In this document: one piece after another, positions 1-64,000 of the stretch
How positions within the stretch are numbered: the first letter of the stretch is position 1
How the letters are laid out: the number at the start of each line of letters is the position of its first letter
Assembly (NCBI GenBank): GCA_031270395.1
Contig: JAISXU010000001.1
Coordinates: forward strand, 1 to 64,000
Source: Oscillospiraceae bacterium
GTDB taxonomy: Bacteria > Bacillota > Clostridia > Oscillospirales > Oscillospiraceae
DNA length: 64,000 nt
Direction of reading: 5' to 3'
Notes under the pieces: model-generated
The model's database searches: none
What the model was told of the DNA's origin: nothing
Seen by the model: only the letters and a program-made list of their open reading frames with translations
Made by a program: the position numbers and the translations under genes

Positions 1-193
1 CGTAGCGTACGTGGCCCTCCGTCGGCAGGTCTAGACCGGCAAGCATGGACAGCAGCGTCGATTTCCCCGACCCGCTGGGCCCGACGACGGCGTACAGACG
101 CCCCGGCTCAAACGCGCACGTCGCCTCCTTGACGGCGGCCGTTCCCGAATTGCGGTACTTATACGAGACCTTTTCCATTGACAGCGTTGACAT
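1..193 (-). CDS. ABC transporter ATP-binding protein (N-terminal part, runs off the left edge)
   Basis: Reverse complement from ATG at 193 reads [55 protein letters not shown] with Walker [10 protein letters not shown]; directly downstream of FtsX permeases. Confidence 0.85.
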
Positions 194-208
194 AAGTGAT
201 ACCCCCCA

Positions 209-3200
209 TCATTCCTTTGTCTGCAACAATTCCAACACGTTTTTGTGCGTCGCGGCGGCGGAGCTTACCGACCCGGACACGGCGATCATCGCGAAGTACA
301 TAGCGGCAAAGAGCGCCGCGCTTCTGGATGCGGGCGCCAGCCCCGAACCGTTGTACGCCAGCAGAGCGCACGCGCCAAGCGCCAACCCCGCGACGCTGAG
401 AAACAGCTGTTCAAGCGCCAGTATCGCGCGCGTCTTTCGCTTCGTCGTGCCAAGTACGCGCATGATAGCCGCATCCTTGGACGACTGGAGAATAACGAGG
501 GCGCACAGGAAACCGCCTATCAGCAGCGCCGCCGCGACGGCAATAGGATACAGCGCGTTGAGCAGGTTCGATGTGCTTACAAGATTATCGAGCTTGCTTG
601 TATCCATGATGAAATCAACAGCTCCAGCCAGATTTCCATCCGCCAGATTCTCTCCGTAGTCGCGCAGCTCTTTCACGCGCTGGTTGTCCGCCAGCGTAAA
701 CGCCGCCACTTCAAGCTCGATTGAGAAGCCGAAGCTCTTCGCGTCCTCCATTACTCCCGGCGTGAACGCCGCCGTCCCATACGCACCTGACGGCGTCGAG
801 ACTATACCGGCTACTGTGTAAATCTGTGCCGCCTTGCTGATCTCCTCCGCAATTTTGTCGTGAAGCATCGCCTCGATCTCGTCGTCGGACATATCGTTCT
901 CCGGATGCGACGTCTTGTAGCCTTCTACATATTTGTAGCGCACCTGCTCGAGTGTAAATCTGGGAACTACCTCAACCACGCCGCCGGGTTCCAGTCCGCG
1001 CGTCGCCGCCAGTGTTTCACCGAGAATCACTATTTCCCCAAGCGAGTCCATGCACGACGCATCGAACCCCTCGGCGTACGTGATGTTTATATCCTCATTG
1101 GTGAAGCGCGAAATGTCGTTTGTTACGATAAATTGGGTGTTGCGTAAATTCATGCCCGCGTTCACGATAGCTTCGTAATACGGGTCGCTGACATGACCGC
1201 TCCTGATAATCGGCGTTACATAACTCAGCGGCAGTCCGCCGACAAAATTCGCCTTGACGACGGTGTTGTCACGCAGTTCGACATAAGACTGTTTCGTCAG
1301 CGCAAATTGTCCCACCGCGCACAGGAGCAACGCCGCTATGACGAGCGCGAGCGCCGACTTCCCGGCCGCGCGGCGAGCGTGACGCAATACATACCGCGTG
1401 ACAAATCGGAGCGACCCATTCTTTTCCGCGGGCGCGCGGACGCCGTGACCGGCGGTTTCACGCGCCGACGCGCCGCCCGCCGGCGAGTTCTCACCGAACA
1501 CACTGCCTCGGGGCGCCGCCGCCGGAATCGCCGCCTCCAAGTCCGCTCTTTGAGTGCGCGGCGGCTCGTGGCGCGGCGACATTTTACGCCGGCCTCCGCC
1601 GTCGTCCTGCAAGAGCGCGAGCGGCGAGAGCGCGCCTATTCGACGCAGCAACGCGTACGCTATTATGAGCGTAAGCGCTATCTCTCCCAGTACGCAGCCT
1701 AAAGCGACGATCGCCGGGATAGACGTATTCACGGTATATTTTTCCAGTATGGCCAGCGTTTCGCTGTTGGCGATGCTGCCTGTTGTATAAATCCACGCCG
1801 CGCAACTGCCCGCCAGAACGGCGAGTACTGTCAGCGTCGTAAGCGGTGCCGCAAGCGCTTTTGCCGACGTCCGGCGCGGAGTCCCAAGCGCGCGCATTAC
1901 CGCGTATTCCTTTTTCTTGCGCCCGATAAACAGGTACACGGAAAATCCCGTAGTCGCAAAGACAGCGGCAACCAGAACCGTGATTCTGATCAGGGAGAGT
2001 TTTTTAGCCGTGACGAAGCCGGAGACCATATCCGGCCAGCCGTCGTCGTGAAATATGAGTCTCAGTTCCATTTCTTCAAACGCAGGCGCCGTTTCATCAA
2101 GAAAGGCCGGGATATCCCACGCGTTTTCCACTTTGAAGCTGAACTCGGCGGGCGAAACCGCATATTCGGTAAATTGCGCTTCATCAATGGGCAAAAGCGA
2201 TTTTGGAACGAAGATTGTGCCTGACGAATAACTCCAGTTGGGTGCGTTGGCCTGAGCCGTATTTCCATCAACGTCGGCGTATACGCCCACTATTTCAAGC
2301 GGTACAGGCGTTTGTAACGCCGGACTGTATCGTTCCCGCGTCGCGGCGACGGCACCGAGTCCCTTATACTGCTCAAACAACCTCGCGCCGAGCTTCATTG
2401 TGAGTACATCGCCCACCTTCAACTCGTTTTCCTCGGCAAAATCGCGGCTCACAACGCAGATAGGCGCGCCGCTCGCGTTATCCTCCGGCGTCAAAGCGCG
2501 GCCGTCCGCTATCGCCATCTTGCCTTCGGCAAACCGCATGATTGAGGACATGTCGTCCGTATACACCATGTCAAACGTATGCACGTCGGTGTTTGTGATC
2601 TCGACAAGCTCGCGCAGCGGCGCGAATTCATCCATATCCAGGTAGTCGTCGGGCGCGCCGTCAACGTTCCACACCGCGCCGCACCAGGGTTCAGCCAGAT
2701 GGTCGCTCAGGTAATATTCTCCCTGTTCAACCAATTCGCCGCCATAGCTCTGAACGCTCAGCGGCTCAAATCGCAGCACAAACGCATATCGCCCGCCCGG
2801 CGTGAGTGATTTTATGTAATCCGTACCGTATATGTATGTGTCGTCATGAAACGCAAAAAGCCGCTCGCCCGGTCCGCCAATGCCGGTGTTTAAATCTTCA
2901 TGCACCACAGGATCGGCAAGGAATGTAAGCGTCTCGCCGTTTACCTCCCATGGGGGGGCGCCGGCAAGGAGCTTGCAGTCGTCCAGAATCAAGCGGTTAT
3001 AGTTATCGGGCGTAATAATTGACACGTTTTCCATTTGTGCGCCATACTGCACCTCGCTAAGCGTCCCCTCAATGACGCACCGCGCCGTATAGTTATAGAA
3101 GTACTCACCATCGTCCGGGCGGTAAAATATATCTGAAACCCCGGCCGTCATATACCGCATATCGGCAGATGTGATGTATGGCAACTCCGCGACAGCGCTA

Positions 3201-3472
3201 ATCTGCTCACGAGTCAAAGATTCGTACCGCGTGGAGTTTATGGATCTTGGGGAAGCTGTATCCACTATTCCCGGTATGTCATCCGGCGGCGTTATCTCTA
3301 CCGCGCCGACGCCGCAATACTGCCTCGCCGCCTCATCTGTTTCGCGCACGATAACGGCGTATTCCGCCGTCTGTGAGAAAAACGCGAACGTCACGGCGGC
3401 AAGCAGGACGAACGTCAAAGCCGTCCTGACCGGTGAGCGGTACAGTGTTTTGATCGACAGCGATGGCTTCAT
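209..3472 (-). CDS. FtsX-like ABC transporter permease, two permease modules in one chain (about 1087 aa)
   Basis: ORF 209..3649; likely start MKPSLSIKTLYRSPVRTALTF at 3472 (ORF track extends upstream). Two large extracytoplasmic domains each followed by TM clusters with FtsX-type motifs (YAVMRALGTPRR, AAIMRVLGTTKRKTRAI). Confidence 0.85.
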   Translation of the reverse strand: MKPSLSIKTLYRSPVRTALTFVLLAAVTFAFFSQTAEYAVIVRETDEAARQYCGVGAVEITPPDDIPGIVDTASPRSINSTRYESLTREQISAVAELPYITSADMRYMTAGVSDIFYRPDDGEYFYNYTARCVIEGTLSEVQYGAQMENVSIITPDNYNRLILDDCKLLAGAPPWEVNGETLTFLADPVVHEDLNTGIGGPGERLFAFHDDTYIYGTDYIKSLTPGGRYAFVLRFEPLSVQSYGGELVEQGEYYLSDHLAEPWCGAVWNVDGAPDDYLDMDEFAPLRELVEITNTDVHTFDMVYTDDMSSIMRFAEGKMAIADGRALTPEDNASGAPICVVSRDFAEENELKVGDVLTMKLGARLFEQYKGLGAVAATRERYSPALQTPVPLEIVGVYADVDGNTAQANAPNWSYSSGTIFVPKSLLPIDEAQFTEYAVSPAEFSFKVENAWDIPAFLDETAPAFEEMELRLIFHDDGWPDMVSGFVTAKKLSLIRITVLVAAVFATTGFSVYLFIGRKKKEYAVMRALGTPRRTSAKALAAPLTTLTVLAVLAGSCAAWIYTTGSIANSETLAILEKYTVNTSIPAIVALGCVLGEIALTLIIAYALLRRIGALSPLALLQDDGGGRRKMSPRHEPPRTQRADLEAAIPAAAPRGSVFGENSPAGGASARETAGHGVRAPAEKNGSLRFVTRYVLRHARRAAGKSALALVIAALLLCAVGQFALTKQSYVELRDNTVVKANFVGGLPLSYVTPIIRSGHVSDPYYEAIVNAGMNLRNTQFIVTNDISRFTNEDINITYAEGFDASCMDSLGEIVILGETLAATRGLEPGGVVEVVPRFTLEQVRYKYVEGYKTSHPENDMSDDEIEAMLHDKIAEEISKAAQIYTVAGIVSTPSGAYGTAAFTPGVMEDAKSFGFSIELEVAAFTLADNQRVKELRDYGENLADGNLAGAVDFIMDTSKLDNLVSTSNLLNALYPIAVAAALLIGGFLCALVILQSSKDAAIMRVLGTTKRKTRAILALEQLFLSVAGLALGACALLAYNGSGLAPASRSAALFAAMYFAMIAVSGSVSSAAATHKNVLELLQTKE

Positions 3473-3486
3473 TGTGATTACCCCCA

Positions 3487-4716
3487 TCATTCTTTCGTCT
3501 GCAACAATTCCAACACGTTTTTGTGTGTGGCGGCGGCGGAGCTTACCGCCCCGGACACGGCAATCATCGCGAAGTACATAGCGGCAAAGAGCGCCGCGCT
3601 TCCCGACGCGGGCGTCAGCCCCGAACCGTTGTACGCCAGCAGCGCGCACGCGCCGAGCGCCAGTCCCGCGATGCCAAGAAATATCTGTTCAATCGCCAGT
3701 ATCGCGCGCGTCTTGCGTTTCGTCGTGCCCTGTACGCGCATAATAGCCGCGTCCTTCGACGATTGGAAGATGACGAGAGCGCATAGAAACCCGCCAATCA
3801 GCAGCGCCGCCGCGGCAGCTATAGGGTACAGCGCTGCGAGCAGGTTCGATGTGCTTACAAGATTATCGAGCTTGCCTGTGTCCATGATGAATCTGACGCC
3901 GCCGTTTCGATCTGCTACCATGCTCCCATATTCTCGAAACTCATCCGCGCGCAGATTGTCAGCCAGAGTGAATTCCGCCACATCAAGCTCAACCGGCAAG
4001 CCGAAACTCTTTACATCCTCTATGACTCCCGGGGTGAACGCCGATATTCCCAGAAGCACCGACGATGTGGAGAGAACTCCAACCACGGTGTAAGGCACCG
4101 CCATAGGTGCGGCTTCCTCTCTTATTTTATCGCCGTACAACACCATCAGCTTGTCATAGGTTAGATCGTCATCCGGATATTTTGTCCTGTGATACTGTGT
4201 GTATTTCGCCCTCGCCTGACCCTGGTACACTGTCGGTACAACATCAACCGTGTCTCCGGGCTCCAGTTGATGCTTTTCCGCAAACGTTTCACCGAGGATC
4301 AGTATTTCCCCAAACGCGTCCATGCAGGTTTCGTCGTATCCCGGGGCGTATGTTATCTCTGCTTCCACACCGGCATAGCGCGATATATCGTTCGTGACCA
4401 GAACATCCGCATAATCATAGTTAATATCCGCCTCCGCATCGCCCCCGTAAAAAGGATTCTTGACATAGCCACTTTTGATGATTGGCGTTAAATAACTCAG
4501 AGGCAACCCTTCGGTAAAGTTTGCCGTAACGACGGTATCGTCGCGCAGCTTTACGTACGATTCTCTCATCAGCGCGAACTGCGCGACGGCGATGAGCAGC
4601 AGCGCCGCCAGCAAGAGAGCGAGCGCCGACTTCGCCACCGCGCGCCGCGCGCGTCTCCATATATACCGCATGACGAATTGGGCGGCGCGACTTTTTTCTG
4701 CTTTTCCCGCTATCAT
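3487..4716 (-). CDS. FtsX-like permease, C-terminal half of split paralog
   Basis: 409 aa, closely similar to the C-terminal half of the 209..3472 product; start overlaps the upstream stop (ATGA). Confidence 0.8.
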   Translation of the reverse strand: MIAGKAEKSRAAQFVMRYIWRRARRAVAKSALALLLAALLLIAVAQFALMRESYVKLRDDTVVTANFTEGLPLSYLTPIIKSGYVKNPFYGGDAEADINYDYADVLVTNDISRYAGVEAEITYAPGYDETCMDAFGEILILGETFAEKHQLEPGDTVDVVPTVYQGQARAKYTQYHRTKYPDDDLTYDKLMVLYGDKIREEAAPMAVPYTVVGVLSTSSVLLGISAFTPGVIEDVKSFGLPVELDVAEFTLADNLRADEFREYGSMVADRNGGVRFIMDTGKLDNLVSTSNLLAALYPIAAAAALLIGGFLCALVIFQSSKDAAIMRVQGTTKRKTRAILAIEQIFLGIAGLALGACALLAYNGSGLTPASGSAALFAAMYFAMIAVSGAVSSAAATHKNVLELLQTKE

Positions 4717-6635
4717 ATGTTTTTGCCTCTGACGCTGCGTGTCCGTCCGCGCTTGTCGTCCTGCAAGAGCGTGAGTGGCGGACGCGCGCCAATTCGCCGG
4801 AGTATTACAGACGCTATAACAAGCGCAAGCAGTATCTCACCCAATATGCAACCTACAACCACCGGCGCGGGTACGGATGTGTTTACGGCAAACTTATCCA
4901 GCACGGACAGCGCGGTGCTGCCCGCAATCGTCTTTGCCGTGTACGCCCACGCCGCGCAACCTCCCGCAATAACGGCGATTACCGTCAGCGCCAGCAGAGG
5001 GAGCGCGAGCGCTCTTGCCGACGCTCCGCGCGGCGTACCGAGCGCCCGCATAACGGCGTATTCTTTGTTTTTTCGCGCGATAAACAGATAGACGACGAAT
5101 CCTGTCGCGGCGGCGGTGGCAACTGACAGCACCACAACCTTGATCAGGGAGAGTGTCCTCGCCGCAAGGAAACCGGAAGCCATTTCCGACCAACCGTCGT
5201 CATGAAAAATGAGTCTCAGTCCCATTTCATCAAATACCGGCACAGCTTCCTCAAGAAAAGTCGGTATGTCCCACGCGTTTTCCACCTTGAAACTGAATTC
5301 GGCGGGCGTAAACTTGTGTTCGGCTAGTTCCGATTCATCGACCGGCAGAAACGATTTCGGCACAAATACCGTGCTTACCGAATATCCCCAGTAGGGATCC
5401 TGCGATTGCATTGACGGGCTGTCCACGTCAGCATAAACACCGACGATTTCAAACGTGACATCCTTTTTCGCCGGTTCATATCGCTCCTGCATCGCCGCAA
5501 CCGCGCCAAAACCCTTATACTGCTCGAACAGTTTTGTGCCGAGCTTGAATTGAAGTGTATCCCCCACACCAAGTCCGTTTTCCTCCGCAAACTCCCGGCT
5601 GACAGCGCAGACGCGCGAACCTGTCTTGGTGTCGTCCGGAGTTAGCAGCCGCCCTTCCGCGAGCGCCGTCCTGCCGTCGGCAAATCTCATGATAGCACTC
5701 ATGTCCTCTGTGTACACCATGTCAAACGTATGCGCGTCGGCGTTTGTTATCTCGACAAGTTCACGCAACGGCGCAAACTCCTCGGCGTCCAAATAGTCGT
5801 CAGGTGCGCCATCAAGTGACCATACCGCGCCGCACCATAGCTCGGCCAAATGATCGCTCAAATAATATTCACGCTGTTCCCGCACCTCTCCATATTGAAC
5901 TATGTTTAACGGTTCAAATCGTACCACGAACGCGTACCTCGCGCCGATTCGCAGATTTTCTATGTATTCCCCGCCGTATGTGTAAGCGATGTTATGGATA
6001 TACGCACACCGCTCTAACACGCCCCCCGCCCCCACCTCATCTTCGACGTATGTCAGCGGGTCGACGCGAATCGTGATTATTTCCCCGTCAGATATCGGCG
6101 GAGGATTTCCGGCGACTACCTCGCAGTCTTCGAGATAGAGGTTGCTATAAAATTTAATGCTACGATCCGCCATCTGCGGGTCGCCATACTCAATCCCCCC
6201 AAGAGTTCCCTCAATAACGCATCGTGCCGTATAATTGTAAAAAATCTCGCCGTCGTCCGGACGGTAATATGTATCAGAAACTCCTGCGGTCATATACCGC
6301 ACATCAGCCGACGTTATATATGGCAATTCAGCAATGGCTTTTGTTCGTCCGAGTGTTAGCGGTTCGCATCGCGCGGGTTCTATAAATTGCCCGTTTTGTA
6401 TTCTTTTATACAGCGGGCTTCCGGTCATTCTGTCAGGCGGCGGCGTTATCTCCGCCGCGCCGACACCGGTGTACTGCTTCGCCGCCCCATTTGTTTCGCG
6501 CACGATAACGACGTACTCCGCCGTTTGCGAGAAAAGAGCAAACGTCACGGTTCCAAGTAGAATGAACGTCAGAATCGTCTTCACAGGCGCGCGATACAGC
6601 GTTTTGATAGACAGCGATGGCTTCACGGTGTTCAC
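4713..6635 (-). CDS. FtsX-like permease, N-terminal half of split paralog
   Basis: 640 aa MNTVKPSLSIKTLYRAPVKTILTF..., collinear with the N-terminal half of the 209..3472 product. Confidence 0.8.
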   Translation of the reverse strand: MNTVKPSLSIKTLYRAPVKTILTFILLGTVTFALFSQTAEYVVIVRETNGAAKQYTGVGAAEITPPPDRMTGSPLYKRIQNGQFIEPARCEPLTLGRTKAIAELPYITSADVRYMTAGVSDTYYRPDDGEIFYNYTARCVIEGTLGGIEYGDPQMADRSIKFYSNLYLEDCEVVAGNPPPISDGEIITIRVDPLTYVEDEVGAGGVLERCAYIHNIAYTYGGEYIENLRIGARYAFVVRFEPLNIVQYGEVREQREYYLSDHLAELWCGAVWSLDGAPDDYLDAEEFAPLRELVEITNADAHTFDMVYTEDMSAIMRFADGRTALAEGRLLTPDDTKTGSRVCAVSREFAEENGLGVGDTLQFKLGTKLFEQYKGFGAVAAMQERYEPAKKDVTFEIVGVYADVDSPSMQSQDPYWGYSVSTVFVPKSFLPVDESELAEHKFTPAEFSFKVENAWDIPTFLEEAVPVFDEMGLRLIFHDDGWSEMASGFLAARTLSLIKVVVLSVATAAATGFVVYLFIARKNKEYAVMRALGTPRGASARALALPLLALTVIAVIAGGCAAWAYTAKTIAGSTALSVLDKFAVNTSVPAPVVVGCILGEILLALVIASVILRRIGARPPLTLLQDDKRGRTRSVRGKNI

Positions 6636-6836
6636 CTCTCTGATGTTTTATATCCGTATTGGGATTTAACCCCTTGCAAAACATCGCCAAAGGCAGGGAG
6701 GGGGTTTCTCAATGGGCATGATAACACACGGGTCTACATGTTGTCAAGTGGTGAATTGCAAAAGAAAAACACAGAGTGAAGAGGACAAAACGGAAGTAAG
6801 ATTTGCAGGAAGTTCCAGAGGGAAACCAGTTCCCCT

Positions 6837-7033
6837 TTGAATATCCCCTCCGCTCTCCGAGGGGGTTGGACAAAGGGTTACGGCGTAGACGCCGGGGCAT
6901 GCGCAGACGGTGTAGGGACCACCCCGCCCCTGCGGTGCACCCCTCCACAGGAGGGGAATTGGACGCAAAAACGCCCTCCACGTCCAAAACCGAATCGCAA
7001 CCGCTTCGTTGGGCTTCGTTTCGGCTTTGGACG
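6837..7033. repeat. Intergenic region with several inverted repeats; possible dispersed non-coding repeat
   Basis: CCCCTCC-ACA-GGAGGGG at 6940-6956 (perfect); cgtccaaaaccgaa (6981-6994) / ttcggctttggacg (7020-7033), 13/14 complementary. Overlapping ORFs are proline/arginine-rich and look spurious. Confidence 0.4.
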
Positions 7034-7061
7034 GGGGCGCGACAGGACAAGCGAGCGACGC

Positions 7062-7952
7062 TCACATCATGTCGATCAGCGCCTTCGCGTAAGGCTTGAT
7101 GTCGTCGGTCCGCCACGCTATGATGATGTGCAGCGGCTCCGGCATCTCGGGCAGCGGGTAAAATTTCAGCTTCGAGTTTCTCTGTTCCGTGTCGAAGTAA
7201 CCGGAGAGCGTCATGCCCTTGCCCATTGTGACCACCATGATAACCGATTGAAAATTCGGCAGATAAAATACGTTTTTGGGCGTAAAGTCGAGATGCTTGA
7301 ACTGCGCGAGCTCGCTGGACGCGTACTTGTTTTTATCTATGGAGATAAAATAGAACGCCTCGTTCTCAAGCTGCTTGAAGTCGAGCGTCTCCATTGACGC
7401 GAGCGGATGCATCGCGGACATCACAAGAAAATACTCCGCGTTTCCGTCGAGCTTCTTTGAGACTGTGGACGCGGAGGTGACGGAATGGGATGTGGAAATA
7501 ATAACGTCCACTTCGCCGGAGAGCAGCATCTCATTGAGCTGCGGATATTCCGCGAGCTTGATAAGTATCGTGACGTCGCTGTTGCGCGCCTCATATTCGC
7601 TGATGGTGTCCTTGAATTTTGTGAATATCCCATTTTCATAAAACGCGTTATGGCATCCGATTATGAGCTCCTTTCGGCGCGAGCCGTTGATGTTCTGGAC
7701 GTCGCCGATGACAGTGTTGATCTTGCGTACCGACGGGCAGAGCTCGGCGTACAACAGCTCCCCGACGCCGGTCAGCCGGACGCCGTGGCTGCTCCTGTGG
7801 AACAGCTTCACCCCCAGATTCTCCTCGAGACGGCTGATCGATTTGGAGAGCGCCGGCTGCGTGATGTACATGGCCCTTGCGGCGGCCGAAAAATTCAGAT
7901 GCTCGGCTACCTTGATGAACATCTCTATTTGAAGAAGCGTGATATTCGTCAT
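7062..7952 (-). CDS. LysR family transcriptional regulator
   Basis: MTNITLLQIEMFIKVAEHLNFSAAARAMYITQPALSKSISRLEENLGVKLFHRSSHGVRLT: canonical LysR HTH. Confidence 0.93.
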   Translation of the reverse strand: MTNITLLQIEMFIKVAEHLNFSAAARAMYITQPALSKSISRLEENLGVKLFHRSSHGVRLTGVGELLYAELCPSVRKINTVIGDVQNINGSRRKELIIGCHNAFYENGIFTKFKDTISEYEARNSDVTILIKLAEYPQLNEMLLSGEVDVIISTSHSVTSASTVSKKLDGNAEYFLVMSAMHPLASMETLDFKQLENEAFYFISIDKNKYASSELAQFKHLDFTPKNVFYLPNFQSVIMVVTMGKGMTLSGYFDTEQRNSKLKFYPLPEMPEPLHIIIAWRTDDIKPYAKALIDMM

Positions 7953-8079
7953 TTTCTGTCGTTTGCCCTCCTTCCGAATATGATCATACTCCGGAAAACG
8001 CTCCCCGCGCGCCGCCCGGCGCAAAGGCTTCATCCACCAGCCCGTCTGTCGCGGCGCAGCCGCGGCAGACGCAAGCGCT

Positions 8080-10065
8080 CTATATATGCGCGGCTATGTC
8101 GAAGCCGGAGTTTACCGCGTGGCCGATAGTGCCGGTCTCCGTGAGGTCTCCCACGAGATAGACGTCGCACTCCGCAATGGCGTGCCGCAGACGCCCCACG
8201 AGCTCTCGCCTCGGGCGGAGTCCGACGGCGAGCAGCACGGTGTCACAGGGCAGCTCCGATACGCGTCCGCTCGCCCTGTCGCGGTATACGACGCTCTCCG
8301 GGCGTATCTCCTCGGCGGCGCACTCGTAGCGAAAATCGACGCCGGCCTCGCGGCTCATCGCGCCGAGCGGGGCTGCCAGGCTGCCCTTTTTCGCCATACA
8401 GACGCCGACTGGGTCGGCCTCCAAAACGACGACGTTATGCCCGTCGCGCGCGAGCTGTACGGCCGATTCGGTTCCGACGTGTCCGGCGCCTATTATCACC
8501 ACGTTTTTTCCCGGCACAGCGGCGCCTGAATCCGCCTCGTGCGCGAAATGCACGTGTCCCAAATCCGCGCCCGGAATGTCGGGGCGTATATCCTCGCACC
8601 CGAACGCCAGAATGAGGACGTCCGGCCTCTCGGCGTCAACCGTCGTCTCGTCCGCCTCGGCGCCCAGCACTATGCGCGCACCGCTGTCTGTCACGCGCGG
8701 CACTATGTAACCGGTAAATTTCTCGATCTCCCGCTTGAAGGGGAGACAGGACGCCTTGAGCAGATTGCCCCCGAGCTCGCCGTTCTTCTCGTACAACACG
8801 ACGTCGTGCCCGCGCTGCGCGGCTGTCCACGCCGCCTGCATTCCGGCGGGGCCTCCGCCGACGACCATTACCTTTTTGGGACAGTCCGTTTTCGGGACGC
8901 GCCCCTCGGGGTATTCGAGCTCCCGCCCGCAATACGGATTGACGGCGCAGCCCATCGGCAGATGCGTAAAGAACCGGCCGTGCCACTCGCAGCGGATACA
9001 GGGATTCACATCGCCGGGCCTGTCGCGCGAGTATTTGCTTACAATGTCCGGATCCGCCAGAAACGGACGGAACATGCCTACGAAGTCGGCCATGTCGTTT
9101 TCCAGCACAAACTCGGCGTTGTCGAGATTTACGACACTCGTCGTAAACGTCAGTTTCGAGTGCTTCAGCGCCGCCCTGAACTGCTTGGTGTACTCCAACA
9201 GGGGCAGCTGCGGCGTGTACATGGCGAGGGACATTTTTTCCTGCACGTACGACGGCGCCATGTGGAAGGCGCACGAGATAGTAAATATATCGACGTACGG
9301 CTCCAGCATCTGCGCAATAACGACGGCCTCCGACGCCTGCAGGCCGCCCGGCATGACGTCCTCGCCGCTCATGCGCGCGTCTATGACCATGCCGTCGCCC
9401 ACCTTTTGGCGGATCGCGCGCAGCACCTCTATGCCGAAACGCGCGCGGTTTTCCAGACTCCCGCCGTACTGATCGCTCCTGAAATTTGAAATCGGGCTGA
9501 AAAACTGCCCGATCAGATTATTGTGCGCGCAGTGGAGCATGAGCACCTTGAAGCCCGCTCTCTTCAGGCGCAGAGCGGCGTTCGCGTAGCCCTCTATAAG
9601 CTCGTGCAGCTTGTCGTAATCCATCTCGTATACGCGCTTGGGATACCGCCCCTCACGCTCCGCGTTCTCCATCTCGCTGAACGTGGGCAATGCCGACGGC
9701 GCGTAATGTACGGAACCGGGATACCAGCCGTTGCGCCCCGCGTAGTTAATCTGCGCGGAGAGATGCGAGTTGTACCGCGCGCACCGCTCACGCAGGACGT
9801 TGAGACCGAAGATCACCTTGTCGCGGCTGAGGTCGAGCTGGTGTATCTCGTCGCTCGACTCGTCCATGTTTACGGAACAGTTGCCCAGCGTCACTAGCGC
9901 CGCCCCGCCTCTGGCAAAGCGCTCGAAATACGCCGACTGCTCCTGTGTCAGCACTCCCTCCCGCGAGCCCCAGCCCGCGATGTTCGGCGTGACGACTATG
10001 CGGTTTTTGAACTCCACGCCCTTAATCGTAATCGGAGCGAAGCAGTTTATATAATCGGACCCCAT
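8080..10065 (-). CDS. NADH:flavin oxidoreductase (OYE TIM barrel fused to FAD/NAD(P) domain; enoate/2,4-dienoyl-CoA reductase-like)
   Basis: MGSDYINCFAPITIKGVEFKNRIVV..., YGGSLENRARFGIEVL, CIRCEWHGRFFTHLPMGCAVNP, VVGGGPAGMQAAWTAAQRGHDVVLYEK. Confidence 0.9.
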   Translation of the reverse strand: MGSDYINCFAPITIKGVEFKNRIVVTPNIAGWGSREGVLTQEQSAYFERFARGGAALVTLGNCSVNMDESSDEIHQLDLSRDKVIFGLNVLRERCARYNSHLSAQINYAGRNGWYPGSVHYAPSALPTFSEMENAEREGRYPKRVYEMDYDKLHELIEGYANAALRLKRAGFKVLMLHCAHNNLIGQFFSPISNFRSDQYGGSLENRARFGIEVLRAIRQKVGDGMVIDARMSGEDVMPGGLQASEAVVIAQMLEPYVDIFTISCAFHMAPSYVQEKMSLAMYTPQLPLLEYTKQFRAALKHSKLTFTTSVVNLDNAEFVLENDMADFVGMFRPFLADPDIVSKYSRDRPGDVNPCIRCEWHGRFFTHLPMGCAVNPYCGRELEYPEGRVPKTDCPKKVMVVGGGPAGMQAAWTAAQRGHDVVLYEKNGELGGNLLKASCLPFKREIEKFTGYIVPRVTDSGARIVLGAEADETTVDAERPDVLILAFGCEDIRPDIPGADLGHVHFAHEADSGAAVPGKNVVIIGAGHVGTESAVQLARDGHNVVVLEADPVGVCMAKKGSLAAPLGAMSREAGVDFRYECAAEEIRPESVVYRDRASGRVSELPCDTVLLAVGLRPRRELVGRLRHAIAECDVYLVGDLTETGTIGHAVNSGFDIAAHI

Positions 10066-10090
10066 TGTCTCGATTCTCCTTAATATAAAG

Positions 10091-11986
10091 TTATAGGTGT
10101 ATTGCCGCGTAGAAGCCGCCCAAAACGGCTGTGGAAATATTTCCCGGGCGTCCGGCGCAGTCTCCGGCCGTGAGCACGGGCACGTCCATCCCGCGCAGCT
10201 CGTCCACGAGTCCGGAGACGGGACGCACGCCAACCGAGAGCGCTACGGTATCGCACGCGAGCGTCTCCTGTCCGCCGCCGCGATCCTGTACGACGACGCC
10301 CTCGCCGGTGACCGCGAGCGCCATCAGACCGGTTCTCACCTTGACGCCCGCCTGCGCCGCGATGTGTCGCAGCGCCGCGACGACCGACAGCGACGCGCCG
10401 CCGCGCGCGTCGATTTCCGGTATGTCAAGGAGGTCGATGAGCGTCACCTCATGGCCGTCGCGGCGTAGCGCGGCCGCCGTCTCCGTGCCCGTCAGTCCCG
10501 CGCCGACTATGACGACGCGCCGGCCGGCCGTCCTGACGCCGAGGTCAAGCTCCGCCGCAAAGCAGACGTTGTCCCCGTGTATGCCCGGTATCTCCGGCGC
10601 GAACTGCTCGCTGCCCGTGGCGATTATGACGGCGTCGGGGCGCTCGGCCTCCACCGCGGAGCGCGTCGCCTCCGTGTTCAGGCGCACCTCGACGTTCGGC
10701 GCGGACTGCGCCGAACGGACAGACCACCGCACGTAGCGGCGCACGTCGTCCTTCAGGCTGTTCGCCCCCGCGGCGATGAGCGACCCGCCGAGCTGCGGCC
10801 CTCTCTCGAAAAGCACGACGCTGTGCCCGCGCTCCGACGCGCGTCTGGCCGCCTCCAGACCCGCCGCGCCGCCGCCGGCGATAACCACCCTTTTGGGCCC
10901 GTCCGCGCGGCGTATTACGTCGTAATCGGGATTGCGCCCCGCCGCCGGATTCACGGAACATCGAAGCGGCTTGGGACACCCGTGGGGGTCGTCTCCCGTG
11001 CAGATACAGCAGCGGATGCAGGGACGTATCCCGTCGCCGTCGCCGCGCGCCGCCTTGTTCACACAGTCCGGGTCGGCGATGAATTGGCGTATCATGGCGA
11101 CGACGTCGGCTTTGCCGTCCCTTACGGCGGCCTCGGCGAGCTCGAGGTTGAACGATCCGACGGTTGTTACGGGAATCCTCAGCTCACGCTTGAACCGCTC
11201 CGCGAAACGGACGTTCGTCGCCATCGGCATATACGCCGGCTGTATCGTGTAGCTCATGGAGGCCGGCTCGTACATGTTGCCGGCCGAGATATGTATGAGG
11301 TCGAGCTTATCCTGAATCGCAAGCGCGAACTCCACGGCGTCGTCTATGCCCACGCCGCCCGGCGTCAGCTCGTCGCCGCTCATGCGCCAGTCTATGGCCA
11401 TATCGCCGCCTGTCGCGCCGCGGACACTGTCGAGGAGCTCGTTGGCGAAACGGCAGCGGTTTTCAAACGTGCCGGCGCCGTACTCGTCGGAGCGCTTGTT
11501 CATCAGCGGAGAGTAGAACTGGGCCACCGTATGGCCGTGTCCGCCGTGCAGCATCACCATGTCGAAGCCGCCCCTCTTGCAGCGCGCGGCGCAGTCCGTA
11601 AAATCCTGTATGATCCGGCGTATATCCCCGCGCGACATGTCGGCCGGGAACACGTGCGACCTCAGATTGAGCTCGATCGACGCCAGAGCGCCGTGCCTGT
11701 GAATGGCGTCCGTAAGCCGCGTGAGCCCGTGCACGATAAACGGGTCGGACAGATTGACTACGAAGTGGTTTTCGTCCGCGTACGCCTGATTTATCGGGCT
11801 GTCGCCGACCGTCACGATGCCCGCGCCGCCGCGCGCGAACGACTCGGTAAACGCGATAAATTCAGGCGTGACCTGACCGTCCTTGGTGCATAAAAACGGC
11901 TCCGCCGGCGAGACCTCCACGCGGTTCTTGGCGGTGAAGCGCCCGATGCTTATCGGCGCCAGTATGTGCGCGTATTCTCCGTCCAT
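10091..11986 (-). CDS. NADH:flavin oxidoreductase (OYE + FAD/NAD(P) domain), paralog
   Basis: 631 aa; MLHGGHGHTVAQFYSPLMNKRSDEYG, CIRCCICTGDDPHGCPKPLRCSVNPAAGRN, VVIAGGGAAGLEAARRASERGHSVVLFE. Confidence 0.9.
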   Translation of the reverse strand: MDGEYAHILAPISIGRFTAKNRVEVSPAEPFLCTKDGQVTPEFIAFTESFARGGAGIVTVGDSPINQAYADENHFVVNLSDPFIVHGLTRLTDAIHRHGALASIELNLRSHVFPADMSRGDIRRIIQDFTDCAARCKRGGFDMVMLHGGHGHTVAQFYSPLMNKRSDEYGAGTFENRCRFANELLDSVRGATGGDMAIDWRMSGDELTPGGVGIDDAVEFALAIQDKLDLIHISAGNMYEPASMSYTIQPAYMPMATNVRFAERFKRELRIPVTTVGSFNLELAEAAVRDGKADVVAMIRQFIADPDCVNKAARGDGDGIRPCIRCCICTGDDPHGCPKPLRCSVNPAAGRNPDYDVIRRADGPKRVVIAGGGAAGLEAARRASERGHSVVLFERGPQLGGSLIAAGANSLKDDVRRYVRWSVRSAQSAPNVEVRLNTEATRSAVEAERPDAVIIATGSEQFAPEIPGIHGDNVCFAAELDLGVRTAGRRVVIVGAGLTGTETAAALRRDGHEVTLIDLLDIPEIDARGGASLSVVAALRHIAAQAGVKVRTGLMALAVTGEGVVVQDRGGGQETLACDTVALSVGVRPVSGLVDELRGMDVPVLTAGDCAGRPGNISTAVLGGFYAAIHL

Positions 11987-11990
11987 AGCG

Positions 11991-12515
11991 TCAACCGACG
12001 TGGATTACGCGGTCGGGCTCCAGCGGGTGTGCTTCCTTCGTCGCCGTCGGGACGCCTACGGCGATGGCTATTATGAATTTGAACTTGTCCGGGAATTTGA
12101 GTAGCTTGCTGAAATACTCCGCCTTGTCTCCCCTGAAGGCGGCGTCCGGCAGACCGAGTATCACGCTCCCAAGTCCGATAGAGTGGGCCGCAAGCGCTAT
12201 CGTCTGGACGGCGATGCCGCAGTCTACCGCGCTCCATATCCATTCGGGATCGCCGCTCAGAAAGATGGCGGTAGGCGCGCCGTAAAATATATCCATCAAG
12301 TCCGCGCCTAGATTTTTCTTTGCCTCCCCGTTGATTTCGGCGAGGATATCGGGATTTTGAACCACCGAGAAACGCCACGGCTGCGCGTTTCTCGCGCTCG
12401 GCGACTCCTGAGCCGCTTTCAGGAGCGTGTCGAGCTGTTCTTTCGTCAACTGTGTCTGCTCGTACGCGCGTATACTGCGGCGGTCGGATATAGCGGAGAG
12501 GACGGGATTACCCAT
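11991..12515 (-). CDS. Nitroreductase family protein
   Basis: MGNPVLSAISDRRSIRAYEQTQLTKEQLDTLLKAAQESPSARNAQPWRFSVV: nitroreductase N-terminal signature. Confidence 0.92.
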   Translation of the reverse strand: MGNPVLSAISDRRSIRAYEQTQLTKEQLDTLLKAAQESPSARNAQPWRFSVVQNPDILAEINGEAKKNLGADLMDIFYGAPTAIFLSGDPEWIWSAVDCGIAVQTIALAAHSIGLGSVILGLPDAAFRGDKAEYFSKLLKFPDKFKFIIAIAVGVPTATKEAHPLEPDRVIHVG

Positions 12516-12603
12516 AGTGATACACCCCTTAACAAAATTTTGGATTTGATTATAGAATATCACATTTTGTCAGGAAAATCAATTGAGCGCGCCCGAATAT
12601 TAA

Positions 12604-12744
12604 TCCGCTCGAAAAGTCTTATCCTTACGGCAAAGCCGCTCGGGACTTTTCTCGCTCATATGCGCATGTTTTTCGCCGCCTATGGCGGCAACCGAAACAT
12701 ATGCGCGCTATTAATTCGGCACGACATATCGTGCGAATTAATAA
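12604..12744 (+). repeat. 141-bp three-hairpin element, copy A
   Basis: 137/141 identical to the reverse complement of 30240-30380; contains gaaaagtc/gacttttc, gccgcc/ggcggc inside gcgcatgttt/aaacatatgcgc, and ttaattcggcacga/tcgtgcgaattaa. Confidence 0.9.
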
Positions 12745-12785
12745 CTTTTTTAATAGCGGCGGGCAAATATGCCGCGCATAATTTT

Positions 12786-14765
12786 TCAGGATATATCCGC
12801 CATGTCGAGATATTTGTACCCGTTGTCGCTTATATGCTCCTTGCGCCCGGCGAGGTTGTCCCCGAGCAGGAGGTCAAAGACGTCCGACGTGCGCCGGGCG
12901 TCCTCCGGTATGACCTTTATGAGCCGGCGCGTCTTTGGATTCATAGTCGTCAGCCACATCATGTCGGGGTCGTTTTCGCCGAGACCCTTCGAGCGGCTTA
13001 TCGTATGCTTCGCCCCCTGAAAGCCGGCGACGATCTCCGCCTTATCGCGCTCGGAGTACGCGAAATACGTCTTGCCGCCGCAGCTTATCTCAAAGAGCGG
13101 CGATTCCGCTATACATACTAAGCCGTGCTCAATGAGCGACGGCACAAGTCTGTACAGCATCGTGAGGATCATCGCGCGTATGTGGAAACCGTCCACGTCG
13201 GCGTCAGTGCATATTATGACGCGGCACCAGCGCAGAGCGGAGATGTCAAAGGCGCTCATGTCCTTTGCGTGCTTTCCCCGTATTTCGACGCCGCAGCCGA
13301 GCACCTTTATCAGGTCAGTTATTATCTCGTTTTTGAATATCTTATCATAGTCCGCCTTCAGGCAGTTGAGTATCTTGCCGCGCACGGGGATTATGCCCTG
13401 AAACTCGGCGTCCCGGCTGAGCTTGCACGCGCCCAGCGCGCTGTCTCCCTCGACGATGTACAGCTCCCGCTTCGTCACGTCGCGCGTGCGGCAGTCCACA
13501 AACTTCTGCACGCGGCTCGTCAGGTCGGTTCCGCCGGACAGCTTTTTGCGTATATTCAGCCGCGCCTTCTCCGCGGTCTCGCGGCTGCGTTTGTTTATAA
13601 GCGTCTGCTCGGCTATCCTGTCCGCCTCCGCCTTGCGCTCTATGAAGTACACCTCGAGCTGGCTGCGCAGAAATTCCGTCATCGCCTCCTGTATGAACTT
13701 GTTTGTGATGGCCTTTTTCGTCTGATTCTCGTAGGATGTCTGGGTCGAAAAGCAGTTAGTCACGAGCACCAGACAGTCCTGGACGTCGGTATAGTTGATC
13801 TTGCTCTCGTTTTTCTGGTATTTGCCCGATTTGCGCAGATACGCGTCGATCTCGGAGACAAAAGCGCTCCTTACGGCCTTCTCGGGTGCGCCCCCGTGCT
13901 CCAGCCACGACGAGTTGTGGTAGTATTCGACGACGTTTACCCTGTTCGAGAAACAAAACGCGGCGGAGAGCCTCACCTTGTACTCCGGCTTGTCGGCGCG
14001 GTCACTGCCCCGCCTCTCGCCCTCGATGTATACGGGCTGTGTCAGCGCGTCCTCCCCCGCAAGCTCGCGGATGTAGCCCGTAATACCCTCCTCGTACAGA
14101 AAATCGACCGTCTCAAAGCCGTCGTCCGTCTGGTTTTTGAACCTGAACGTGACGCCGGCGTTCACAACGGCCTGCCGTTTCAGCGTATCGGTAAAATATT
14201 CTGCGGGTATGGATATATCCGTAAACACCTCGATGTCGGGCTTCCACCTGATTATGGAGCCTGTCCGGCGCTCCTTGTATTCCTCGGCTTTAAGTCCGCC
14301 TATATTCTCTCCCTTTTCAAAGTGCAGAACGTACTTTTTGCCGTCCCGGCAGACCTGCACGTCCATATATTCCGAGGAATACTGCGTGGCGCACGAGCCG
14401 AGTCCGTTGAGTCCCAGCGAGAACTCGTAGTTCTCCCCCGTATCGTTGCGGTATTTGCCGCCCGCGTACATCTCACAAAAGACAAGCTCCCAGTTGTACC
14501 TGTTTTCATTGGGGTTCCAGTCCACGGGACAGCCGCGTCCAAAGTCCTCTATTTCGATGGAGCAGTCGGCGAAGCGCGTGACGATAATGAGCTTCCCATG
14601 CCCCTCGCGCGCCTCGTCGATGGCGTTGCTGAGTATCTCGAATACGGCGTGCTCGCAACCCTCAAGTCCGTCGGAACCGAAGATAACTCCCGGACGCTTT
14701 CTCACCCGCTCCGCGCCCTTTAATGCGCTTATACTGTCGTTGCCGTACGTCTCAACGCGTTTCAT
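12786..14765 (-). CDS. Type IIA DNA topoisomerase subunit B (ParE/GyrB-like)
   Basis: GHKL ATPase (EILSNAIDEAREG), TOPRIM EGDSALGACKL and DADVDGFHIRAMILTMLYRLVPSLIEHG. Confidence 0.9.
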   Translation of the reverse strand: MKRVETYGNDSISALKGAERVRKRPGVIFGSDGLEGCEHAVFEILSNAIDEAREGHGKLIIVTRFADCSIEIEDFGRGCPVDWNPNENRYNWELVFCEMYAGGKYRNDTGENYEFSLGLNGLGSCATQYSSEYMDVQVCRDGKKYVLHFEKGENIGGLKAEEYKERRTGSIIRWKPDIEVFTDISIPAEYFTDTLKRQAVVNAGVTFRFKNQTDDGFETVDFLYEEGITGYIRELAGEDALTQPVYIEGERRGSDRADKPEYKVRLSAAFCFSNRVNVVEYYHNSSWLEHGGAPEKAVRSAFVSEIDAYLRKSGKYQKNESKINYTDVQDCLVLVTNCFSTQTSYENQTKKAITNKFIQEAMTEFLRSQLEVYFIERKAEADRIAEQTLINKRSRETAEKARLNIRKKLSGGTDLTSRVQKFVDCRTRDVTKRELYIVEGDSALGACKLSRDAEFQGIIPVRGKILNCLKADYDKIFKNEIITDLIKVLGCGVEIRGKHAKDMSAFDISALRWCRVIICTDADVDGFHIRAMILTMLYRLVPSLIEHGLVCIAESPLFEISCGGKTYFAYSERDKAEIVAGFQGAKHTISRSKGLGENDPDMMWLTTMNPKTRRLIKVIPEDARRTSDVFDLLLGDNLAGRKEHISDNGYKYLDMADIS

Positions 14766-14786
14766 ACAGTCTCCAAATCCATAATT

Positions 14787-15596
14787 TCAGATAAATCGCG
14801 CCGTCTGTCCGTGGCGCTGCGATACCGACGTCACGACGCCCGGAAAGGCGTCCCTGAGCGCTCCGGCGAGAATGGGCGTAACCGTGTTCTCCGTGCAGAA
14901 GTGATCCCCGTCGATGAGATTTATACCCAGCTCGCGGGCCTCCAGAAATACGTCGTACTTTATATCCGCGGTTATAAACGTGTCGCAGCCGCACGCGGCG
15001 GCGGCCCGCAGCTCCCCACCGCCGGCGCCTCCCACTACGGCTACCGCGTCTACCGGACGCCCGGCGTCGTGGTAACGCAGACCTGACGCGCCCAGTCTCT
15101 CCTTCACAAGCTCAAGATACCGGGGCATATCTACCGGCTGACGCAGACGTCCGTGCCGTCCGTACGAGAACGGCTCGCCGCCGGATGTCCTCCCGTGCTC
15201 TGTCAGCGGTTGAACCTCCGTCAGTCCCACCGCCGCCGCCAGCGCGTCGTTCACTCCCCCGCGCGCCGCGTCAAGATTTGTGTGCATACAGATAGCCGAC
15301 ATGCCGCCCGCTATCAGCTTAACGACGCGCCCCCCATGCCCCGGCTCCGCCGTGACCCTGTTGAGCGAGAAAAACAGCGGGTGGTGCGAGACTATTAGCT
15401 CCGCCCCGAGGGACGCCGCCTCGTCTATCACGTCGTCCGTTATATCCAGACTCACGAGTATGCGCGAAACGCGCGCGTCCGGGAAGCCGGCGAGCAGTCC
15501 GACGTTGTCAAAGTCCATCTTCATCTCCGGCGGCGCCAACCGCTCGAGCACGCGGAGCGCCTCGCGAACCGTCGCCGCGGAATTATCCGTCCTCAT
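14787..15596 (-). CDS. Nif3-like dinuclear metal center hexameric protein
   Basis: MKMDFDNVGLLAGFPDARVSRILVSLDITDDVIDEAASLGAELIVSHHPLFF and HTNLDAARGGVNDALA motifs; overlaps trmK as is common in Firmicutes. Confidence 0.9.
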   Translation of the reverse strand: MRTDNSAATVREALRVLERLAPPEMKMDFDNVGLLAGFPDARVSRILVSLDITDDVIDEAASLGAELIVSHHPLFFSLNRVTAEPGHGGRVVKLIAGGMSAICMHTNLDAARGGVNDALAAAVGLTEVQPLTEHGRTSGGEPFSYGRHGRLRQPVDMPRYLELVKERLGASGLRYHDAGRPVDAVAVVGGAGGGELRAAAACGCDTFITADIKYDVFLEARELGINLIDGDHFCTENTVTPILAGALRDAFPGVVTSVSQRHGQTARFI

Positions 15597-16288
15597 TGAC
15601 TCCGGCGCCCCTTTCCGTGATACAGCTCCAGTATTCCTTTCAAAAAACACAACTCCCTCTCCGTCTCCGGCTCCGGCGCGGCGCTCGACCTTGCCCGTCC
15701 ACGCGCCGCCCTCTCTGCCGCCGCGACGAGCGATTTAACGTACTCCGGCAGCGCGGCCTCGCGCTTCGACGCGCAGAGCGCGAACATATCTCTGCGCGCG
15801 CCGCCGCCCCGTCCGGGCCGCGCGAGCAGCACGGGGTACGCGCGCCCGGCGTCCGCCGCGAGCGCCGCGTCCGCGACGCGGTAGCCGTTCCCGTCAAGCC
15901 AGCCGCACAGCTCCGCCAGCTTCGTCTGCGGCTGCAGGATGAGAGAGACGCCGCCAAGCCGGCGCGCGCCGGCCAGTATGCGCGCCATCGTCTCCCCGCC
16001 CATACCGGATATTATCACCGTGTCCACGTCCCCGGCGCCCACGCCGCTCAAGCCGTCTCCGAGCAGAAAGGTTATTCCGCCCTCCACGCCGTGCGCGCGC
16101 GCGAGAGCGCGCGCGCGTTCAAGCGGACGCGGGTTGACGTCGGACGCGTATATCCTGCCCGGATACCCGCTTACGGCCAGATACACCGGGACGCGCCCGT
16201 GATCCGTGCCCACGTCTATCACCCCGGCGCCGCGTGTGACAAAGCCGGCGACGGCGGCCAATCTTCCGGACAGCGCCGGCCGTTTCAT
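15593..16288 (-). CDS. trmK: tRNA (adenine(22)-N(1))-methyltransferase TrmK-like
   Basis: RLAAVAGFVTRGAGVIDVGTDHGRVPVYL and VIISGMGGETMARIL; adjacent to nif3-like gene. Confidence 0.9.
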   Translation of the reverse strand: MKRPALSGRLAAVAGFVTRGAGVIDVGTDHGRVPVYLAVSGYPGRIYASDVNPRPLERARALARAHGVEGGITFLLGDGLSGVGAGDVDTVIISGMGGETMARILAGARRLGGVSLILQPQTKLAELCGWLDGNGYRVADAALAADAGRAYPVLLARPGRGGGARRDMFALCASKREAALPEYVKSLVAAAERAARGRARSSAAPEPETERELCFLKGILELYHGKGRRSQ

Positions 16289-16310
16289 ATTAAGTCAATG
16301 GCGGGCGCGG

Positions 16311-16358
16311 CAAAACGCGCTATCGGCAGGGGCGCGTTTTGTGACGCCCCTGCCGATA
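16311..16358 (-). promoter_or_regulatory. Overlapping inverted repeats between DUF1858 gene and trmK (terminator or alternative-fold leader)
   Basis: Perfect 14-bp stem tatcggcaggggcg (16321-16334)/cgcccctgccgata (16345-16358); competing perfect 10-bp stem caaaacgcgc (16311-16320)/gcgcgttttg (16332-16341). Confidence 0.5.
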
Positions 16359-16381
16359 ATCCGCCGCTTTGACACCGCCGT

Positions 16382-16582
16382 TTACTGTTTGAGGCTCATC
16401 GTGAGCGTCGCCAGAAATTCCTCCGCGTCCACTCCGTGCGCCTCACACGCATCGCCGAGCGTCTCCCCGTTCGCCATCGCGCACCCCAAGCAGTGCATAC
16501 CGATAGACATAAACAGAGGCGCCGACTGCGGCGCGAAATCCAAGATGTCCGCTATTACCGTGTCCTTCGTGATCGTCTGCAT
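16382..16582 (-). CDS. DUF1858 domain-containing protein (redox disulfide type)
   Basis: 66 aa MQTITKDTVIADILDFAPQSAPLFMSIGMHCLGCAMANGETLGDACEAHGVD. Confidence 0.9.
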   Translation of the reverse strand: MQTITKDTVIADILDFAPQSAPLFMSIGMHCLGCAMANGETLGDACEAHGVDAEEFLATLTMSLKQ

Positions 16583-16693
16583 ATAACTGTTGACCTCCTA
16601 AGTAAAATTGGCTTTGCCGTATCGTACCGATGTCTATTATACGCGCCCCCGCAAAGAAAAGCAAATAAAATTTCCCGGCTGTGTCGCCCGGCC

Positions 16694-17953
16694 TTACCAG
16701 TCCTTTCCCAGATCGGGGCGGCTGCTGTCGAATACGTCGGCGGCGTCATAGAATTTGAGATAGCGCTCACGCGAGCGGCGCAGCGTGGCGCCGTCCGCGT
16801 GCATCCTGTCGCAGATCACGGCGCTGATGTCGGTCTTTATCTTTGAGAAGGATTCGATGCCGACGGACGCGAAAACGCGAAACCCCAGGCCGTGGTAGTA
16901 GCGGAACGACTCGCCGGTTTTTGTCACGTCGTCGCCGTCAAGACGCGAGCCGTGCGGATATATGAGCAGCTTCGTCGGGCCGATGAGCGCGCCGACCTCG
17001 TCGAGCCACCGCTGCGCGTCCGCCTTGACGCCGTTTGGCGACATGCTGTCCAACCGCACGTGTCCCCACGTATGAGATGCGAAATACCAGCCGGTCTCCT
17101 TCAACTTTTCGACTACGGGCTTCGCGAATACGATCTCCTGTTGGCGTCTTGCCTCAAACTCCGGCGACGCGTCGTCCTTGTCGGTCTGTGTGCGATATCC
17201 GAGTATACCGTTGTAGCCCGTGAGCGCTATGCAGCCCTTGACGCCCCCGAGCGAGAAATCCGGGTGTTCCTCCACGAACTTGTCCAAAATTGGCACGGCG
17301 TCGAGCTCCTGTGAAAACACCTCGTTCCCCTCGGGGTCGAGTCCGTAGCTGTAAATTTCGCCGTCGTAGCCGATGATCAGCTTATACGGGAAGCCGTGCG
17401 GCAGCATATACTCGTAGTAGGATATGTCGTCATACGACAAAATCAGGGGCTTTTTGCCCTCCGGCAGCATGAGCGTGTTGCGTTTCATCCTCTGCGCGCC
17501 GCTCTCGTCGGTGTACTCCGACCAGACGTCGTTCATGTTTACGAGGATGTAGTCCTTTTCGTACAAATTTTGGAGTATTTTTACGTACTCATCGACCGTG
17601 ACCATCCACTCGTCAAAGCCCGCCTCCTGACTGTCGCCGTCAAAAGCGAGCTCGGGGTACGCTATGGCGGTGTGGAAGAACAGATGCTCCACAACGCCGT
17701 CGTACTCCACGAGCGGCGCGGACTCCTGAGCCGGCTCCGGCGTCGGCGTCAATGACGGGACTGTCGTCGGAGTCGGCGTCGGTGTCGGAGTTTGCTCCGG
17801 CGCGACTGCCCCGTCCCCCGCCGGCGGCGACGCGCCGGGCCCGCTCTCCCCGGGCGTCCCGCCGCAGCCGCCGAGCGCGAGCACAAGGGCCGCAATAAGC
17901 AGAAAACCGCATACTCCTACGAAAAAACGCGTCCGCCCCGTCTTTATCATCAC
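16694..17953 (-). CDS. Lipoprotein with polysaccharide deacetylase-like domain
   Basis: Lipobox LALGGC, PTPTPTPTT linker, LILSYDDISYYEYM and FASHTWGHVRL motifs typical of deacetylases. Confidence 0.75.
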   Translation of the reverse strand: MMIKTGRTRFFVGVCGFLLIAALVLALGGCGGTPGESGPGASPPAGDGAVAPEQTPTPTPTPTTVPSLTPTPEPAQESAPLVEYDGVVEHLFFHTAIAYPELAFDGDSQEAGFDEWMVTVDEYVKILQNLYEKDYILVNMNDVWSEYTDESGAQRMKRNTLMLPEGKKPLILSYDDISYYEYMLPHGFPYKLIIGYDGEIYSYGLDPEGNEVFSQELDAVPILDKFVEEHPDFSLGGVKGCIALTGYNGILGYRTQTDKDDASPEFEARRQQEIVFAKPVVEKLKETGWYFASHTWGHVRLDSMSPNGVKADAQRWLDEVGALIGPTKLLIYPHGSRLDGDDVTKTGESFRYYHGLGFRVFASVGIESFSKIKTDISAVICDRMHADGATLRRSRERYLKFYDAADVFDSSRPDLGKDW

Positions 17954-18864
17954 GCCGTCGCCTCCGTTACCGCGTCATATATCGCGCTCTCTACGGCGCG
18001 GGCGGCCAGAATACATACGGAGTCGAGCGTCGCTCTGAGCTCCCCCGAGCACATTGCAAACACCGTATCGCCGTCATATACGGAGTGCGCGGGACGTATG
18101 CAGCGCGCTATTCCGTTCTGACCGCACCGGGCCAGCCGCGTCGCCTGCGCCTTGTCGAGCCGCGCGTTTGTCATCACACAAGCCAGCACCGTATTTTCGG
18201 AGAAAAAATCCGTCTCGTTCAAATAAGCCTCCAAAATTGCGCTCTCGCTGTCCGCGAACCCGCCGTCCTCTCCGCGCAGACCGGCGATGATCCCGCCGTC
18301 CCTTACTACGTCGCCGACGCAGTTCACGGCCGCCACCGCTCCAACCGTCAGGCCGCCGTGCCGGAGCACCGACGAGCCGACGCCGCCGCGGGAGGAACGC
18401 GCCATCCCCATGCACTTTCCCACGGCGCAGCCGGTTCCCGCGCCGTGTTGTCCGCGCGCGAACGGCGCGCCGGAGAACGCGTTCCCGCAGGCGGCGTACC
18501 CCATCGCGGCGTCGGGTCTCGCGTCCCATCCGCCCACCTTCAAATCGAAAAGCACCGCGGCCGCGACGTTCGGCACCACGGTAACTCCCACATCGCGCCC
18601 TATCCCCCGTTCCTCCAGAAAACGCATGACGCCGCCCGCCGCGTCAAGGCCGAACGAGCTGCCGCCTGTCAGCAGTACGGCGTGAGTGAGCTTGCGGTTC
18701 ATAACGGGGTCGAGCGCGGCGGTGTCCCGCGTGCCGGGAGAGCCTCCGCTCACGTCTACGCCGCACACGGCGCCGCGCTCGCTTATGACGACGGTGCAGC
18801 CCGTCGCCGCCTCCCTGCTGCGCGCTTGACCTACGCGGAAGCCGGGTATCTCAGAAACGTCCAT
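17950..18864 (-). CDS. P1 family peptidase (DmpA-like)
   Basis: GFRVGQARSREAATGCTVVI, LTHAVLLTGGSSFGLDAAGGVMRFLEERGIG. Confidence 0.9.
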   Translation of the reverse strand: MDVSEIPGFRVGQARSREAATGCTVVISERGAVCGVDVSGGSPGTRDTAALDPVMNRKLTHAVLLTGGSSFGLDAAGGVMRFLEERGIGRDVGVTVVPNVAAAVLFDLKVGGWDARPDAAMGYAACGNAFSGAPFARGQHGAGTGCAVGKCMGMARSSRGGVGSSVLRHGGLTVGAVAAVNCVGDVVRDGGIIAGLRGEDGGFADSESAILEAYLNETDFFSENTVLACVMTNARLDKAQATRLARCGQNGIARCIRPAHSVYDGDTVFAMCSGELRATLDSVCILAARAVESAIYDAVTEATA

Positions 18865-19381
18865 ATACCGCCTCCACAATGTCGTCGAGCCCGGCCAACG
18901 CTCCCTTGCCGACGTCGCCGCAGGCGAGCCGTCCCTCGACCGGCTCTATAAAGCTGTAGCCCACGCGCGTCAGCTTGATGATATTCTCTCTCACAACGGG
19001 ATTTTCATACATCGCCGTGTTCATGGCGGGCGCTATGTACACGGGCTTAGGGAAGAAAGCCGTCAGGACGGTGGTCAGCATGTCGTCGGCTATGCCGCCC
19101 GCCAGCTTCCCTATTACGTTCGCCGTGGCGGGCGCCACCAGCGCAATATCGGCGCCGCGCGCCAGCGAGATGTGGCGGACGTCCGCGACGTCCAGCTCGC
19201 CGAACAGCTCCGTGTAGACCTTGCGCCCCGTAAGCGTCTGAAAGGTGACGGGCGTCACAAGCTTTGTCGCCGACGCCGTCATGATAACGTCGACCTCGTG
19301 GCCGTCCTTTGTGAACCGGCTCGCCAGCTCCGCCGCCTTATACGCCGCGATGCTGCCCGTTACGCCTAGCAATAACCGCAC
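18851..19381 (-). CDS. coaC: Phosphopantothenoylcysteine decarboxylase (CoaC flavoprotein)
   Basis: MRLLLGVTGSIAAYKAAELASRFTKDGHEVDVIMTASATKLV; PAMNTAMYENP. Confidence 0.88.
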   Translation of the reverse strand: MRLLLGVTGSIAAYKAAELASRFTKDGHEVDVIMTASATKLVTPVTFQTLTGRKVYTELFGELDVADVRHISLARGADIALVAPATANVIGKLAGGIADDMLTTVLTAFFPKPVYIAPAMNTAMYENPVVRENIIKLTRVGYSFIEPVEGRLACGDVGKGALAGLDDIVEAVYGRF

Positions 19382-20018
19382 GGTATATCCCCTCCGCTAT
19401 CTCTTTCTTGCTCTCAAAGCGCTCCGCGCCTCCGTCGTCCGACAGCAGCAGCCCGACGTGGCGCTCCCCGGTTATCTCACGCGCGTCATTGGCCAGCACG
19501 AGCTCACAGCCGTTCGCCCTCATTAGCTCCCGCGCAGCGCCGCGCAGCTCCTCCTGCGTCGCGCCGTCGAGCAGCTTGAAGCCGACGAGCGTCGCGGAGG
19601 GCGCGAGCGTCCGGAACAGAGATATTATCTTGGGCGCGGGCACGAGCGCGACCGTCAGCTCGCGCTCGCCGGAGCTTATCTTCGCGTCGCGCCTGAGCTC
19701 CCGCCCCGACGATGTGACGGACTTAACGCGGTAGTCGCTGACCGCCATCGCGTGGATCACCGCGTCGACGCGCACGTCCGCGCAGACGCGGCGGACGGCG
19801 CGCTCGAGATCCGCGACGCTCTCCACCGTGACGTCGTTCACGGGCCCGCGCTCCGGGGCGTCCGCCGTCTCCGAGCGTATATAGAATATCCGCCCGGCGC
19901 CGCCGTCGGCGAAGCGCTCGGCTATCAGCCTTCCGAGCCGCCCCGTGCCGCTATTCGTTATCCTGCGGATTGAATCGATGCGCTCTGACGTGCCGCCCGA
20001 CGTGATCAATACGTTCAA
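19338..20018 (-). CDS. coaB: Phosphopantothenate--cysteine ligase (CoaB)
   Basis: MNVLITSGGTSERIDSIRRITNSGTGRLGRLIAERF; overlaps coaC by 44 bp. Confidence 0.87.
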   Translation of the reverse strand: MNVLITSGGTSERIDSIRRITNSGTGRLGRLIAERFADGGAGRIFYIRSETADAPERGPVNDVTVESVADLERAVRRVCADVRVDAVIHAMAVSDYRVKSVTSSGRELRRDAKISSGERELTVALVPAPKIISLFRTLAPSATLVGFKLLDGATQEELRGAARELMRANGCELVLANDAREITGERHVGLLLSDDGGAERFESKKEIAEGIYRAVIARRNGQHRGV

Positions 20019-21046
20019 GGCTCCGCGTCCCCTCCGATTCCCATGAACTGTATATTTTTGCTCAGCTTACCGGCGATATCGGCCTGTATGGTGATGCGCG
20101 CCTGATTTATGGCGTTGCGGATCGCGACGTCCCCGGACGAGCCATGCGCCTTGATCACGGGCTTGGATATCCCGAGCAGCGCCGTTCCGCCGATGTTGTC
20201 CGGGTCGAACCGCGCCTTCAATTCCATGAGCCGCTTCCTGACGAGCTGTCCCGAGAGCTTGAGCACGGTTCCGCCCGTATAGACCTCCTTGAGCTCGCGC
20301 AACAGGAATCTCGCCATGCCCTCAATTGATTTGAGAAGGATGTTTCCGGAAAAGCCGTCGCACACGAGCACGTCGCACGCGCCGAAAAATACGTCCTTCG
20401 CCTCGACGTTGCCGACAAATGTGATGGCGCCGCTGTCGCCGGCGCTTCTCAGCGCCTTGAAGGCGCCTTTTAGGAGCTCCGTGCCCTTTGTCTCCTCCGA
20501 GCCGTTGTTGAGCAGGGCGACGCGGGGATTTTTTATCCCCTTGACGTTCTCGGCGTAATACGAGCCCATAAACGCGAATTGCAGCATATATTCGCGCGTA
20601 CACTCGACGTTCGCGCCGCCGTCTATGAGCACGAAGCCGCCCGACGCGTCCGGCACAAACGGCGCCAGCGCCGCCCGGCGTATGCCGCGCACTCTCTTGA
20701 CGATCAGCGTCGCGCCCGACAGAAGTGCGCCCGTGCTGCCCGCGGAGACGAAAGCGTCCCCCTGGCCGTCGGCCAGCATACGCAGTCCCACGGCCATCGA
20801 CGAGTCCTTCTTGCCCCGCACGACGACGGACGGGTCGTCGTCCATCAGCACGACCTCCGTCGCGTTGGCTATCTCTATCCCGCGCGGCAAATCGGAGTAG
20901 CCGAGCCGCTCAAGACACCGCAGTATCTCCTCCCCGCTCCCTGTCAGCACAATTTCGGCGCCGTATTCCGCCGCCGCGTCCGCCGCGCCCTTTACTATCG
21001 CCTCGGGCGCGCCGTCTCCGCCCATCGCGTCGACGATTATTTTCAT
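20015..21046 (-). CDS. plsX: Phosphate acyltransferase PlsX
   Basis: MKIIVDAMGGDGAPEAIVKGAADAAAEYG, VSAGSTGALLSGATLIVKRVRGIRRAALAP. Confidence 0.93.
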   Translation of the reverse strand: MKIIVDAMGGDGAPEAIVKGAADAAAEYGAEIVLTGSGEEILRCLERLGYSDLPRGIEIANATEVVLMDDDPSVVVRGKKDSSMAVGLRMLADGQGDAFVSAGSTGALLSGATLIVKRVRGIRRAALAPFVPDASGGFVLIDGGANVECTREYMLQFAFMGSYYAENVKGIKNPRVALLNNGSEETKGTELLKGAFKALRSAGDSGAITFVGNVEAKDVFFGACDVLVCDGFSGNILLKSIEGMARFLLRELKEVYTGGTVLKLSGQLVRKRLMELKARFDPDNIGGTALLGISKPVIKAHGSSGDVAIRNAINQARITIQADIAGKLSKNIQFMGIGGDAEP

Positions 21047-21060
21047 ACCATGTTCCTTTC

Positions 21061-22362
21061 TCATACCCGCATTGCCCCAATTATCTCGAGCGATCTACTT
21101 GAAATCTCCAGATTCTTGTTCCTCTTGCCTTTCACCTTATGGTCAAGCGGCTCTATTATACCAAAATTGACGTTCATCGGCTGGAACTCTCCGACCGAAC
21201 CACCCGAGACGTAGAGCGCGAGCGCGCCTATCGCCGTCTCACGCGGGAAATCGGCAGGCGGCTGTCCCAAAAGCGCCCTCGCCGTCTCGATGCCGGCCAG
21301 CATACCGGACGCCGCCGACTCGACATACCCCTCCACGCCCGTTATCTGTCCCGCAAACCCGATGCGCGGGTCGCTTCTCAGCCTGTAGCGGCGATCCAGC
21401 AGCGCGGGGCTGTTTATATACGTGTTCCTGTGCATGACGCCGTACCGGGCGAACTCCGCCTCGTGCAGCGCGGGAATCATCGAAAATACGCGCTTTTGCT
21501 CGGCGAATTTGAGATGCGTCTGGAACCCGACTATGTTGTAAAGCGTGCCCTCGGCGTTATCGCGCCTGAGCTGAACGACGGCGTACGGCGTCGCGCCGGT
21601 CCTCGGGTCCCGCAGTCCCACGGGCTTCATCGGCCCGTACCGCATGGTGTCTCTCCCCCGCCGCGCCATGACCTCTATGGGCATACACCCCTCGAACACG
21701 CCGCCGTCGTCAAAGCCGTGCGTCTCGGCCTGCTCCGCCCGCGCGAGCTCGTCCCAAAACGCCCCGTACTCGCTCTCGTCCATCGGACAGTTTATATAGT
21801 CGGCGTCGCCCTTCCCGTAGCGCGAGGCGAGATACGCGCGCGCCATATCCACGCTCTCGTGCGTGACGATCGGCGCGGCGGCGTCATAAAAGCTCAAAAA
21901 CTCCGAACCCGGAAAAAGTCCGCGCAGTCTCGCCGCGAGCGCGTCGGACGTGAGCGGCCCCGTGGCGAAAATCACATTGCCCTCTGGTATATCCGCAGCC
22001 TCGCGGCTGCTCGTCTCTATCAGCGGATGCGACCGTATCCGCTCCGTCACAAGCGCCGCGAAGCGCTCCCTGTCCACCGCCAGCGCGCCGCCCGCCGGAA
22101 GCGCCGTATCGTCCGCGCACGATATGATGAGGCCCCCCAGAGCGCGCATCTCCGCTTTCAGCAGTCCGACGGCGCTCGTCAGCTCCGCGCCGCGAAACGA
22201 GTTGGAGCACACCAATTCGGCAAAATCATCCGAAACGTGCGCGGGTGAGCGCTTCCCCGGCTTCATCTCGACGAGCTCGACGCTCAGCCCGCGCCGCGCT
22301 ATCTGCCACGCCGCCTCGCAGCCCGCCAGACCGGCGCCCACCACGGCGACGCGGGCGTTCAT
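21061..22362 (-). CDS. trmFO: Methylenetetrahydrofolate--tRNA-(uracil-5-)-methyltransferase
   Basis: VAVVGAGLAGCEAAWQIARRGLSVELVEMKPGKRSPAHVSDDFAELVCSNSFRG. Confidence 0.95.
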   Translation of the reverse strand: MNARVAVVGAGLAGCEAAWQIARRGLSVELVEMKPGKRSPAHVSDDFAELVCSNSFRGAELTSAVGLLKAEMRALGGLIISCADDTALPAGGALAVDRERFAALVTERIRSHPLIETSSREAADIPEGNVIFATGPLTSDALAARLRGLFPGSEFLSFYDAAAPIVTHESVDMARAYLASRYGKGDADYINCPMDESEYGAFWDELARAEQAETHGFDDGGVFEGCMPIEVMARRGRDTMRYGPMKPVGLRDPRTGATPYAVVQLRRDNAEGTLYNIVGFQTHLKFAEQKRVFSMIPALHEAEFARYGVMHRNTYINSPALLDRRYRLRSDPRIGFAGQITGVEGYVESAASGMLAGIETARALLGQPPADFPRETAIGALALYVSGGSVGEFQPMNVNFGIIEPLDHKVKGKRNKNLEISSRSLEIIGAMRV

Positions 22363-24695
22363 TCCTTCACCGGCGTATTTTTCGCGGCGGCGCCCGCCTT
22401 TTTCGTGGTACGCCTACCCGCCGCGCCGCTTTTTGCCGGCGCCTCCGTTTTTTTCGCCGCCGTTCCCGCCTTTTTCGCTCCTATCTTCTTCGCGGCGGGC
22501 TTCTTCGCTCCGGCGCCGGCGCCGGCGCCGTCCGCGGCGTCCGCCTCCGTGCTCTCCGTCCGCGCGCTGTCCGAGTCAGTCTTCTTCCTGTACCCGCGCT
22601 GATCCTCCGGCAGAAAATTTTTGCACTTCTCGTTTACGCAGTACGGCTTTTTTGAGCCCCTGCCCGATTTTTTGAACAGCGTATCGCCGCACTCCTGACA
22701 ATTCTCCGCGACAGGCACGTCCCACGTCATAAAACCGCATTCCTTGAGCTTCTCGCAGGCGTAATACGTGTACCCGTTCTTCGATGTGCGCTTGAGTATC
22801 CTGCCGCCGCATCTGGGACATTTTCCCGGCATCTCGACGACGATAGGCTTTGTAAAGCTGCACTCGGGATAGCCGGGGCACCCGAGAAAACGTCCGAAAC
22901 GGCCCGATTTGACGACCATACGGCGTCCGCACAGATCGCACACCTCGTCGGACTCCTCGTCCGGGACCTTTATCCTCTCGCCCTCCAGCGCCGTCTCCGC
23001 GCTGGACACCGACTCGGCAAAGCCCCCGTAAAAGTCGCCCAGAACTCGCTTCCAGTCGCTCTTGCCCTTCTCCACCTCGTCCAGAATTTCCTCCATACGC
23101 GCCGTGAACTTGAGGTCTACGACGTCGGAAAATCTGTCCTTCATGAGCTGCGTGACCACTTCGCCCAGAGGCGTGGGGCGCAGCGTCTTACCCTCCTTGA
23201 CGACATACTCGCGGTCGATTATGGTGGAAATCGTGGGCGCGTAGGTGCTCGGTCTGCCCACGCCCGTATCCTCCATAGCCTTTATGAGCGACGCCTCGGT
23301 GTATCTCGGCGGGGGCTGCGTGAACTTCTGCTCCGACTTGATATCCTCCAGCAGCGCGCCGTCGCCCTCCGCGAGCGCCGGCAGCGGCCTCGTGTCCTCG
23401 TCGCCCTCGTCGTCGCGGCCCTCCGTATACACGGACATAAAGCCCGCGAACTTGAGCGCCGAATGGTTCGCCCTGAATACGTAACCCGCCGATATTGCGT
23501 CCACCGTGAGGCTGTCATATATCGCCGGCTTCATCTGACACGCGAGAAAGCGGCTCCATATCAGCTTATACAGCCTGAACTGGTCGTTCGACACGCTCTG
23601 CCGTATCCTGTCCGGCGTTATGAAAACGCTGCTCGGGCGTATGGCCTCGTGCGCGTCCTGCGCTCCGCTCTTCGTCTTGTACCGTATCGGCTGCCCGGGG
23701 TGATAGTCCGGGCCGAAGTTGTCCGTGATATACCGTTTAGCGTCGCCCAACGCCTCGTCCGAGAGGCGCAGCGAGTCGGTGCGCATATACGTTATCAGTC
23801 CTACGGTGCCCTCGCCCGCTATCTCCACGCCCTCATAGAGCTGCTGCGCGACGGACATGGCGCGTCTCGGCGTCATCCCGAGCTTGCGCGACGCCTCCTG
23901 CTGGAGAGTGGAGGTTATAAAAGGCGGCGGCGGCGAGCGCTTTTTGTCCGCCCTCTTGACCGCTCCGATGACGAAGGGCGCCTTGCTGACCGCGCTGACG
24001 ACGGCATCCACCTCGTCGGCGCCGTGGAGCTCCGCCCTGCCCTTTTCGCCGCCGTAAAACCGCGCCCAAAATCTGCCGTCCTTCCCGATGAGCGACAGAT
24101 CTACGTCCACGAGCCAATACTCCTCGGGCACGAACGCCCGTATCTCGTCCTCGCGGTCCGTCACCATGCGCGCCGCGACCGACTGCACGCGCCCGGCGGA
24201 GAGTCCCCTGCGTATTTTCCGCCACAACAGCGGACTCAGCTTATACCCGACTATCCTGTCGAGGATGCGCCGCGCCTGCTGCGCGTCCACGAGGTCCTGA
24301 TCTATGTCGCGGGGATGCGCTATGCTGTCCCGCACGACATTTTTCGTTATCTCGTTGAACGTCACCCTGCTGACGCGCTCGTCCGGCAGGCCGAGCAGCT
24401 CCTTGAGATGCCACGATATGGCCTCGCCCTCGCGGTCGGGGTCGGTAGCGAGGTACACGCGCTTGCAGCCGCGCGCGGCCGTTTTAAGCGCCTTTATCGT
24501 GTCCTCGCGGCCCTTGACGGGTTGATAGTCGGGAATAAACCCGTTTTCGATGTCCACGCCCAGCTTGCTCTTGGGCAGATCCCGCAGATGCCCCATCGAC
24601 GCCGTAACCCTGTACCCGCTCCCGAGATATTTCCCGATCGTCTTCGCCTTTGCCGGCGACTCGACGATCACGAGATCAACGCCTGAATTTGCCAT
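22359..24695 (-). CDS. topA: DNA topoisomerase I
   Basis: LVIVESPAKAKTIGKYLGSGYRVTASMGHLRDLPKS, active-site region LITYMRTDS, C-terminal Zn ribbons, Lys/Ala-rich tail. Confidence 0.96.
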   Translation of the reverse strand: MANSGVDLVIVESPAKAKTIGKYLGSGYRVTASMGHLRDLPKSKLGVDIENGFIPDYQPVKGREDTIKALKTAARGCKRVYLATDPDREGEAISWHLKELLGLPDERVSRVTFNEITKNVVRDSIAHPRDIDQDLVDAQQARRILDRIVGYKLSPLLWRKIRRGLSAGRVQSVAARMVTDREDEIRAFVPEEYWLVDVDLSLIGKDGRFWARFYGGEKGRAELHGADEVDAVVSAVSKAPFVIGAVKRADKKRSPPPPFITSTLQQEASRKLGMTPRRAMSVAQQLYEGVEIAGEGTVGLITYMRTDSLRLSDEALGDAKRYITDNFGPDYHPGQPIRYKTKSGAQDAHEAIRPSSVFITPDRIRQSVSNDQFRLYKLIWSRFLACQMKPAIYDSLTVDAISAGYVFRANHSALKFAGFMSVYTEGRDDEGDEDTRPLPALAEGDGALLEDIKSEQKFTQPPPRYTEASLIKAMEDTGVGRPSTYAPTISTIIDREYVVKEGKTLRPTPLGEVVTQLMKDRFSDVVDLKFTARMEEILDEVEKGKSDWKRVLGDFYGGFAESVSSAETALEGERIKVPDEESDEVCDLCGRRMVVKSGRFGRFLGCPGYPECSFTKPIVVEMPGKCPRCGGRILKRTSKNGYTYYACEKLKECGFMTWDVPVAENCQECGDTLFKKSGRGSKKPYCVNEKCKNFLPEDQRGYRKKTDSDSARTESTEADAADGAGAGAGAKKPAAKKIGAKKAGTAAKKTEAPAKSGAAGRRTTKKAGAAAKNTPVKE

Positions 24696-24716
24696 AGGAT
24701 TTTCCGTTCTCCATTC

Positions 24717-26012
24717 TCACTCTTTTGCGGCCTTGACCGCCAGAGAGAAAAATTTCCCGCGCGCCTGTGTTATGATCCCCTTGATCTCCAACATGGTGAG
24801 CGCCGCCAGCGCGTCCGACGCCGCGAGAGAGCAGCCCGCTATAACGGCGTCTATATGCACCCCGCCCGGCGCCACCGCCTCCGCGACACGCCTCTCGTCG
24901 GGCGTGAGCGAGACGTCCGGCGCGCTCAGGTCAATATATTCCACCTGTGTACCGTTGTCAACCTCTTTTTTTGCCGAATCGCCGTTTTCAGCGCTCTCCG
25001 CGGCCGGCTCCTCGCCTCCGCGCGTCTCCGCGGCCTCCGCCCCGGCGAGACGGACGGGCGGCGAGGGCGCGGTATCCGCCCGCCCCTTCATGCGTGCCGG
25101 CGCGCTTTGACGCCAGTCCGGCAGGGTGATCTTATCCGGGAAACGCGCCGAATACTCGGCGGCTATGTCGTCCGCCGATATGAGGGGTATCGCCCCCTCG
25201 CGCAGCAGCGCGTTCGAGCCAGAGCAGGAGGGCGCGTCCACGTTTCCGGGCATGGCGAACACCTCCCTGCCCTGCTCCAGCGCGTCGGCGGCGGTTATCA
25301 GCGCGCCGCTGCGCTCCGGCGCCTCTATTACCGCGACGCCGACGGACAGGCCGCTGATTATTCTGTTGCGCGCCGGAAAATGTCCGGAAACCGCCGCGCT
25401 TCCCGGCGGATACTCGCTTATGATAGCGCCCGACGATGCTACCGCGTCGAAAAGCGCCACGTTTTCACTGGGATACACCACGTCAAGCCCGGAGCCTATG
25501 ACGCCGACGACGCGTCCGCCCGCGCCCAGAGCGCCCCTCGCCGCGGCGGAGTCCACCCCGAGCGCCAGTCCCGTCGTCACCAGAAGCCCGCAGCCCGTCA
25601 CCTCGCGGCCTATGCGCTCCGCCTCCCGCAGTCCGTAACGCGTACATCTGCGCGTTCCGACGATAGCCACAACGGCCTCCCCGTCTATATCGGGCAGCCG
25701 CCCGCGAATATACAGAATTATCGGCGGATCGTAGATGTTCCTCAGCCTGTCGGGATAGCCCGCGTCCTGTATAGTCATTACGCGGTATCCCTTCTCCTCA
25801 CACGTTGCGAGCGCCCTCTCGCTCGGCGCGAGGTCCTTGTTCTCGAGTCCGCGCAGCTCCGGCGCCCGTAGTCTTATGAGCTGTTCATAGTCGGATCTGC
25901 GGGCGTAATACACGCGCTCCGGCGTCCCAAAGCCGTCCAGCAGCTTCCGCGCCGTCACCGGCCCGACGCCAACGGCGGAACTGAGCCATATCCAATACTT
26001 CAACGACGCCAT
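24717..26012 (-). CDS. dprA: DNA-processing protein DprA
   Basis: VAIVGTRRCTRYGLREAERIGREVTGCGLLVTTGLALGVDSAAARGAL; upstream of topA. Confidence 0.93.
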   Translation of the reverse strand: MASLKYWIWLSSAVGVGPVTARKLLDGFGTPERVYYARRSDYEQLIRLRAPELRGLENKDLAPSERALATCEEKGYRVMTIQDAGYPDRLRNIYDPPIILYIRGRLPDIDGEAVVAIVGTRRCTRYGLREAERIGREVTGCGLLVTTGLALGVDSAAARGALGAGGRVVGVIGSGLDVVYPSENVALFDAVASSGAIISEYPPGSAAVSGHFPARNRIISGLSVGVAVIEAPERSGALITAADALEQGREVFAMPGNVDAPSCSGSNALLREGAIPLISADDIAAEYSARFPDKITLPDWRQSAPARMKGRADTAPSPPVRLAGAEAAETRGGEEPAAESAENGDSAKKEVDNGTQVEYIDLSAPDVSLTPDERRVAEAVAPGGVHIDAVIAGCSLAASDALAALTMLEIKGIITQARGKFFSLAVKAAKE

Positions 26013-26752
26013 ATCCACGTCTCCCACATTATGATTGCGGCGGCGACGGCCGCGTTCAGCGACTCGGCGGCGGGAGACATGGGAATGGACACCGTCCCGT
26101 CGCACAGCCCGAGCAGCTCGCCTGACAGCCCGCCGCCCTCGCTGCCTATCGCCACGGCAGCGCCGGAGAGCGCCGTCTCGCGCACGTCCGTCCCACCGGC
26201 GGCGGCGGCGCCATATATCCTCACCCCGCCGGCCCTCAGCCCCGCAAGCTCCTCCGCCGTCATAGCCACGACGCGCTGCCTGAATATGGCGCCCGCCGAC
26301 GCGCGCACGGTTTTTGGGTTGTACAGATCGGCGCAGGCGCCCGTGACGATAATCTCCCCGATTTCAAAGGCGTCCGCCGCGCGTATTATCGCGCCGAGGT
26401 TGCCCGGATCCTGTATGCTCTCCAGTATGACGCGCAAATCGCGGCGTCCCGGCGCGAGCGGCCCGTCCGGCATACGGCAGACGAACAGCTCGTCGCGTGA
26501 GTTGTTGAACGGTGACGCCGTCCGCAGCACCTCGCGCGTGACCTGCGCGGCTGTCGCGTCCGGGAACCGTGACGTATCCGGCTCCGAGCACGAGATTATC
26601 ACCGTCACCTCAGCGCCCGCCGCAGCGGCCTCGCGCAGCAGCTTTTCCCCCGCGCACACGAACTCGCGTCGCTCCCGCCTGTAAGCTCCGTCCGAACCCA
26701 GCGCCCTGATTTGCGCTATGAGCGGATTTCTGCGGCTCGTTATCGCCCCCAC
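26000..26752 (-). CDS. TrmH/SpoU family RNA methyltransferase
   Basis: VILESIQDPGNLGAIIRAADAFEI, AIGSEGGGLSGELLGLCDGTVSIPMSPAAESLNAAVAAAIIMWE. Confidence 0.93.
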   Translation of the reverse strand: MGAITSRRNPLIAQIRALGSDGAYRRERREFVCAGEKLLREAAAAGAEVTVIISCSEPDTSRFPDATAAQVTREVLRTASPFNNSRDELFVCRMPDGPLAPGRRDLRVILESIQDPGNLGAIIRAADAFEIGEIIVTGACADLYNPKTVRASAGAIFRQRVVAMTAEELAGLRAGGVRIYGAAAAGGTDVRETALSGAAVAIGSEGGGLSGELLGLCDGTVSIPMSPAAESLNAAVAAAIIMWETWIWRR

Positions 26753-26758
26753 CGCTCC

Positions 26759-28276
26759 TCAGTCCTCCACAGGCTTCATCGTCGGGAAAAACAGCACGTC
26801 GCGTATGGACTGGCTGCCGGTGAGCAGCATTGCGGCCCTGTCTATGCCTATGCCCATTCCGCCCGTCGGCGGCATACCGTATTCGAGCGCCGTCACAAAG
26901 TCCTCGTCCATCATCTCGGCCTCGTCGTCGCCCGCGGAGCGCAGAGCGGCCTGACGCAGAAAGCGCTCGCGCTGGTCTATTGGGTCGTTGAGCTCGGAGA
27001 AGGCGTTTGCCATCTCGTTTCCGCAAATAAACGCCTCGAAGCGCTCCGTGACGCGCGGGTCGCCCGGCTTTTTCTTGGCGAACGGAGATATCTCTATTGG
27101 GTGCTCCGTAATGAAGACGGGCTGTATCAGCTTGCTCTCCACACGCCTGTCGAAGCACTCGTAGAGCAGATTCCCCCAGCTCGGCGCCTTGCCGTCCGGC
27201 ATTTCGACGCCTATCGAGCGCGCCGCAGAGACGGCGTTCTCGGTACTCTCAAACGACGTGAAATCCACGCCCGTGTGGAGCTTAACGGCGTCCGCCATCG
27301 TGAGGCGCCGCCAGCCGGGAGTCAGGTCGATCGTCTCACCCTGCCATTGTACGGTATAGGTACCGAGGATGCCAAGCGCGGCGGAGGACAGCAATTCCTC
27401 ACACAGCGCCATCATGTCGTTGTAGTCGGCGTATGCCTGATACAGCTCGATCATCGTAAATTCCGGGTTGTGCTTAGTGTCCATGCCCTCGTTGCGGAAC
27501 ACGCGGCCTATCTCGTACACGCGCTCGATTCCGCCGACGATGAGCCGCTTCAGGTGCAGCTCCAGCGCTATGCGCATGTACATATCGATGCCCAGCGTGT
27601 TGTGCCGCGTGATAAACGGCCGCGCCGCCGCCCCGCCGGACGTCGTGCCGAGCACGGGCGTCTCCACCTCAATGAAGCCGCGCGCGTCAAGCCGCGCCCT
27701 GATATGGCGTATGAATGCGCTCCGCGTCTCAAACACGCGGCGCGTACCGGAGTCCATGATCAGATCGAGGTAGCGCCGGCGGTACTTCGTCTCCGTGTCC
27801 GTGAGACCGTGGTACTTCTCCGGCAGCGGACGCAGGGATTTTGACAGCAGCGTCAGGCTGCGGCAATGGACTGAGACCTCTCCCATCCTCGTCTTAAAAA
27901 CGAAGCCCTCCGCGCCTATGATGTCGCCGATGTCCCACCTCTTGAATTCCTCGAACGTCTCCCCGCCCACATCGTCGCGCCGGATATATATCTGTATGAC
28001 GCCGCGGTCGTCCTGCAAGTCCGCGAAAATCGCCTTGCCCATGCCGCGTTTTGCCATTATCCTGCCCGCGACTGTCACGCCGGCGTTCTCCATCTCCTCA
28101 AAACGCTCGCGGACGTCGCGCGAATACGCCGTGCGCTCAAAGCGCGTCACGGCGTACGGGTCACACCCCGCCTCGCGCAGACGCGCGAGCTTGTCGCGCC
28201 GCACCTGCAATATCTCCGACATCCCGGATAAGTCGTCGGGCGCGCCCTCCGGCGTCCGCCCCGCTGTGTCGTCCAT
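26759..28276 (-). CDS. lysS: Lysyl-tRNA synthetase, class II
   Basis: YRRRYLDLIMDSGTRRVFETRS, FRNEGMDTKHNPEFTMIELYQAY, MPPTGGMGIGIDRAAMLLTGSQSIRDVLFFP. Confidence 0.96.
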   Translation of the reverse strand: MDDTAGRTPEGAPDDLSGMSEILQVRRDKLARLREAGCDPYAVTRFERTAYSRDVRERFEEMENAGVTVAGRIMAKRGMGKAIFADLQDDRGVIQIYIRRDDVGGETFEEFKRWDIGDIIGAEGFVFKTRMGEVSVHCRSLTLLSKSLRPLPEKYHGLTDTETKYRRRYLDLIMDSGTRRVFETRSAFIRHIRARLDARGFIEVETPVLGTTSGGAAARPFITRHNTLGIDMYMRIALELHLKRLIVGGIERVYEIGRVFRNEGMDTKHNPEFTMIELYQAYADYNDMMALCEELLSSAALGILGTYTVQWQGETIDLTPGWRRLTMADAVKLHTGVDFTSFESTENAVSAARSIGVEMPDGKAPSWGNLLYECFDRRVESKLIQPVFITEHPIEISPFAKKKPGDPRVTERFEAFICGNEMANAFSELNDPIDQRERFLRQAALRSAGDDEAEMMDEDFVTALEYGMPPTGGMGIGIDRAAMLLTGSQSIRDVLFFPTMKPVED

Positions 28277-28290
28277 AGTATACCCTCGGC

Positions 28291-28767
28291 CTATTTCTCA
28301 ATCTTTATTATCTTGAACTGCAATATGCCCGCCGGTGCGTCGATCTCCGCGGTCTCCCCTGTTTTGCGCCCGATAAGTCCCTTTCCGAACGGCGACTCGT
28401 CGGATATTCTGCCGGCCGCCGGATCGGCCTCCTGCGAGCCGACTATCTGGTAGGTCTCCTCCGTCCCCGTCTCGAGGTCGAGCGCTGTGACCTTGCTCCC
28501 CAGACCGACCTCGTCGGTGTCTTCTGTGACCTGAATTATCTCCGCGTTGTCGATGAGATTTTTTATCTCGGCAATTCTGGAATAGAGTTTCCCCTGCTCC
28601 GATTTTGCCTCGTCGTACTCGCTGTTCTCGGTGAGGTCTCCGAACGAGCGCGCCTCCTTGATCTGTTCCGCGACCTCTTTTTCGCGCACCGTCTGCAGAT
28701 AACTCAACTCGTCCTTGAACTCCGCAAGGCGCTCGGCGCTCAACTTATACTTCGTCTCCTTGGCCAT
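28291..28767 (-). CDS. greA: Transcription elongation factor GreA
   Basis: SAERLAEFKDELSYLQTVREKEVAEQIKEARSFGDLTENSEYDEAKSEQGKLYSRI. Confidence 0.95.
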   Translation of the reverse strand: MAKETKYKLSAERLAEFKDELSYLQTVREKEVAEQIKEARSFGDLTENSEYDEAKSEQGKLYSRIAEIKNLIDNAEIIQVTEDTDEVGLGSKVTALDLETGTEETYQIVGSQEADPAAGRISDESPFGKGLIGRKTGETAEIDAPAGILQFKIIKIEK

Positions 28768-28788
28768 TTCTACCCAATCCTTTCAATG

Positions 28789-28808
28789 AAAGGCGCGTTC
28801 GCGCCTTT
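28789..28808 (-). terminator. Intrinsic terminator-like hairpin between pyrB and greA
   Basis: aaaggcgc-gttc-gcgccttt followed by T residues; perfect 8-bp stem. Confidence 0.45.
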
Positions 28809-28976
28809 TGCCGCCCGCATACCGCGCCGCGGCACAGGGTCGCCGCGCAGTACAACTACTGTATGATATTTCAGCGCCCTCGTTTTGTCAAGAAAAAATG
28901 GATGTGCGTGAGCAGGCATTGCGGTAAATTGCGCGGCGTATTTGTCAAAAGGAAGCGCTCTTTCATGGCTTGCGCG

Positions 28977-30053
28977 TCATTTAATCTCTCCGTCGCAATA
29001 CTCGCAGTATAACCGTCCGGGCGTCCGGGCGTCCTCACGGCTGAGCTGCGGAAGGTATGTCTCCGCTCGCGTGACGCAGCTCGGGTTCGGGCAGACGGCG
29101 CCGCCGTTTTGCGCGGCGGTACGGACGGGCGCGGCCGGCTCGCGTCCGAGACGCGTGAGCGTGAGAAGCAGCGCCATCCTTATATACATGCCGTAACGCG
29201 CCTGCTCGAAATACACCGCCCTCGGGTCGCCGTCCACGTCGGGGGCTATCTCCTCAAGGCGCGGCAGCGGGTGCATAATGAGCATGTCCCGCCGCGCGGC
29301 GTCCAGCGCGTCTCTCCTGAGTACATAAGTTCCCCGCAGTCTGTCGTACTCGGCGGGATCGCCGAACCGCTCGCGCTGTATGCGCGTCATGTAGAGTACG
29401 TCGAGCTCCGGCAGCGTCCGGTGAAGATCGGAGACCTCAAAAAAAACCGCCCCCTCCCCGCGCAGACGCGCGAGCACATAGTCGGGAGTTCTCAACTCCG
29501 GGGGCGATATCAGATAATATGTAATATCCCTGAATTTTGACAGCGCGAGAATGAGCGAATGTACGGTACGGCCATACCGGAGGTCGCCGCAGATGCCTAT
29601 TGTCATACCGCCTATGCCGCCGCGCAGACGCGCTATCGTTGTCATGTCCGTCAACGTCTGCGTGGGGTGATGGTGTCCGCCGTCGCCGGCGTTTATCAGC
29701 GGCAGCTCGCTGTACAGCGACGCCGCGAGCGCCGCTCCCTCGAGCGGGCTCCGCAGCACGATGGCGTCGGCGTAGGAACCGGCGACGCGCACGGTATCGG
29801 CGAGCGTCTCTCCCTTTGCGGCAGACGTGGCGTTTGGCTCGGCAAAGCCAAACACGCTCCCGCCGAGCCGCAGCATCGCGGACTGAAACGAAAAGTTAGT
29901 ACGGGTACTCGGTTCATAAAAAAGCGCCGCCAGAACCTTGCCTCTGCACGCGTCAACGTAGTCTCCGGGGCGGTCGATTATCTCGCGGCACAACGAATAC
30001 AGCGCGTCCCAACCGTCGGGCGAGACGTCCTCGATGCTGATGAGATTGCGCAT
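28977..30053 (-). CDS. pyrB: Aspartate carbamoyltransferase with C-terminal PyrI-like zinc-binding extension
   Basis: YEPSTRTNFSFQSAMLRLGG, HHHPTQTLTDMTTI, MHPLPRLEEIAPDVD; C-terminus VCPNPSCVTRAE...LYCEYCDGEIK. Confidence 0.92.
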   Translation of the reverse strand: MRNLISIEDVSPDGWDALYSLCREIIDRPGDYVDACRGKVLAALFYEPSTRTNFSFQSAMLRLGGSVFGFAEPNATSAAKGETLADTVRVAGSYADAIVLRSPLEGAALAASLYSELPLINAGDGGHHHPTQTLTDMTTIARLRGGIGGMTIGICGDLRYGRTVHSLILALSKFRDITYYLISPPELRTPDYVLARLRGEGAVFFEVSDLHRTLPELDVLYMTRIQRERFGDPAEYDRLRGTYVLRRDALDAARRDMLIMHPLPRLEEIAPDVDGDPRAVYFEQARYGMYIRMALLLTLTRLGREPAAPVRTAAQNGGAVCPNPSCVTRAETYLPQLSREDARTPGRLYCEYCDGEIK

Positions 30054-30239
30054 ATATTGTGACCCTCCGCTCTTTCCGCATCCAACCGCCGCCCTGTGAA
30101 GTCGGGGCGTCTTATGGTATAATGTTCGCGCCCGTGGGTCATAAAATGTGGAGAATCTAATTTGATGTGATAGATGTACGGTTACGTAAGGGCTTTCCGG
30201 GATTTGACCGGCGCCTTTATATCTGATATAGTCTTGCAA

Positions 30240-30380
30240 TTATTAATTCGCGCGATATGTCGTGCCGAATTAATATCGCGCATATGTTTCGGTTGCCGCC
30301 ATAGGCGGCGAGAAACATGCGCATATGAGCGAGAAAAGTCCCGAGCGGCTTTGCCGTAAGGACAAGACTTTTCGAGCGGA
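30240..30380 (-). repeat. 141-bp three-hairpin element, copy B (inverted relative to copy A)
   Basis: Reverse complement matches 12604-12744 at 137/141 positions with no gaps. Confidence 0.9.
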
Positions 30381-30411
30381 GTAGTATTACCCCGTCAACC
30401 GAAAGACAGCA

Positions 30412-30488
30412 TGGCGCGCCGGAGAAGACTCGAACTCCCGACCTTCTGGTCCGTAGCCAGACGCTCTATCCAACTGAGCTACCGGCGC
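30412..30488 (-). tRNA. tRNA-Arg (anticodon ACG), CCA encoded
   Basis: Reverse complement GCGCCGGTAGCTCAGTTGGATAGAGCGTCTGGCTACGGACCAGAAGGTCGGGAGTTCGAGTCTTCTCCGGCGCGCCA forms a cloverleaf, loop CTACGGA. Confidence 0.95.
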
Positions 30489-30551
30489 ACAACTCGCAAC
30501 GGGGGTGTATATTATCACAGTTTACCGGGTAATGCAAGAGTTTTTTAATTC

Positions 30552-30729
30552 CGTTTGTCACGGCTTCGCCGTAACAAACGAGTTACGAGGGTTGGATCTC
30601 GCGCTGCGGCGCTCGCAAAGTGTCAGCGTCGGTAAATGAATTACCGACACTGACGGAGATATAACAATTTTTCCTCCGTCGCACGGGGCGCACTCCTTCG
30701 CAAAAATTCTTTTCGCCACAGGCGAAAAG
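30552..30729 (+). promoter_or_regulatory. Cluster of hairpins upstream of the 30.79 kb gene (candidate structured leader)
   Basis: cgtttgt..acggc-ttc-gccgt..acaaacg (30552-30580); gtcagcgtcggtaa/ttaccgacactgac (30622-30654, 13/14); gacggag/ctccgtc; cttttcgcc-aca-ggcgaaaag (30709-30729). Confidence 0.5.
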
Positions 30730-30787
30730 GACGTGAGATCGAAAATGGGTACATACGAAATTATTTAATTTCATACTGGAGGTGGTA

Positions 30788-31441
30788 TTGTTGCTCATAA
30801 GGCGAGCGGTTAATGATTTCAGTCTGCTTGAGATCGAGGACGAGCTGACGCGAGAGGTGTATTACGGCTGCCGGCAGGAGTGGTACGCCACAAGCTGGAA
30901 GCGCCTTTCGGGCTGCGGCCCGTCCGTCGTATCTACTATAATGAACTACATCCTCCGCTCGCGCGGAACGGATGCAGTTCCGGCCGGAGCGTCCTGGCGC
31001 GCGACGAAAAACGAGATGAAGCGCCTCATGGACGACGTCTGGATGTTTGTCACGCCTACGATGCGCGGCATACCCAACACAAAAATTCTGCGCGACGGTA
31101 TAGACCGGTACGTGTCGCATCACGCGCTCGGCCTTGACGCGGACGAGCTCATAATACCAAAACTCCGCGAGCTCCGGCCCCCGCTCGGAGACGTCGTCAC
31201 ATTTTTGGAGACGGCTCTCGAGTGGGATATTCCGGTCGCGTTTCTGTCGCTGGATAACGGCGAGGAAAAGGCGCTCGACACGTGGCACTGGGTAGCGCTC
31301 GTGTCTGTAACGCGCGATACCGACGCCGACTCCGCGCGTATCGAGGTTCTCGACGAGTGCAGACTGTTTGAGGCAGATCTGCGCAAGTGGTACGAAACCA
31401 CCGCGGTCGGAGGCGGTTTTGTCCGCCTGCGGCCGCGGTGA
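30788..31441 (+). CDS. Hypothetical protein, possible C39-like/papain-fold cysteine peptidase
   Basis: TTG start about 5 nt after GGAGG; GCGPSVVSTIMNYI and DTWHWVALVSV resemble Cys and His motifs of C39-like peptidases. Confidence 0.55.
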   Translation: MLLIRRAVNDFSLLEIEDELTREVYYGCRQEWYATSWKRLSGCGPSVVSTIMNYILRSRGTDAVPAGASWRATKNEMKRLMDDVWMFVTPTMRGIPNTKILRDGIDRYVSHHALGLDADELIIPKLRELRPPLGDVVTFLETALEWDIPVAFLSLDNGEEKALDTWHWVALVSVTRDTDADSARIEVLDECRLFEADLRKWYETTAVGGGFVRLRPR

Positions 31442-31464
31442 TTCGGAGAGCTCCGCCCTCTTGA

Positions 31465-32331
31465 TCAGCGTTTCTTATTTTTTGACTTGACCGGCGTCCG
31501 GCCGGTAGCCACCCCGTCCGCGGCGTCTCCGCGCAAATAGACGTACCAGTAAGGCAGTCCTATAAGTCCGGCTCCGCCTATTATGTTGCCGATTGTGACC
31601 GGGATCAGATTTTTCACGACGAGCGCGCCCCACGTCAGGGCGCTCAGGTTGTCCCCTATGGCGGTCGCGGCGGCGTACCCCGGATTGGTAGACGCGAAAA
31701 TGCCCGCCGAAATATAGTACATATTGGCGACGCTGTGCTCGTATCCGCAGAGTACAAACACCATCACGGGCAGGAACAGTCCGATAACCTTGCCGGCCAC
31801 GTCCTTCGCGGCGAACGCCATCCACACCGCAATACACACGAGAAAATTGCATAGAACGCCGCGCAGAAGCGCGTCTCCGAAGCTGATTTCCACCTTGCCG
31901 ATCGCGGTATGTATCGCGGCGGCCGCAAGCTGGTTGTCAAACAGCGAAAACGTGTGGCCGTACACCACGATAACGGACACAATAAGTCCGCCGACAAAAT
32001 TGCCGATATACACGATTACCCAGTTGCGCAGCAGCGCGCCGACGCGTATATCGCGCGTCAGAGCCGGAATAATCATGAGACAATTTCCGGTAAAGAGCTC
32101 GCTGCCCGCTATGAGTGTCATCGCCAGACCGGTGGGAAACATCAGCGCCCCCACCAGCTTGGCGAGCGATGGCGACGATATGGAAACCGCCGCCGCCGTC
32201 GCCCCGACGCTCGCCAGCGCGATGAACATGCCCGCGAGTATCGCGAGCACGAACATGCGCCCCGCCCTCTGCCTGGCCTTATATGAACCTGTGGCGATAT
32301 AGTTATGCGCTATTTCTTTAGGTGAATACAT
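31465..32331 (-). CDS. Formate/nitrite transporter (FNT) family protein
   Basis: SPKEIAHNYIATGSYKA, GLAMTLIAGSELFTGNCLMI, NFVGGLIV. Confidence 0.92.
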   Translation of the reverse strand: MYSPKEIAHNYIATGSYKARQRAGRMFVLAILAGMFIALASVGATAAAVSISSPSLAKLVGALMFPTGLAMTLIAGSELFTGNCLMIIPALTRDIRVGALLRNWVIVYIGNFVGGLIVSVIVVYGHTFSLFDNQLAAAAIHTAIGKVEISFGDALLRGVLCNFLVCIAVWMAFAAKDVAGKVIGLFLPVMVFVLCGYEHSVANMYYISAGIFASTNPGYAAATAIGDNLSALTWGALVVKNLIPVTIGNIIGGAGLIGLPYWYVYLRGDAADGVATGRTPVKSKNKKR

Positions 32332-32350
32332 GTTCTCAAATCCTTATCAA

Positions 32351-32896
32351 TTAATAATTAGTGGCTTTTATCTTGAAATATGCCTGCGGGTGTGTGCATA
32401 CCGGACATTCCTCCGGAGCTTTTTTCCCGATTACGATGTGTCCGCAGTTCGCACACTGCCAGACGGAGTCGTTATCGCGCGAGAATACAAGACCGCCCTC
32501 GATGTTCGCGAGCAGCGCCTTGTATCGCGCCTCATGCTCCTTTTCCACGCGCCCGACCTCGTCAAAGAGATATGCTATATGGCTAAAGCCCTCCTCTTGC
32601 GCCGTCTCGGCAAATCCCGAGTACATCTCGGTCCACTCGTAGTTCTCTCCCGCCGCCGCGTCGGTCAGATTTGCCGGAGTCTCCGGCACCGCACCCCCGT
32701 TCAGCAGCTTGAACCATATCTTCGCGTGTTCCTTCTCGTTATCGGACGTCTCCTGAAAGATGTCGGCTATCTGCTCGTAGCCGTCCTTGCGGGCTTTTGA
32801 GGCGTAGTAGCCGTACTTGACGCGCGCCTGACATTCGCCCGCAAACGCGGCCAAAAGATTTGCCTCGGTTTTGCTCCCCTTCAATATAACAGCCAT
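32351..32896 (-). CDS. Rubrerythrin family protein
   Basis: [40 protein letters not shown]; rubredoxin-like [29 protein letters not shown]. Confidence 0.95.
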
Positions 32897-33148
32897 GCTT
32901 TCCGCTCCTCTCGATTTTACTCGCATCCGCGTGACCGCCGCTCGCGGCTTCCTATGCGGGCCGACGGTATTCTATCACAGTTTCTGCATTATTTTCAATA
33001 TTATTCTTCGAAATTATTCTGCGGCGAAATTATTCGGGAATATTTCCTCTTCCATTTTGCGTCATATTTTGATATACTTCGTATACCTAAAGGGAACGGG
33101 AATATGGAGGGCGCCGCGGGCGTCCTGTGATTCGGTTTGGTATACATT

Positions 33149-34450
33149 ATGATCAATAAAAGTGAACGCAACTACAATAGTAACGGGCGGGATACCGGAG
33201 GGCGCCCCGGTCCGTCGGACGCCCCGTCGTGGATCGGCATAATAATATGCCTGTTCGCCTTTTGGCCTCTCGGGCTCTTCCTGCTCATCGGCAAAATGCG
33301 CAGCAGCGCCGCGCATACGGACGCTTCCGGACACGGGAGGCAGGAGACGCACCGTCGTGACGGCGCGAGACAGGACGGTACGCGGAGCCCGACGGCGACG
33401 GAAAACGGAGCCGCCGCCGCGCGGCGTGACGCCCCGGCGAAGGGCGACGGCGAGCGTAAGGCCGCCGGGGGCGGCGTAAGCGGCGCCGGCGGGAAAAAAC
33501 GAAAGAACGCAAAGGCGGCGGGGCGTCAGGACAGCCCGACGTCCGCGATACTCCTGTTTATGGGGATCGCGCTTCTGGCGGCGGGGCTTGCCCTTTTTCT
33601 TCCGCCGCTCGGCGAGGCCATCAGCACGGGAAGCGGTCTTCGCGGTCTCGGGCGGGGATATATCATCGAGGCGCTGCTCGGAGTGTTTTTCGGCGTCGGG
33701 GGCGCCCTGACGCTGTTCTCGCGCGGATTGTGGCGCAGACGCATGTCGAAATTCAGGAAATACGCCGCCGTGATCGGCGAGCGCGCTACAATGCCCATAT
33801 CCGGTATCGCGGCCGCCGCGGGCTTTTCTGACAATGCGGTGAGGCGCGACGTTCAGGCGATGATCGACGGCGGGTGGTTCGAGTCCGATTCATACATCGA
33901 CGACGGGCTCGGCTGTTTTGCCCGGAGCTCGGAAGCCGCCCAGGCTCTCAGGCGCGAGACGGAGGACGCCGCCGCGTCCGTATCCGCGGTGAGCGGTGAA
34001 AACGAGTACATGAAGATAATCGTCGAGCTCAGGGCGCTCAACGAGACGATAATCGACATCGCGATCTCAGACAAAATCGACAGGATCGAGACGCTGACGG
34101 CAAAGATTTTCCGCGCCGTCGAGGACGACCCATCAAAGCTGCCGCAAATACGCCGGTTTATGAGCTACTATCTGCCCACTACGCTCAAGCTGCTCCGCTC
34201 ATACTCCACGCTGGAGAGACAGGGTGAGCAGGGCGAGAATATATCGGCGGCAAAGGAGAGCATAAACGGCATCCTCGATACGCTCGCCGTCGGGTTCGAG
34301 CAGCAACTGGACAAGCTGTTCCGGTCGGACGCTATAGACATCACGGCGGACGTCAACGTGCTGGAAAAAATGATGGCGAGCGACGGACTGACGGAGGGTG
34401 TGCTGCTGTCGCGCGGCGCCGGCGCCGTCGCGAGCAAGCCGGCGCCCTGA
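33149..34450 (+). CDS. XpaC-like (5-bromo-4-chloroindolyl phosphate hydrolysis family) membrane protein
   Basis: TM segments, low-complexity N-terminal region, C-terminal MSYYLPTTLKLLRSYSTLERQG...AVGFEQQLDKLFRSDAIDITADVNVLEKMMASDGL. Start codon uncertain. Confidence 0.65.
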   Translation: MINKSERNYNSNGRDTGGRPGPSDAPSWIGIIICLFAFWPLGLFLLIGKMRSSAAHTDASGHGRQETHRRDGARQDGTRSPTATENGAAAARRDAPAKGDGERKAAGGGVSGAGGKKRKNAKAAGRQDSPTSAILLFMGIALLAAGLALFLPPLGEAISTGSGLRGLGRGYIIEALLGVFFGVGGALTLFSRGLWRRRMSKFRKYAAVIGERATMPISGIAAAAGFSDNAVRRDVQAMIDGGWFESDSYIDDGLGCFARSSEAAQALRRETEDAAASVSAVSGENEYMKIIVELRALNETIIDIAISDKIDRIETLTAKIFRAVEDDPSKLPQIRRFMSYYLPTTLKLLRSYSTLERQGEQGENISAAKESINGILDTLAVGFEQQLDKLFRSDAIDITADVNVLEKMMASDGLTEGVLLSRGAGAVASKPAP

Positions 34451-34563
34451 CGGGTAATTTCACCGTCGGCGGCCGGCGGCTTCGGATGCTTCGCCGCTAG
34501 ACGGGCGGCAATCGGCTGTAAATACCCTGTAAATACTGATCCCTATTTCGCGGCGGGCGGACA

Positions 34564-36051
34564 TCAACCGCAGAATTCCTCAACTGCCCGCAGCATGTCG
34601 CCGCGCGGTACGCTCCGCGAGAACCGCTCGCTCGCGCCCTTCAGCGCCGCGATGGGCGCGGGCGCGGGAATACCGGTGGCTTCCGCCAGTGCGTCGATGA
34701 GCTCCGGCCCGTCGGCGCTCACTGTGTGTCCGAGCGCCTCCAGCACACTGCCGCAGAATTTGTAGGGGCTGGCGGTGGAGACTACTACCGTCGGCGCCGT
34801 GTCGCCCGTCCGCTCGCGGTAGCGCGTCAGGACGCCGTATGCCACGGCGGTATGCGGGTCTAGCAGATAGCCGTACCGCTCAAACGTATCCGCGATCACG
34901 CGGCGGGCGTCGCCGTCGCCGCAGCTTCCGCACGCGAATCCGTCCGCGACGAGCTCGCGCGCGCGTTCGCCGACGGCGTAAACGCCGTCACGGGCGAGCG
35001 CGTCCATGTATCCGGACACTGCCCTTCCGTCACAGCCGGACAGCTCATAGAGCAGCCGCTCAAGGTTACTGGAGACAAGAATGTCCATCGACGGCGATAT
35101 CGTGGGGAAAAACTCGCGGTTCCTGTCATACACGCCGGTGTTGATGAATTGCGTTAGCACGTCATTGCGGTTAGACGCGCAGATGAGTTTTCCTATCGGC
35201 AGGCCCATCTTTTTCGCGTAATATCCCGCCAGAATATTTCCGAAGTTCCCCGTCGGCACACAGAAGTTGACGTACTCGCCGCGCCTTATGTGTCCGCCGC
35301 TCACCAGATCGCAGTACGCCGATACGTAGTACACGATTTGCGGGAGCAGACGCCCCCAGTTTATTGAGTTTGCCGACGAGAGGAAGACGCCGCGCGAGGC
35401 GAGTCTTTCACGAAAGCCGGCGTCCGCGAATATACGCTTAACGCCCGTCTGGGCGTCGTCGAAGTTGCCCTCGACCGCCGCGACGTTCACGTTGCCCCCC
35501 TCCTGCGCGGTCATTTGCAGTCTCTGTACAGCCGATACGCCGTCGCGCGGGTAGAATACCATGATCCTTGTGCGCGGGACGTCGCGGAAGCCCTCGAGCG
35601 CGGCCTTGCCCGTGTCGCCGGACGTTGCGACGAGAACGCACACGTCGCGCGTATCGCCGGTTTTTTCCATAGCCGACGTCAAAAAACGCGGCATGATCTG
35701 GAGCGCCATGTCCTTAAACGCGCACGTGGGACCGTGCCACAGCTCGAGGAAAAAATCCCCGTCCGCGAGCCGGCGGACGGGCGCCGCGCCGTCGCCGTCA
35801 AATCCTCCGGGGCAGTATGCCGCGCGTGTAAAGGCCGCGAGCTCGCCGGCGTCAAAGCCGCCGAGAAACGGAGCCATGACATACGCCGCCCGCCCGTCGT
35901 ACCGCATGGGAGACAGCGTCTCTACGGCGTCCGCTGGCAGCGGCGGAAACGCGTCCGGCACAAAGAGCCCCCCGTCGCTCGCGAGTCCGGCGGCTATCGC
36001 CGCGGCGGCCGTGGAGTCTGTTATCTGTCCGCGCGTACTCCGATAAAGCAT
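34564..36051 (-). CDS. thrC: Threonine synthase
   Basis: MLYRSTRGQITDSTAAAAIAAGLASDGGLFVPDAFPPL; LWHGPTCAFKDMALQIMPRFL; LVATSGDTGKAALEGF. Confidence 0.95.
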   Translation of the reverse strand: MLYRSTRGQITDSTAAAAIAAGLASDGGLFVPDAFPPLPADAVETLSPMRYDGRAAYVMAPFLGGFDAGELAAFTRAAYCPGGFDGDGAAPVRRLADGDFFLELWHGPTCAFKDMALQIMPRFLTSAMEKTGDTRDVCVLVATSGDTGKAALEGFRDVPRTRIMVFYPRDGVSAVQRLQMTAQEGGNVNVAAVEGNFDDAQTGVKRIFADAGFRERLASRGVFLSSANSINWGRLLPQIVYYVSAYCDLVSGGHIRRGEYVNFCVPTGNFGNILAGYYAKKMGLPIGKLICASNRNDVLTQFINTGVYDRNREFFPTISPSMDILVSSNLERLLYELSGCDGRAVSGYMDALARDGVYAVGERARELVADGFACGSCGDGDARRVIADTFERYGYLLDPHTAVAYGVLTRYRERTGDTAPTVVVSTASPYKFCGSVLEALGHTVSADGPELIDALAEATGIPAPAPIAALKGASERFSRSVPRGDMLRAVEEFCG

Positions 36052-36322
36052 GACAGCACCTCCGGGATGTTGTTTTGTTAGCAATAACCCCGCCGTTACG
36101 GGCGGGCCGCGTGAACCTCTTGACCGCCTCAGTATACCAACGCCGCCGGAATGTGTCAACTCACGCTCACACTATGGCGTTTCTTCCGCTGCCGTGATAT
36201 AATTCGGAAGCGCGGGAATTTCGTAATTGCCATACTCTCCCGGCGCGCCACGCCTTGCTCCGCGCCACGCCGGACGGCGCCGGACGGCGCGGCTGATAAT
36301 ACTGATAAAGGAGTGCCACAAC

Positions 36323-38101
36323 ATGGGTAAAACATTCGTCGACCCCCTGGATATGCCGTTTTCCCGGTGCGGAGCTTACATCTGTCTCGCCAATAAAAAC
36401 GGCGGAAGCCCTCTGCCGGGCGAGGCCGAGCTGTGGATATCCACCGCGCGCCAGCGCCCGAACGACCGAAACAACGGTAATCTCTTTGGCGACAATCACT
36501 TCCGGCAAATCCGAGCGGAGATAATAAAGGATGGCGCGGCGCAGCCGGCGGAGCTTGAAACCACGCCATACGAGCTCACCCTCGCGTCCAAAGCGGGCTC
36601 CGTGCGCTTTTGCATCGGCGATCCGAAATACATGGTGTGCCGCGGCGAGGACGGCGCGGCGCTCCGCTTGACTCACGGGGCGTCCGGACAAATGCTCGGA
36701 GGCACGCCGTTTTTCGATCTGCTAAACGGCTCGTTCAAGTCCAACTTTGGTAATTATTTCATGCTGTTCATCCCGCGAAGGGGCGCCCTGCGCCACGGCG
36801 AAAACGGGACGATAGAACTCCATCCTGACGAGGACGGCGTCCTCGATATCGTCATGGAGGAGTCGCTGGTCGATCCGCGCCCCCGCGAGTCGTACATGAG
36901 CTATGGCGAATGTGTGTCGGCTGTGACGCGTGAATTTGACGCCTTCGCAGCGGGCGTCGCGCCGGCTCTCGCCGAAAAATACGCCGCCCGCGGCAGGCAG
37001 GCCCTGTGGACGCTCTGGGGACTAACGAGCGTCCCCGACGGCGAGACGGCGTACCGCCGCCGCATGATACGCATGATACGGTCTTCATTCGAGGCCGCGT
37101 TCTCGTGGCAGCATGGGATGCACGCGGTTTTTCTGTCCGCTCACAACCTCGAGCTCGCTTGGGATCTGCTGTTGTCGTGCTTTGACACGCAGGATTCTAC
37201 CGGTCGTATCGCAGACTCGCTGACCTACCGCGGCCCGGGCGAGACGATGAAGCCGCCCGTCCAGGGACTCGCTTTTCTGTGGCTGTACGAGCACTACGAT
37301 CTATCCGCGCTTCCCCGTGAGGAGCTTGCGTATCTTTGGAACGGGCTTGAGCGCTGGACGCGCTTTCATCTGGAGTACCGCGACCTCGACGGCGACGGCA
37401 TAATCGAAAATCACAGCGCGGGAGAGACCGGGTGGGAGGCCGCCTCCTACTTCAATCTCGGCTTCCCGCTGGCAAGCCCCGACATCAACGCGTATCTGGC
37501 TCTCCAGATGGAGGCCCTGTCCGTACTCGGAAAAATGATCGGCAAGGACGCGGAGGTCTGCGACCGCTGGGCGCGTATGTCGGAGGCCACGGTACAAAAA
37601 ATAATCGAGACGTTCTGGTCCGAGCGTGACGGTTGGGCGGCGCTGAACACCGTCACGCGGGAGCTCGGCGGAGCTTCAAGCGCCGTCCCGTTCTGTACGC
37701 TCGTACTCGGGAAACGTCTGCCGCCGGAGATCATAGACAAAACCGTCGCAAAGCTCTTTGACGCGCCGGGCTTCAACACTCCGTTCGGCATAGCCTCGGA
37801 AAATCAAAACAGCCCGCACTTTACAAACAACTGGTGCGGCGGCAGCATCGATACCCCACTCGAGGCGCTGCTCATAATCGGACTGGAAAACTGCGGTCTG
37901 CGCGACAAAGCGAAAATCATCGCGCACGAATATCTGGAGACGCTTTTGCGCAACCGGCTCATGCACATCCACGACTCGTTTACCGGCGCGCCGCTCGACG
38001 GCGATATCCACTTTTTCACGGAGCTGACGCTCTTTAACTCCGGCTGGACCTCCGGGTGCTTCGTTTTTCTCGCCGACCGTTACGGGAGAGAGCCGCTTTA
38101 G
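36323..38101 (+). CDS. (alpha/alpha)6-barrel glycoside hydrolase (MGH1/trehalase-like)
   Basis: Start ATG after AAAGGAG; GLAFLWLYEHYDLSALP, DGDGIIENHSAGETGWEAASYFNLG, NNWCGGSIDTPLEALLIIGL. Confidence 0.7.
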   Translation: MGKTFVDPLDMPFSRCGAYICLANKNGGSPLPGEAELWISTARQRPNDRNNGNLFGDNHFRQIRAEIIKDGAAQPAELETTPYELTLASKAGSVRFCIGDPKYMVCRGEDGAALRLTHGASGQMLGGTPFFDLLNGSFKSNFGNYFMLFIPRRGALRHGENGTIELHPDEDGVLDIVMEESLVDPRPRESYMSYGECVSAVTREFDAFAAGVAPALAEKYAARGRQALWTLWGLTSVPDGETAYRRRMIRMIRSSFEAAFSWQHGMHAVFLSAHNLELAWDLLLSCFDTQDSTGRIADSLTYRGPGETMKPPVQGLAFLWLYEHYDLSALPREELAYLWNGLERWTRFHLEYRDLDGDGIIENHSAGETGWEAASYFNLGFPLASPDINAYLALQMEALSVLGKMIGKDAEVCDRWARMSEATVQKIIETFWSERDGWAALNTVTRELGGASSAVPFCTLVLGKRLPPEIIDKTVAKLFDAPGFNTPFGIASENQNSPHFTNNWCGGSIDTPLEALLIIGLENCGLRDKAKIIAHEYLETLLRNRLMHIHDSFTGAPLDGDIHFFTELTLFNSGWTSGCFVFLADRYGREPL

Positions 38102-38227
38102 TGTGGCCCGTCAGGCTCGCCTTTGACGGGCAAATCATAAATTCCGCCCGATAAGCATATCTTGTTCCGATAACAATACGCCATTCGGCGCGTACGTAAA
38201 TTCAAATGTGCAAGGAGCGGATATATG

Positions 38228-39781
38228 ATGGAGTTCCCATTGACGGCGGAAAAGGTGAGCTGCGCGCGCTGCGCGCATAACATCGACGTCACGCGTGAGG
38301 AGACGGCGGAGGTTGCGGTTCCCGACGCGTGTCCGGACATCGCGGAGATACTGTGCGTACACGCCGCCGCGTTTGTTCGCAGTAAAGAAACGGACACGGG
38401 GCGCGGCGCGGTCAGCGGAGTGATAAAGGTCGAGCTCGTGTACGCCCCGCCCGACGGCGGACGCGCCGTCAGTCTTGACGCCGAGATACCGTTTACGGCG
38501 CAGACGGCGGACGGCGCGCTGACCCGGGATATGAGAGTTACTGCCCTCGCGCGCGCTGTCGCTTGCTCCGCGCGCGCGGGCAATCCCAGAAAAGCGCTGA
38601 TAAACGCCGCCGTTCGTGTGCGCGCGTCGTTCTATACCGACTGTGAGCTCCGCCTGTATCACGGCGCGGAGGACGGCGGCGGAGACGAGAGTCGCGTCGA
38701 GCTGCTGTATGAGACGGCGGAGATCTGTCCGCCCGTCGACGTCAGAGAGCGCACATTCGTAATATCGGACGAATTGACGCTGCCGCAGGAATACCCGCCG
38801 ATAGGCGAGGTGCTGTTTGCCGACGTCGAGCTCTGTGTGACCGACGCAAAGGCGGTGGGCAGCAAGCTCGTATTCAAGGGCGTCGCATATATCGCGCTGC
38901 TCTGCATATCCGACGGAGGCGGCTTGGTGCGCGCTCCGCTCAACACGGAGTTTTCCCAGATTGTCGAGTTTGACGCGCTCGCTCCGGAGAGCGAGTTTGA
39001 CGTATCTCTCATGCTCACGGGAGCGTACGCCGAGCTCCGGTCACAAGAGACCGGCGGGCGCGGCGTATCCGTCGAGATCCATGCCGCGGCGCAGTGCGTG
39101 GGGTTCGAGCGGAGAACCGTAAAATACATAGCGGACGCCTTTGCCCCGGGGCTGGAGCTGGAATGTGAGTACACGGAATTCGACGCGGGCGGACTCGCTC
39201 CCGCGCGCGCCGCGGAGTGCGCGGCGCACGTCTCGCTGAACCTCCCGGACGCCGTTGACGTGGTGGCAGTCATCCCCGGCGTTTTCACGCCGGAGGCGTC
39301 GCTCTCCGACGGACAGGCGCGCGTCCGGTGCGGCGTGGAGGTGACTTGTCTTTACGCCGACTCAGAGGGGCGCGTACACTCGGCGCGAACCTCCGCCGAC
39401 GCCGAATGTGCGCCATTTGAGGCGCCCGGAGCGCATAGTATCGAGGCGTCGCGCGCGCGGGCGGGCGAGGCGTCCGTCTCCGTTTCAGGCGGAGTCGTCG
39501 ATCTTACCATTCCGTTGACGTTTGAAATAACGTGTCCGCCGGCGTCCCGGCGCCGCGCCATAACCGCCATAACCTGCGACAGCGCCGCCCTACCGGACGC
39601 GCCGGAGCTGCCGTCCCTCACGGTAACCCGCATAAAGCCGCACGAGAAGCTATGGTCGCTCGCAAAGCGGTACGGTTCGGGCGTGCGTCTCATAATGGAA
39701 GCAAACGGCGTCGCGAAGGAGAGTGATGTAGAGTCCGGAACGCTTCTGCTCATACCGCGACGCAGACCGGCGCGCCGCTGA
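38228..39781 (+). CDS. SPOCS (DUF3794) and LysM domain protein, probably spore-associated
   Basis: DACPDIAEILCVHA; C-terminal LysM KPHEKLWSLAKRYGSGVRLIMEANGVAKESDVESGTLLLIP. Confidence 0.85.
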   Translation: MEFPLTAEKVSCARCAHNIDVTREETAEVAVPDACPDIAEILCVHAAAFVRSKETDTGRGAVSGVIKVELVYAPPDGGRAVSLDAEIPFTAQTADGALTRDMRVTALARAVACSARAGNPRKALINAAVRVRASFYTDCELRLYHGAEDGGGDESRVELLYETAEICPPVDVRERTFVISDELTLPQEYPPIGEVLFADVELCVTDAKAVGSKLVFKGVAYIALLCISDGGGLVRAPLNTEFSQIVEFDALAPESEFDVSLMLTGAYAELRSQETGGRGVSVEIHAAAQCVGFERRTVKYIADAFAPGLELECEYTEFDAGGLAPARAAECAAHVSLNLPDAVDVVAVIPGVFTPEASLSDGQARVRCGVEVTCLYADSEGRVHSARTSADAECAPFEAPGAHSIEASRARAGEASVSVSGGVVDLTIPLTFEITCPPASRRRAITAITCDSAALPDAPELPSLTVTRIKPHEKLWSLAKRYGSGVRLIMEANGVAKESDVESGTLLLIPRRRPARR

Positions 39782-39897
39782 CACGGAGACCGTATTCCCG
39801 CCGGCGAGCTCCCGGACCCGGCGGAATCGCGTATCACGCCGCGAAAATCTTTTACAAAATTGAAACATAATATGGTAGATTTCTTAACATATACCGT

Positions 39898-39939
39898 TTA
39901 GCATGTAAGCGCGAGGGTTGCCAGATTCTTCTTTTTCAT
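39898..39939 (-). other. Micro-ORF of 13 codons with strong SD (truncated signal peptide or leader peptide)
   Basis: Minus strand: AAAGGAGG-ATGGTAAAA-ATGAAAAAGAAGAATCTGGCAACCCTCGCGCTTACATGCTAA = MKKKNLATLALTC*. Confidence 0.45.
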
Positions 39940-39957
39940 TTTTACCATCCTCCTTTG

Positions 39958-39993
39958 CGGTTAAGGGGAGCGGATTTCGCTCCCCTTAACCGT
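39958..39993. terminator. Intrinsic terminator-like hairpin
   Basis: cggttaaggggagcg-gattt-cgctccccttaaccg, perfect 15-bp stem followed by TGTTTT. Confidence 0.75.
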
Positions 39994-40114
39994 GTTTTGC
40001 GTTGCCCCGCCCGCGCGCCGCTTCACGCGCCGGCTGTATTCCCGGCGTCGCCCGCCAGTCTCACCGGCTGGTCACGCTCAACCGCGTCAAACACACAATT
40101 CCCGGCCGAGGTCA

Positions 40115-40167
40115 TTGCGTTTTCTTCGCGGCATATGGTATAATATCCGCCTGCGGATATTATACCA
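40115..40167 (+). promoter_or_regulatory. Promoter with TATAAT embedded in a perfect dyad
   Basis: TTGCGT (40115-40120), 18-nt spacer, TATAAT (40139-40144); 40136-40167 is tggtataatatccgc-ct-gcggatattatacca. Confidence 0.6.
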
Positions 40168-40229
40168 AAGAGGCGCGTACCGGGCTGTCGGACGACCGGC
40201 GGCAAATTCTGAAACGGCGGGTATTGTTG

Positions 40230-42161
40230 ATGTACGAGATCACTTTCAAAATCGAGGGCGGAGACGACGCGGTCATATTCGCCTCGCACGGGGAAAATAT
40301 TTTAGAGCTGGCGCGAAAGGCGAACGTGGCGATAGACGCCCCGTGCTCGGGCAACGGGAGCTGCGGGAAGTGTCGCGTGCGGCTTCTCGGGGGCGAGGTC
40401 TACAGCGCGATAACGCGGCACATAAACGACTACGAATACTTCAACGGGTGGCGTCTCGCCTGCGTATCCAAGGTCTCGGGCAACGCGAAAATATTCGTGC
40501 CGGATATTGCCTCGGCGTATAAAAACAGGATGCAGGTGTCCGACCTCTCGTCGCCGCGTGAGATCGAAATATTCGATTCGCTCCAGAAGGAGATGAAAGC
40601 CGCCGGTCTCGATTTCGGAAACGGCTACAGCACGTTCATAGTTGAGATAGCGCCCCCCACGCTCGACGACACGATGCCCGACAACGAGAGGCTGACGCGA
40701 ACCGTCGCCGCGCGCATGGGCAAGAGCGACGTCCATATCCGCTACTCGCTGCTGAAAAAGCTGCCGAATCTGCTGCGCGACAACAATTACCGGCTGCGCT
40801 GTCTCCTTTACGGCGAGGGTGAGTCCGTGCGGATACTCGACCTGTTCCCCGCCGAGGGGCGAACGCCCATATGCGGGCTGGCGATCGACGTAGGTACCAC
40901 CACGGTTTCCGCTCTGCTCGCGGATCTTGAGACGGGGAAAATACTCGCTAAGGGCAGTACCGGCAACGGACAGATACGCTACGGCGCGGATGTGATCAAC
41001 CGCATTATAGAACAGCAGAAGGACGGCGGCGTGGAGAGGCTGCGCTACGCCGTCGTCCACGAATCCCTGCTGCCCGTGATCCATAAGATGTGCGACGACG
41101 CGGGCGTCGCGCCGGAGCGCATCGGTTGCGTGACGCTGGCGGGCAACACGACGATGAATCACCTCTTACTGGGTGTCAACGCGAACTATCTCAGGATGGA
41201 GCCGTACGTCCCGGCGTTTTTCGAGATCGCGCCGATATTCACGCGGGAGGTCGGGATAGACATCGCGCCCGGCGCAAAAATGTTTGTCGCCCCTAATATA
41301 GGCAGCTACGTCGGCGGCGACATAACGGCGGGCACGCTCGCGAGCATGATATGGAACTCGCCGGAGCTGTCGCTGCTCGTCGATCTGGGCACAAACGGCG
41401 AGATCGTATTCGGTAACAGCGAATTTCTCATGGCTTGCGCGTGCTCGGCGGGGCCGGCGTTCGAGGGCGGCGACATCAGGTGCGGGATGAGGGCGACCGA
41501 CGGAGCTATTGAGGCGTGCTCGATAGACAGGGAGACAATGGAGCCGTATCTGACGGTCATCGGCGGCGGAAAGCCCGTCGGACTGTGCGGCTCGGGGATA
41601 ATAGACGTGATAGCCGAGCTGTTCGCGACGGGCATAATCGACGGCAGGGGCAAATTCGCCAGACAGGGCGAGCGCGTCGTGTACGACGAGTACGGGACGG
41701 GCCGCTATATTCTGTCGTTCGCGGGGCGAACCGCCACAGGGCGCGAGATATATATTAACGAAACGGACATAGACAACTTCATCCGCACAAAGGGCGCCAT
41801 TTTCTCGGCGATCATGACGCTGCTCGGCCCTCTTGGGTTCGCGCCGGAGGACATCGACAGGGTGCTCGTGGCCGGGGGCATCGGCAGCGGGATAAACGTC
41901 CGCAACGCGATACGCATAGGCATGTTCCCGTCTCTGCCCGAGAGCAAGTACCGCTATATCGGCAACACGTCGCTCGCCGGAGCTTACGCCATGCTCATAT
42001 CGGACAAGGCCGCGCGCCGCCTGAGCGAGCTCGCGCGCGGGATAACATACGTCGAGTTGAGCACGCAGCCGGGCTACATGGACTCGTTTATAGCCGCGTG
42101 CTTCCTGCCGCACACGGACGCATCACTCTTCCCCGATACGGACGCGCGGGAGGAGGCGTGA
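40230..42161 (+). CDS. 2Fe-2S ferredoxin / ASKHA (DUF4445, RACo-like) corrinoid-protein activator
   Basis: CSGNGSCGKCRVRLLGGEV ferredoxin motif; CGLAIDVGTTTVSALLADLETGKILAKGSTGNGQIRYGADVINRI; LAGNTTMNHLLLG. Confidence 0.88.
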   Translation: MYEITFKIEGGDDAVIFASHGENILELARKANVAIDAPCSGNGSCGKCRVRLLGGEVYSAITRHINDYEYFNGWRLACVSKVSGNAKIFVPDIASAYKNRMQVSDLSSPREIEIFDSLQKEMKAAGLDFGNGYSTFIVEIAPPTLDDTMPDNERLTRTVAARMGKSDVHIRYSLLKKLPNLLRDNNYRLRCLLYGEGESVRILDLFPAEGRTPICGLAIDVGTTTVSALLADLETGKILAKGSTGNGQIRYGADVINRIIEQQKDGGVERLRYAVVHESLLPVIHKMCDDAGVAPERIGCVTLAGNTTMNHLLLGVNANYLRMEPYVPAFFEIAPIFTREVGIDIAPGAKMFVAPNIGSYVGGDITAGTLASMIWNSPELSLLVDLGTNGEIVFGNSEFLMACACSAGPAFEGGDIRCGMRATDGAIEACSIDRETMEPYLTVIGGGKPVGLCGSGIIDVIAELFATGIIDGRGKFARQGERVVYDEYGTGRYILSFAGRTATGREIYINETDIDNFIRTKGAIFSAIMTLLGPLGFAPEDIDRVLVAGGIGSGINVRNAIRIGMFPSLPESKYRYIGNTSLAGAYAMLISDKAARRLSELARGITYVELSTQPGYMDSFIAACFLPHTDASLFPDTDAREEA

Positions 42162-43210
42162 GGCGGACGGCGCACATACGCCGCCCCGGAGGACTTCGTA
42201 TTCCGACAGCGCTCGCCGTCGCCGTCATGTCGGCGGCGCTCTGCGGGTGCGGCGGCGCGGGCGGCGAGCCGTACACGGGCGAGCTGTTCGCTATGGATAC
42301 GTTCATGCGGCTGAGCGCCTACGGACAGGCGGCTGAGGACGCGGTTCGGGCGGCGTCCGACGAGATAGCGCGGCTGGACGCCATGTGGTCGGTGACGGAC
42401 GCGGACAGCGAGATATACGCGCTCAACAGCTTCGGGAGCGCCGCGGTTTCGCCTGAAACTCTGGAGATAATAGCTTACGCCGCCTCGGTGTCCGGCGAGA
42501 CGGGCGGCGCTCTCGATATAACCGTGTATCCCGCCGTCAGGGCGTGGGGCTTTACGACGGACGAATACCGCGTGCCCGGCGAAGGCGAGCTGCGCGAAAT
42601 AGCGCCGCTCGTCAATTACCGTGCGGTAAAAACAGACGGCAATACCACCGCTCTGGCGCCGGGAGCGGCTGTCGATTTCGGCGCGCTCGCGAAGGGGTAC
42701 GCGTCGCAGCGCGCGGCGGAGATTTTCAGGGAGCACGGCGTCGAGTCGGGCATAGTCTCGCTCGGCGGTAACGTACAGACGGTCGGGCGCAAGCCGGACG
42801 GCTCGCCGTGGAACGTGGCGATTCAGGACCCGGAGGATAGCGGGCGGTACGCCGGCACTCTGAAGACGCAGGACGCGGCCGTTGTGACCTCCGGCGTCTA
42901 CCAGCGGTATTTTGAGTCCGGCGGCAAGCTGTACCACCACATAATAGACCCCTCGACGCTCCGCCCGGCGGACAGCGGCCTGCTCTCCGCGACCGTCGTA
43001 GCGGAAAACGGCGCGCTGGCCGACGCGCTGTCCACCGCGCTGTTCGTGCTGGGCCGCGAGTCCGCCGAGACGTATTGGCGAAACAGCGGACGCGATTTTG
43101 ATATGATCCTCATAACCGAGACCGGCGAGGTAGTCATAACCGAAGGGATAGCGGATGCTTACACGCACGAGAATACGGACAGGACGCTTGCCGTGCTCGC
43201 GGTTCCGTGA
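42158..43210 (+). CDS. FAD:protein FMN transferase (ApbE family lipoprotein)
   Basis: GTG start overlapping upstream TGA; lipobox-like AALCGC; FAMDTFMRLSAYG, VDFGALAKGYASQRAAEIF, HHIIDPSTLRPAD. Confidence 0.92.
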   Translation: MRRTAHIRRPGGLRIPTALAVAVMSAALCGCGGAGGEPYTGELFAMDTFMRLSAYGQAAEDAVRAASDEIARLDAMWSVTDADSEIYALNSFGSAAVSPETLEIIAYAASVSGETGGALDITVYPAVRAWGFTTDEYRVPGEGELREIAPLVNYRAVKTDGNTTALAPGAAVDFGALAKGYASQRAAEIFREHGVESGIVSLGGNVQTVGRKPDGSPWNVAIQDPEDSGRYAGTLKTQDAAVVTSGVYQRYFESGGKLYHHIIDPSTLRPADSGLLSATVVAENGALADALSTALFVLGRESAETYWRNSGRDFDMILITETGEVVITEGIADAYTHENTDRTLAVLAVP

Positions 43211-43282
43211 CTCTTGAGGCCCCTCCCCCGCCGTGCTCTCGCCCATATTTTTCAGGAGTAACAGCAATAACAGCAACAACCA

Positions 43283-43311
43283 AGTAGGAGGAATAACAGT
43301 AGGAGGAATAA
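43283..43311. repeat. Direct repeat AGTAGGAGGAATAA x2
   Basis: Perfect 14-nt repeats at 43283-43296 and 43298-43311, next to an AACAGCAAT-type microsatellite. Confidence 0.7.
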
Positions 43312-43316
43312 TTTCG

Positions 43317-43345
43317 TTGCATTCTTTTTTGAGATATGGTACAAT
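43317..43345 (+). promoter_or_regulatory. Sigma70-type promoter for tRNA-Trp
   Basis: TTGCAT-17 nt-TACAAT, about 75 nt upstream of tRNA-Trp. Confidence 0.6.
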
Positions 43346-43418
43346 GCGAGCATGACGCAACGCGGACGCCTTTCGGAAGCTGTTTTCGTGCGGCGGGCGC
43401 CGGTAAACACCGTGATAT

Positions 43419-43494
43419 AGGGGTATAGCTCAGCTGGTAGAGCATCGGTCTCCAAAACCGAGTGCCGAGGGTTCAAATCCTTCTGCCCCTGCCA
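43419..43494 (+). tRNA. tRNA-Trp (anticodon CCA), CCA encoded
   Basis: AGGGGTATAGCTCAGCTGGTAGAGCATCGGTCTCCAAAACCGAGTGCCGAGGGTTCAAATCCTTCTGCCCCTGCCA cloverleaf, loop CTCCAAA. Confidence 0.96.
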
Positions 43495-43533
43495 TCCGAT
43501 AATCAGGCGTTCTACAGGCCACCCCGCCACTGC

Positions 43534-43560
43534 GGCGGCGCGAGTAGCGCCGCCCTTTTC
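43534..43560 (+). terminator. Intrinsic terminator downstream of tRNA-Trp
   Basis: ggcggcgc-gagta-gcgccgcc followed by CTTTTC. Confidence 0.6.
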
Positions 43561-43715
43561 GCGCCAAGGCTTTTGAATTTCGTCAAAGTATGATACAATA
43601 TCCACTCTGCGGATATTATATCCCGCGCATGCGCCCGCAATTGCAAAGCAATTTATGATACAATAGCCGCAGAGAGCACGGCTGTTATTATTGTATCGGC
43701 GAGGTATGAACAGAG

Positions 43716-46424
43716 ATGAAAAAAATCAAGGCGTATATTGTTCGCTACGTTTTTTCAGAAACGCTATCCTTGGACGCGCGTCTGCTCAACATGGTCTGCA
43801 TGGTGGGCGTGGCCGCCTGTCTCATGTCCACATTCACCCGTGTCCTGATGCGGCAAGGCGCCGCTATGATTCTGGTCATGTTGGGCATAACGTTCTCCGT
43901 CGCTTTTTTCCTGTTCTTATTGAATCGCTTCCAAGTGTACAGGATGGGTACGCCGGTTACGCTCATCCTGCTCGGAGACGTGCTGTTCCCCGCCGCGTTT
44001 TTCCTGCTCGGCGGGGCGGACAGCGGCATGGCGGCCTACTTCGCGCTGAGCGTATCCCTCATAATCCTGCTTTCACAGGGCATAACACGCGTCATACTGC
44101 TCTCCACGCACATCATCATTGTGATCACCTGCTACTGCGTGGCTTTGTTCATGCCGCAGATGATTTCCCCCCTGACACCGCCGCGCCAAACGATGGACAA
44201 TATCCAGTCCCTCATCGTGGTTGGTTTCTTCATCGGGACGGTCATCCTGTTTCAACGTGCGATATTCGAGAGGGAGAAGCGCAAGGTGGAGACCGCCGGC
44301 AGCAGGATCGCCAGACAGGATGAGCTCCTGCACGTGGTCAACGACATGGCCATAATACTGCTCTCGTCCGATCCGGACAGATTCGAGGAGGTATTGGACA
44401 ATGGCATGGAGATGGTCGCGCGCAGTCTGGAGATCGACCGCATGTACATATGGAAGAACCGCGAACACAACGGAGACCTGTATTACACGCAGATATATGA
44501 ATGGTCAAACGACGATAAATTGAGGCAGAGCGTCCCGATGGAATTCTCTTACAGGGATACCCTCCCCGATTGGGAAAAAAGGCTCTCGGAGGGTCTATGC
44601 GTGAACGGCCCGCTCAGCAGCCTTTCCAAGCCCGAGTGGGAACGCATAGCGCCGCACAAGGTGCTTTCCATCCTCGCGGCGCCCGTGTTTTTGCAGGATG
44701 AATTCTGGGGCTTCGTCAGCTTTGACGACTGCGGCAGCGAACGCACGTTTTCCAAGAACGAGGAGAACATACTGCGGTCGGGCAGTTTGCTGATGGTCAA
44801 CGCTATTCTGCGCAACGAGATGCTGCAAAGCCTTATTTCCGCGCGCGAGGATGCGCTCTTGAGCGCACAGGCAAAGAGCGAATTCCTCGCGAATATGAGC
44901 CATGAGATACGTACGCCTATCAACGCCGTGGTCGGCATGACGGCTATCGGCAAATCGGCCTCCGACATGGAGCGAAAGGATTATTGCTTCGGCAAGATCG
45001 AGGACGCGTCCGCGCATCTGCTCGGCGTAATCAACGACATACTGGATATGTCCAAGATAGAGGCGGGCAAGCTGGAATTGTCGCCCGTGAGTTTCTCCTT
45101 CGAGAAGATGTTTCGGCGCGTGGTGAACGTGATCAATTTTCGTGTGGAGGAAAAAAATCAGACGCTCAGCGTGCGTCTCGACCGCAACATCCCTTCCACG
45201 CTGATCGGCGACGATCAGCGGCTGGCGCAGGTGATTGCGAATCTGCTTTCCAACGCCGTGAAATTCACGCCGGAACAGGGCTCCATACGTGTAGATACGC
45301 GTTTTGTAAAGGAGGAGAACGGGCGCTGCACGATCCGGATAGATGTGAGCGATTCGGGTATCGGCATCAGCGAGGATCAGTTGAACCGGCTCTTCAACTC
45401 ATTCACGCAGGCGGACAGCGACACCTCCCGGAAATACGGCGGGACAGGACTTGGACTCGCCATATCGAAGCGTATCGTCGAGATGATGGGCGGACAGATA
45501 TCCGCCCGCTCCGAGCTCGGTAAGGGCTCCGTTTTTACCTTTACCGCGGAGCTTGAACGCGGCGAGGATGGCCCGAACGGCGCGGTGCGTCCGACCACGC
45601 GCTGGGACAATGTCCGTGTACTTTTGGTGGACGACGAACAGGATATGCGGGATCATTTCAGTGAGATTGCGAGGCAGATCGGTTTTCACTGCGACGCCGC
45701 CGCCGACGGAGAGAGTGCTATGCGCATGATCGCCGAAAACGGCGCCTACGATCTGTACTTTGTGGACTGGAGGATGCCCGGCATGGACGGGATGGAGCTT
45801 ACGCGCCGCATCAAGGCGAACGACGCGGAGCACTCCATCGTGATCATGATCTCCGCGACGGAATGGAACACGATCGAAACCGAGGCGAAGAGCGTGGGCG
45901 TGGACATGTTCCTGCCCAAACCGATATTCCCGTCCGCAATCACCGACTGTATCAACGAATGTCTCGGGCTTTACGGCGCGCTTCCCGTGGAAGTGCAGAC
46001 CGCGGAAGCGACCGACGATTTTGCGGGATACCGCGTACTCCTGGCCGAGGACGTGGAGATCAACCGGGAGATCGTGCTTGCCCTGCTCGAACCGACCGAC
46101 CTTGCCGTCGATTGCGCGGAAAACGGCGCGGAAGCGGTGGAGATGTACAGCGCGGACCCCACGCGCTACGATATGATCTTCATGGACGTGCAGATGCCGG
46201 AGATGGACGGCTACACCGCCACACAGCGCATCCGCGCCCTTGAGTCGCCGGATGCGGAACGTATTCCCATCATCGCTATGACGGCCAACGTCTTCCGCGA
46301 GGACGTGGAGAGATGCCTTGCGGCCGGCATGAACGACCACGTGGGCAAGCCCCTGGATTTCAGCGAGGTGCTGGATAAGCTGCGCCGGTATCTGCCGGAG
46401 CGTCCTCGGCGGGGCGGTCTATAG
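43716..46424 (+). CDS. Hybrid sensor histidine kinase (N-terminal TM, GAF-like, HisKA, HATPase_c, two receiver domains)
   Basis: FLANMSHEIRTPINAVVGMT; KYGGTGLGLAISKRIVEMMGG; receiver motifs DLYFVDWRMPGMDGMEL and DMIFMDVQMPEMDGYTAT. Confidence 0.93.
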   Translation: MKKIKAYIVRYVFSETLSLDARLLNMVCMVGVAACLMSTFTRVLMRQGAAMILVMLGITFSVAFFLFLLNRFQVYRMGTPVTLILLGDVLFPAAFFLLGGADSGMAAYFALSVSLIILLSQGITRVILLSTHIIIVITCYCVALFMPQMISPLTPPRQTMDNIQSLIVVGFFIGTVILFQRAIFEREKRKVETAGSRIARQDELLHVVNDMAIILLSSDPDRFEEVLDNGMEMVARSLEIDRMYIWKNREHNGDLYYTQIYEWSNDDKLRQSVPMEFSYRDTLPDWEKRLSEGLCVNGPLSSLSKPEWERIAPHKVLSILAAPVFLQDEFWGFVSFDDCGSERTFSKNEENILRSGSLLMVNAILRNEMLQSLISAREDALLSAQAKSEFLANMSHEIRTPINAVVGMTAIGKSASDMERKDYCFGKIEDASAHLLGVINDILDMSKIEAGKLELSPVSFSFEKMFRRVVNVINFRVEEKNQTLSVRLDRNIPSTLIGDDQRLAQVIANLLSNAVKFTPEQGSIRVDTRFVKEENGRCTIRIDVSDSGIGISEDQLNRLFNSFTQADSDTSRKYGGTGLGLAISKRIVEMMGGQISARSELGKGSVFTFTAELERGEDGPNGAVRPTTRWDNVRVLLVDDEQDMRDHFSEIARQIGFHCDAAADGESAMRMIAENGAYDLYFVDWRMPGMDGMELTRRIKANDAEHSIVIMISATEWNTIETEAKSVGVDMFLPKPIFPSAITDCINECLGLYGALPVEVQTAEATDDFAGYRVLLAEDVEINREIVLALLEPTDLAVDCAENGAEAVEMYSADPTRYDMIFMDVQMPEMDGYTATQRIRALESPDAERIPIIAMTANVFREDVERCLAAGMNDHVGKPLDFSEVLDKLRRYLPERPRRGGL

Positions 46425-46501
46425 ATGAGGCGGAGATGGCCAAGCGGGGGCGTGGTTGTCAGGAAATCCCCTGTAAGCTGACCCTAAACGCTTTATCTCT
46501 T

Positions 46502-47536
46502 TCATCGGATTCCCTCCAAAGTTATTATCACAACCTCCGGCCGGTTGAACAGGCGGGGCACTTGTGTGGATTCCCGCGCCAATCCGCGGCTGACGATAAG
46601 CTCCGTGTTCCCAAAGAAGTATTCGCCATTCGTGTACTTGGGGAAACAGCCCTGATTTGGCGCCGACAAACCGTTTTCAAGGATAAACGGAATACGCCAT
46701 TGTCCGCCGTGCGCGTGACCGGAGACGACGAGGTCAGGCGAAAGCGGCAATAATTCGCCGATACGCTCCGGACGATGCGACAACAGCACCGTATATATTT
46801 CGGTATCGGCGTTTATGCTTAACTGCTCCATCTGCTGCGCATAGGGCACGGAACGGCTTGCGTATCTGTCCGTGTCGGGGTCGTCTATGCCGCTTATACG
46901 GATTTGCCCGCCCCGCACTGTAAGAATATCGCTCTCGCCCTCCAAGACCGTTACGCCGTAAGACGTGAGAGCGTCTTTGAACTCGTCCGCCCTGCCGCTC
47001 CAAAATTCGTGGTTGCCGGAAACATAGTAGCAGCGATACCTTGAGGACAATGCCGCTATGAGCTCAAGCGTGTTATCCGGCGGCAATCTGTCGTCGAATA
47101 TGTCTCCGCAAAGCAGCACGGCATCGGGTCGTTCCATATCAATGGCCGAGAGCAGCTCGCGCTGTCCGTCGCCGTAATCGCAGGAGTGATAGTCGGTGAC
47201 AAGCGCGAGCTTTGCCTGTTCGCCTATTTTGTCGTTTGTTACGCTGTAATGGCTTACCGCCAGGCTGTGATTGAGCGCTAACAGGATTATCAACACCTGC
47301 GCCGTTATTATCAACGGTATGCCAACCATAAACTTCTTGCGCCGTGTCTTATGGCGAACCGCAACCATAGACAACAGCATTGCGACCGAACCTCCGAGGA
47401 CGGAGACTGCGAGCAGCGTCCGTTCCTTCACGCGCCAGGCGTCCTTGCGGGCGGCGCGCTTGTCATAAAAGGTCAGGATTACGGCAAGCAGACTTATTAC
47501 TGCAAAATAGAGCAGGAACAGGATGTAGATGCTCAT
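46502..47536 (-). CDS. DUF1294-like membrane domain fused to metallophosphoesterase
   Basis: N-term LTFYDKRAARKDAWRVKERTLLAVSVLGGSVAMLLSMVAVRHKTRRKKF; C-term LVTDYHSCDYGDGQ, LLCGDIFDDRLPP, YYVSGNHEFW, VVSGHAHGGQWRIP. Confidence 0.85.
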   Translation of the reverse strand: MSIYILFLLYFAVISLLAVILTFYDKRAARKDAWRVKERTLLAVSVLGGSVAMLLSMVAVRHKTRRKKFMVGIPLIITAQVLIILLALNHSLAVSHYSVTNDKIGEQAKLALVTDYHSCDYGDGQRELLSAIDMERPDAVLLCGDIFDDRLPPDNTLELIAALSSRYRCYYVSGNHEFWSGRADEFKDALTSYGVTVLEGESDILTVRGGQIRISGIDDPDTDRYASRSVPYAQQMEQLSINADTEIYTVLLSHRPERIGELLPLSPDLVVSGHAHGGQWRIPFILENGLSAPNQGCFPKYTNGEYFFGNTELIVSRGLARESTQVPRLFNRPEVVIITLEGIR

Positions 47537-47979
47537 AATCAGCCCCCCGTTGATTGCCGTGGATAAATGCCTTAAATCGAACGCCGACCCCGGCATTTGT
47601 CCATGCTATATTGTCAAAAATGATTTTATGATCGTTCATCACGCATCCCCCTGTTTTTCACACGATACCAATGCGAATATCCCGTTTTATATCCAAGCTT
47701 GTGTGTAGCTCAGCCGCCCTGCTGTTATCCCGCGCCACCTGTAAATACACCGTGCGAGCACCAAGGCGCCGCACCCCCGATAACAGCGATTCACATGCTT
47801 CCGTGCCGCCGCCTTCAGGCGCTTTATTATACACGGGTTTTGTCGTTCCGGCAATCTGCAGCCAACCAAAGCCTTTTGGGGCCTTTTTTGATGCCTTTTT
47901 TGATTTACACAGTCGATTTTTAGTGGTACAATAAGCCAAAAAAGGTCAACAATTACAATTACCAGGGGGACGTGTACTC

Positions 47980-48651
47980 TTGAACAAATTGATCGGCGTC
48001 GGAACGGCCAGCGCGAGGGCGCGCACAATTTTGGGGCTAACAACCGCTGTAGTATTGAGCGTCGGCTTTACTGCGGCGATACCGGCGCTTTATGCGGTCA
48101 AGGTAATCATTCCTGTCAGGCTCGCAATCCTGTTTTTTGTGCAGGCGGTTTTCTTTGGAATTGCGATACTTGCAAACAACAGAATTGAAAAGCTGGGGTT
48201 TGCTGAGCTCGGATACAGCAGGAAAAGAATAGCTTCGCAGTTGCTATGGGCATTTGTAATCTTTGTCGTCTTGTCGGTAATATTTATCGCCTTTCCTTTG
48301 CTGATGGGTTTGAGGGATATTTTCCCCCAGCGTGATTTATTGCTGTTTGCCATTCCGTATACGTTCACCGTTGGTTTTGCCGAGGAAACCCTGTTCAGAG
48401 GATATCTGCTTAAAGGGTTGCTGAGAATACGCCTTCCGAAAATCGCGGCAATTATCGCCTCGTCCGCCATATTCGGAGCTTGGCACTACATGAATAACGG
48501 CAGTATGCTTCAGGTTGGTATTACAGGCATAATCGGTATTGTGTTTGCCGTCCCGCTGATTTACTCAAGGCGGTGTTCCCTTCTTTCCGTCGCGCTTGCG
48601 CATGGAGCGTATGACGCGCTGTTGAATATATTCGCGTATCTGCCGCTTTGA
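47980..48651 (+). CDS. CPBP family intramembrane (CAAX-like) metalloprotease
   Basis: EETLFRGYLLKGLL, SSAIFGAWHYMN, multiple TM; TTG start uncertain. Confidence 0.8.
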   Translation: MNKLIGVGTASARARTILGLTTAVVLSVGFTAAIPALYAVKVIIPVRLAILFFVQAVFFGIAILANNRIEKLGFAELGYSRKRIASQLLWAFVIFVVLSVIFIAFPLLMGLRDIFPQRDLLLFAIPYTFTVGFAEETLFRGYLLKGLLRIRLPKIAAIIASSAIFGAWHYMNNGSMLQVGITGIIGIVFAVPLIYSRRCSLLSVALAHGAYDALLNIFAYLPL

Positions 48652-48889
48652 AAGGGGAGATGGGGCTAGCCGGATTTGTTGGACGCGAAAGCGCGAAATG
48701 GGCGTGCCCGTCCTGCGGGTAGATGAGCAGAAACAATACACAAGATGTTTTAACGCGCGTTATAGGTTGCTTTGAAAGCCCGTCCTAAAATTCGAGCGCT
48801 CCAGATCTCCGGTTCGTTTTTCCCCGGTTCTGTTTTGACTTCGGGGGCGAAGCAGCGCCGCGATCACTGCGCACAGGAGGCCATAAGGC

Positions 48890-49444
48890 GTGACAAAATA
48901 CATATCGCTCCTGCGGGGCGTAAATGTTGGCGGCAAAAACAAAATATCAATGCCCGAGCTAAAAGCGGCGTTTGAGGGACGGGGCTTTGAGAACGTCGTC
49001 ACCTACATCAACAGCGGCAATATCCTGTTTGACGGCAATTTGGGCTTGCAGGAAGCGAAAACGGCTTGCGAGGATATTATTAAAAGCGGCTTCGGGCTGA
49101 AAATCGCGGTTGGAATCATCACCGCCGACCACTTGGCGGACGCCCTCGCGCACGCGCCGGGGTGGTGGAACAGCGGCGCGGACTCCACGCACAACACGAT
49201 ATTCGCAATCCCTCCCGCGACAGCGAAGGAAATCCATTCGGCCGTCGGAGCGGCAAAACCGGAATATGAGAAGGTTTATTGTCACGGCAGCGTGATTTTC
49301 TGGTCTGCGCCGCTCAATACGTACTCGCGGACGCGCTGGTCGAAAATCGTTCAGAACAAGGCCGTTTATAACCTGATAACGATCCGAAACGCGAACACGA
49401 CACTCAAGCTGGCGGCATTGGCAAAGGGAGACGACGTGAAATGA
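48890..49444 (+). CDS. DUF1697 domain-containing protein
   Basis: TKYISLLRGVNVGGKNKISMPELKAAFEGRGFENVVTYINSGNILFD. Confidence 0.93.
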   Translation: MTKYISLLRGVNVGGKNKISMPELKAAFEGRGFENVVTYINSGNILFDGNLGLQEAKTACEDIIKSGFGLKIAVGIITADHLADALAHAPGWWNSGADSTHNTIFAIPPATAKEIHSAVGAAKPEYEKVYCHGSVIFWSAPLNTYSRTRWSKIVQNKAVYNLITIRNANTTLKLAALAKGDDVK

Positions 49445-49484
49445 CGGAGGATTTCACCCGCGAAGGCTTTCGGGAAGCCCTGCC

Positions 49485-49664
49485 ACCGTGCCGACGGGAA
49501 AAGAAGCGGCGGCAATCTTTGACGCGCTGCGCGTTGGCGGTGAGGTAACGCTCGCGCCTGTCGAAACATTTTACAACGTATTCCACGCCGCCGTTACGGA
49601 CAAATTCGGCGTGAACTGGAATGTAGTCGCGGAAGAAGCGCCCAAGCGGGAGGTAACGCTATGA
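49485..49664 (+). pseudogene. C-terminal remnant of a PhnB/VOC (glyoxalase-like) protein
   Basis: Open frame TVPTGKEAAAIFDALRVGGEVTLAPVETFYNVFHAAVTDKFGVNWNVVAEEAPKREVTL* without its N-terminal domain or a start. Confidence 0.6.
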
Positions 49665-49738
49665 GCAACGAACGTATTTACAAAATGTCGGTTTCCGATG
49701 TGTACCCGATGTATATCCAAAAGGAGGTATTAGTATGA
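49661..49738 (+). pseudogene. Truncated DUF2200-like N-terminus
   Basis: MSNERIYKMSVSDVYPMYIQKEVLV*; resembles DUF2200 N-termini (HRIYTMSFASVYPLYxxKAERKGRTK) but stops after 25 residues. Confidence 0.55.
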
Positions 49739-50217
49739 AACTCTATATCAAACAAAAGGTGTTCTCCTGGCGGGATAGATTTGCCGTCAAGGACGAAGCG
49801 GAGCTCGACCGCTGGTTCGCGCAGGGCGAGATTTTCACGCTTGGGCGAAAGCTGCACGTCTATGACGCGAACGGCGCGGAGGTCGCTTTTATACGGCAAA
49901 AAGTGCTGTCGTTCCTGTGGCGCTACTATATTGAGATAGGCGGCAATGTGTATGAATTCGTCAAGGAGTTCACGTTTCTGCGCCCAAAGTACACTATCCG
50001 CAATCTTGACTGGGTGATTGACGGCAACTTTACGGAGCATGAATACGCCGTCACGAGCAGTCGCGGCGATATTATGCGAATTTCAAAAGCGTGGCCTACT
50101 TGGGGCGACTTCTACAAGCTTGAAATAACAGAGCCGCAGAACGAATTGCTCTGCCTGTGCGTCGCGCTTGCTATCGACTGTATAAACGCCGACGCGGCAA
50201 GCAGGGCATCAAATTAG
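49735..50217 (+). CDS. LURP-one-related (LOR) family protein
   Basis: MKLYIKQKVFSWRDRFAVKDEAELDRWFAQGEIFTLGRKLHVYDANGAEVAFIRQKVLSF. Confidence 0.85.
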   Translation: MKLYIKQKVFSWRDRFAVKDEAELDRWFAQGEIFTLGRKLHVYDANGAEVAFIRQKVLSFLWRYYIEIGGNVYEFVKEFTFLRPKYTIRNLDWVIDGNFTEHEYAVTSSRGDIMRISKAWPTWGDFYKLEITEPQNELLCLCVALAIDCINADAASRASN

Positions 50218-50339
50218 ACGTGCCCTGGGGAGTGCGAGAGGTTTGAAGCGGCGCTGCGGGCGGTGGCGCTCGAAAACGAACCGAATCCAGTGAAATGCAA
50301 GTGGAGCGATATGAACAATACTCGGAGAATGGAGAGAAC

Positions 50340-51482
50340 ATGAAGAAAATCACTGTCATACTTCTTATGATTTTGATTAGCGCTGCTTTTGGATTTGTTA
50401 TTGGATATTTCGGAGTGACTCTTTTTGAGAACTTAGTAGAGCGGCAAACAGCAAACGAAGTCCTACTGTATGCCGTGCTTCTGATTTGTCTTGTCTTGAG
50501 CTTCATGCTCCACATCCCATTGCATGAGGCGGGGCATCTCCTTTCCGGCAAACTCAGCGGATACGATTTTGTGTCTTTCCGCGTGTTAAATATCATGTTC
50601 ATCAAGCAGAACGGAAAAATCGCGCGGAAGAAATTCAAAATAGTCGGGACGCTTGGGCAATGCCTGATGTCTCCGCCGGAGCCTGTAGACGGGCGTTATC
50701 CATTTGTGCTGTATAACCTCGGCGGTTCTTTGATGAACCTTACCGCAAGCGCCGCAGGTTTGGGGTTCTATCTCTTGTTTTCAAAAGCATTGCCAATGGC
50801 CGCGGCTATATGCGCTGTTTTTGCAATAGTAGGTATATTAATGAGTTTGATAAATTTAATCCCAATGAAGCCGGGCGGGGTTGCAAATGACGGCTATAAC
50901 GCGCTGACACTTGTCAAGCGGGAGAGCGCAAGGCGGGCGTTTTGGTTGCTGCTGCGCATTAACACGCTGACACAACAAGGCGCCAGATTCCGCGATATGC
51001 CCGCCGAATGGTTCGACATCCCGGACGATGGCTTGAATGACACCATAACCACCGTGATTGCGCTATACAGATTTAGTTACTTGTTGGATAAGCATGATTT
51101 TGCCGAGGCGAAAATACTTGCGGAGCTTCTTCTCAATGGTGCTGATAAAATGCTGGAAATACACAAAACCGAGCTGCGCTGCGAGTTGTTGTTCCTCGAA
51201 ATTATTGGCGAATGCCGAGTAGAGGAAATTGAGCGGATATACGATAAAAAGCTGAAGAATTATATCAAAGCGACGGGTGTTTACGTGTCGCACCAACGAC
51301 TCTTATACGCTTATGAAAAGCTGGTTGTAAACGATGAAGGAAATGCCCAAAAAGTGCTTGACCGTTTTCAAAAAGCTTGTTTGACATACCCGAACGTGGG
51401 CGAAATAGAAAGCGAGCGCGATTTGATTGAGGTGATCGACAATATCGCTCTGAAAAAAAGGAGGCAGTTAAACAAATGTTAA
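50340..51482 (+). CDS. M50-like membrane protein (site-2 protease-like)
   Basis: HIPLHEAGHLLSGKLSGYD (HExxH), multiple TM, downstream NLIPMKPGGVANDGYNA. Confidence 0.75.
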   Translation: MKKITVILLMILISAAFGFVIGYFGVTLFENLVERQTANEVLLYAVLLICLVLSFMLHIPLHEAGHLLSGKLSGYDFVSFRVLNIMFIKQNGKIARKKFKIVGTLGQCLMSPPEPVDGRYPFVLYNLGGSLMNLTASAAGLGFYLLFSKALPMAAAICAVFAIVGILMSLINLIPMKPGGVANDGYNALTLVKRESARRAFWLLLRINTLTQQGARFRDMPAEWFDIPDDGLNDTITTVIALYRFSYLLDKHDFAEAKILAELLLNGADKMLEIHKTELRCELLFLEIIGECRVEEIERIYDKKLKNYIKATGVYVSHQRLLYAYEKLVVNDEGNAQKVLDRFQKACLTYPNVGEIESERDLIEVIDNIALKKRRQLNKC

Positions 51483-51829
51483 AATTAGATAATATCGACG
51501 ACTACATCGCCACACAGTCCGAAGCGATCCAACCGCTGTTGAAATCCGTCCTGAAAACGCTCCGCAAGACGCTCCCCGCCGCGACGGAGAAAATCTCGTG
51601 GCAAATGCCGACATTTTGGAAAGGGCAAAACCTTATCCACTTCGCGGCGCAGAAGAACCATCTCGGCATTTACCCCGGCGCGGCGGCTATGGAGCATTTC
51701 GCCCCGCGACTGACGCAGTACAAGACGAGCAAGGGCGCGGTGCAGTTCCTATATAAATCTTTTGGCGAGGAACAGCTTGCGCTGGTTGCGGAGATTGCGG
51801 AGTGGTGCGGCGCGCACAATGCGAAATGA
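51476..51829 (+). CDS. DUF1801 domain-containing protein
   Basis: IDDYIATQSEAIQPLLKSVLKTLRKTLPAATEKISWQMPTFWKGQNLIHFAAQKNHLGIYPG. Confidence 0.92.
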   Translation: MLKLDNIDDYIATQSEAIQPLLKSVLKTLRKTLPAATEKISWQMPTFWKGQNLIHFAAQKNHLGIYPGAAAMEHFAPRLTQYKTSKGAVQFLYKSFGEEQLALVAEIAEWCGAHNAK

Positions 51830-51925
51830 TGAGCGTAGCCTTGCGCGGCGCAAAAGTCGTCCCACTATTTGACGGTTACCGTTCAATTATTGTTTTGCTT
51901 AGACAAGTTTAGAATCGTTCCGGCA

Positions 51926-52729
51926 TCATCCGTTGGCGCTCTCATATTTTCGCACTCCCCTTCTAAATAGCACTCTGGATATAAATCCAAGTATCAGCGG
52001 ACACAGAATCATCCAAACTCCATATCTAAAATCCAGCCGGTCGATCAATACCAGCGGCTGAAAGTTGGTTATAGCAAAAAATGGTATAATAAAAACAAGC
52101 AATCTTTGTATATACCTCCCGTAAATATGCATGGGCATCATATTTATATCCCATGCCTTGTCGGATATGGCAATCAGTCCGCGCGATTCAATCGTCCAAA
52201 ACGACAGTAACATCGGCAGCAGAAATAGAAAATACGCAATCGACACACCGCAAATCAGAAAGAGAAAATATAATATAACTCCGCCGACGCTGGCGTTAAA
52301 CTCAATATTGCACAGGGCGATTATAATCATTGTGATTCCCGTAACAACATTGGCGGCCAGCATTGGCAAGCTGAGTTTTTTTGTAGAGATGTAAAACTGG
52401 ATAGAAATTGGCTTTACCAGCAACAAGTCCAGCATACCCGTTTTAATATTAAATGGGAGCCACCAAAGATTTTCCGCAAACAGACCGTTATATATACCCG
52501 TAATAACCGTATAATTTCCAACATACAGCATGACGTAATACGGGGATAGATTATTGATGGATAATCCGGTTAAAAACACGACAAAAACGTACATCAGCTT
52601 TAGTGTCAAAAAACAGCACTCCACCAATACGCCGGCCACAAAGTTTGCGCGATACTCCATCATACTCATAATACTGTGTCTGACAAATAAGCCATATACA
52701 CGCATGTACTTTTTGACCGCTTTCATCAT
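51926..52729 (-). CDS. ABC-2 family transporter permease
   Basis: Likely start MMKAVKKYMRVYGLFVRHSIMSMMEYRANF; KTGMLDLLLVKPISIQFYIS; 6 TM pattern. Confidence 0.85.
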   Translation of the reverse strand: MMKAVKKYMRVYGLFVRHSIMSMMEYRANFVAGVLVECCFLTLKLMYVFVVFLTGLSINNLSPYYVMLYVGNYTVITGIYNGLFAENLWWLPFNIKTGMLDLLLVKPISIQFYISTKKLSLPMLAANVVTGITMIIIALCNIEFNASVGGVILYFLFLICGVSIAYFLFLLPMLLSFWTIESRGLIAISDKAWDINMMPMHIYGRYIQRLLVFIIPFFAITNFQPLVLIDRLDFRYGVWMILCPLILGFISRVLFRRGVRKYESANG

Positions 52730-52734
52730 ATATC

Positions 52735-53544
52735 CTAGCCCCCCACCGCGATATGTTTGCTCACGCCATAATTCCAAAATAGTTTTGAGGCGATTCCTAA
52801 AATAAGAATATAACCCACTTGTATAAGAATTCCCAGAGATAACTCGCGAGTCAAATAATTTCCTGTTAAGACCTTCACCGGGAAAAAGATTATATACTGA
52901 AATGGCAAGAAGCGTGATATGTTGACGATCATCTTGGGTAAAACATCGATTGGAAATATCGCTCCACTGAGAATTAATATAACAACATTCAATCCGAAAT
53001 TCAAATAAAACGTGTCTGTCACCCAAAAGGCGAGTGTTGCGAGTATGAAGGACAAATAGAAGTTCAGAAGGGTTGATAACAGAATTGGGATTAGAGACAA
53101 CAGAAAGCTTGAGAATCCAATTATAGAATTAGAGGCTAAAGGTAAAATTATCAGGAGTGCAATGATTAAGATCAATATTATCAAGGCTTCGCACGTCTTC
53201 TCTCCCAGCAGCACGGATAATCGGTACTTTGAATAGCTGAATGGTTGCACCAGAAATTTATTCAAGCCGCCGTCCTTGATATCATTTGATATCACATTCA
53301 TAATATCTGTCGTGATCATTTTGGACAAAAGCGTCGAGGATATGACATAGAATAGCATCTGCTGAAAAGAGTAACCATACAGCTTTTCTGCGCCTGAATT
53401 GGAAAATATGGCTCTCCATAAGGTCGTAAGGACAATGAGTGTAAAAGCGCAACTTGCAATGCTCATTAGAAAATCAAATCTGTATTCCAGCTTGCTTTTC
53501 AAGCCGAGAGCATAGGCGCGTTTATATTTTAGCAGACTGTTCAT
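52735..53544 (-). CDS. ABC-2 family transporter permease
   Basis: MNSLLKYKRAYALGLKSKLEYRFDFLMSIAS; DGGLNKFLVQPFSYSKYRL; FPIDVLPKMIVNISRFLPFQYIIFFPVKVLTG. Confidence 0.85.
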   Translation of the reverse strand: MNSLLKYKRAYALGLKSKLEYRFDFLMSIASCAFTLIVLTTLWRAIFSNSGAEKLYGYSFQQMLFYVISSTLLSKMITTDIMNVISNDIKDGGLNKFLVQPFSYSKYRLSVLLGEKTCEALIILILIIALLIILPLASNSIIGFSSFLLSLIPILLSTLLNFYLSFILATLAFWVTDTFYLNFGLNVVILILSGAIFPIDVLPKMIVNISRFLPFQYIIFFPVKVLTGNYLTRELSLGILIQVGYILILGIASKLFWNYGVSKHIAVGG

Positions 53545-53562
53545 TTTATCACCTCCACCTCA

Positions 53563-54539
53563 CTACTGTGCATCATTCTTGTTGTACAGTTTTTTTATTC
53601 CCTCCTCCAACGGAATGTCTTCGACATTGAAATCTGCAACATCAATCTCACTCATTATGCTGTCAACCGCTGCTCTGATATCCTTCTTGGCAATTCGGAA
53701 CTCAAAAGAGTAGTCGTCGGTTTTCACAGCGCCCGCATAACGCGCATAAACTTCGTCAGTTACCCTTGCCCCCGACTTAATCCGAATGATTTTATTCTCA
53801 CCGGCAACACTATTTATCTTCGCAAGCTCACCGTCATAAACGATGCAGCCATCGTTTATGACGATCGCCCTCTTGCAGGTCGATTCTATATCCTTCATGT
53901 TATGGCTTGTCAACATAATTGTAGTCTGATTCGTCTCGTTATAGTATTTCAAAAACTCTTGTATTTTGATTTGCGATATTAAATCCAATCCTATTGTCGG
54001 CTCATCCAGAAGCAGAGTTGATGGTTTGTGAAGCAATGCCGCGATTAATTCCAGTTTCATCCTTTCCCCGAGCGAAAGTCGCCTGATCTGTATTTTCAGA
54101 AGGTGTTTCACATCCAGCAACTCAGTCAGTTCATCGATAGTTTCGTTATAGGGCTGATCCTCAATCTCGTATATACATTTGTTAAAATACAGCACTTCAT
54201 TTGCCGGTAAGTCTCCCCATAATTGACTCTTTTGCCCCATAACAATTGAGAAGTTGAGCTAAACGCCTTTTTCCGCTCCCACGGGACATACCCCATGACC
54301 TCGGCGCTGCCCGACGTCGGATACAGAATCCCCGATAACATCTTCATCGTCGTAGTTTTGCCTGAACCGTTCGGCCCGAGAAAGGCGACAAATTCCCCGT
54401 CGTTTATCTCAAATGAGAACGACTTGACGGCCTCCCTGTGTAATTTTTTCCGATGGAAAAGATTGCTGGCGGAACCCTTCAGACCTAGGTTTTTCTCGTA
54501 GTACTCATAAGTTTTCGACAATTCTTTTACCTTGATCAT
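53563..54539 (-). pseudogene. ABC transporter ATP-binding protein interrupted by a frameshift
   Basis: 54126..54539 carries Walker A (FLGPNGSGKTTTMKMLSG); 53563..54240 carries the signature LSLGERMKLELIAALLHKP and Walker B LLLDEP; continuity is lost near 54255. Confidence 0.8.
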
Positions 54540-54710
54540 GTGGCGCCATCCATTTCAAATACGTGATTATCCGCACAGCCTTCAATATTGCGGCGCATTT
54601 GCGAGTACATATCAGATAACTTTACCATATGGCGCGCAACGGCAATGGTATAATATACTCTTTCCTCTCTGCTATGTCAATATCAGCATTACAAATCACA
54701 TACCCTGCAC

Positions 54711-55496
54711 TCAGCCGGCATATGAACTGTACCCATTTGATAATCTTTTGCAGATGCCATTACTCATTATGACTAAAGCAAACACCCAAAATAACGCTAT
54801 TAACAGTGGTTTCATAATGGATTGATCTATACGACTGAGTGTAAATATCTGCGCCGGGAAGTAAAACAAATAGTAAAACGGAGTAAACTGAAATATCGCT
54901 TCTATATGGCCCGGAAAGAGCAACAAGGGAATATAATACCCTGAGATAAAGTTGACAATGAAGCTCAAAATAGCTTGCACTGCCCATACTTCATCGATGG
55001 CCATCGCGAGCAGTCCGGTGATAAAGTCCAAAAAGAAGCTTATCAAAAATGAGAGAATTGTAAAGACGACAAAAGAAACCAGATGAATCAGCGAAATGTC
55101 GCCAAACGCACTGATTTTAAGTGCTGCAACTAAAAGAAAGAGCATAGCGAGATAAAAAACTGTATACAAACAGCGCTCACTAATACTGCGCCACAAGCGA
55201 TATTTTATAAGGTTGATTGGCCGAACAAGTTCATTATCCAACAAACCATTCTTGAATTCATTGGCGATCATGCCAGAATTCGTTTTAATCATTACAAACA
55301 GAATCGATGCAACCGCATAGTATGTAAACATTTGATCATCACTGTACGACATCCCTGATGCGTATTGTGTCGCGTATAAAGCTCCCCAGAGATAATATTG
55401 CACTAAAAACCCAAACAAAGGGTGCAGTAATGAAAACACCAATTGAAATTTATACGATAATAGCTTCTTCCCCTCTAATAAAAATATGGAAATCAT
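54711..55496 (-). CDS. ABC-2 family transporter permease
   Basis: MISIFLLEGKKLLSYKFQLVFSLLHPLFGF; NGLLDNELVRPINLIKYRLWRS; similar layout to 52735..53544. Confidence 0.85.
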   Translation of the reverse strand: MISIFLLEGKKLLSYKFQLVFSLLHPLFGFLVQYYLWGALYATQYASGMSYSDDQMFTYYAVASILFVMIKTNSGMIANEFKNGLLDNELVRPINLIKYRLWRSISERCLYTVFYLAMLFLLVAALKISAFGDISLIHLVSFVVFTILSFLISFFLDFITGLLAMAIDEVWAVQAILSFIVNFISGYYIPLLLFPGHIEAIFQFTPFYYLFYFPAQIFTLSRIDQSIMKPLLIALFWVFALVIMSNGICKRLSNGYSSYAG

Positions 55497-56491
55497 TTTA
55501 CTTTTCCTTTGATCAGTAATTCCTTTAGTAAATCTTCGGTACGTGGTTCGATAATTTGGATTTTATTTATATCATTACTCAATTTCTGTATTAATTCGCG
55601 AAATACAGTTGTGATAAAAGTCTTCTCGACTTGAATTCTGATCATGTTTCCTGTAAAATCGCAGTCAACAATTCCCGTCCCAGCAACAATTTCGCGAATT
55701 CGCGGAGTGCAATTCTCAACCTCTATGTTGATTTCACTGGTCGTATTGTAGTGGGCACAAAAAGCGGCGAGGCCGCCATCGTATCTGAGTGTACCCCCAT
55801 CAATTACTAAAATTCTGTTGCAGAGGTCTACAATATCAGATAGATTATGGCTTGTTACAAACAGAACTGCATCGCCTTCTGCGCAGTAATCGCTTAAAAT
55901 TTTGCGTATACTCTCCTGCGAACGCACATCCAGCCCGATTGTGGGTTCATCTAAAAAGAGGAATTTCGGCCTGTGGATCAATGCGGCGACGATTTCCATC
56001 TTAATCCTCTCGCCAAAGGAAAGTCTCCTGATTTGCTTGTCTATCAAGTTAGCGCATTCCAGCAAAAGCGTGAGTTTTCTTGCTGTCTCTGAAAATTGGC
56101 GCTCCGGTACTCTATAAATACTTTTCAGGAATCTAAAATTATCCCATGCGCTTAAATCAGGATTCAATTGCGACTTGTTTCCGGCGACTAATGATACCAA
56201 CCGCAGAAAGTCATTTTTCTTCTGAAATGGAGTGTAACCGCCTACAACAACACTGCCGCTCGTTGGAGCTATAATTCCACATAACATCTTTATGAGTGTT
56301 GACTTTCCTGCACCATTCAATCCGAGTATACCGATTTTGTCGCCGTGTTCTGCACAAAAAGACATATCTGTCACTGCGTTGATATATTTAAATTCTTTTC
56401 GGAACAGCCCTTTTGCAGACCTCGCCAGACCCGTTTTCTCGACAGGCGACTTGTATACTCTCGAAAGATTTTGAGTTATAATACTACGCAT
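55493..56491 (-). CDS. ABC transporter ATP-binding protein
   Basis: ILGLNGAGKSTLIKMLCG, RRLSFGERIKMEIVAALIHRPKFLFLDEPTIGLDV. Confidence 0.95.
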   Translation of the reverse strand: MRSIITQNLSRVYKSPVEKTGLARSAKGLFRKEFKYINAVTDMSFCAEHGDKIGILGLNGAGKSTLIKMLCGIIAPTSGSVVVGGYTPFQKKNDFLRLVSLVAGNKSQLNPDLSAWDNFRFLKSIYRVPERQFSETARKLTLLLECANLIDKQIRRLSFGERIKMEIVAALIHRPKFLFLDEPTIGLDVRSQESIRKILSDYCAEGDAVLFVTSHNLSDIVDLCNRILVIDGGTLRYDGGLAAFCAHYNTTSEINIEVENCTPRIREIVAGTGIVDCDFTGNMIRIQVEKTFITTVFRELIQKLSNDINKIQIIEPRTEDLLKELLIKGKVK

Positions 56492-56492
56492 A

Positions 56493-57278
56493 TCAGCCCC
56501 CTGCGCTTGAATATTTTTTCAACCCCAGTCTAAAAACAATCACGCTGGATATATAGAAAATCACAGTAATGGGAAGTGTTTGGCGCAAGAAGATATCATA
56601 TTGGAAGTGTAGTATGTATGCGGGGTTATTTATGATTACTAACGCGGGTATAAATAGCGTCAAAAGCAACTGAATCGGCATAGGAAATATGTTTTTTGGT
56701 TTAGCACTCATCTGATTAAGCAATTCTATTATGTTCCATGAATTTCCTATACGAATAAACCAAAAGGAAAGTGATATAAGAATACACATCACAGAATACA
56801 TTAATATTATTGAACATAATAACGCAATAAAAAAACAGATAATATTAATCGCCACGGCGTCTGATTTAGCGACACAATATCCAATACCTACAGCCGCAAC
56901 AAGGAAATTCAGTATCTGTACTGAATTAGGTGATCTAAATGTGAGAAAAAAGCGCTTGTTGACCGGTTTGAGCAAAAGTAAATCAAGCTGCCCGCTATGT
57001 ATGTATTCCGGAATGCTGGTCATCCCTATATAAAGCATTACGCAGACGATGTTAATGAAATAAGATACGACCACAAGCGTAAAAATCTGTGACTGCGCCC
57101 ACCCGGCAATGCTCGAGGTGGAACCAAATACTATGTAAAAGTACGCCATCATCGTCAACGCGTCGAATAGCTCATAAAATACGCTCAGAAAATAACTCAG
57201 TCTGTATTGCAGCATAGCGATTAAGTTATACTTTAGGAAAATACCTTCAATTCTAAACAAATTGAGCGCTTTCTTCAT
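56493..57278 (-). CDS. ABC-2 family transporter permease
   Basis: MKKALNLFRIEGIFLKYNLIAMLQYRLSYF after GTAGGAGG; HSGQLDLLLLKPVNKRFFLTF; similar to 51926..52729. Confidence 0.85.
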   Translation of the reverse strand: MKKALNLFRIEGIFLKYNLIAMLQYRLSYFLSVFYELFDALTMMAYFYIVFGSTSSIAGWAQSQIFTLVVVSYFINIVCVMLYIGMTSIPEYIHSGQLDLLLLKPVNKRFFLTFRSPNSVQILNFLVAAVGIGYCVAKSDAVAINIICFFIALLCSIILMYSVMCILISLSFWFIRIGNSWNIIELLNQMSAKPKNIFPMPIQLLLTLFIPALVIINNPAYILHFQYDIFLRQTLPITVIFYISSVIVFRLGLKKYSSAGG

Positions 57279-57463
57279 CGTAATAATGTGCCTCCTACGG
57301 ACATTTGAAGATTTTTCGGTCGTAATATGAAATCCGATCTCGGCGACAATATTTGTACGGGCATGTGGCGTTCCCCTCTTGTTATCGCTACGATCATAGC
57401 ACACTTTCGCGGATATTTCCACCTCAAGTTCCACTTTTCATCGACTGGTAAATCGACCATTTA

Positions 57464-57658
57464 TTGGAAAATGGCTATTTGATCGGATTAAACTATGAAC
57501 AAATGATTAAATTGCTTGGGGATGACCCCGTGGTTATTGATGATAATCCGCTACATTGCGCATATTTTGTGCGTCAGGGTTATATTGACACTGAACTCCT
57601 GGAAATCAGTTTCAATGGCGAGGGCTTTATTATATCAGCCGGGCTGTGGAATACTTGA
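57464..57658 (+). CDS. Small hypothetical ORF, possibly a gene fragment
   Basis: MENGYLIGLNYEQMIKLLGDDPVVIDDNPLHCAYFVRQGYIDTELLEISFNGEGFIISAGLWNT; no clear RBS. Confidence 0.3.
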   Translation: MENGYLIGLNYEQMIKLLGDDPVVIDDNPLHCAYFVRQGYIDTELLEISFNGEGFIISAGLWNT

Positions 57659-57870
57659 GGAACTAAATGCTGATAAACGATTGGAGCCTGAGTATAACGG
57701 GAGGTATGTGGCATTCAGGCAACCGCATGTGGGAATATATCTATCATTCTCGGTTTTGCGGGGGTTCCAATCCCGAGTTCGGGATAAGTGTTCAAGTCCC
57801 GCCGCTTCGGGTGAAGCCGACCGACATATCCACAAAAACGGATATTGACATCCGCCCCTGCAAAGCCGAA

Positions 57871-57890
57871 AGCCCGCGTCACCGCGGGCT
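57871..57890 (-). terminator. Terminator-like hairpin downstream of tRNA-Ala
   Basis: agcccgcg-tcac-cgcgggct, perfect 8-bp stem, followed on the minus strand by TTTCGG. Confidence 0.45.
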
Positions 57891-57925
57891 CTCGGGGCCA
57901 AGATCCAAAATTGGACAATGTTTGA

Positions 57926-58001
<76 letters not shown>

Positions 58002-58383
58002 ATAATTTTCCAACTACTCACTTTTCATTTGGGGCGATACCCGCTTTATATGTTTGGTAATGCCCTCACAATTAAGCGAAAAATGCTTAATCCGACCGCT
58101 CGCAACCTCCAAGCTGGCGCATTCTATCATAAAACGCGGCGCGTGTCAAACATTTTTTGCCCGGTACCGGTTTTGTGATCGCGGGCGTGATCGTGGGTTT
58201 TGTGATCGTGAAAATTGCAAGACTACTTGCCCCTCCCCCACTCGGCTCGGTTTACTTGACATGTTTTCCTGTCTGTGATAGTATTGCCGCGGTATTACTG
58301 CGGCGGTAATGGAGACAAATATCAGAGAAGCGCGCCGCGGCGGGCAGCCGTCGGAAACGGCGTGGTTGTGTGGGTGTGGAAAT

Positions 58384-59232
58384 ATGACGCTGTTGATGTC
58401 CATATTGCTGGGACTTGTTCAGGGCATAGCGGAATTTCTGCCGGTGTCAAGCTCCGGACACCTCTCGATACTGCAAAATCTGTTCGGACTGCAATACTCC
58501 GGGGATAATAATCTGTTCTTCGACGTGCTGCTTCACCTCGGTACGCTCGTTTCCGTCTGCGTGTCGTTCAGGAAGGATCTGCGGAAGATGCTCTCCGACA
58601 CTGTGAATTTTCTGCGAGACCGACGCAACGGCGAGTACGACGAGTACGACGAGGTAAGACTCCAGCCGTCTGTGCGCACAGTTGTTTTGGTGATTGCCGG
58701 TACGCTCCCGCTGCTCATAGCCGCGCCCTTCAGCGGGCGGCTGGCGCCCCTGTTTTCAAAGACATGGCTGATCGGGCTGATGCTCATCATAACGGGGACG
58801 ATTCTGGCCGTATCGAACAGGATCGCCGTGTCCGGCGGAAAGAGCGGCAAAACCGCGACGATCAGGGACGCGATCATCATAGGGCTCGCTCAGACGGTGG
58901 CGCTGATACCCGGCCTTTCGCGCTCCGGCGTCACGATAGCCGTCGGGCTCGCGCGCGGCCTGAGGCGCGATTTTTCCGTCAAATTCTCGCTGCTGCTCTC
59001 CATTCCGGCCGTGCTCGGATCCTTTATAATCACCTTGTTTTCCGCGCTCAAGCAGGGGATCGATCTCAAGCTGATTCCGATGTACATAATCGGCGCCGTC
59101 GTCGCCGCAGTCACCGGCTTTTTTGCGATCCGGATACTCAGACAGATAATGGCAAGCGGAAGGATAGGGGCGCTCACATACTATTGCTGGGGTCTGGGCG
59201 CGCTGACCCTGATACTGACGATCATACTTTAG
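58384..59232 (+). CDS. uppP: Undecaprenyl-diphosphate phosphatase
   Basis: LLGLVQGIAEFLPVSSSGHLSILQNLFG; GLAQTVALIPGLSRSGVTIAVGLARG. Confidence 0.95.
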   Translation: MTLLMSILLGLVQGIAEFLPVSSSGHLSILQNLFGLQYSGDNNLFFDVLLHLGTLVSVCVSFRKDLRKMLSDTVNFLRDRRNGEYDEYDEVRLQPSVRTVVLVIAGTLPLLIAAPFSGRLAPLFSKTWLIGLMLIITGTILAVSNRIAVSGGKSGKTATIRDAIIIGLAQTVALIPGLSRSGVTIAVGLARGLRRDFSVKFSLLLSIPAVLGSFIITLFSALKQGIDLKLIPMYIIGAVVAAVTGFFAIRILRQIMASGRIGALTYYCWGLGALTLILTIIL

Positions 59233-59241
59233 GGGTATTTA

Positions 59242-61758
59242 ATGGCACAGGCTGCAAAAAAAGCGGGAAGCTCCGCGGCGCGCGGAAGCAGGTCGGCGGG
59301 AAAACAGACCGGCGCGGGAAAAACGGAAGCGCCGGACAGGACGCCGCGCCGCAGAGAGATCGGGGCGGGCGTATGTCTGTTGCTCGGCGTGTTCACGTTC
59401 CTGGGCTTCAGGGACGGCGGAGGCGTCTTTATAGGGTTTTTCAGGGACGTCGTGATGGGGCTCGTCGGATGGGGACTTTTCGCGCTCGCTCCCGCGCTAT
59501 TGCTGTGCGCGGTGATCTTGTGCTTTCACAGGGGGAGACCTGTGCGGTTCCGCGTCACATGCTCCCTGCTGCTCCCCGTAGTCGCCGGGGCGCTTATCCA
59601 TCTGTTCACGAGCGACATCACATATAAGGTATCGCTCGGGATGTTCCGCCTCCTATGGACTGACGGCCAAGCGCTGGCAGCCGGCGGCGCAGTCAGCGGC
59701 GGATTCTCCGAGTTATTCCTGTTTCTGTTCGGGAAAGCGGGCGCGGCAATCGTCTTCATTTGCGCGGCGCTGTTCCTGCTGCTCTCCGCGTTTAACAAAA
59801 CTATTGCCGGCTTGGCGGATATGTACAAAAACCGCCGCAGACGCGAGTACCGGCCGCCGGCGCCATCCGCGTCTCCGTCTCCCTCCCCCGCTCCGACGAG
59901 GCGCAGGAGACGCGTGATTGACATTGAGCTCGACGACCCGATCTCCCCGCCGCCGTTCGGCGCGGACGCGGCCGGCGGCGCAGCGTCGGAGTTTGTCTCC
60001 GCGCCCGAACCCGAATCGGCGTCGAATGACGGCGTATCCGCGGCGGAACCGTCCGGCGCGGACGGCGGCGTATCGCTCAATATACCGTTTATGGAAAAGC
60101 GCGCCCGGAGACGCGGCGCGAAGCAGGCCGGCGCGGACGACGGCGTATTTGTCCCGCCGCCCGAGGCGGCGCCCGTGGACGCGCCCGTCGCCGACGGCGG
60201 GGAGTACCGCCCGGAGTACGCTTATCCGCCCCTCGACATGCTCGCGTCCGGCGCGGGAGAGGGGCGCGTGGACGCAACGGATGAAATACGCGTGAACACG
60301 GAGCGGCTTGTCGCCGCGTTCCGCAGCTTCGGGGTGAACGTGCGCGTGACGAATACGACGCGCGGCCCGTCCATAACGCGCTATGAGGCCGAGCTCGAGG
60401 CGGGCGTCAAGCTCAGCCGCCTGACAGGTCTCGCCGACGACATAGCGCTCTCGCTCGGCACCTCAAGCGTGCGCATAAGCGCGATGCCGAACAAGATTTC
60501 CACCGTCGGGATAGAGGTTCCGAACAAGCTGATAAGCAAGGTCTATCTGCGCGACATCATTGAGACGCCGGAATTCAGGAACGCGCAGTCCCGGCTGACC
60601 TTCGCCATCGGCAAGAACATATCGGGCGAGGCGATAACGGGCGACATCTCCCGTCTGCCGCACATGCTCGTCGCGGGCACCACGGGCTCCGGCAAGTCCG
60701 TCTGCCTGAACTCTCTCATACTGAGCCTGCTGTACAAGGCGACGCCGGACGACGTCCGGTTCATCATGATCGACCCAAAGATGGTGGAATTTCGCGTATA
60801 CAACGGCATCCCGCACCTGCTGGTGCCCGTCGTCACGGATGTGCAGAAGGCGTCCGGCGCGCTCCAGTGGGCCGTCGCGGAGATGATGAAGCGCTACCGC
60901 CTGTTTTCCGAATCAAACGCGCGCGACATAGAGAGCTACAACAGGCTCGCCCGCAAATCGGACGATATGGAGAGACTGCCCAAGGTCGTCATAGTGATAG
61001 ACGAGCTGGCCGACCTGATGATGACAGCCGCCAAAGAGGTCGAGGAATCCGTATGCCGCGTCGCGCAGATGGGCAGAGCGGCCGGCGTCCATCTCATCAT
61101 CGCGACGCAGAGTCCCCGCGCCGATGTCATCACAGGGCTGATGAAAGCCAACATCCCCTCCAGAATTGCGCTGAAGGTGTCGAGCGCTCTCGAGTCGCGC
61201 ATTATCCTCGACGCCGGGGGCAACGCGGAAAAGCTCGTCGGAAACGGCGACATGCTGTTCTCGCCGGTGGGCGTCTCAAAGCCAACGCGCATACAGGGTA
61301 CGTGGGTCACGGACAGCGAACGCGAGGACGTCGTGGAGTTTATCAAGAAGCAGAGCGAGACGCAATACTCGGAGGAGGTCATCATAGAGATAGACAGGGC
61401 GGCGGAGGAAAAGGCGTCTGGCGGCAAGCAGGGCGACGACGAGAGCGGTTACGACGAGATGCTTCCGCAGGCGGTGGACGTCATATTCGAGACGGGCCAG
61501 GCCTCGGTCTCCATGCTGCAGCGCAGACTCAAGCTCGGCTACTCGCGGGCCGCGCGCATAGTCGATCAAATGGAACGGATGGGCATAGTCGGCGCGTTCG
61601 AAGGTTCAAAGCCCAGACAACTGTTGATAACAAGACAGCGCTGGCGCGAGATGCAGTACATCAGCGGCACGGCGCCGGCGGACAGCTTTATTCCGGAACC
61701 GTACGCGTATGACGACGCCGAGGCTTCGGAAGACGACGGCGGAGACGCGCCGTTTTGA
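59242..61758 (+). CDS. DNA translocase FtsK/SpoIIIE
   Basis: N-terminal TMs, Walker A VAGTTGSGKSVCLNSLI, LPKVVIVIDELADLMM, C-terminal gamma winged helix ASVSMLQRRLKLGYSRAARIVDQMERMGIVG. Confidence 0.96.
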   Translation: MAQAAKKAGSSAARGSRSAGKQTGAGKTEAPDRTPRRREIGAGVCLLLGVFTFLGFRDGGGVFIGFFRDVVMGLVGWGLFALAPALLLCAVILCFHRGRPVRFRVTCSLLLPVVAGALIHLFTSDITYKVSLGMFRLLWTDGQALAAGGAVSGGFSELFLFLFGKAGAAIVFICAALFLLLSAFNKTIAGLADMYKNRRRREYRPPAPSASPSPSPAPTRRRRRVIDIELDDPISPPPFGADAAGGAASEFVSAPEPESASNDGVSAAEPSGADGGVSLNIPFMEKRARRRGAKQAGADDGVFVPPPEAAPVDAPVADGGEYRPEYAYPPLDMLASGAGEGRVDATDEIRVNTERLVAAFRSFGVNVRVTNTTRGPSITRYEAELEAGVKLSRLTGLADDIALSLGTSSVRISAMPNKISTVGIEVPNKLISKVYLRDIIETPEFRNAQSRLTFAIGKNISGEAITGDISRLPHMLVAGTTGSGKSVCLNSLILSLLYKATPDDVRFIMIDPKMVEFRVYNGIPHLLVPVVTDVQKASGALQWAVAEMMKRYRLFSESNARDIESYNRLARKSDDMERLPKVVIVIDELADLMMTAAKEVEESVCRVAQMGRAAGVHLIIATQSPRADVITGLMKANIPSRIALKVSSALESRIILDAGGNAEKLVGNGDMLFSPVGVSKPTRIQGTWVTDSEREDVVEFIKKQSETQYSEEVIIEIDRAAEEKASGGKQGDDESGYDEMLPQAVDVIFETGQASVSMLQRRLKLGYSRAARIVDQMERMGIVGAFEGSKPRQLLITRQRWREMQYISGTAPADSFIPEPYAYDDAEASEDDGGDAPF

Positions 61759-61802
61759 GGCGCGTCCGGCGGTGAATATCAAACAGAGGAGGCTGCGGCG
61801 AT

Positions 61803-63305
61803 TTGGACGGCAAATGGTTTGACGATATGGAAGCTAAAATCCCGCGAGGTGGCGTCAGGACGCGTTTCGCGCCCAGTCCCACGGGCTACATGCACGTCGG
61901 CGGGCTGCGCACGGCGCTCTACGCATACCTCATAGCAAAAAAAGAGGGCGGAACATTCATCCTGCGCATCGAGGATACGGACTCCGCCCGCTTCGTAGAG
62001 GGCGCGGCGGAGGGTATTTTCAGCTCACTGCGCGGCGCGAGCCTCGAATGGGACGAGGGGCCGCTCGTCGGCGGGCCGGCGGCGCCGTACACGCAGAGCG
62101 AGCGCAAGGAGCTCTATCGCCCTTACGCCGAGCTTCTGTGCGATTCCGATAAGGCATACTACTGCTTCTGCGAGCATATAAGCCATGACGAGCGCCGCGC
62201 CGATACACAGACCGTCCCGGCGCCCGTGACCAGTGATCCGTGCCGCGACCTCCCGCGCGGTGAGGCGGTTCGCCGCGCGGCGGATGGCGGGAGCCATGTG
62301 ATCCGGATGAAAGCGCCGCGCGAGGGGACTACGTCGTTCCGCGATGAGATTTTCGGGGTCATAACGGTGGAAAACGCGTCTCTCGACGATATGGTGCTCA
62401 TCAAGAGCGACGGTATGCCGACGTACAACTTCGCGAACGTCGTGGACGACCACCTGATGGGCGTCACACACGTGGTTCGCGGCTCCGAATATCTCTCGTC
62501 CGCGCCCAAGTACAATCTGCTGTACGACGCTTTCGGGTGGGATATCCCGGTATATATAACGGTTCCGCCCATCATGCGCGACAAGCACAATAAGCTCTCG
62601 AAGCGGCACGGCGACGCGTCATACGGCGATCTGCTGGAACAGGGGTATCTGCCCGGAGCGATAGTCAACTATATCGCGCTGCTCGGCTGGAGTCCCGGCG
62701 GAGAGCGCGAGCTTTTCACGCTGCCCGAGCTGATAGAAGCGTTCGATATAGGCGGAATATCTAAATCGCCCGCCATATTCGACCTCGAAAAGCTGACATA
62801 TTTCAACGGCTCCTATATACGCTCCATGACGCCCGGAGAGTTCTCCGCCGTCGCGGAGCCGTATATCAGGCGCGCCGTTACGTCGCCCGACATCAGCGTG
62901 CCGGAGATAGCGGAGCTGTTGCAACCGCGCTGCGAGAGACTGCCGGAGATACCGGGGAAGCTCGGCTTTATCGAACAGCTTCCCTACTACGATCTGCGAC
63001 TGTTCGAGCACAAAAAATCCAAGTGTGACGCGTCTGTCGCGCTCGACATGCTGCTGTCCGCGCTGGTCGTTTTCCAGACCGCGCCGGACTGGTCTCCGGA
63101 CACGATACGTTCCGAGCTCACAGCGCTCGCCGACAGCCTCCAGGTGAAGAACGCGACGCTCATGTGGCCTGTGCGAATAGCCGTGTCGGGCATGGAGGTA
63201 ACTCCCGGCGGCGCCGTCGAGATATGCCGGATACTCGGCAGATATGAGACGCTGAGGCGTGTCGGCGCGGCTATCGAAAGACTTTCGGCGGAGGTTTCCA
63301 TATGA
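61803..63305 (+). CDS. gltX: Glutamyl-tRNA synthetase
   Basis: TRFAPSPTGYMHVGGLRTALYAYLIAKKEGGTFILRIEDTDSARFVEGA; DKHNKLSKRHGDASYGDLLEQGYLPGAIVNYIALLGW. Confidence 0.96.
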   Translation: MDGKWFDDMEAKIPRGGVRTRFAPSPTGYMHVGGLRTALYAYLIAKKEGGTFILRIEDTDSARFVEGAAEGIFSSLRGASLEWDEGPLVGGPAAPYTQSERKELYRPYAELLCDSDKAYYCFCEHISHDERRADTQTVPAPVTSDPCRDLPRGEAVRRAADGGSHVIRMKAPREGTTSFRDEIFGVITVENASLDDMVLIKSDGMPTYNFANVVDDHLMGVTHVVRGSEYLSSAPKYNLLYDAFGWDIPVYITVPPIMRDKHNKLSKRHGDASYGDLLEQGYLPGAIVNYIALLGWSPGGERELFTLPELIEAFDIGGISKSPAIFDLEKLTYFNGSYIRSMTPGEFSAVAEPYIRRAVTSPDISVPEIAELLQPRCERLPEIPGKLGFIEQLPYYDLRLFEHKKSKCDASVALDMLLSALVVFQTAPDWSPDTIRSELTALADSLQVKNATLMWPVRIAVSGMEVTPGGAVEICRILGRYETLRRVGAAIERLSAEVSI

Positions 63306-63976
63306 GCAGAACATCTCGAATCGCGCTGCTGTGCCTGTGCTTTCTCTGCATTATCGCGCTGGCGGTCATACTGGCGACGGCGCTTTTCTCCGGGCGCGGC
63401 GGCACGGACGCAGACGGCGGCGTGACGGGCGGCGGGGCGCCGTCCGAGTCCGTTTCCCAACCGCCCGACTCCTCTGAGGGAGGCGGCAGTCCCTCCGGCG
63501 CTCCGTCGGCGACGCCCACGCCAACGCCGTCGCCCACGCCGTCCACGACGGAGGACGACGGTGAGCGGGTGAGCTTCAGGGCTCCGGGCAGCGAGAATAC
63601 CCTCACGGCGATCATAGACACGGATCGCTTCCGTTACACACAGAACGGCACGGACGCGTTTTTCGACTCGACCGTCGAAAACGACCGCGTTTATATTGAG
63701 TTCTGTTACTTCGCGGAAAAATCCGCCGCGGTCAGCGCGCCCAGCTTTCTGGGCGACTACGTCGAGCACACGGATTTCAACGACAGGGGCATGGAAAATA
63801 TCGGCGGCACAGGGCTGTCGGGTTATTCCGTTTTTGCGTCGGACGGCGTCAATTCGTTCGAGGCGTGGTTGATCGACGAGAATCAGGGCGGAATGCTCGC
63901 CATCGTTATGAGCTACCCGGATGAAGCCCACGCCGACGCGCTGCGCGCGATCTTTAACTCTCTTAAACTCGGCTGA
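63302..63976 (+). CDS. Hypothetical secreted/membrane-anchored protein
   Basis: N-terminal TM (IALLCLCFLCIIALAVILATALF), TPTPTPSPTPS linker, C-terminal globular domain; overlaps gltX stop. Confidence 0.6.
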   Translation: MSRTSRIALLCLCFLCIIALAVILATALFSGRGGTDADGGVTGGGAPSESVSQPPDSSEGGGSPSGAPSATPTPTPSPTPSTTEDDGERVSFRAPGSENTLTAIIDTDRFRYTQNGTDAFFDSTVENDRVYIEFCYFAEKSAAVSAPSFLGDYVEHTDFNDRGMENIGGTGLSGYSVFASDGVNSFEAWLIDENQGGMLAIVMSYPDEAHADALRAIFNSLKLG

Positions 63977-64000
63977 CGCGGAAATCACGGCGCATAATTT

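Follow-up and report, generated by a model that had tools for sequence, protein, structure and literature searches.

Short, folded and dispersed repeats of several kinds have been described in bacteria, and MITEs, the BOX element (PMC3049150) and the Correia and Rickettsia palindromic elements (PMC10969869) are relatives in kind of the repeat that we describe here, which has two inverted copies in a 64,000-nucleotide stretch of an Oscillospiraceae genome (the window). BOX of Streptococcus pneumoniae, as portrayed in the passages of PMC3049150 devoted to it, is likewise small, modular, highly folded and intergenic, with a middle module that occurs in tandem and a mobilizing enzyme that is as unproven as ours. 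Compared by description rather than by alignment, the two have no noted resemblance in sequence, BOX being ordered boxA-(boxB)n-boxC and our element (hp1-hp2)n-hp3; here the middle hairpin is common to several genera and the outer modules vary, and the same BOX passages mention no precise placement at a -10 box or between Shine-Dalgarno and ATG, unlike the families B and C described below. Correia elements, the MITEs of Neisseria, are also short, lie upstream of genes and carry promoter sequences (PMC10969869), but have 26-bp terminal inverted repeats (PMC3049150), whereas our elements have end palindromes tied to the target signal, with no target-site duplication found for families A or C. 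Rickettsia palindromic elements resemble ours as palindromic repeats of ~150 bp that occur at many unrelated genes and are apparently tolerated by the host; they sit in-frame within coding sequences (PMC10969869), whereas the elements here occupy promoters, the gap between Shine-Dalgarno and ATG, or the space between genes. REPs and REPINs with their RAYT (PMC2817692) share with ours the habit of abundant extragenic palindromes, although most carriers here are without a Y1 transposase and the element consists of three hairpins that differ from one another, with a bulge in the core.

The two window copies, 12604-12744 and 30240-30380 on the minus strand, align by blastn without gaps over 141 columns, 137 of them identical (97.16%), which reproduces the identity, equal length and absence of indels in the original prediction; as it had also stated, no conserved ORF was seen in the element. 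Aligned with 24 other copies, the element, which we call family A, starts a few bases to the left of 12604, and in most copies base 12744 already belongs to the flank. Its boundaries run from TATTA[A/C]-TCCGCTCG on the left to CGAATTAATA on the right (~12598-12743 for copy 1), and the 26-copy alignment and genome matches place copy 1 at 12598..12743 (+), adding the left TATTAA and dropping one flank base, and copy 2 at 30241..30386 (-). Copy 1 is flanked by a nitroreductase family gene (11991..12515, -) and a gene for a GyrB/ParE-type topoisomerase subunit (12786..14765, -), and copy 2 lies between a tRNA gene (30415-30488, -) and an aspartate carbamoyltransferase gene (28977..30053, -). The latter joins a catalytic aspartate carbamoyltransferase to a C-terminal PyrI zinc-domain match, which suggests a fused PyrB-PyrI product.

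Folding bears out the three consecutive hairpins that had been proposed, with minimum free energies of -62.6 kcal/mol on the plus strand (z -5.1) and -72.9 kcal/mol on the minus strand (z -6.4) and 0 of 200 shuffles equally stable on either. In copy 1, hp1 occupies 12606..12655 (+; CGCTCGAAAAGTC..GACTTTTCTCGC), and its stem covaries in a relative, G052 (GAAACAAAAGTC..GACTTTTGTTTC). The second hairpin, hp2, delimited by alignment and covariation at 12662..12706 (+) and at 30278..30322 (-) in copy 2, consists in copy 1 of GCGC, an AT bulge, ATGTTTC/GAAACAT, a UC/AACC internal loop and a GCCGCC..GGCGGC stem; copy 1 has TTTTTCGCC where nearly all other copies have TTTCTCGCC, and the core of copy 2 is exactly CTCGCC..GGCAACCG. 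The third, hp3, at 12709..12743 (+), is the palindrome TATTAATTCGGCACGA-CATA-TCGTGCGAATTAATA, and in a copy from another species (L055) both sides of its stem are altered in a compensatory change (AATACG..CGTATT). These compensatory changes in relatives support the structural constraint that had been put forward.

In the host assembly (2.17 Mb, 95 contigs, 88.7% complete), blastn returned 46 matches to the element, the last three being reverse matches of the palindromic hp3. About 26 copies are near-complete and ~18 are cut by contig ends, at 94-99% identity, a copy count far above chance expectation. Many host contigs break inside family A, often with an overlap of 113-119 nt, as expected where near-identical copies break an assembly, and at three places (C6, C46 and C31) hp1-hp2 is repeated in tandem with a period of 110-112 bp and a single hp3. 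The flanks of the copies are unrelated, which speaks against segmental duplication as their source, and no match to the element was found on a phage or plasmid. By blastn, family A is absent from 39 relatives, two of them congeners; the exact core pattern recovered one copy, 94% identical, in a MAG of another Oscillospiraceae species (L055), whose genome holds no other match.

Two family A copies are lacking at the orthologous spots of congeners (G001:C28 and G002:C101), in comparisons that fall in poorly conserved intergenic DNA with spacers too diverged to give an exact joint. At C47:16098, G001 keeps both flanking genes around a short spacer without the element, and in G002 a fragment of another repeat lies there. 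The sequence at C46:49770 is GCGCGGCGC-TTAATAA[element]CTT-CGCG in the host and GCGCGGCGC-AACATTC-CGCG in G002. A copy of a sister family, C, is likewise missing from G002 at C46:55999. Family A ends in TATTAA/TTAATA and sits in AT-rich DNA between genes, often directly at a TAA stop codon and mostly antisense to neighbouring genes; compared as candidate terminal inverted repeats, its ends TATTAATCCGC and TATTAATTCGC match at 10/11 positions, but the left 6 bp vary between copies. Family A is a recently spread, non-coding, MITE-like repeat: the many near-identical copies and their absence from congeners support the recent mobility originally proposed, and 'MITE-like dispersed structured element' was right in kind. 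Like MITEs, it is short and non-coding and occurs dispersed in many near-identical copies; the target-site duplication of MITEs, which the original prediction suggested looking for, was found for neither A nor C, neither of which has a covarying direct repeat.

Searching with a covariance model of the copies brought up diverged relatives from six further genera within the same family, the strongest match being in G052 (112 bits), with 11 matches each in G046 and G075; one match in G086 (L062) was judged false, a terminator-like hairpin. The outcomes that would have counted against the original prediction were not seen: the element is neither confined to two copies nor devoid of homologues, and it matches no Rfam family, only sub-threshold chance matches being returned. 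One of these, to folP, scores 25 bits against a cut-off of 99 and lies on the opposite strand, mostly on hp1. All relatives share one layout, palindrome, hp2, palindrome, with sequence conservation confined to hp2. In the consensus, stem 1 measures ~3 bp and its 3' side is followed by a bulge of 2 nt, mostly AT; stem 2 has 7 bp with C-G as the closing pair, and an internal loop, invariably UC/AACC, separates it from stem 3, which carries the loop. The core pattern CTCGCCN{4,22}GGCAACCG has 90 matches in the host (1 for its reversed control), 32 in G121, 29 in G046, 17 in G075 and few elsewhere, with reversed controls at 0-2 matches per genome. In a set of 34 distinct hp2 sequences, standard pairs fill 97.7% of pair cells, and both partners have changed in 105 cells, against 28.6 in shuffles and 6-13 in slid registers. 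Most members were gathered by the exact core pattern, which inflates some hp2 features, and the filter on stem 2 demanded four pairs; neither affects the outer pairs or how varied the pair types are. The strong covariation spans ~20 genomes. With its bulged hp2 and UC/AACC loop between two palindromes, family A is a member of a superfamily of three-hairpin elements defined by that hairpin.

The host carries two sister families, B and C, that share hp2, lie in sense orientation to genes and precede unrelated genes, including gyrB, aspS, smpB, murB, rnhA, yajC and cmk, some of which are essential. Family B has an extended -10 box (TGnTAnAAT) at its start and at its end, with the downstream gene on the same strand at 21 of 24 tabulated entries. 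The -35 score in its flank is highest at a spacing of 16-19 nt, and TTGACA or a one-mismatch version is present at four loci. An identical 8-bp -10 variant occupies both ends in 12/16 copies (3.2 expected), so that the ends form -10-containing direct repeats. Its hp1 arms, 15 of them distinct among 22, follow the local -10 box in their variation, with 97.5% paired and 7/12 pairs doubly changed.

Family C is located between Shine-Dalgarno and ATG and ends exactly 2 nt before the ATG in 14/17 copies, each of these 14 ATGs opening a frame of 76-491 codons. A displaced Shine-Dalgarno lies just outside the left end in 11/14, where it would stand at normal spacing once the left flank is joined to the gene (19% in shifted controls), and in 0/14 is one found at proper spacing inside the element. 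The congener G001 holds a diverged copy that is placed likewise. We rejected a leader peptide in family C hp3 (MTMPFHDRFVPEVKRKAWS), which is open in most copies, interrupted in L190 and stopless in the G001 copy. Several copies (L190, L184, L182 and others) have an in-frame ATG within the hp3 arm (ATGGTCATANNNATG), because of which automatic gene callers probably misplace the start codon of family C genes by four residues.

Outside the host genus, in G121, GGAGGAT lies in or just beside the right arm of hp3 with an ATG a few nucleotides on in 10/11 copies, and the copy L302 folds with hp2 as in the superfamily and its Shine-Dalgarno paired. In G129, at least 3 of 7 copies (L221, L222 and L224) have an hp1 that pairs the final 14-18 nt of the upstream gene with a perfect inverted copy directly behind the stop codon, which falls inside or close to the hp1 loop; the sequence differs per locus. 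L226 has the same stop-codon hairpin by eye, and none of 48 window genes used as controls has such a palindrome over its stop codon.

The element is probably a short, non-autonomous, MITE-like mobile repeat within this three-hairpin superfamily, with hp2 as its likely recognition site. The shared bulged hairpin would be read in trans, by an enzyme or RNA-binding protein whose gene lies elsewhere, and an enzyme acting on hp2 would move the elements. The outer palindromes, which differ among families, may fix where each inserts: A in intergenic AT-rich spots, B in promoters, C between Shine-Dalgarno and ATG. Insertion would be tolerated if the interrupted signal is supplied anew or bridged by the folded ends: the -10 in family B and, in the G121 family, the Shine-Dalgarno carried by the hp3 arm. 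Against this reading stand the lack of a target-site duplication in A and C, a search of one candidate family (Y1_Tnp) that identified no partner transposase, and the orientation of the families, sense in B and C and mostly antisense in A, which would be unusual in a simple MITE.

A bolder version, which we hold tentatively and regard as possible rather than likely, is that these elements form a new mobile class that inserts with nucleotide precision into expression signals (the -10, the gap between Shine-Dalgarno and ATG, the stop codon) and stays harmless through hairpins that copy or bridge the signal, the outer hairpins of some lineages arising at insertion as inverted copies of target flanks and a putative enzyme reading the bulged hairpin as RNA or single-stranded DNA. 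The precision at -10 and Shine-Dalgarno-ATG sites and the target-matched arms are the features that could make a new kind, and we found no published description of this combination in the open-access literature. If true, bacteria harbour mobile repeats that have start signals of essential genes as their target yet do not silence these genes, which raises the questions of which enzyme reads the shared hairpin and how ribosomes initiate with ~140 folded nucleotides between Shine-Dalgarno and start codon.

The leader position of the B, C and G121 copies, in 5' regions and in sense orientation, also fits a family of cis-regulatory RNAs, in which a regulator of translation or transcription would bind hp2 and the genes behind the elements would be under their control. 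The covariation of hp2, which resembles that of a conserved RNA, its invariant internal loop and the pairing of hp3 with the Shine-Dalgarno in G121 and G129 copies point the same way. We nevertheless consider it unlikely: the downstream genes, flgB and pduL among them besides those named above, have no common function, family A is mostly antisense with near-identical copies recently dispersed, and no Rfam family corresponds.

The G129 and family B arms raise a further alternative, that outer hairpins are built at insertion, with an enzyme inserting hp2 and snap-back synthesis copying the flanks inverted, so that arms match the target. The perfect inverted gene ends of G129, seen in 0/48 control genes, and the family B hp1 arms that track the local -10 box are what such synthesis would give; compensatory mutation under selection gives the same picture, however, and the G129 copies are few. 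In A and C, hp1 and hp3 are constant across loci, which indicates that their arms are inherited, and we judge this route improbable as well.

The least probable reading, to which we give very little weight, is that of REPs or REPINs mobilized by a RAYT (Y1 HUH), or of a non-autonomous IS200/IS605 element acting on folded single-stranded DNA: the abundance of hairpins, the lack of a target-site duplication and a left flank consensus, TATTA[A/C], that resembles the short target of IS200/IS605 ends are in keeping with it, but a search covering one candidate transposase family, Y1_Tnp (PF01797), found no member in the host (88.7% complete) or in the carriers G046, G075, G129 and G049 (94-100% complete), members being present only in G121 and G083 among the genomes searched, which makes the REPIN-like and REP-associated transposase part of the original prediction unlikely, and the element has three unlike hairpins where a REPIN has a pair of inverted REP hairpins that carry a conserved tetranucleotide.

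Other dispersed repeats occur alongside this MITE-like element. On host contig C46, a locus (L241, 6110-6320) holds more short repeats with many matches in G002. In the window, a second dispersed repeat of ~220 bp (30546-30765) adjoins family A copy 2; it has hairpins of its own (CGTTTGTCACGGC..GCCGTAACAAACG and GTCGGTAA..TTACCGAC) and recurs dozens of times, at 76-96% identity, in the host and in both congeners.
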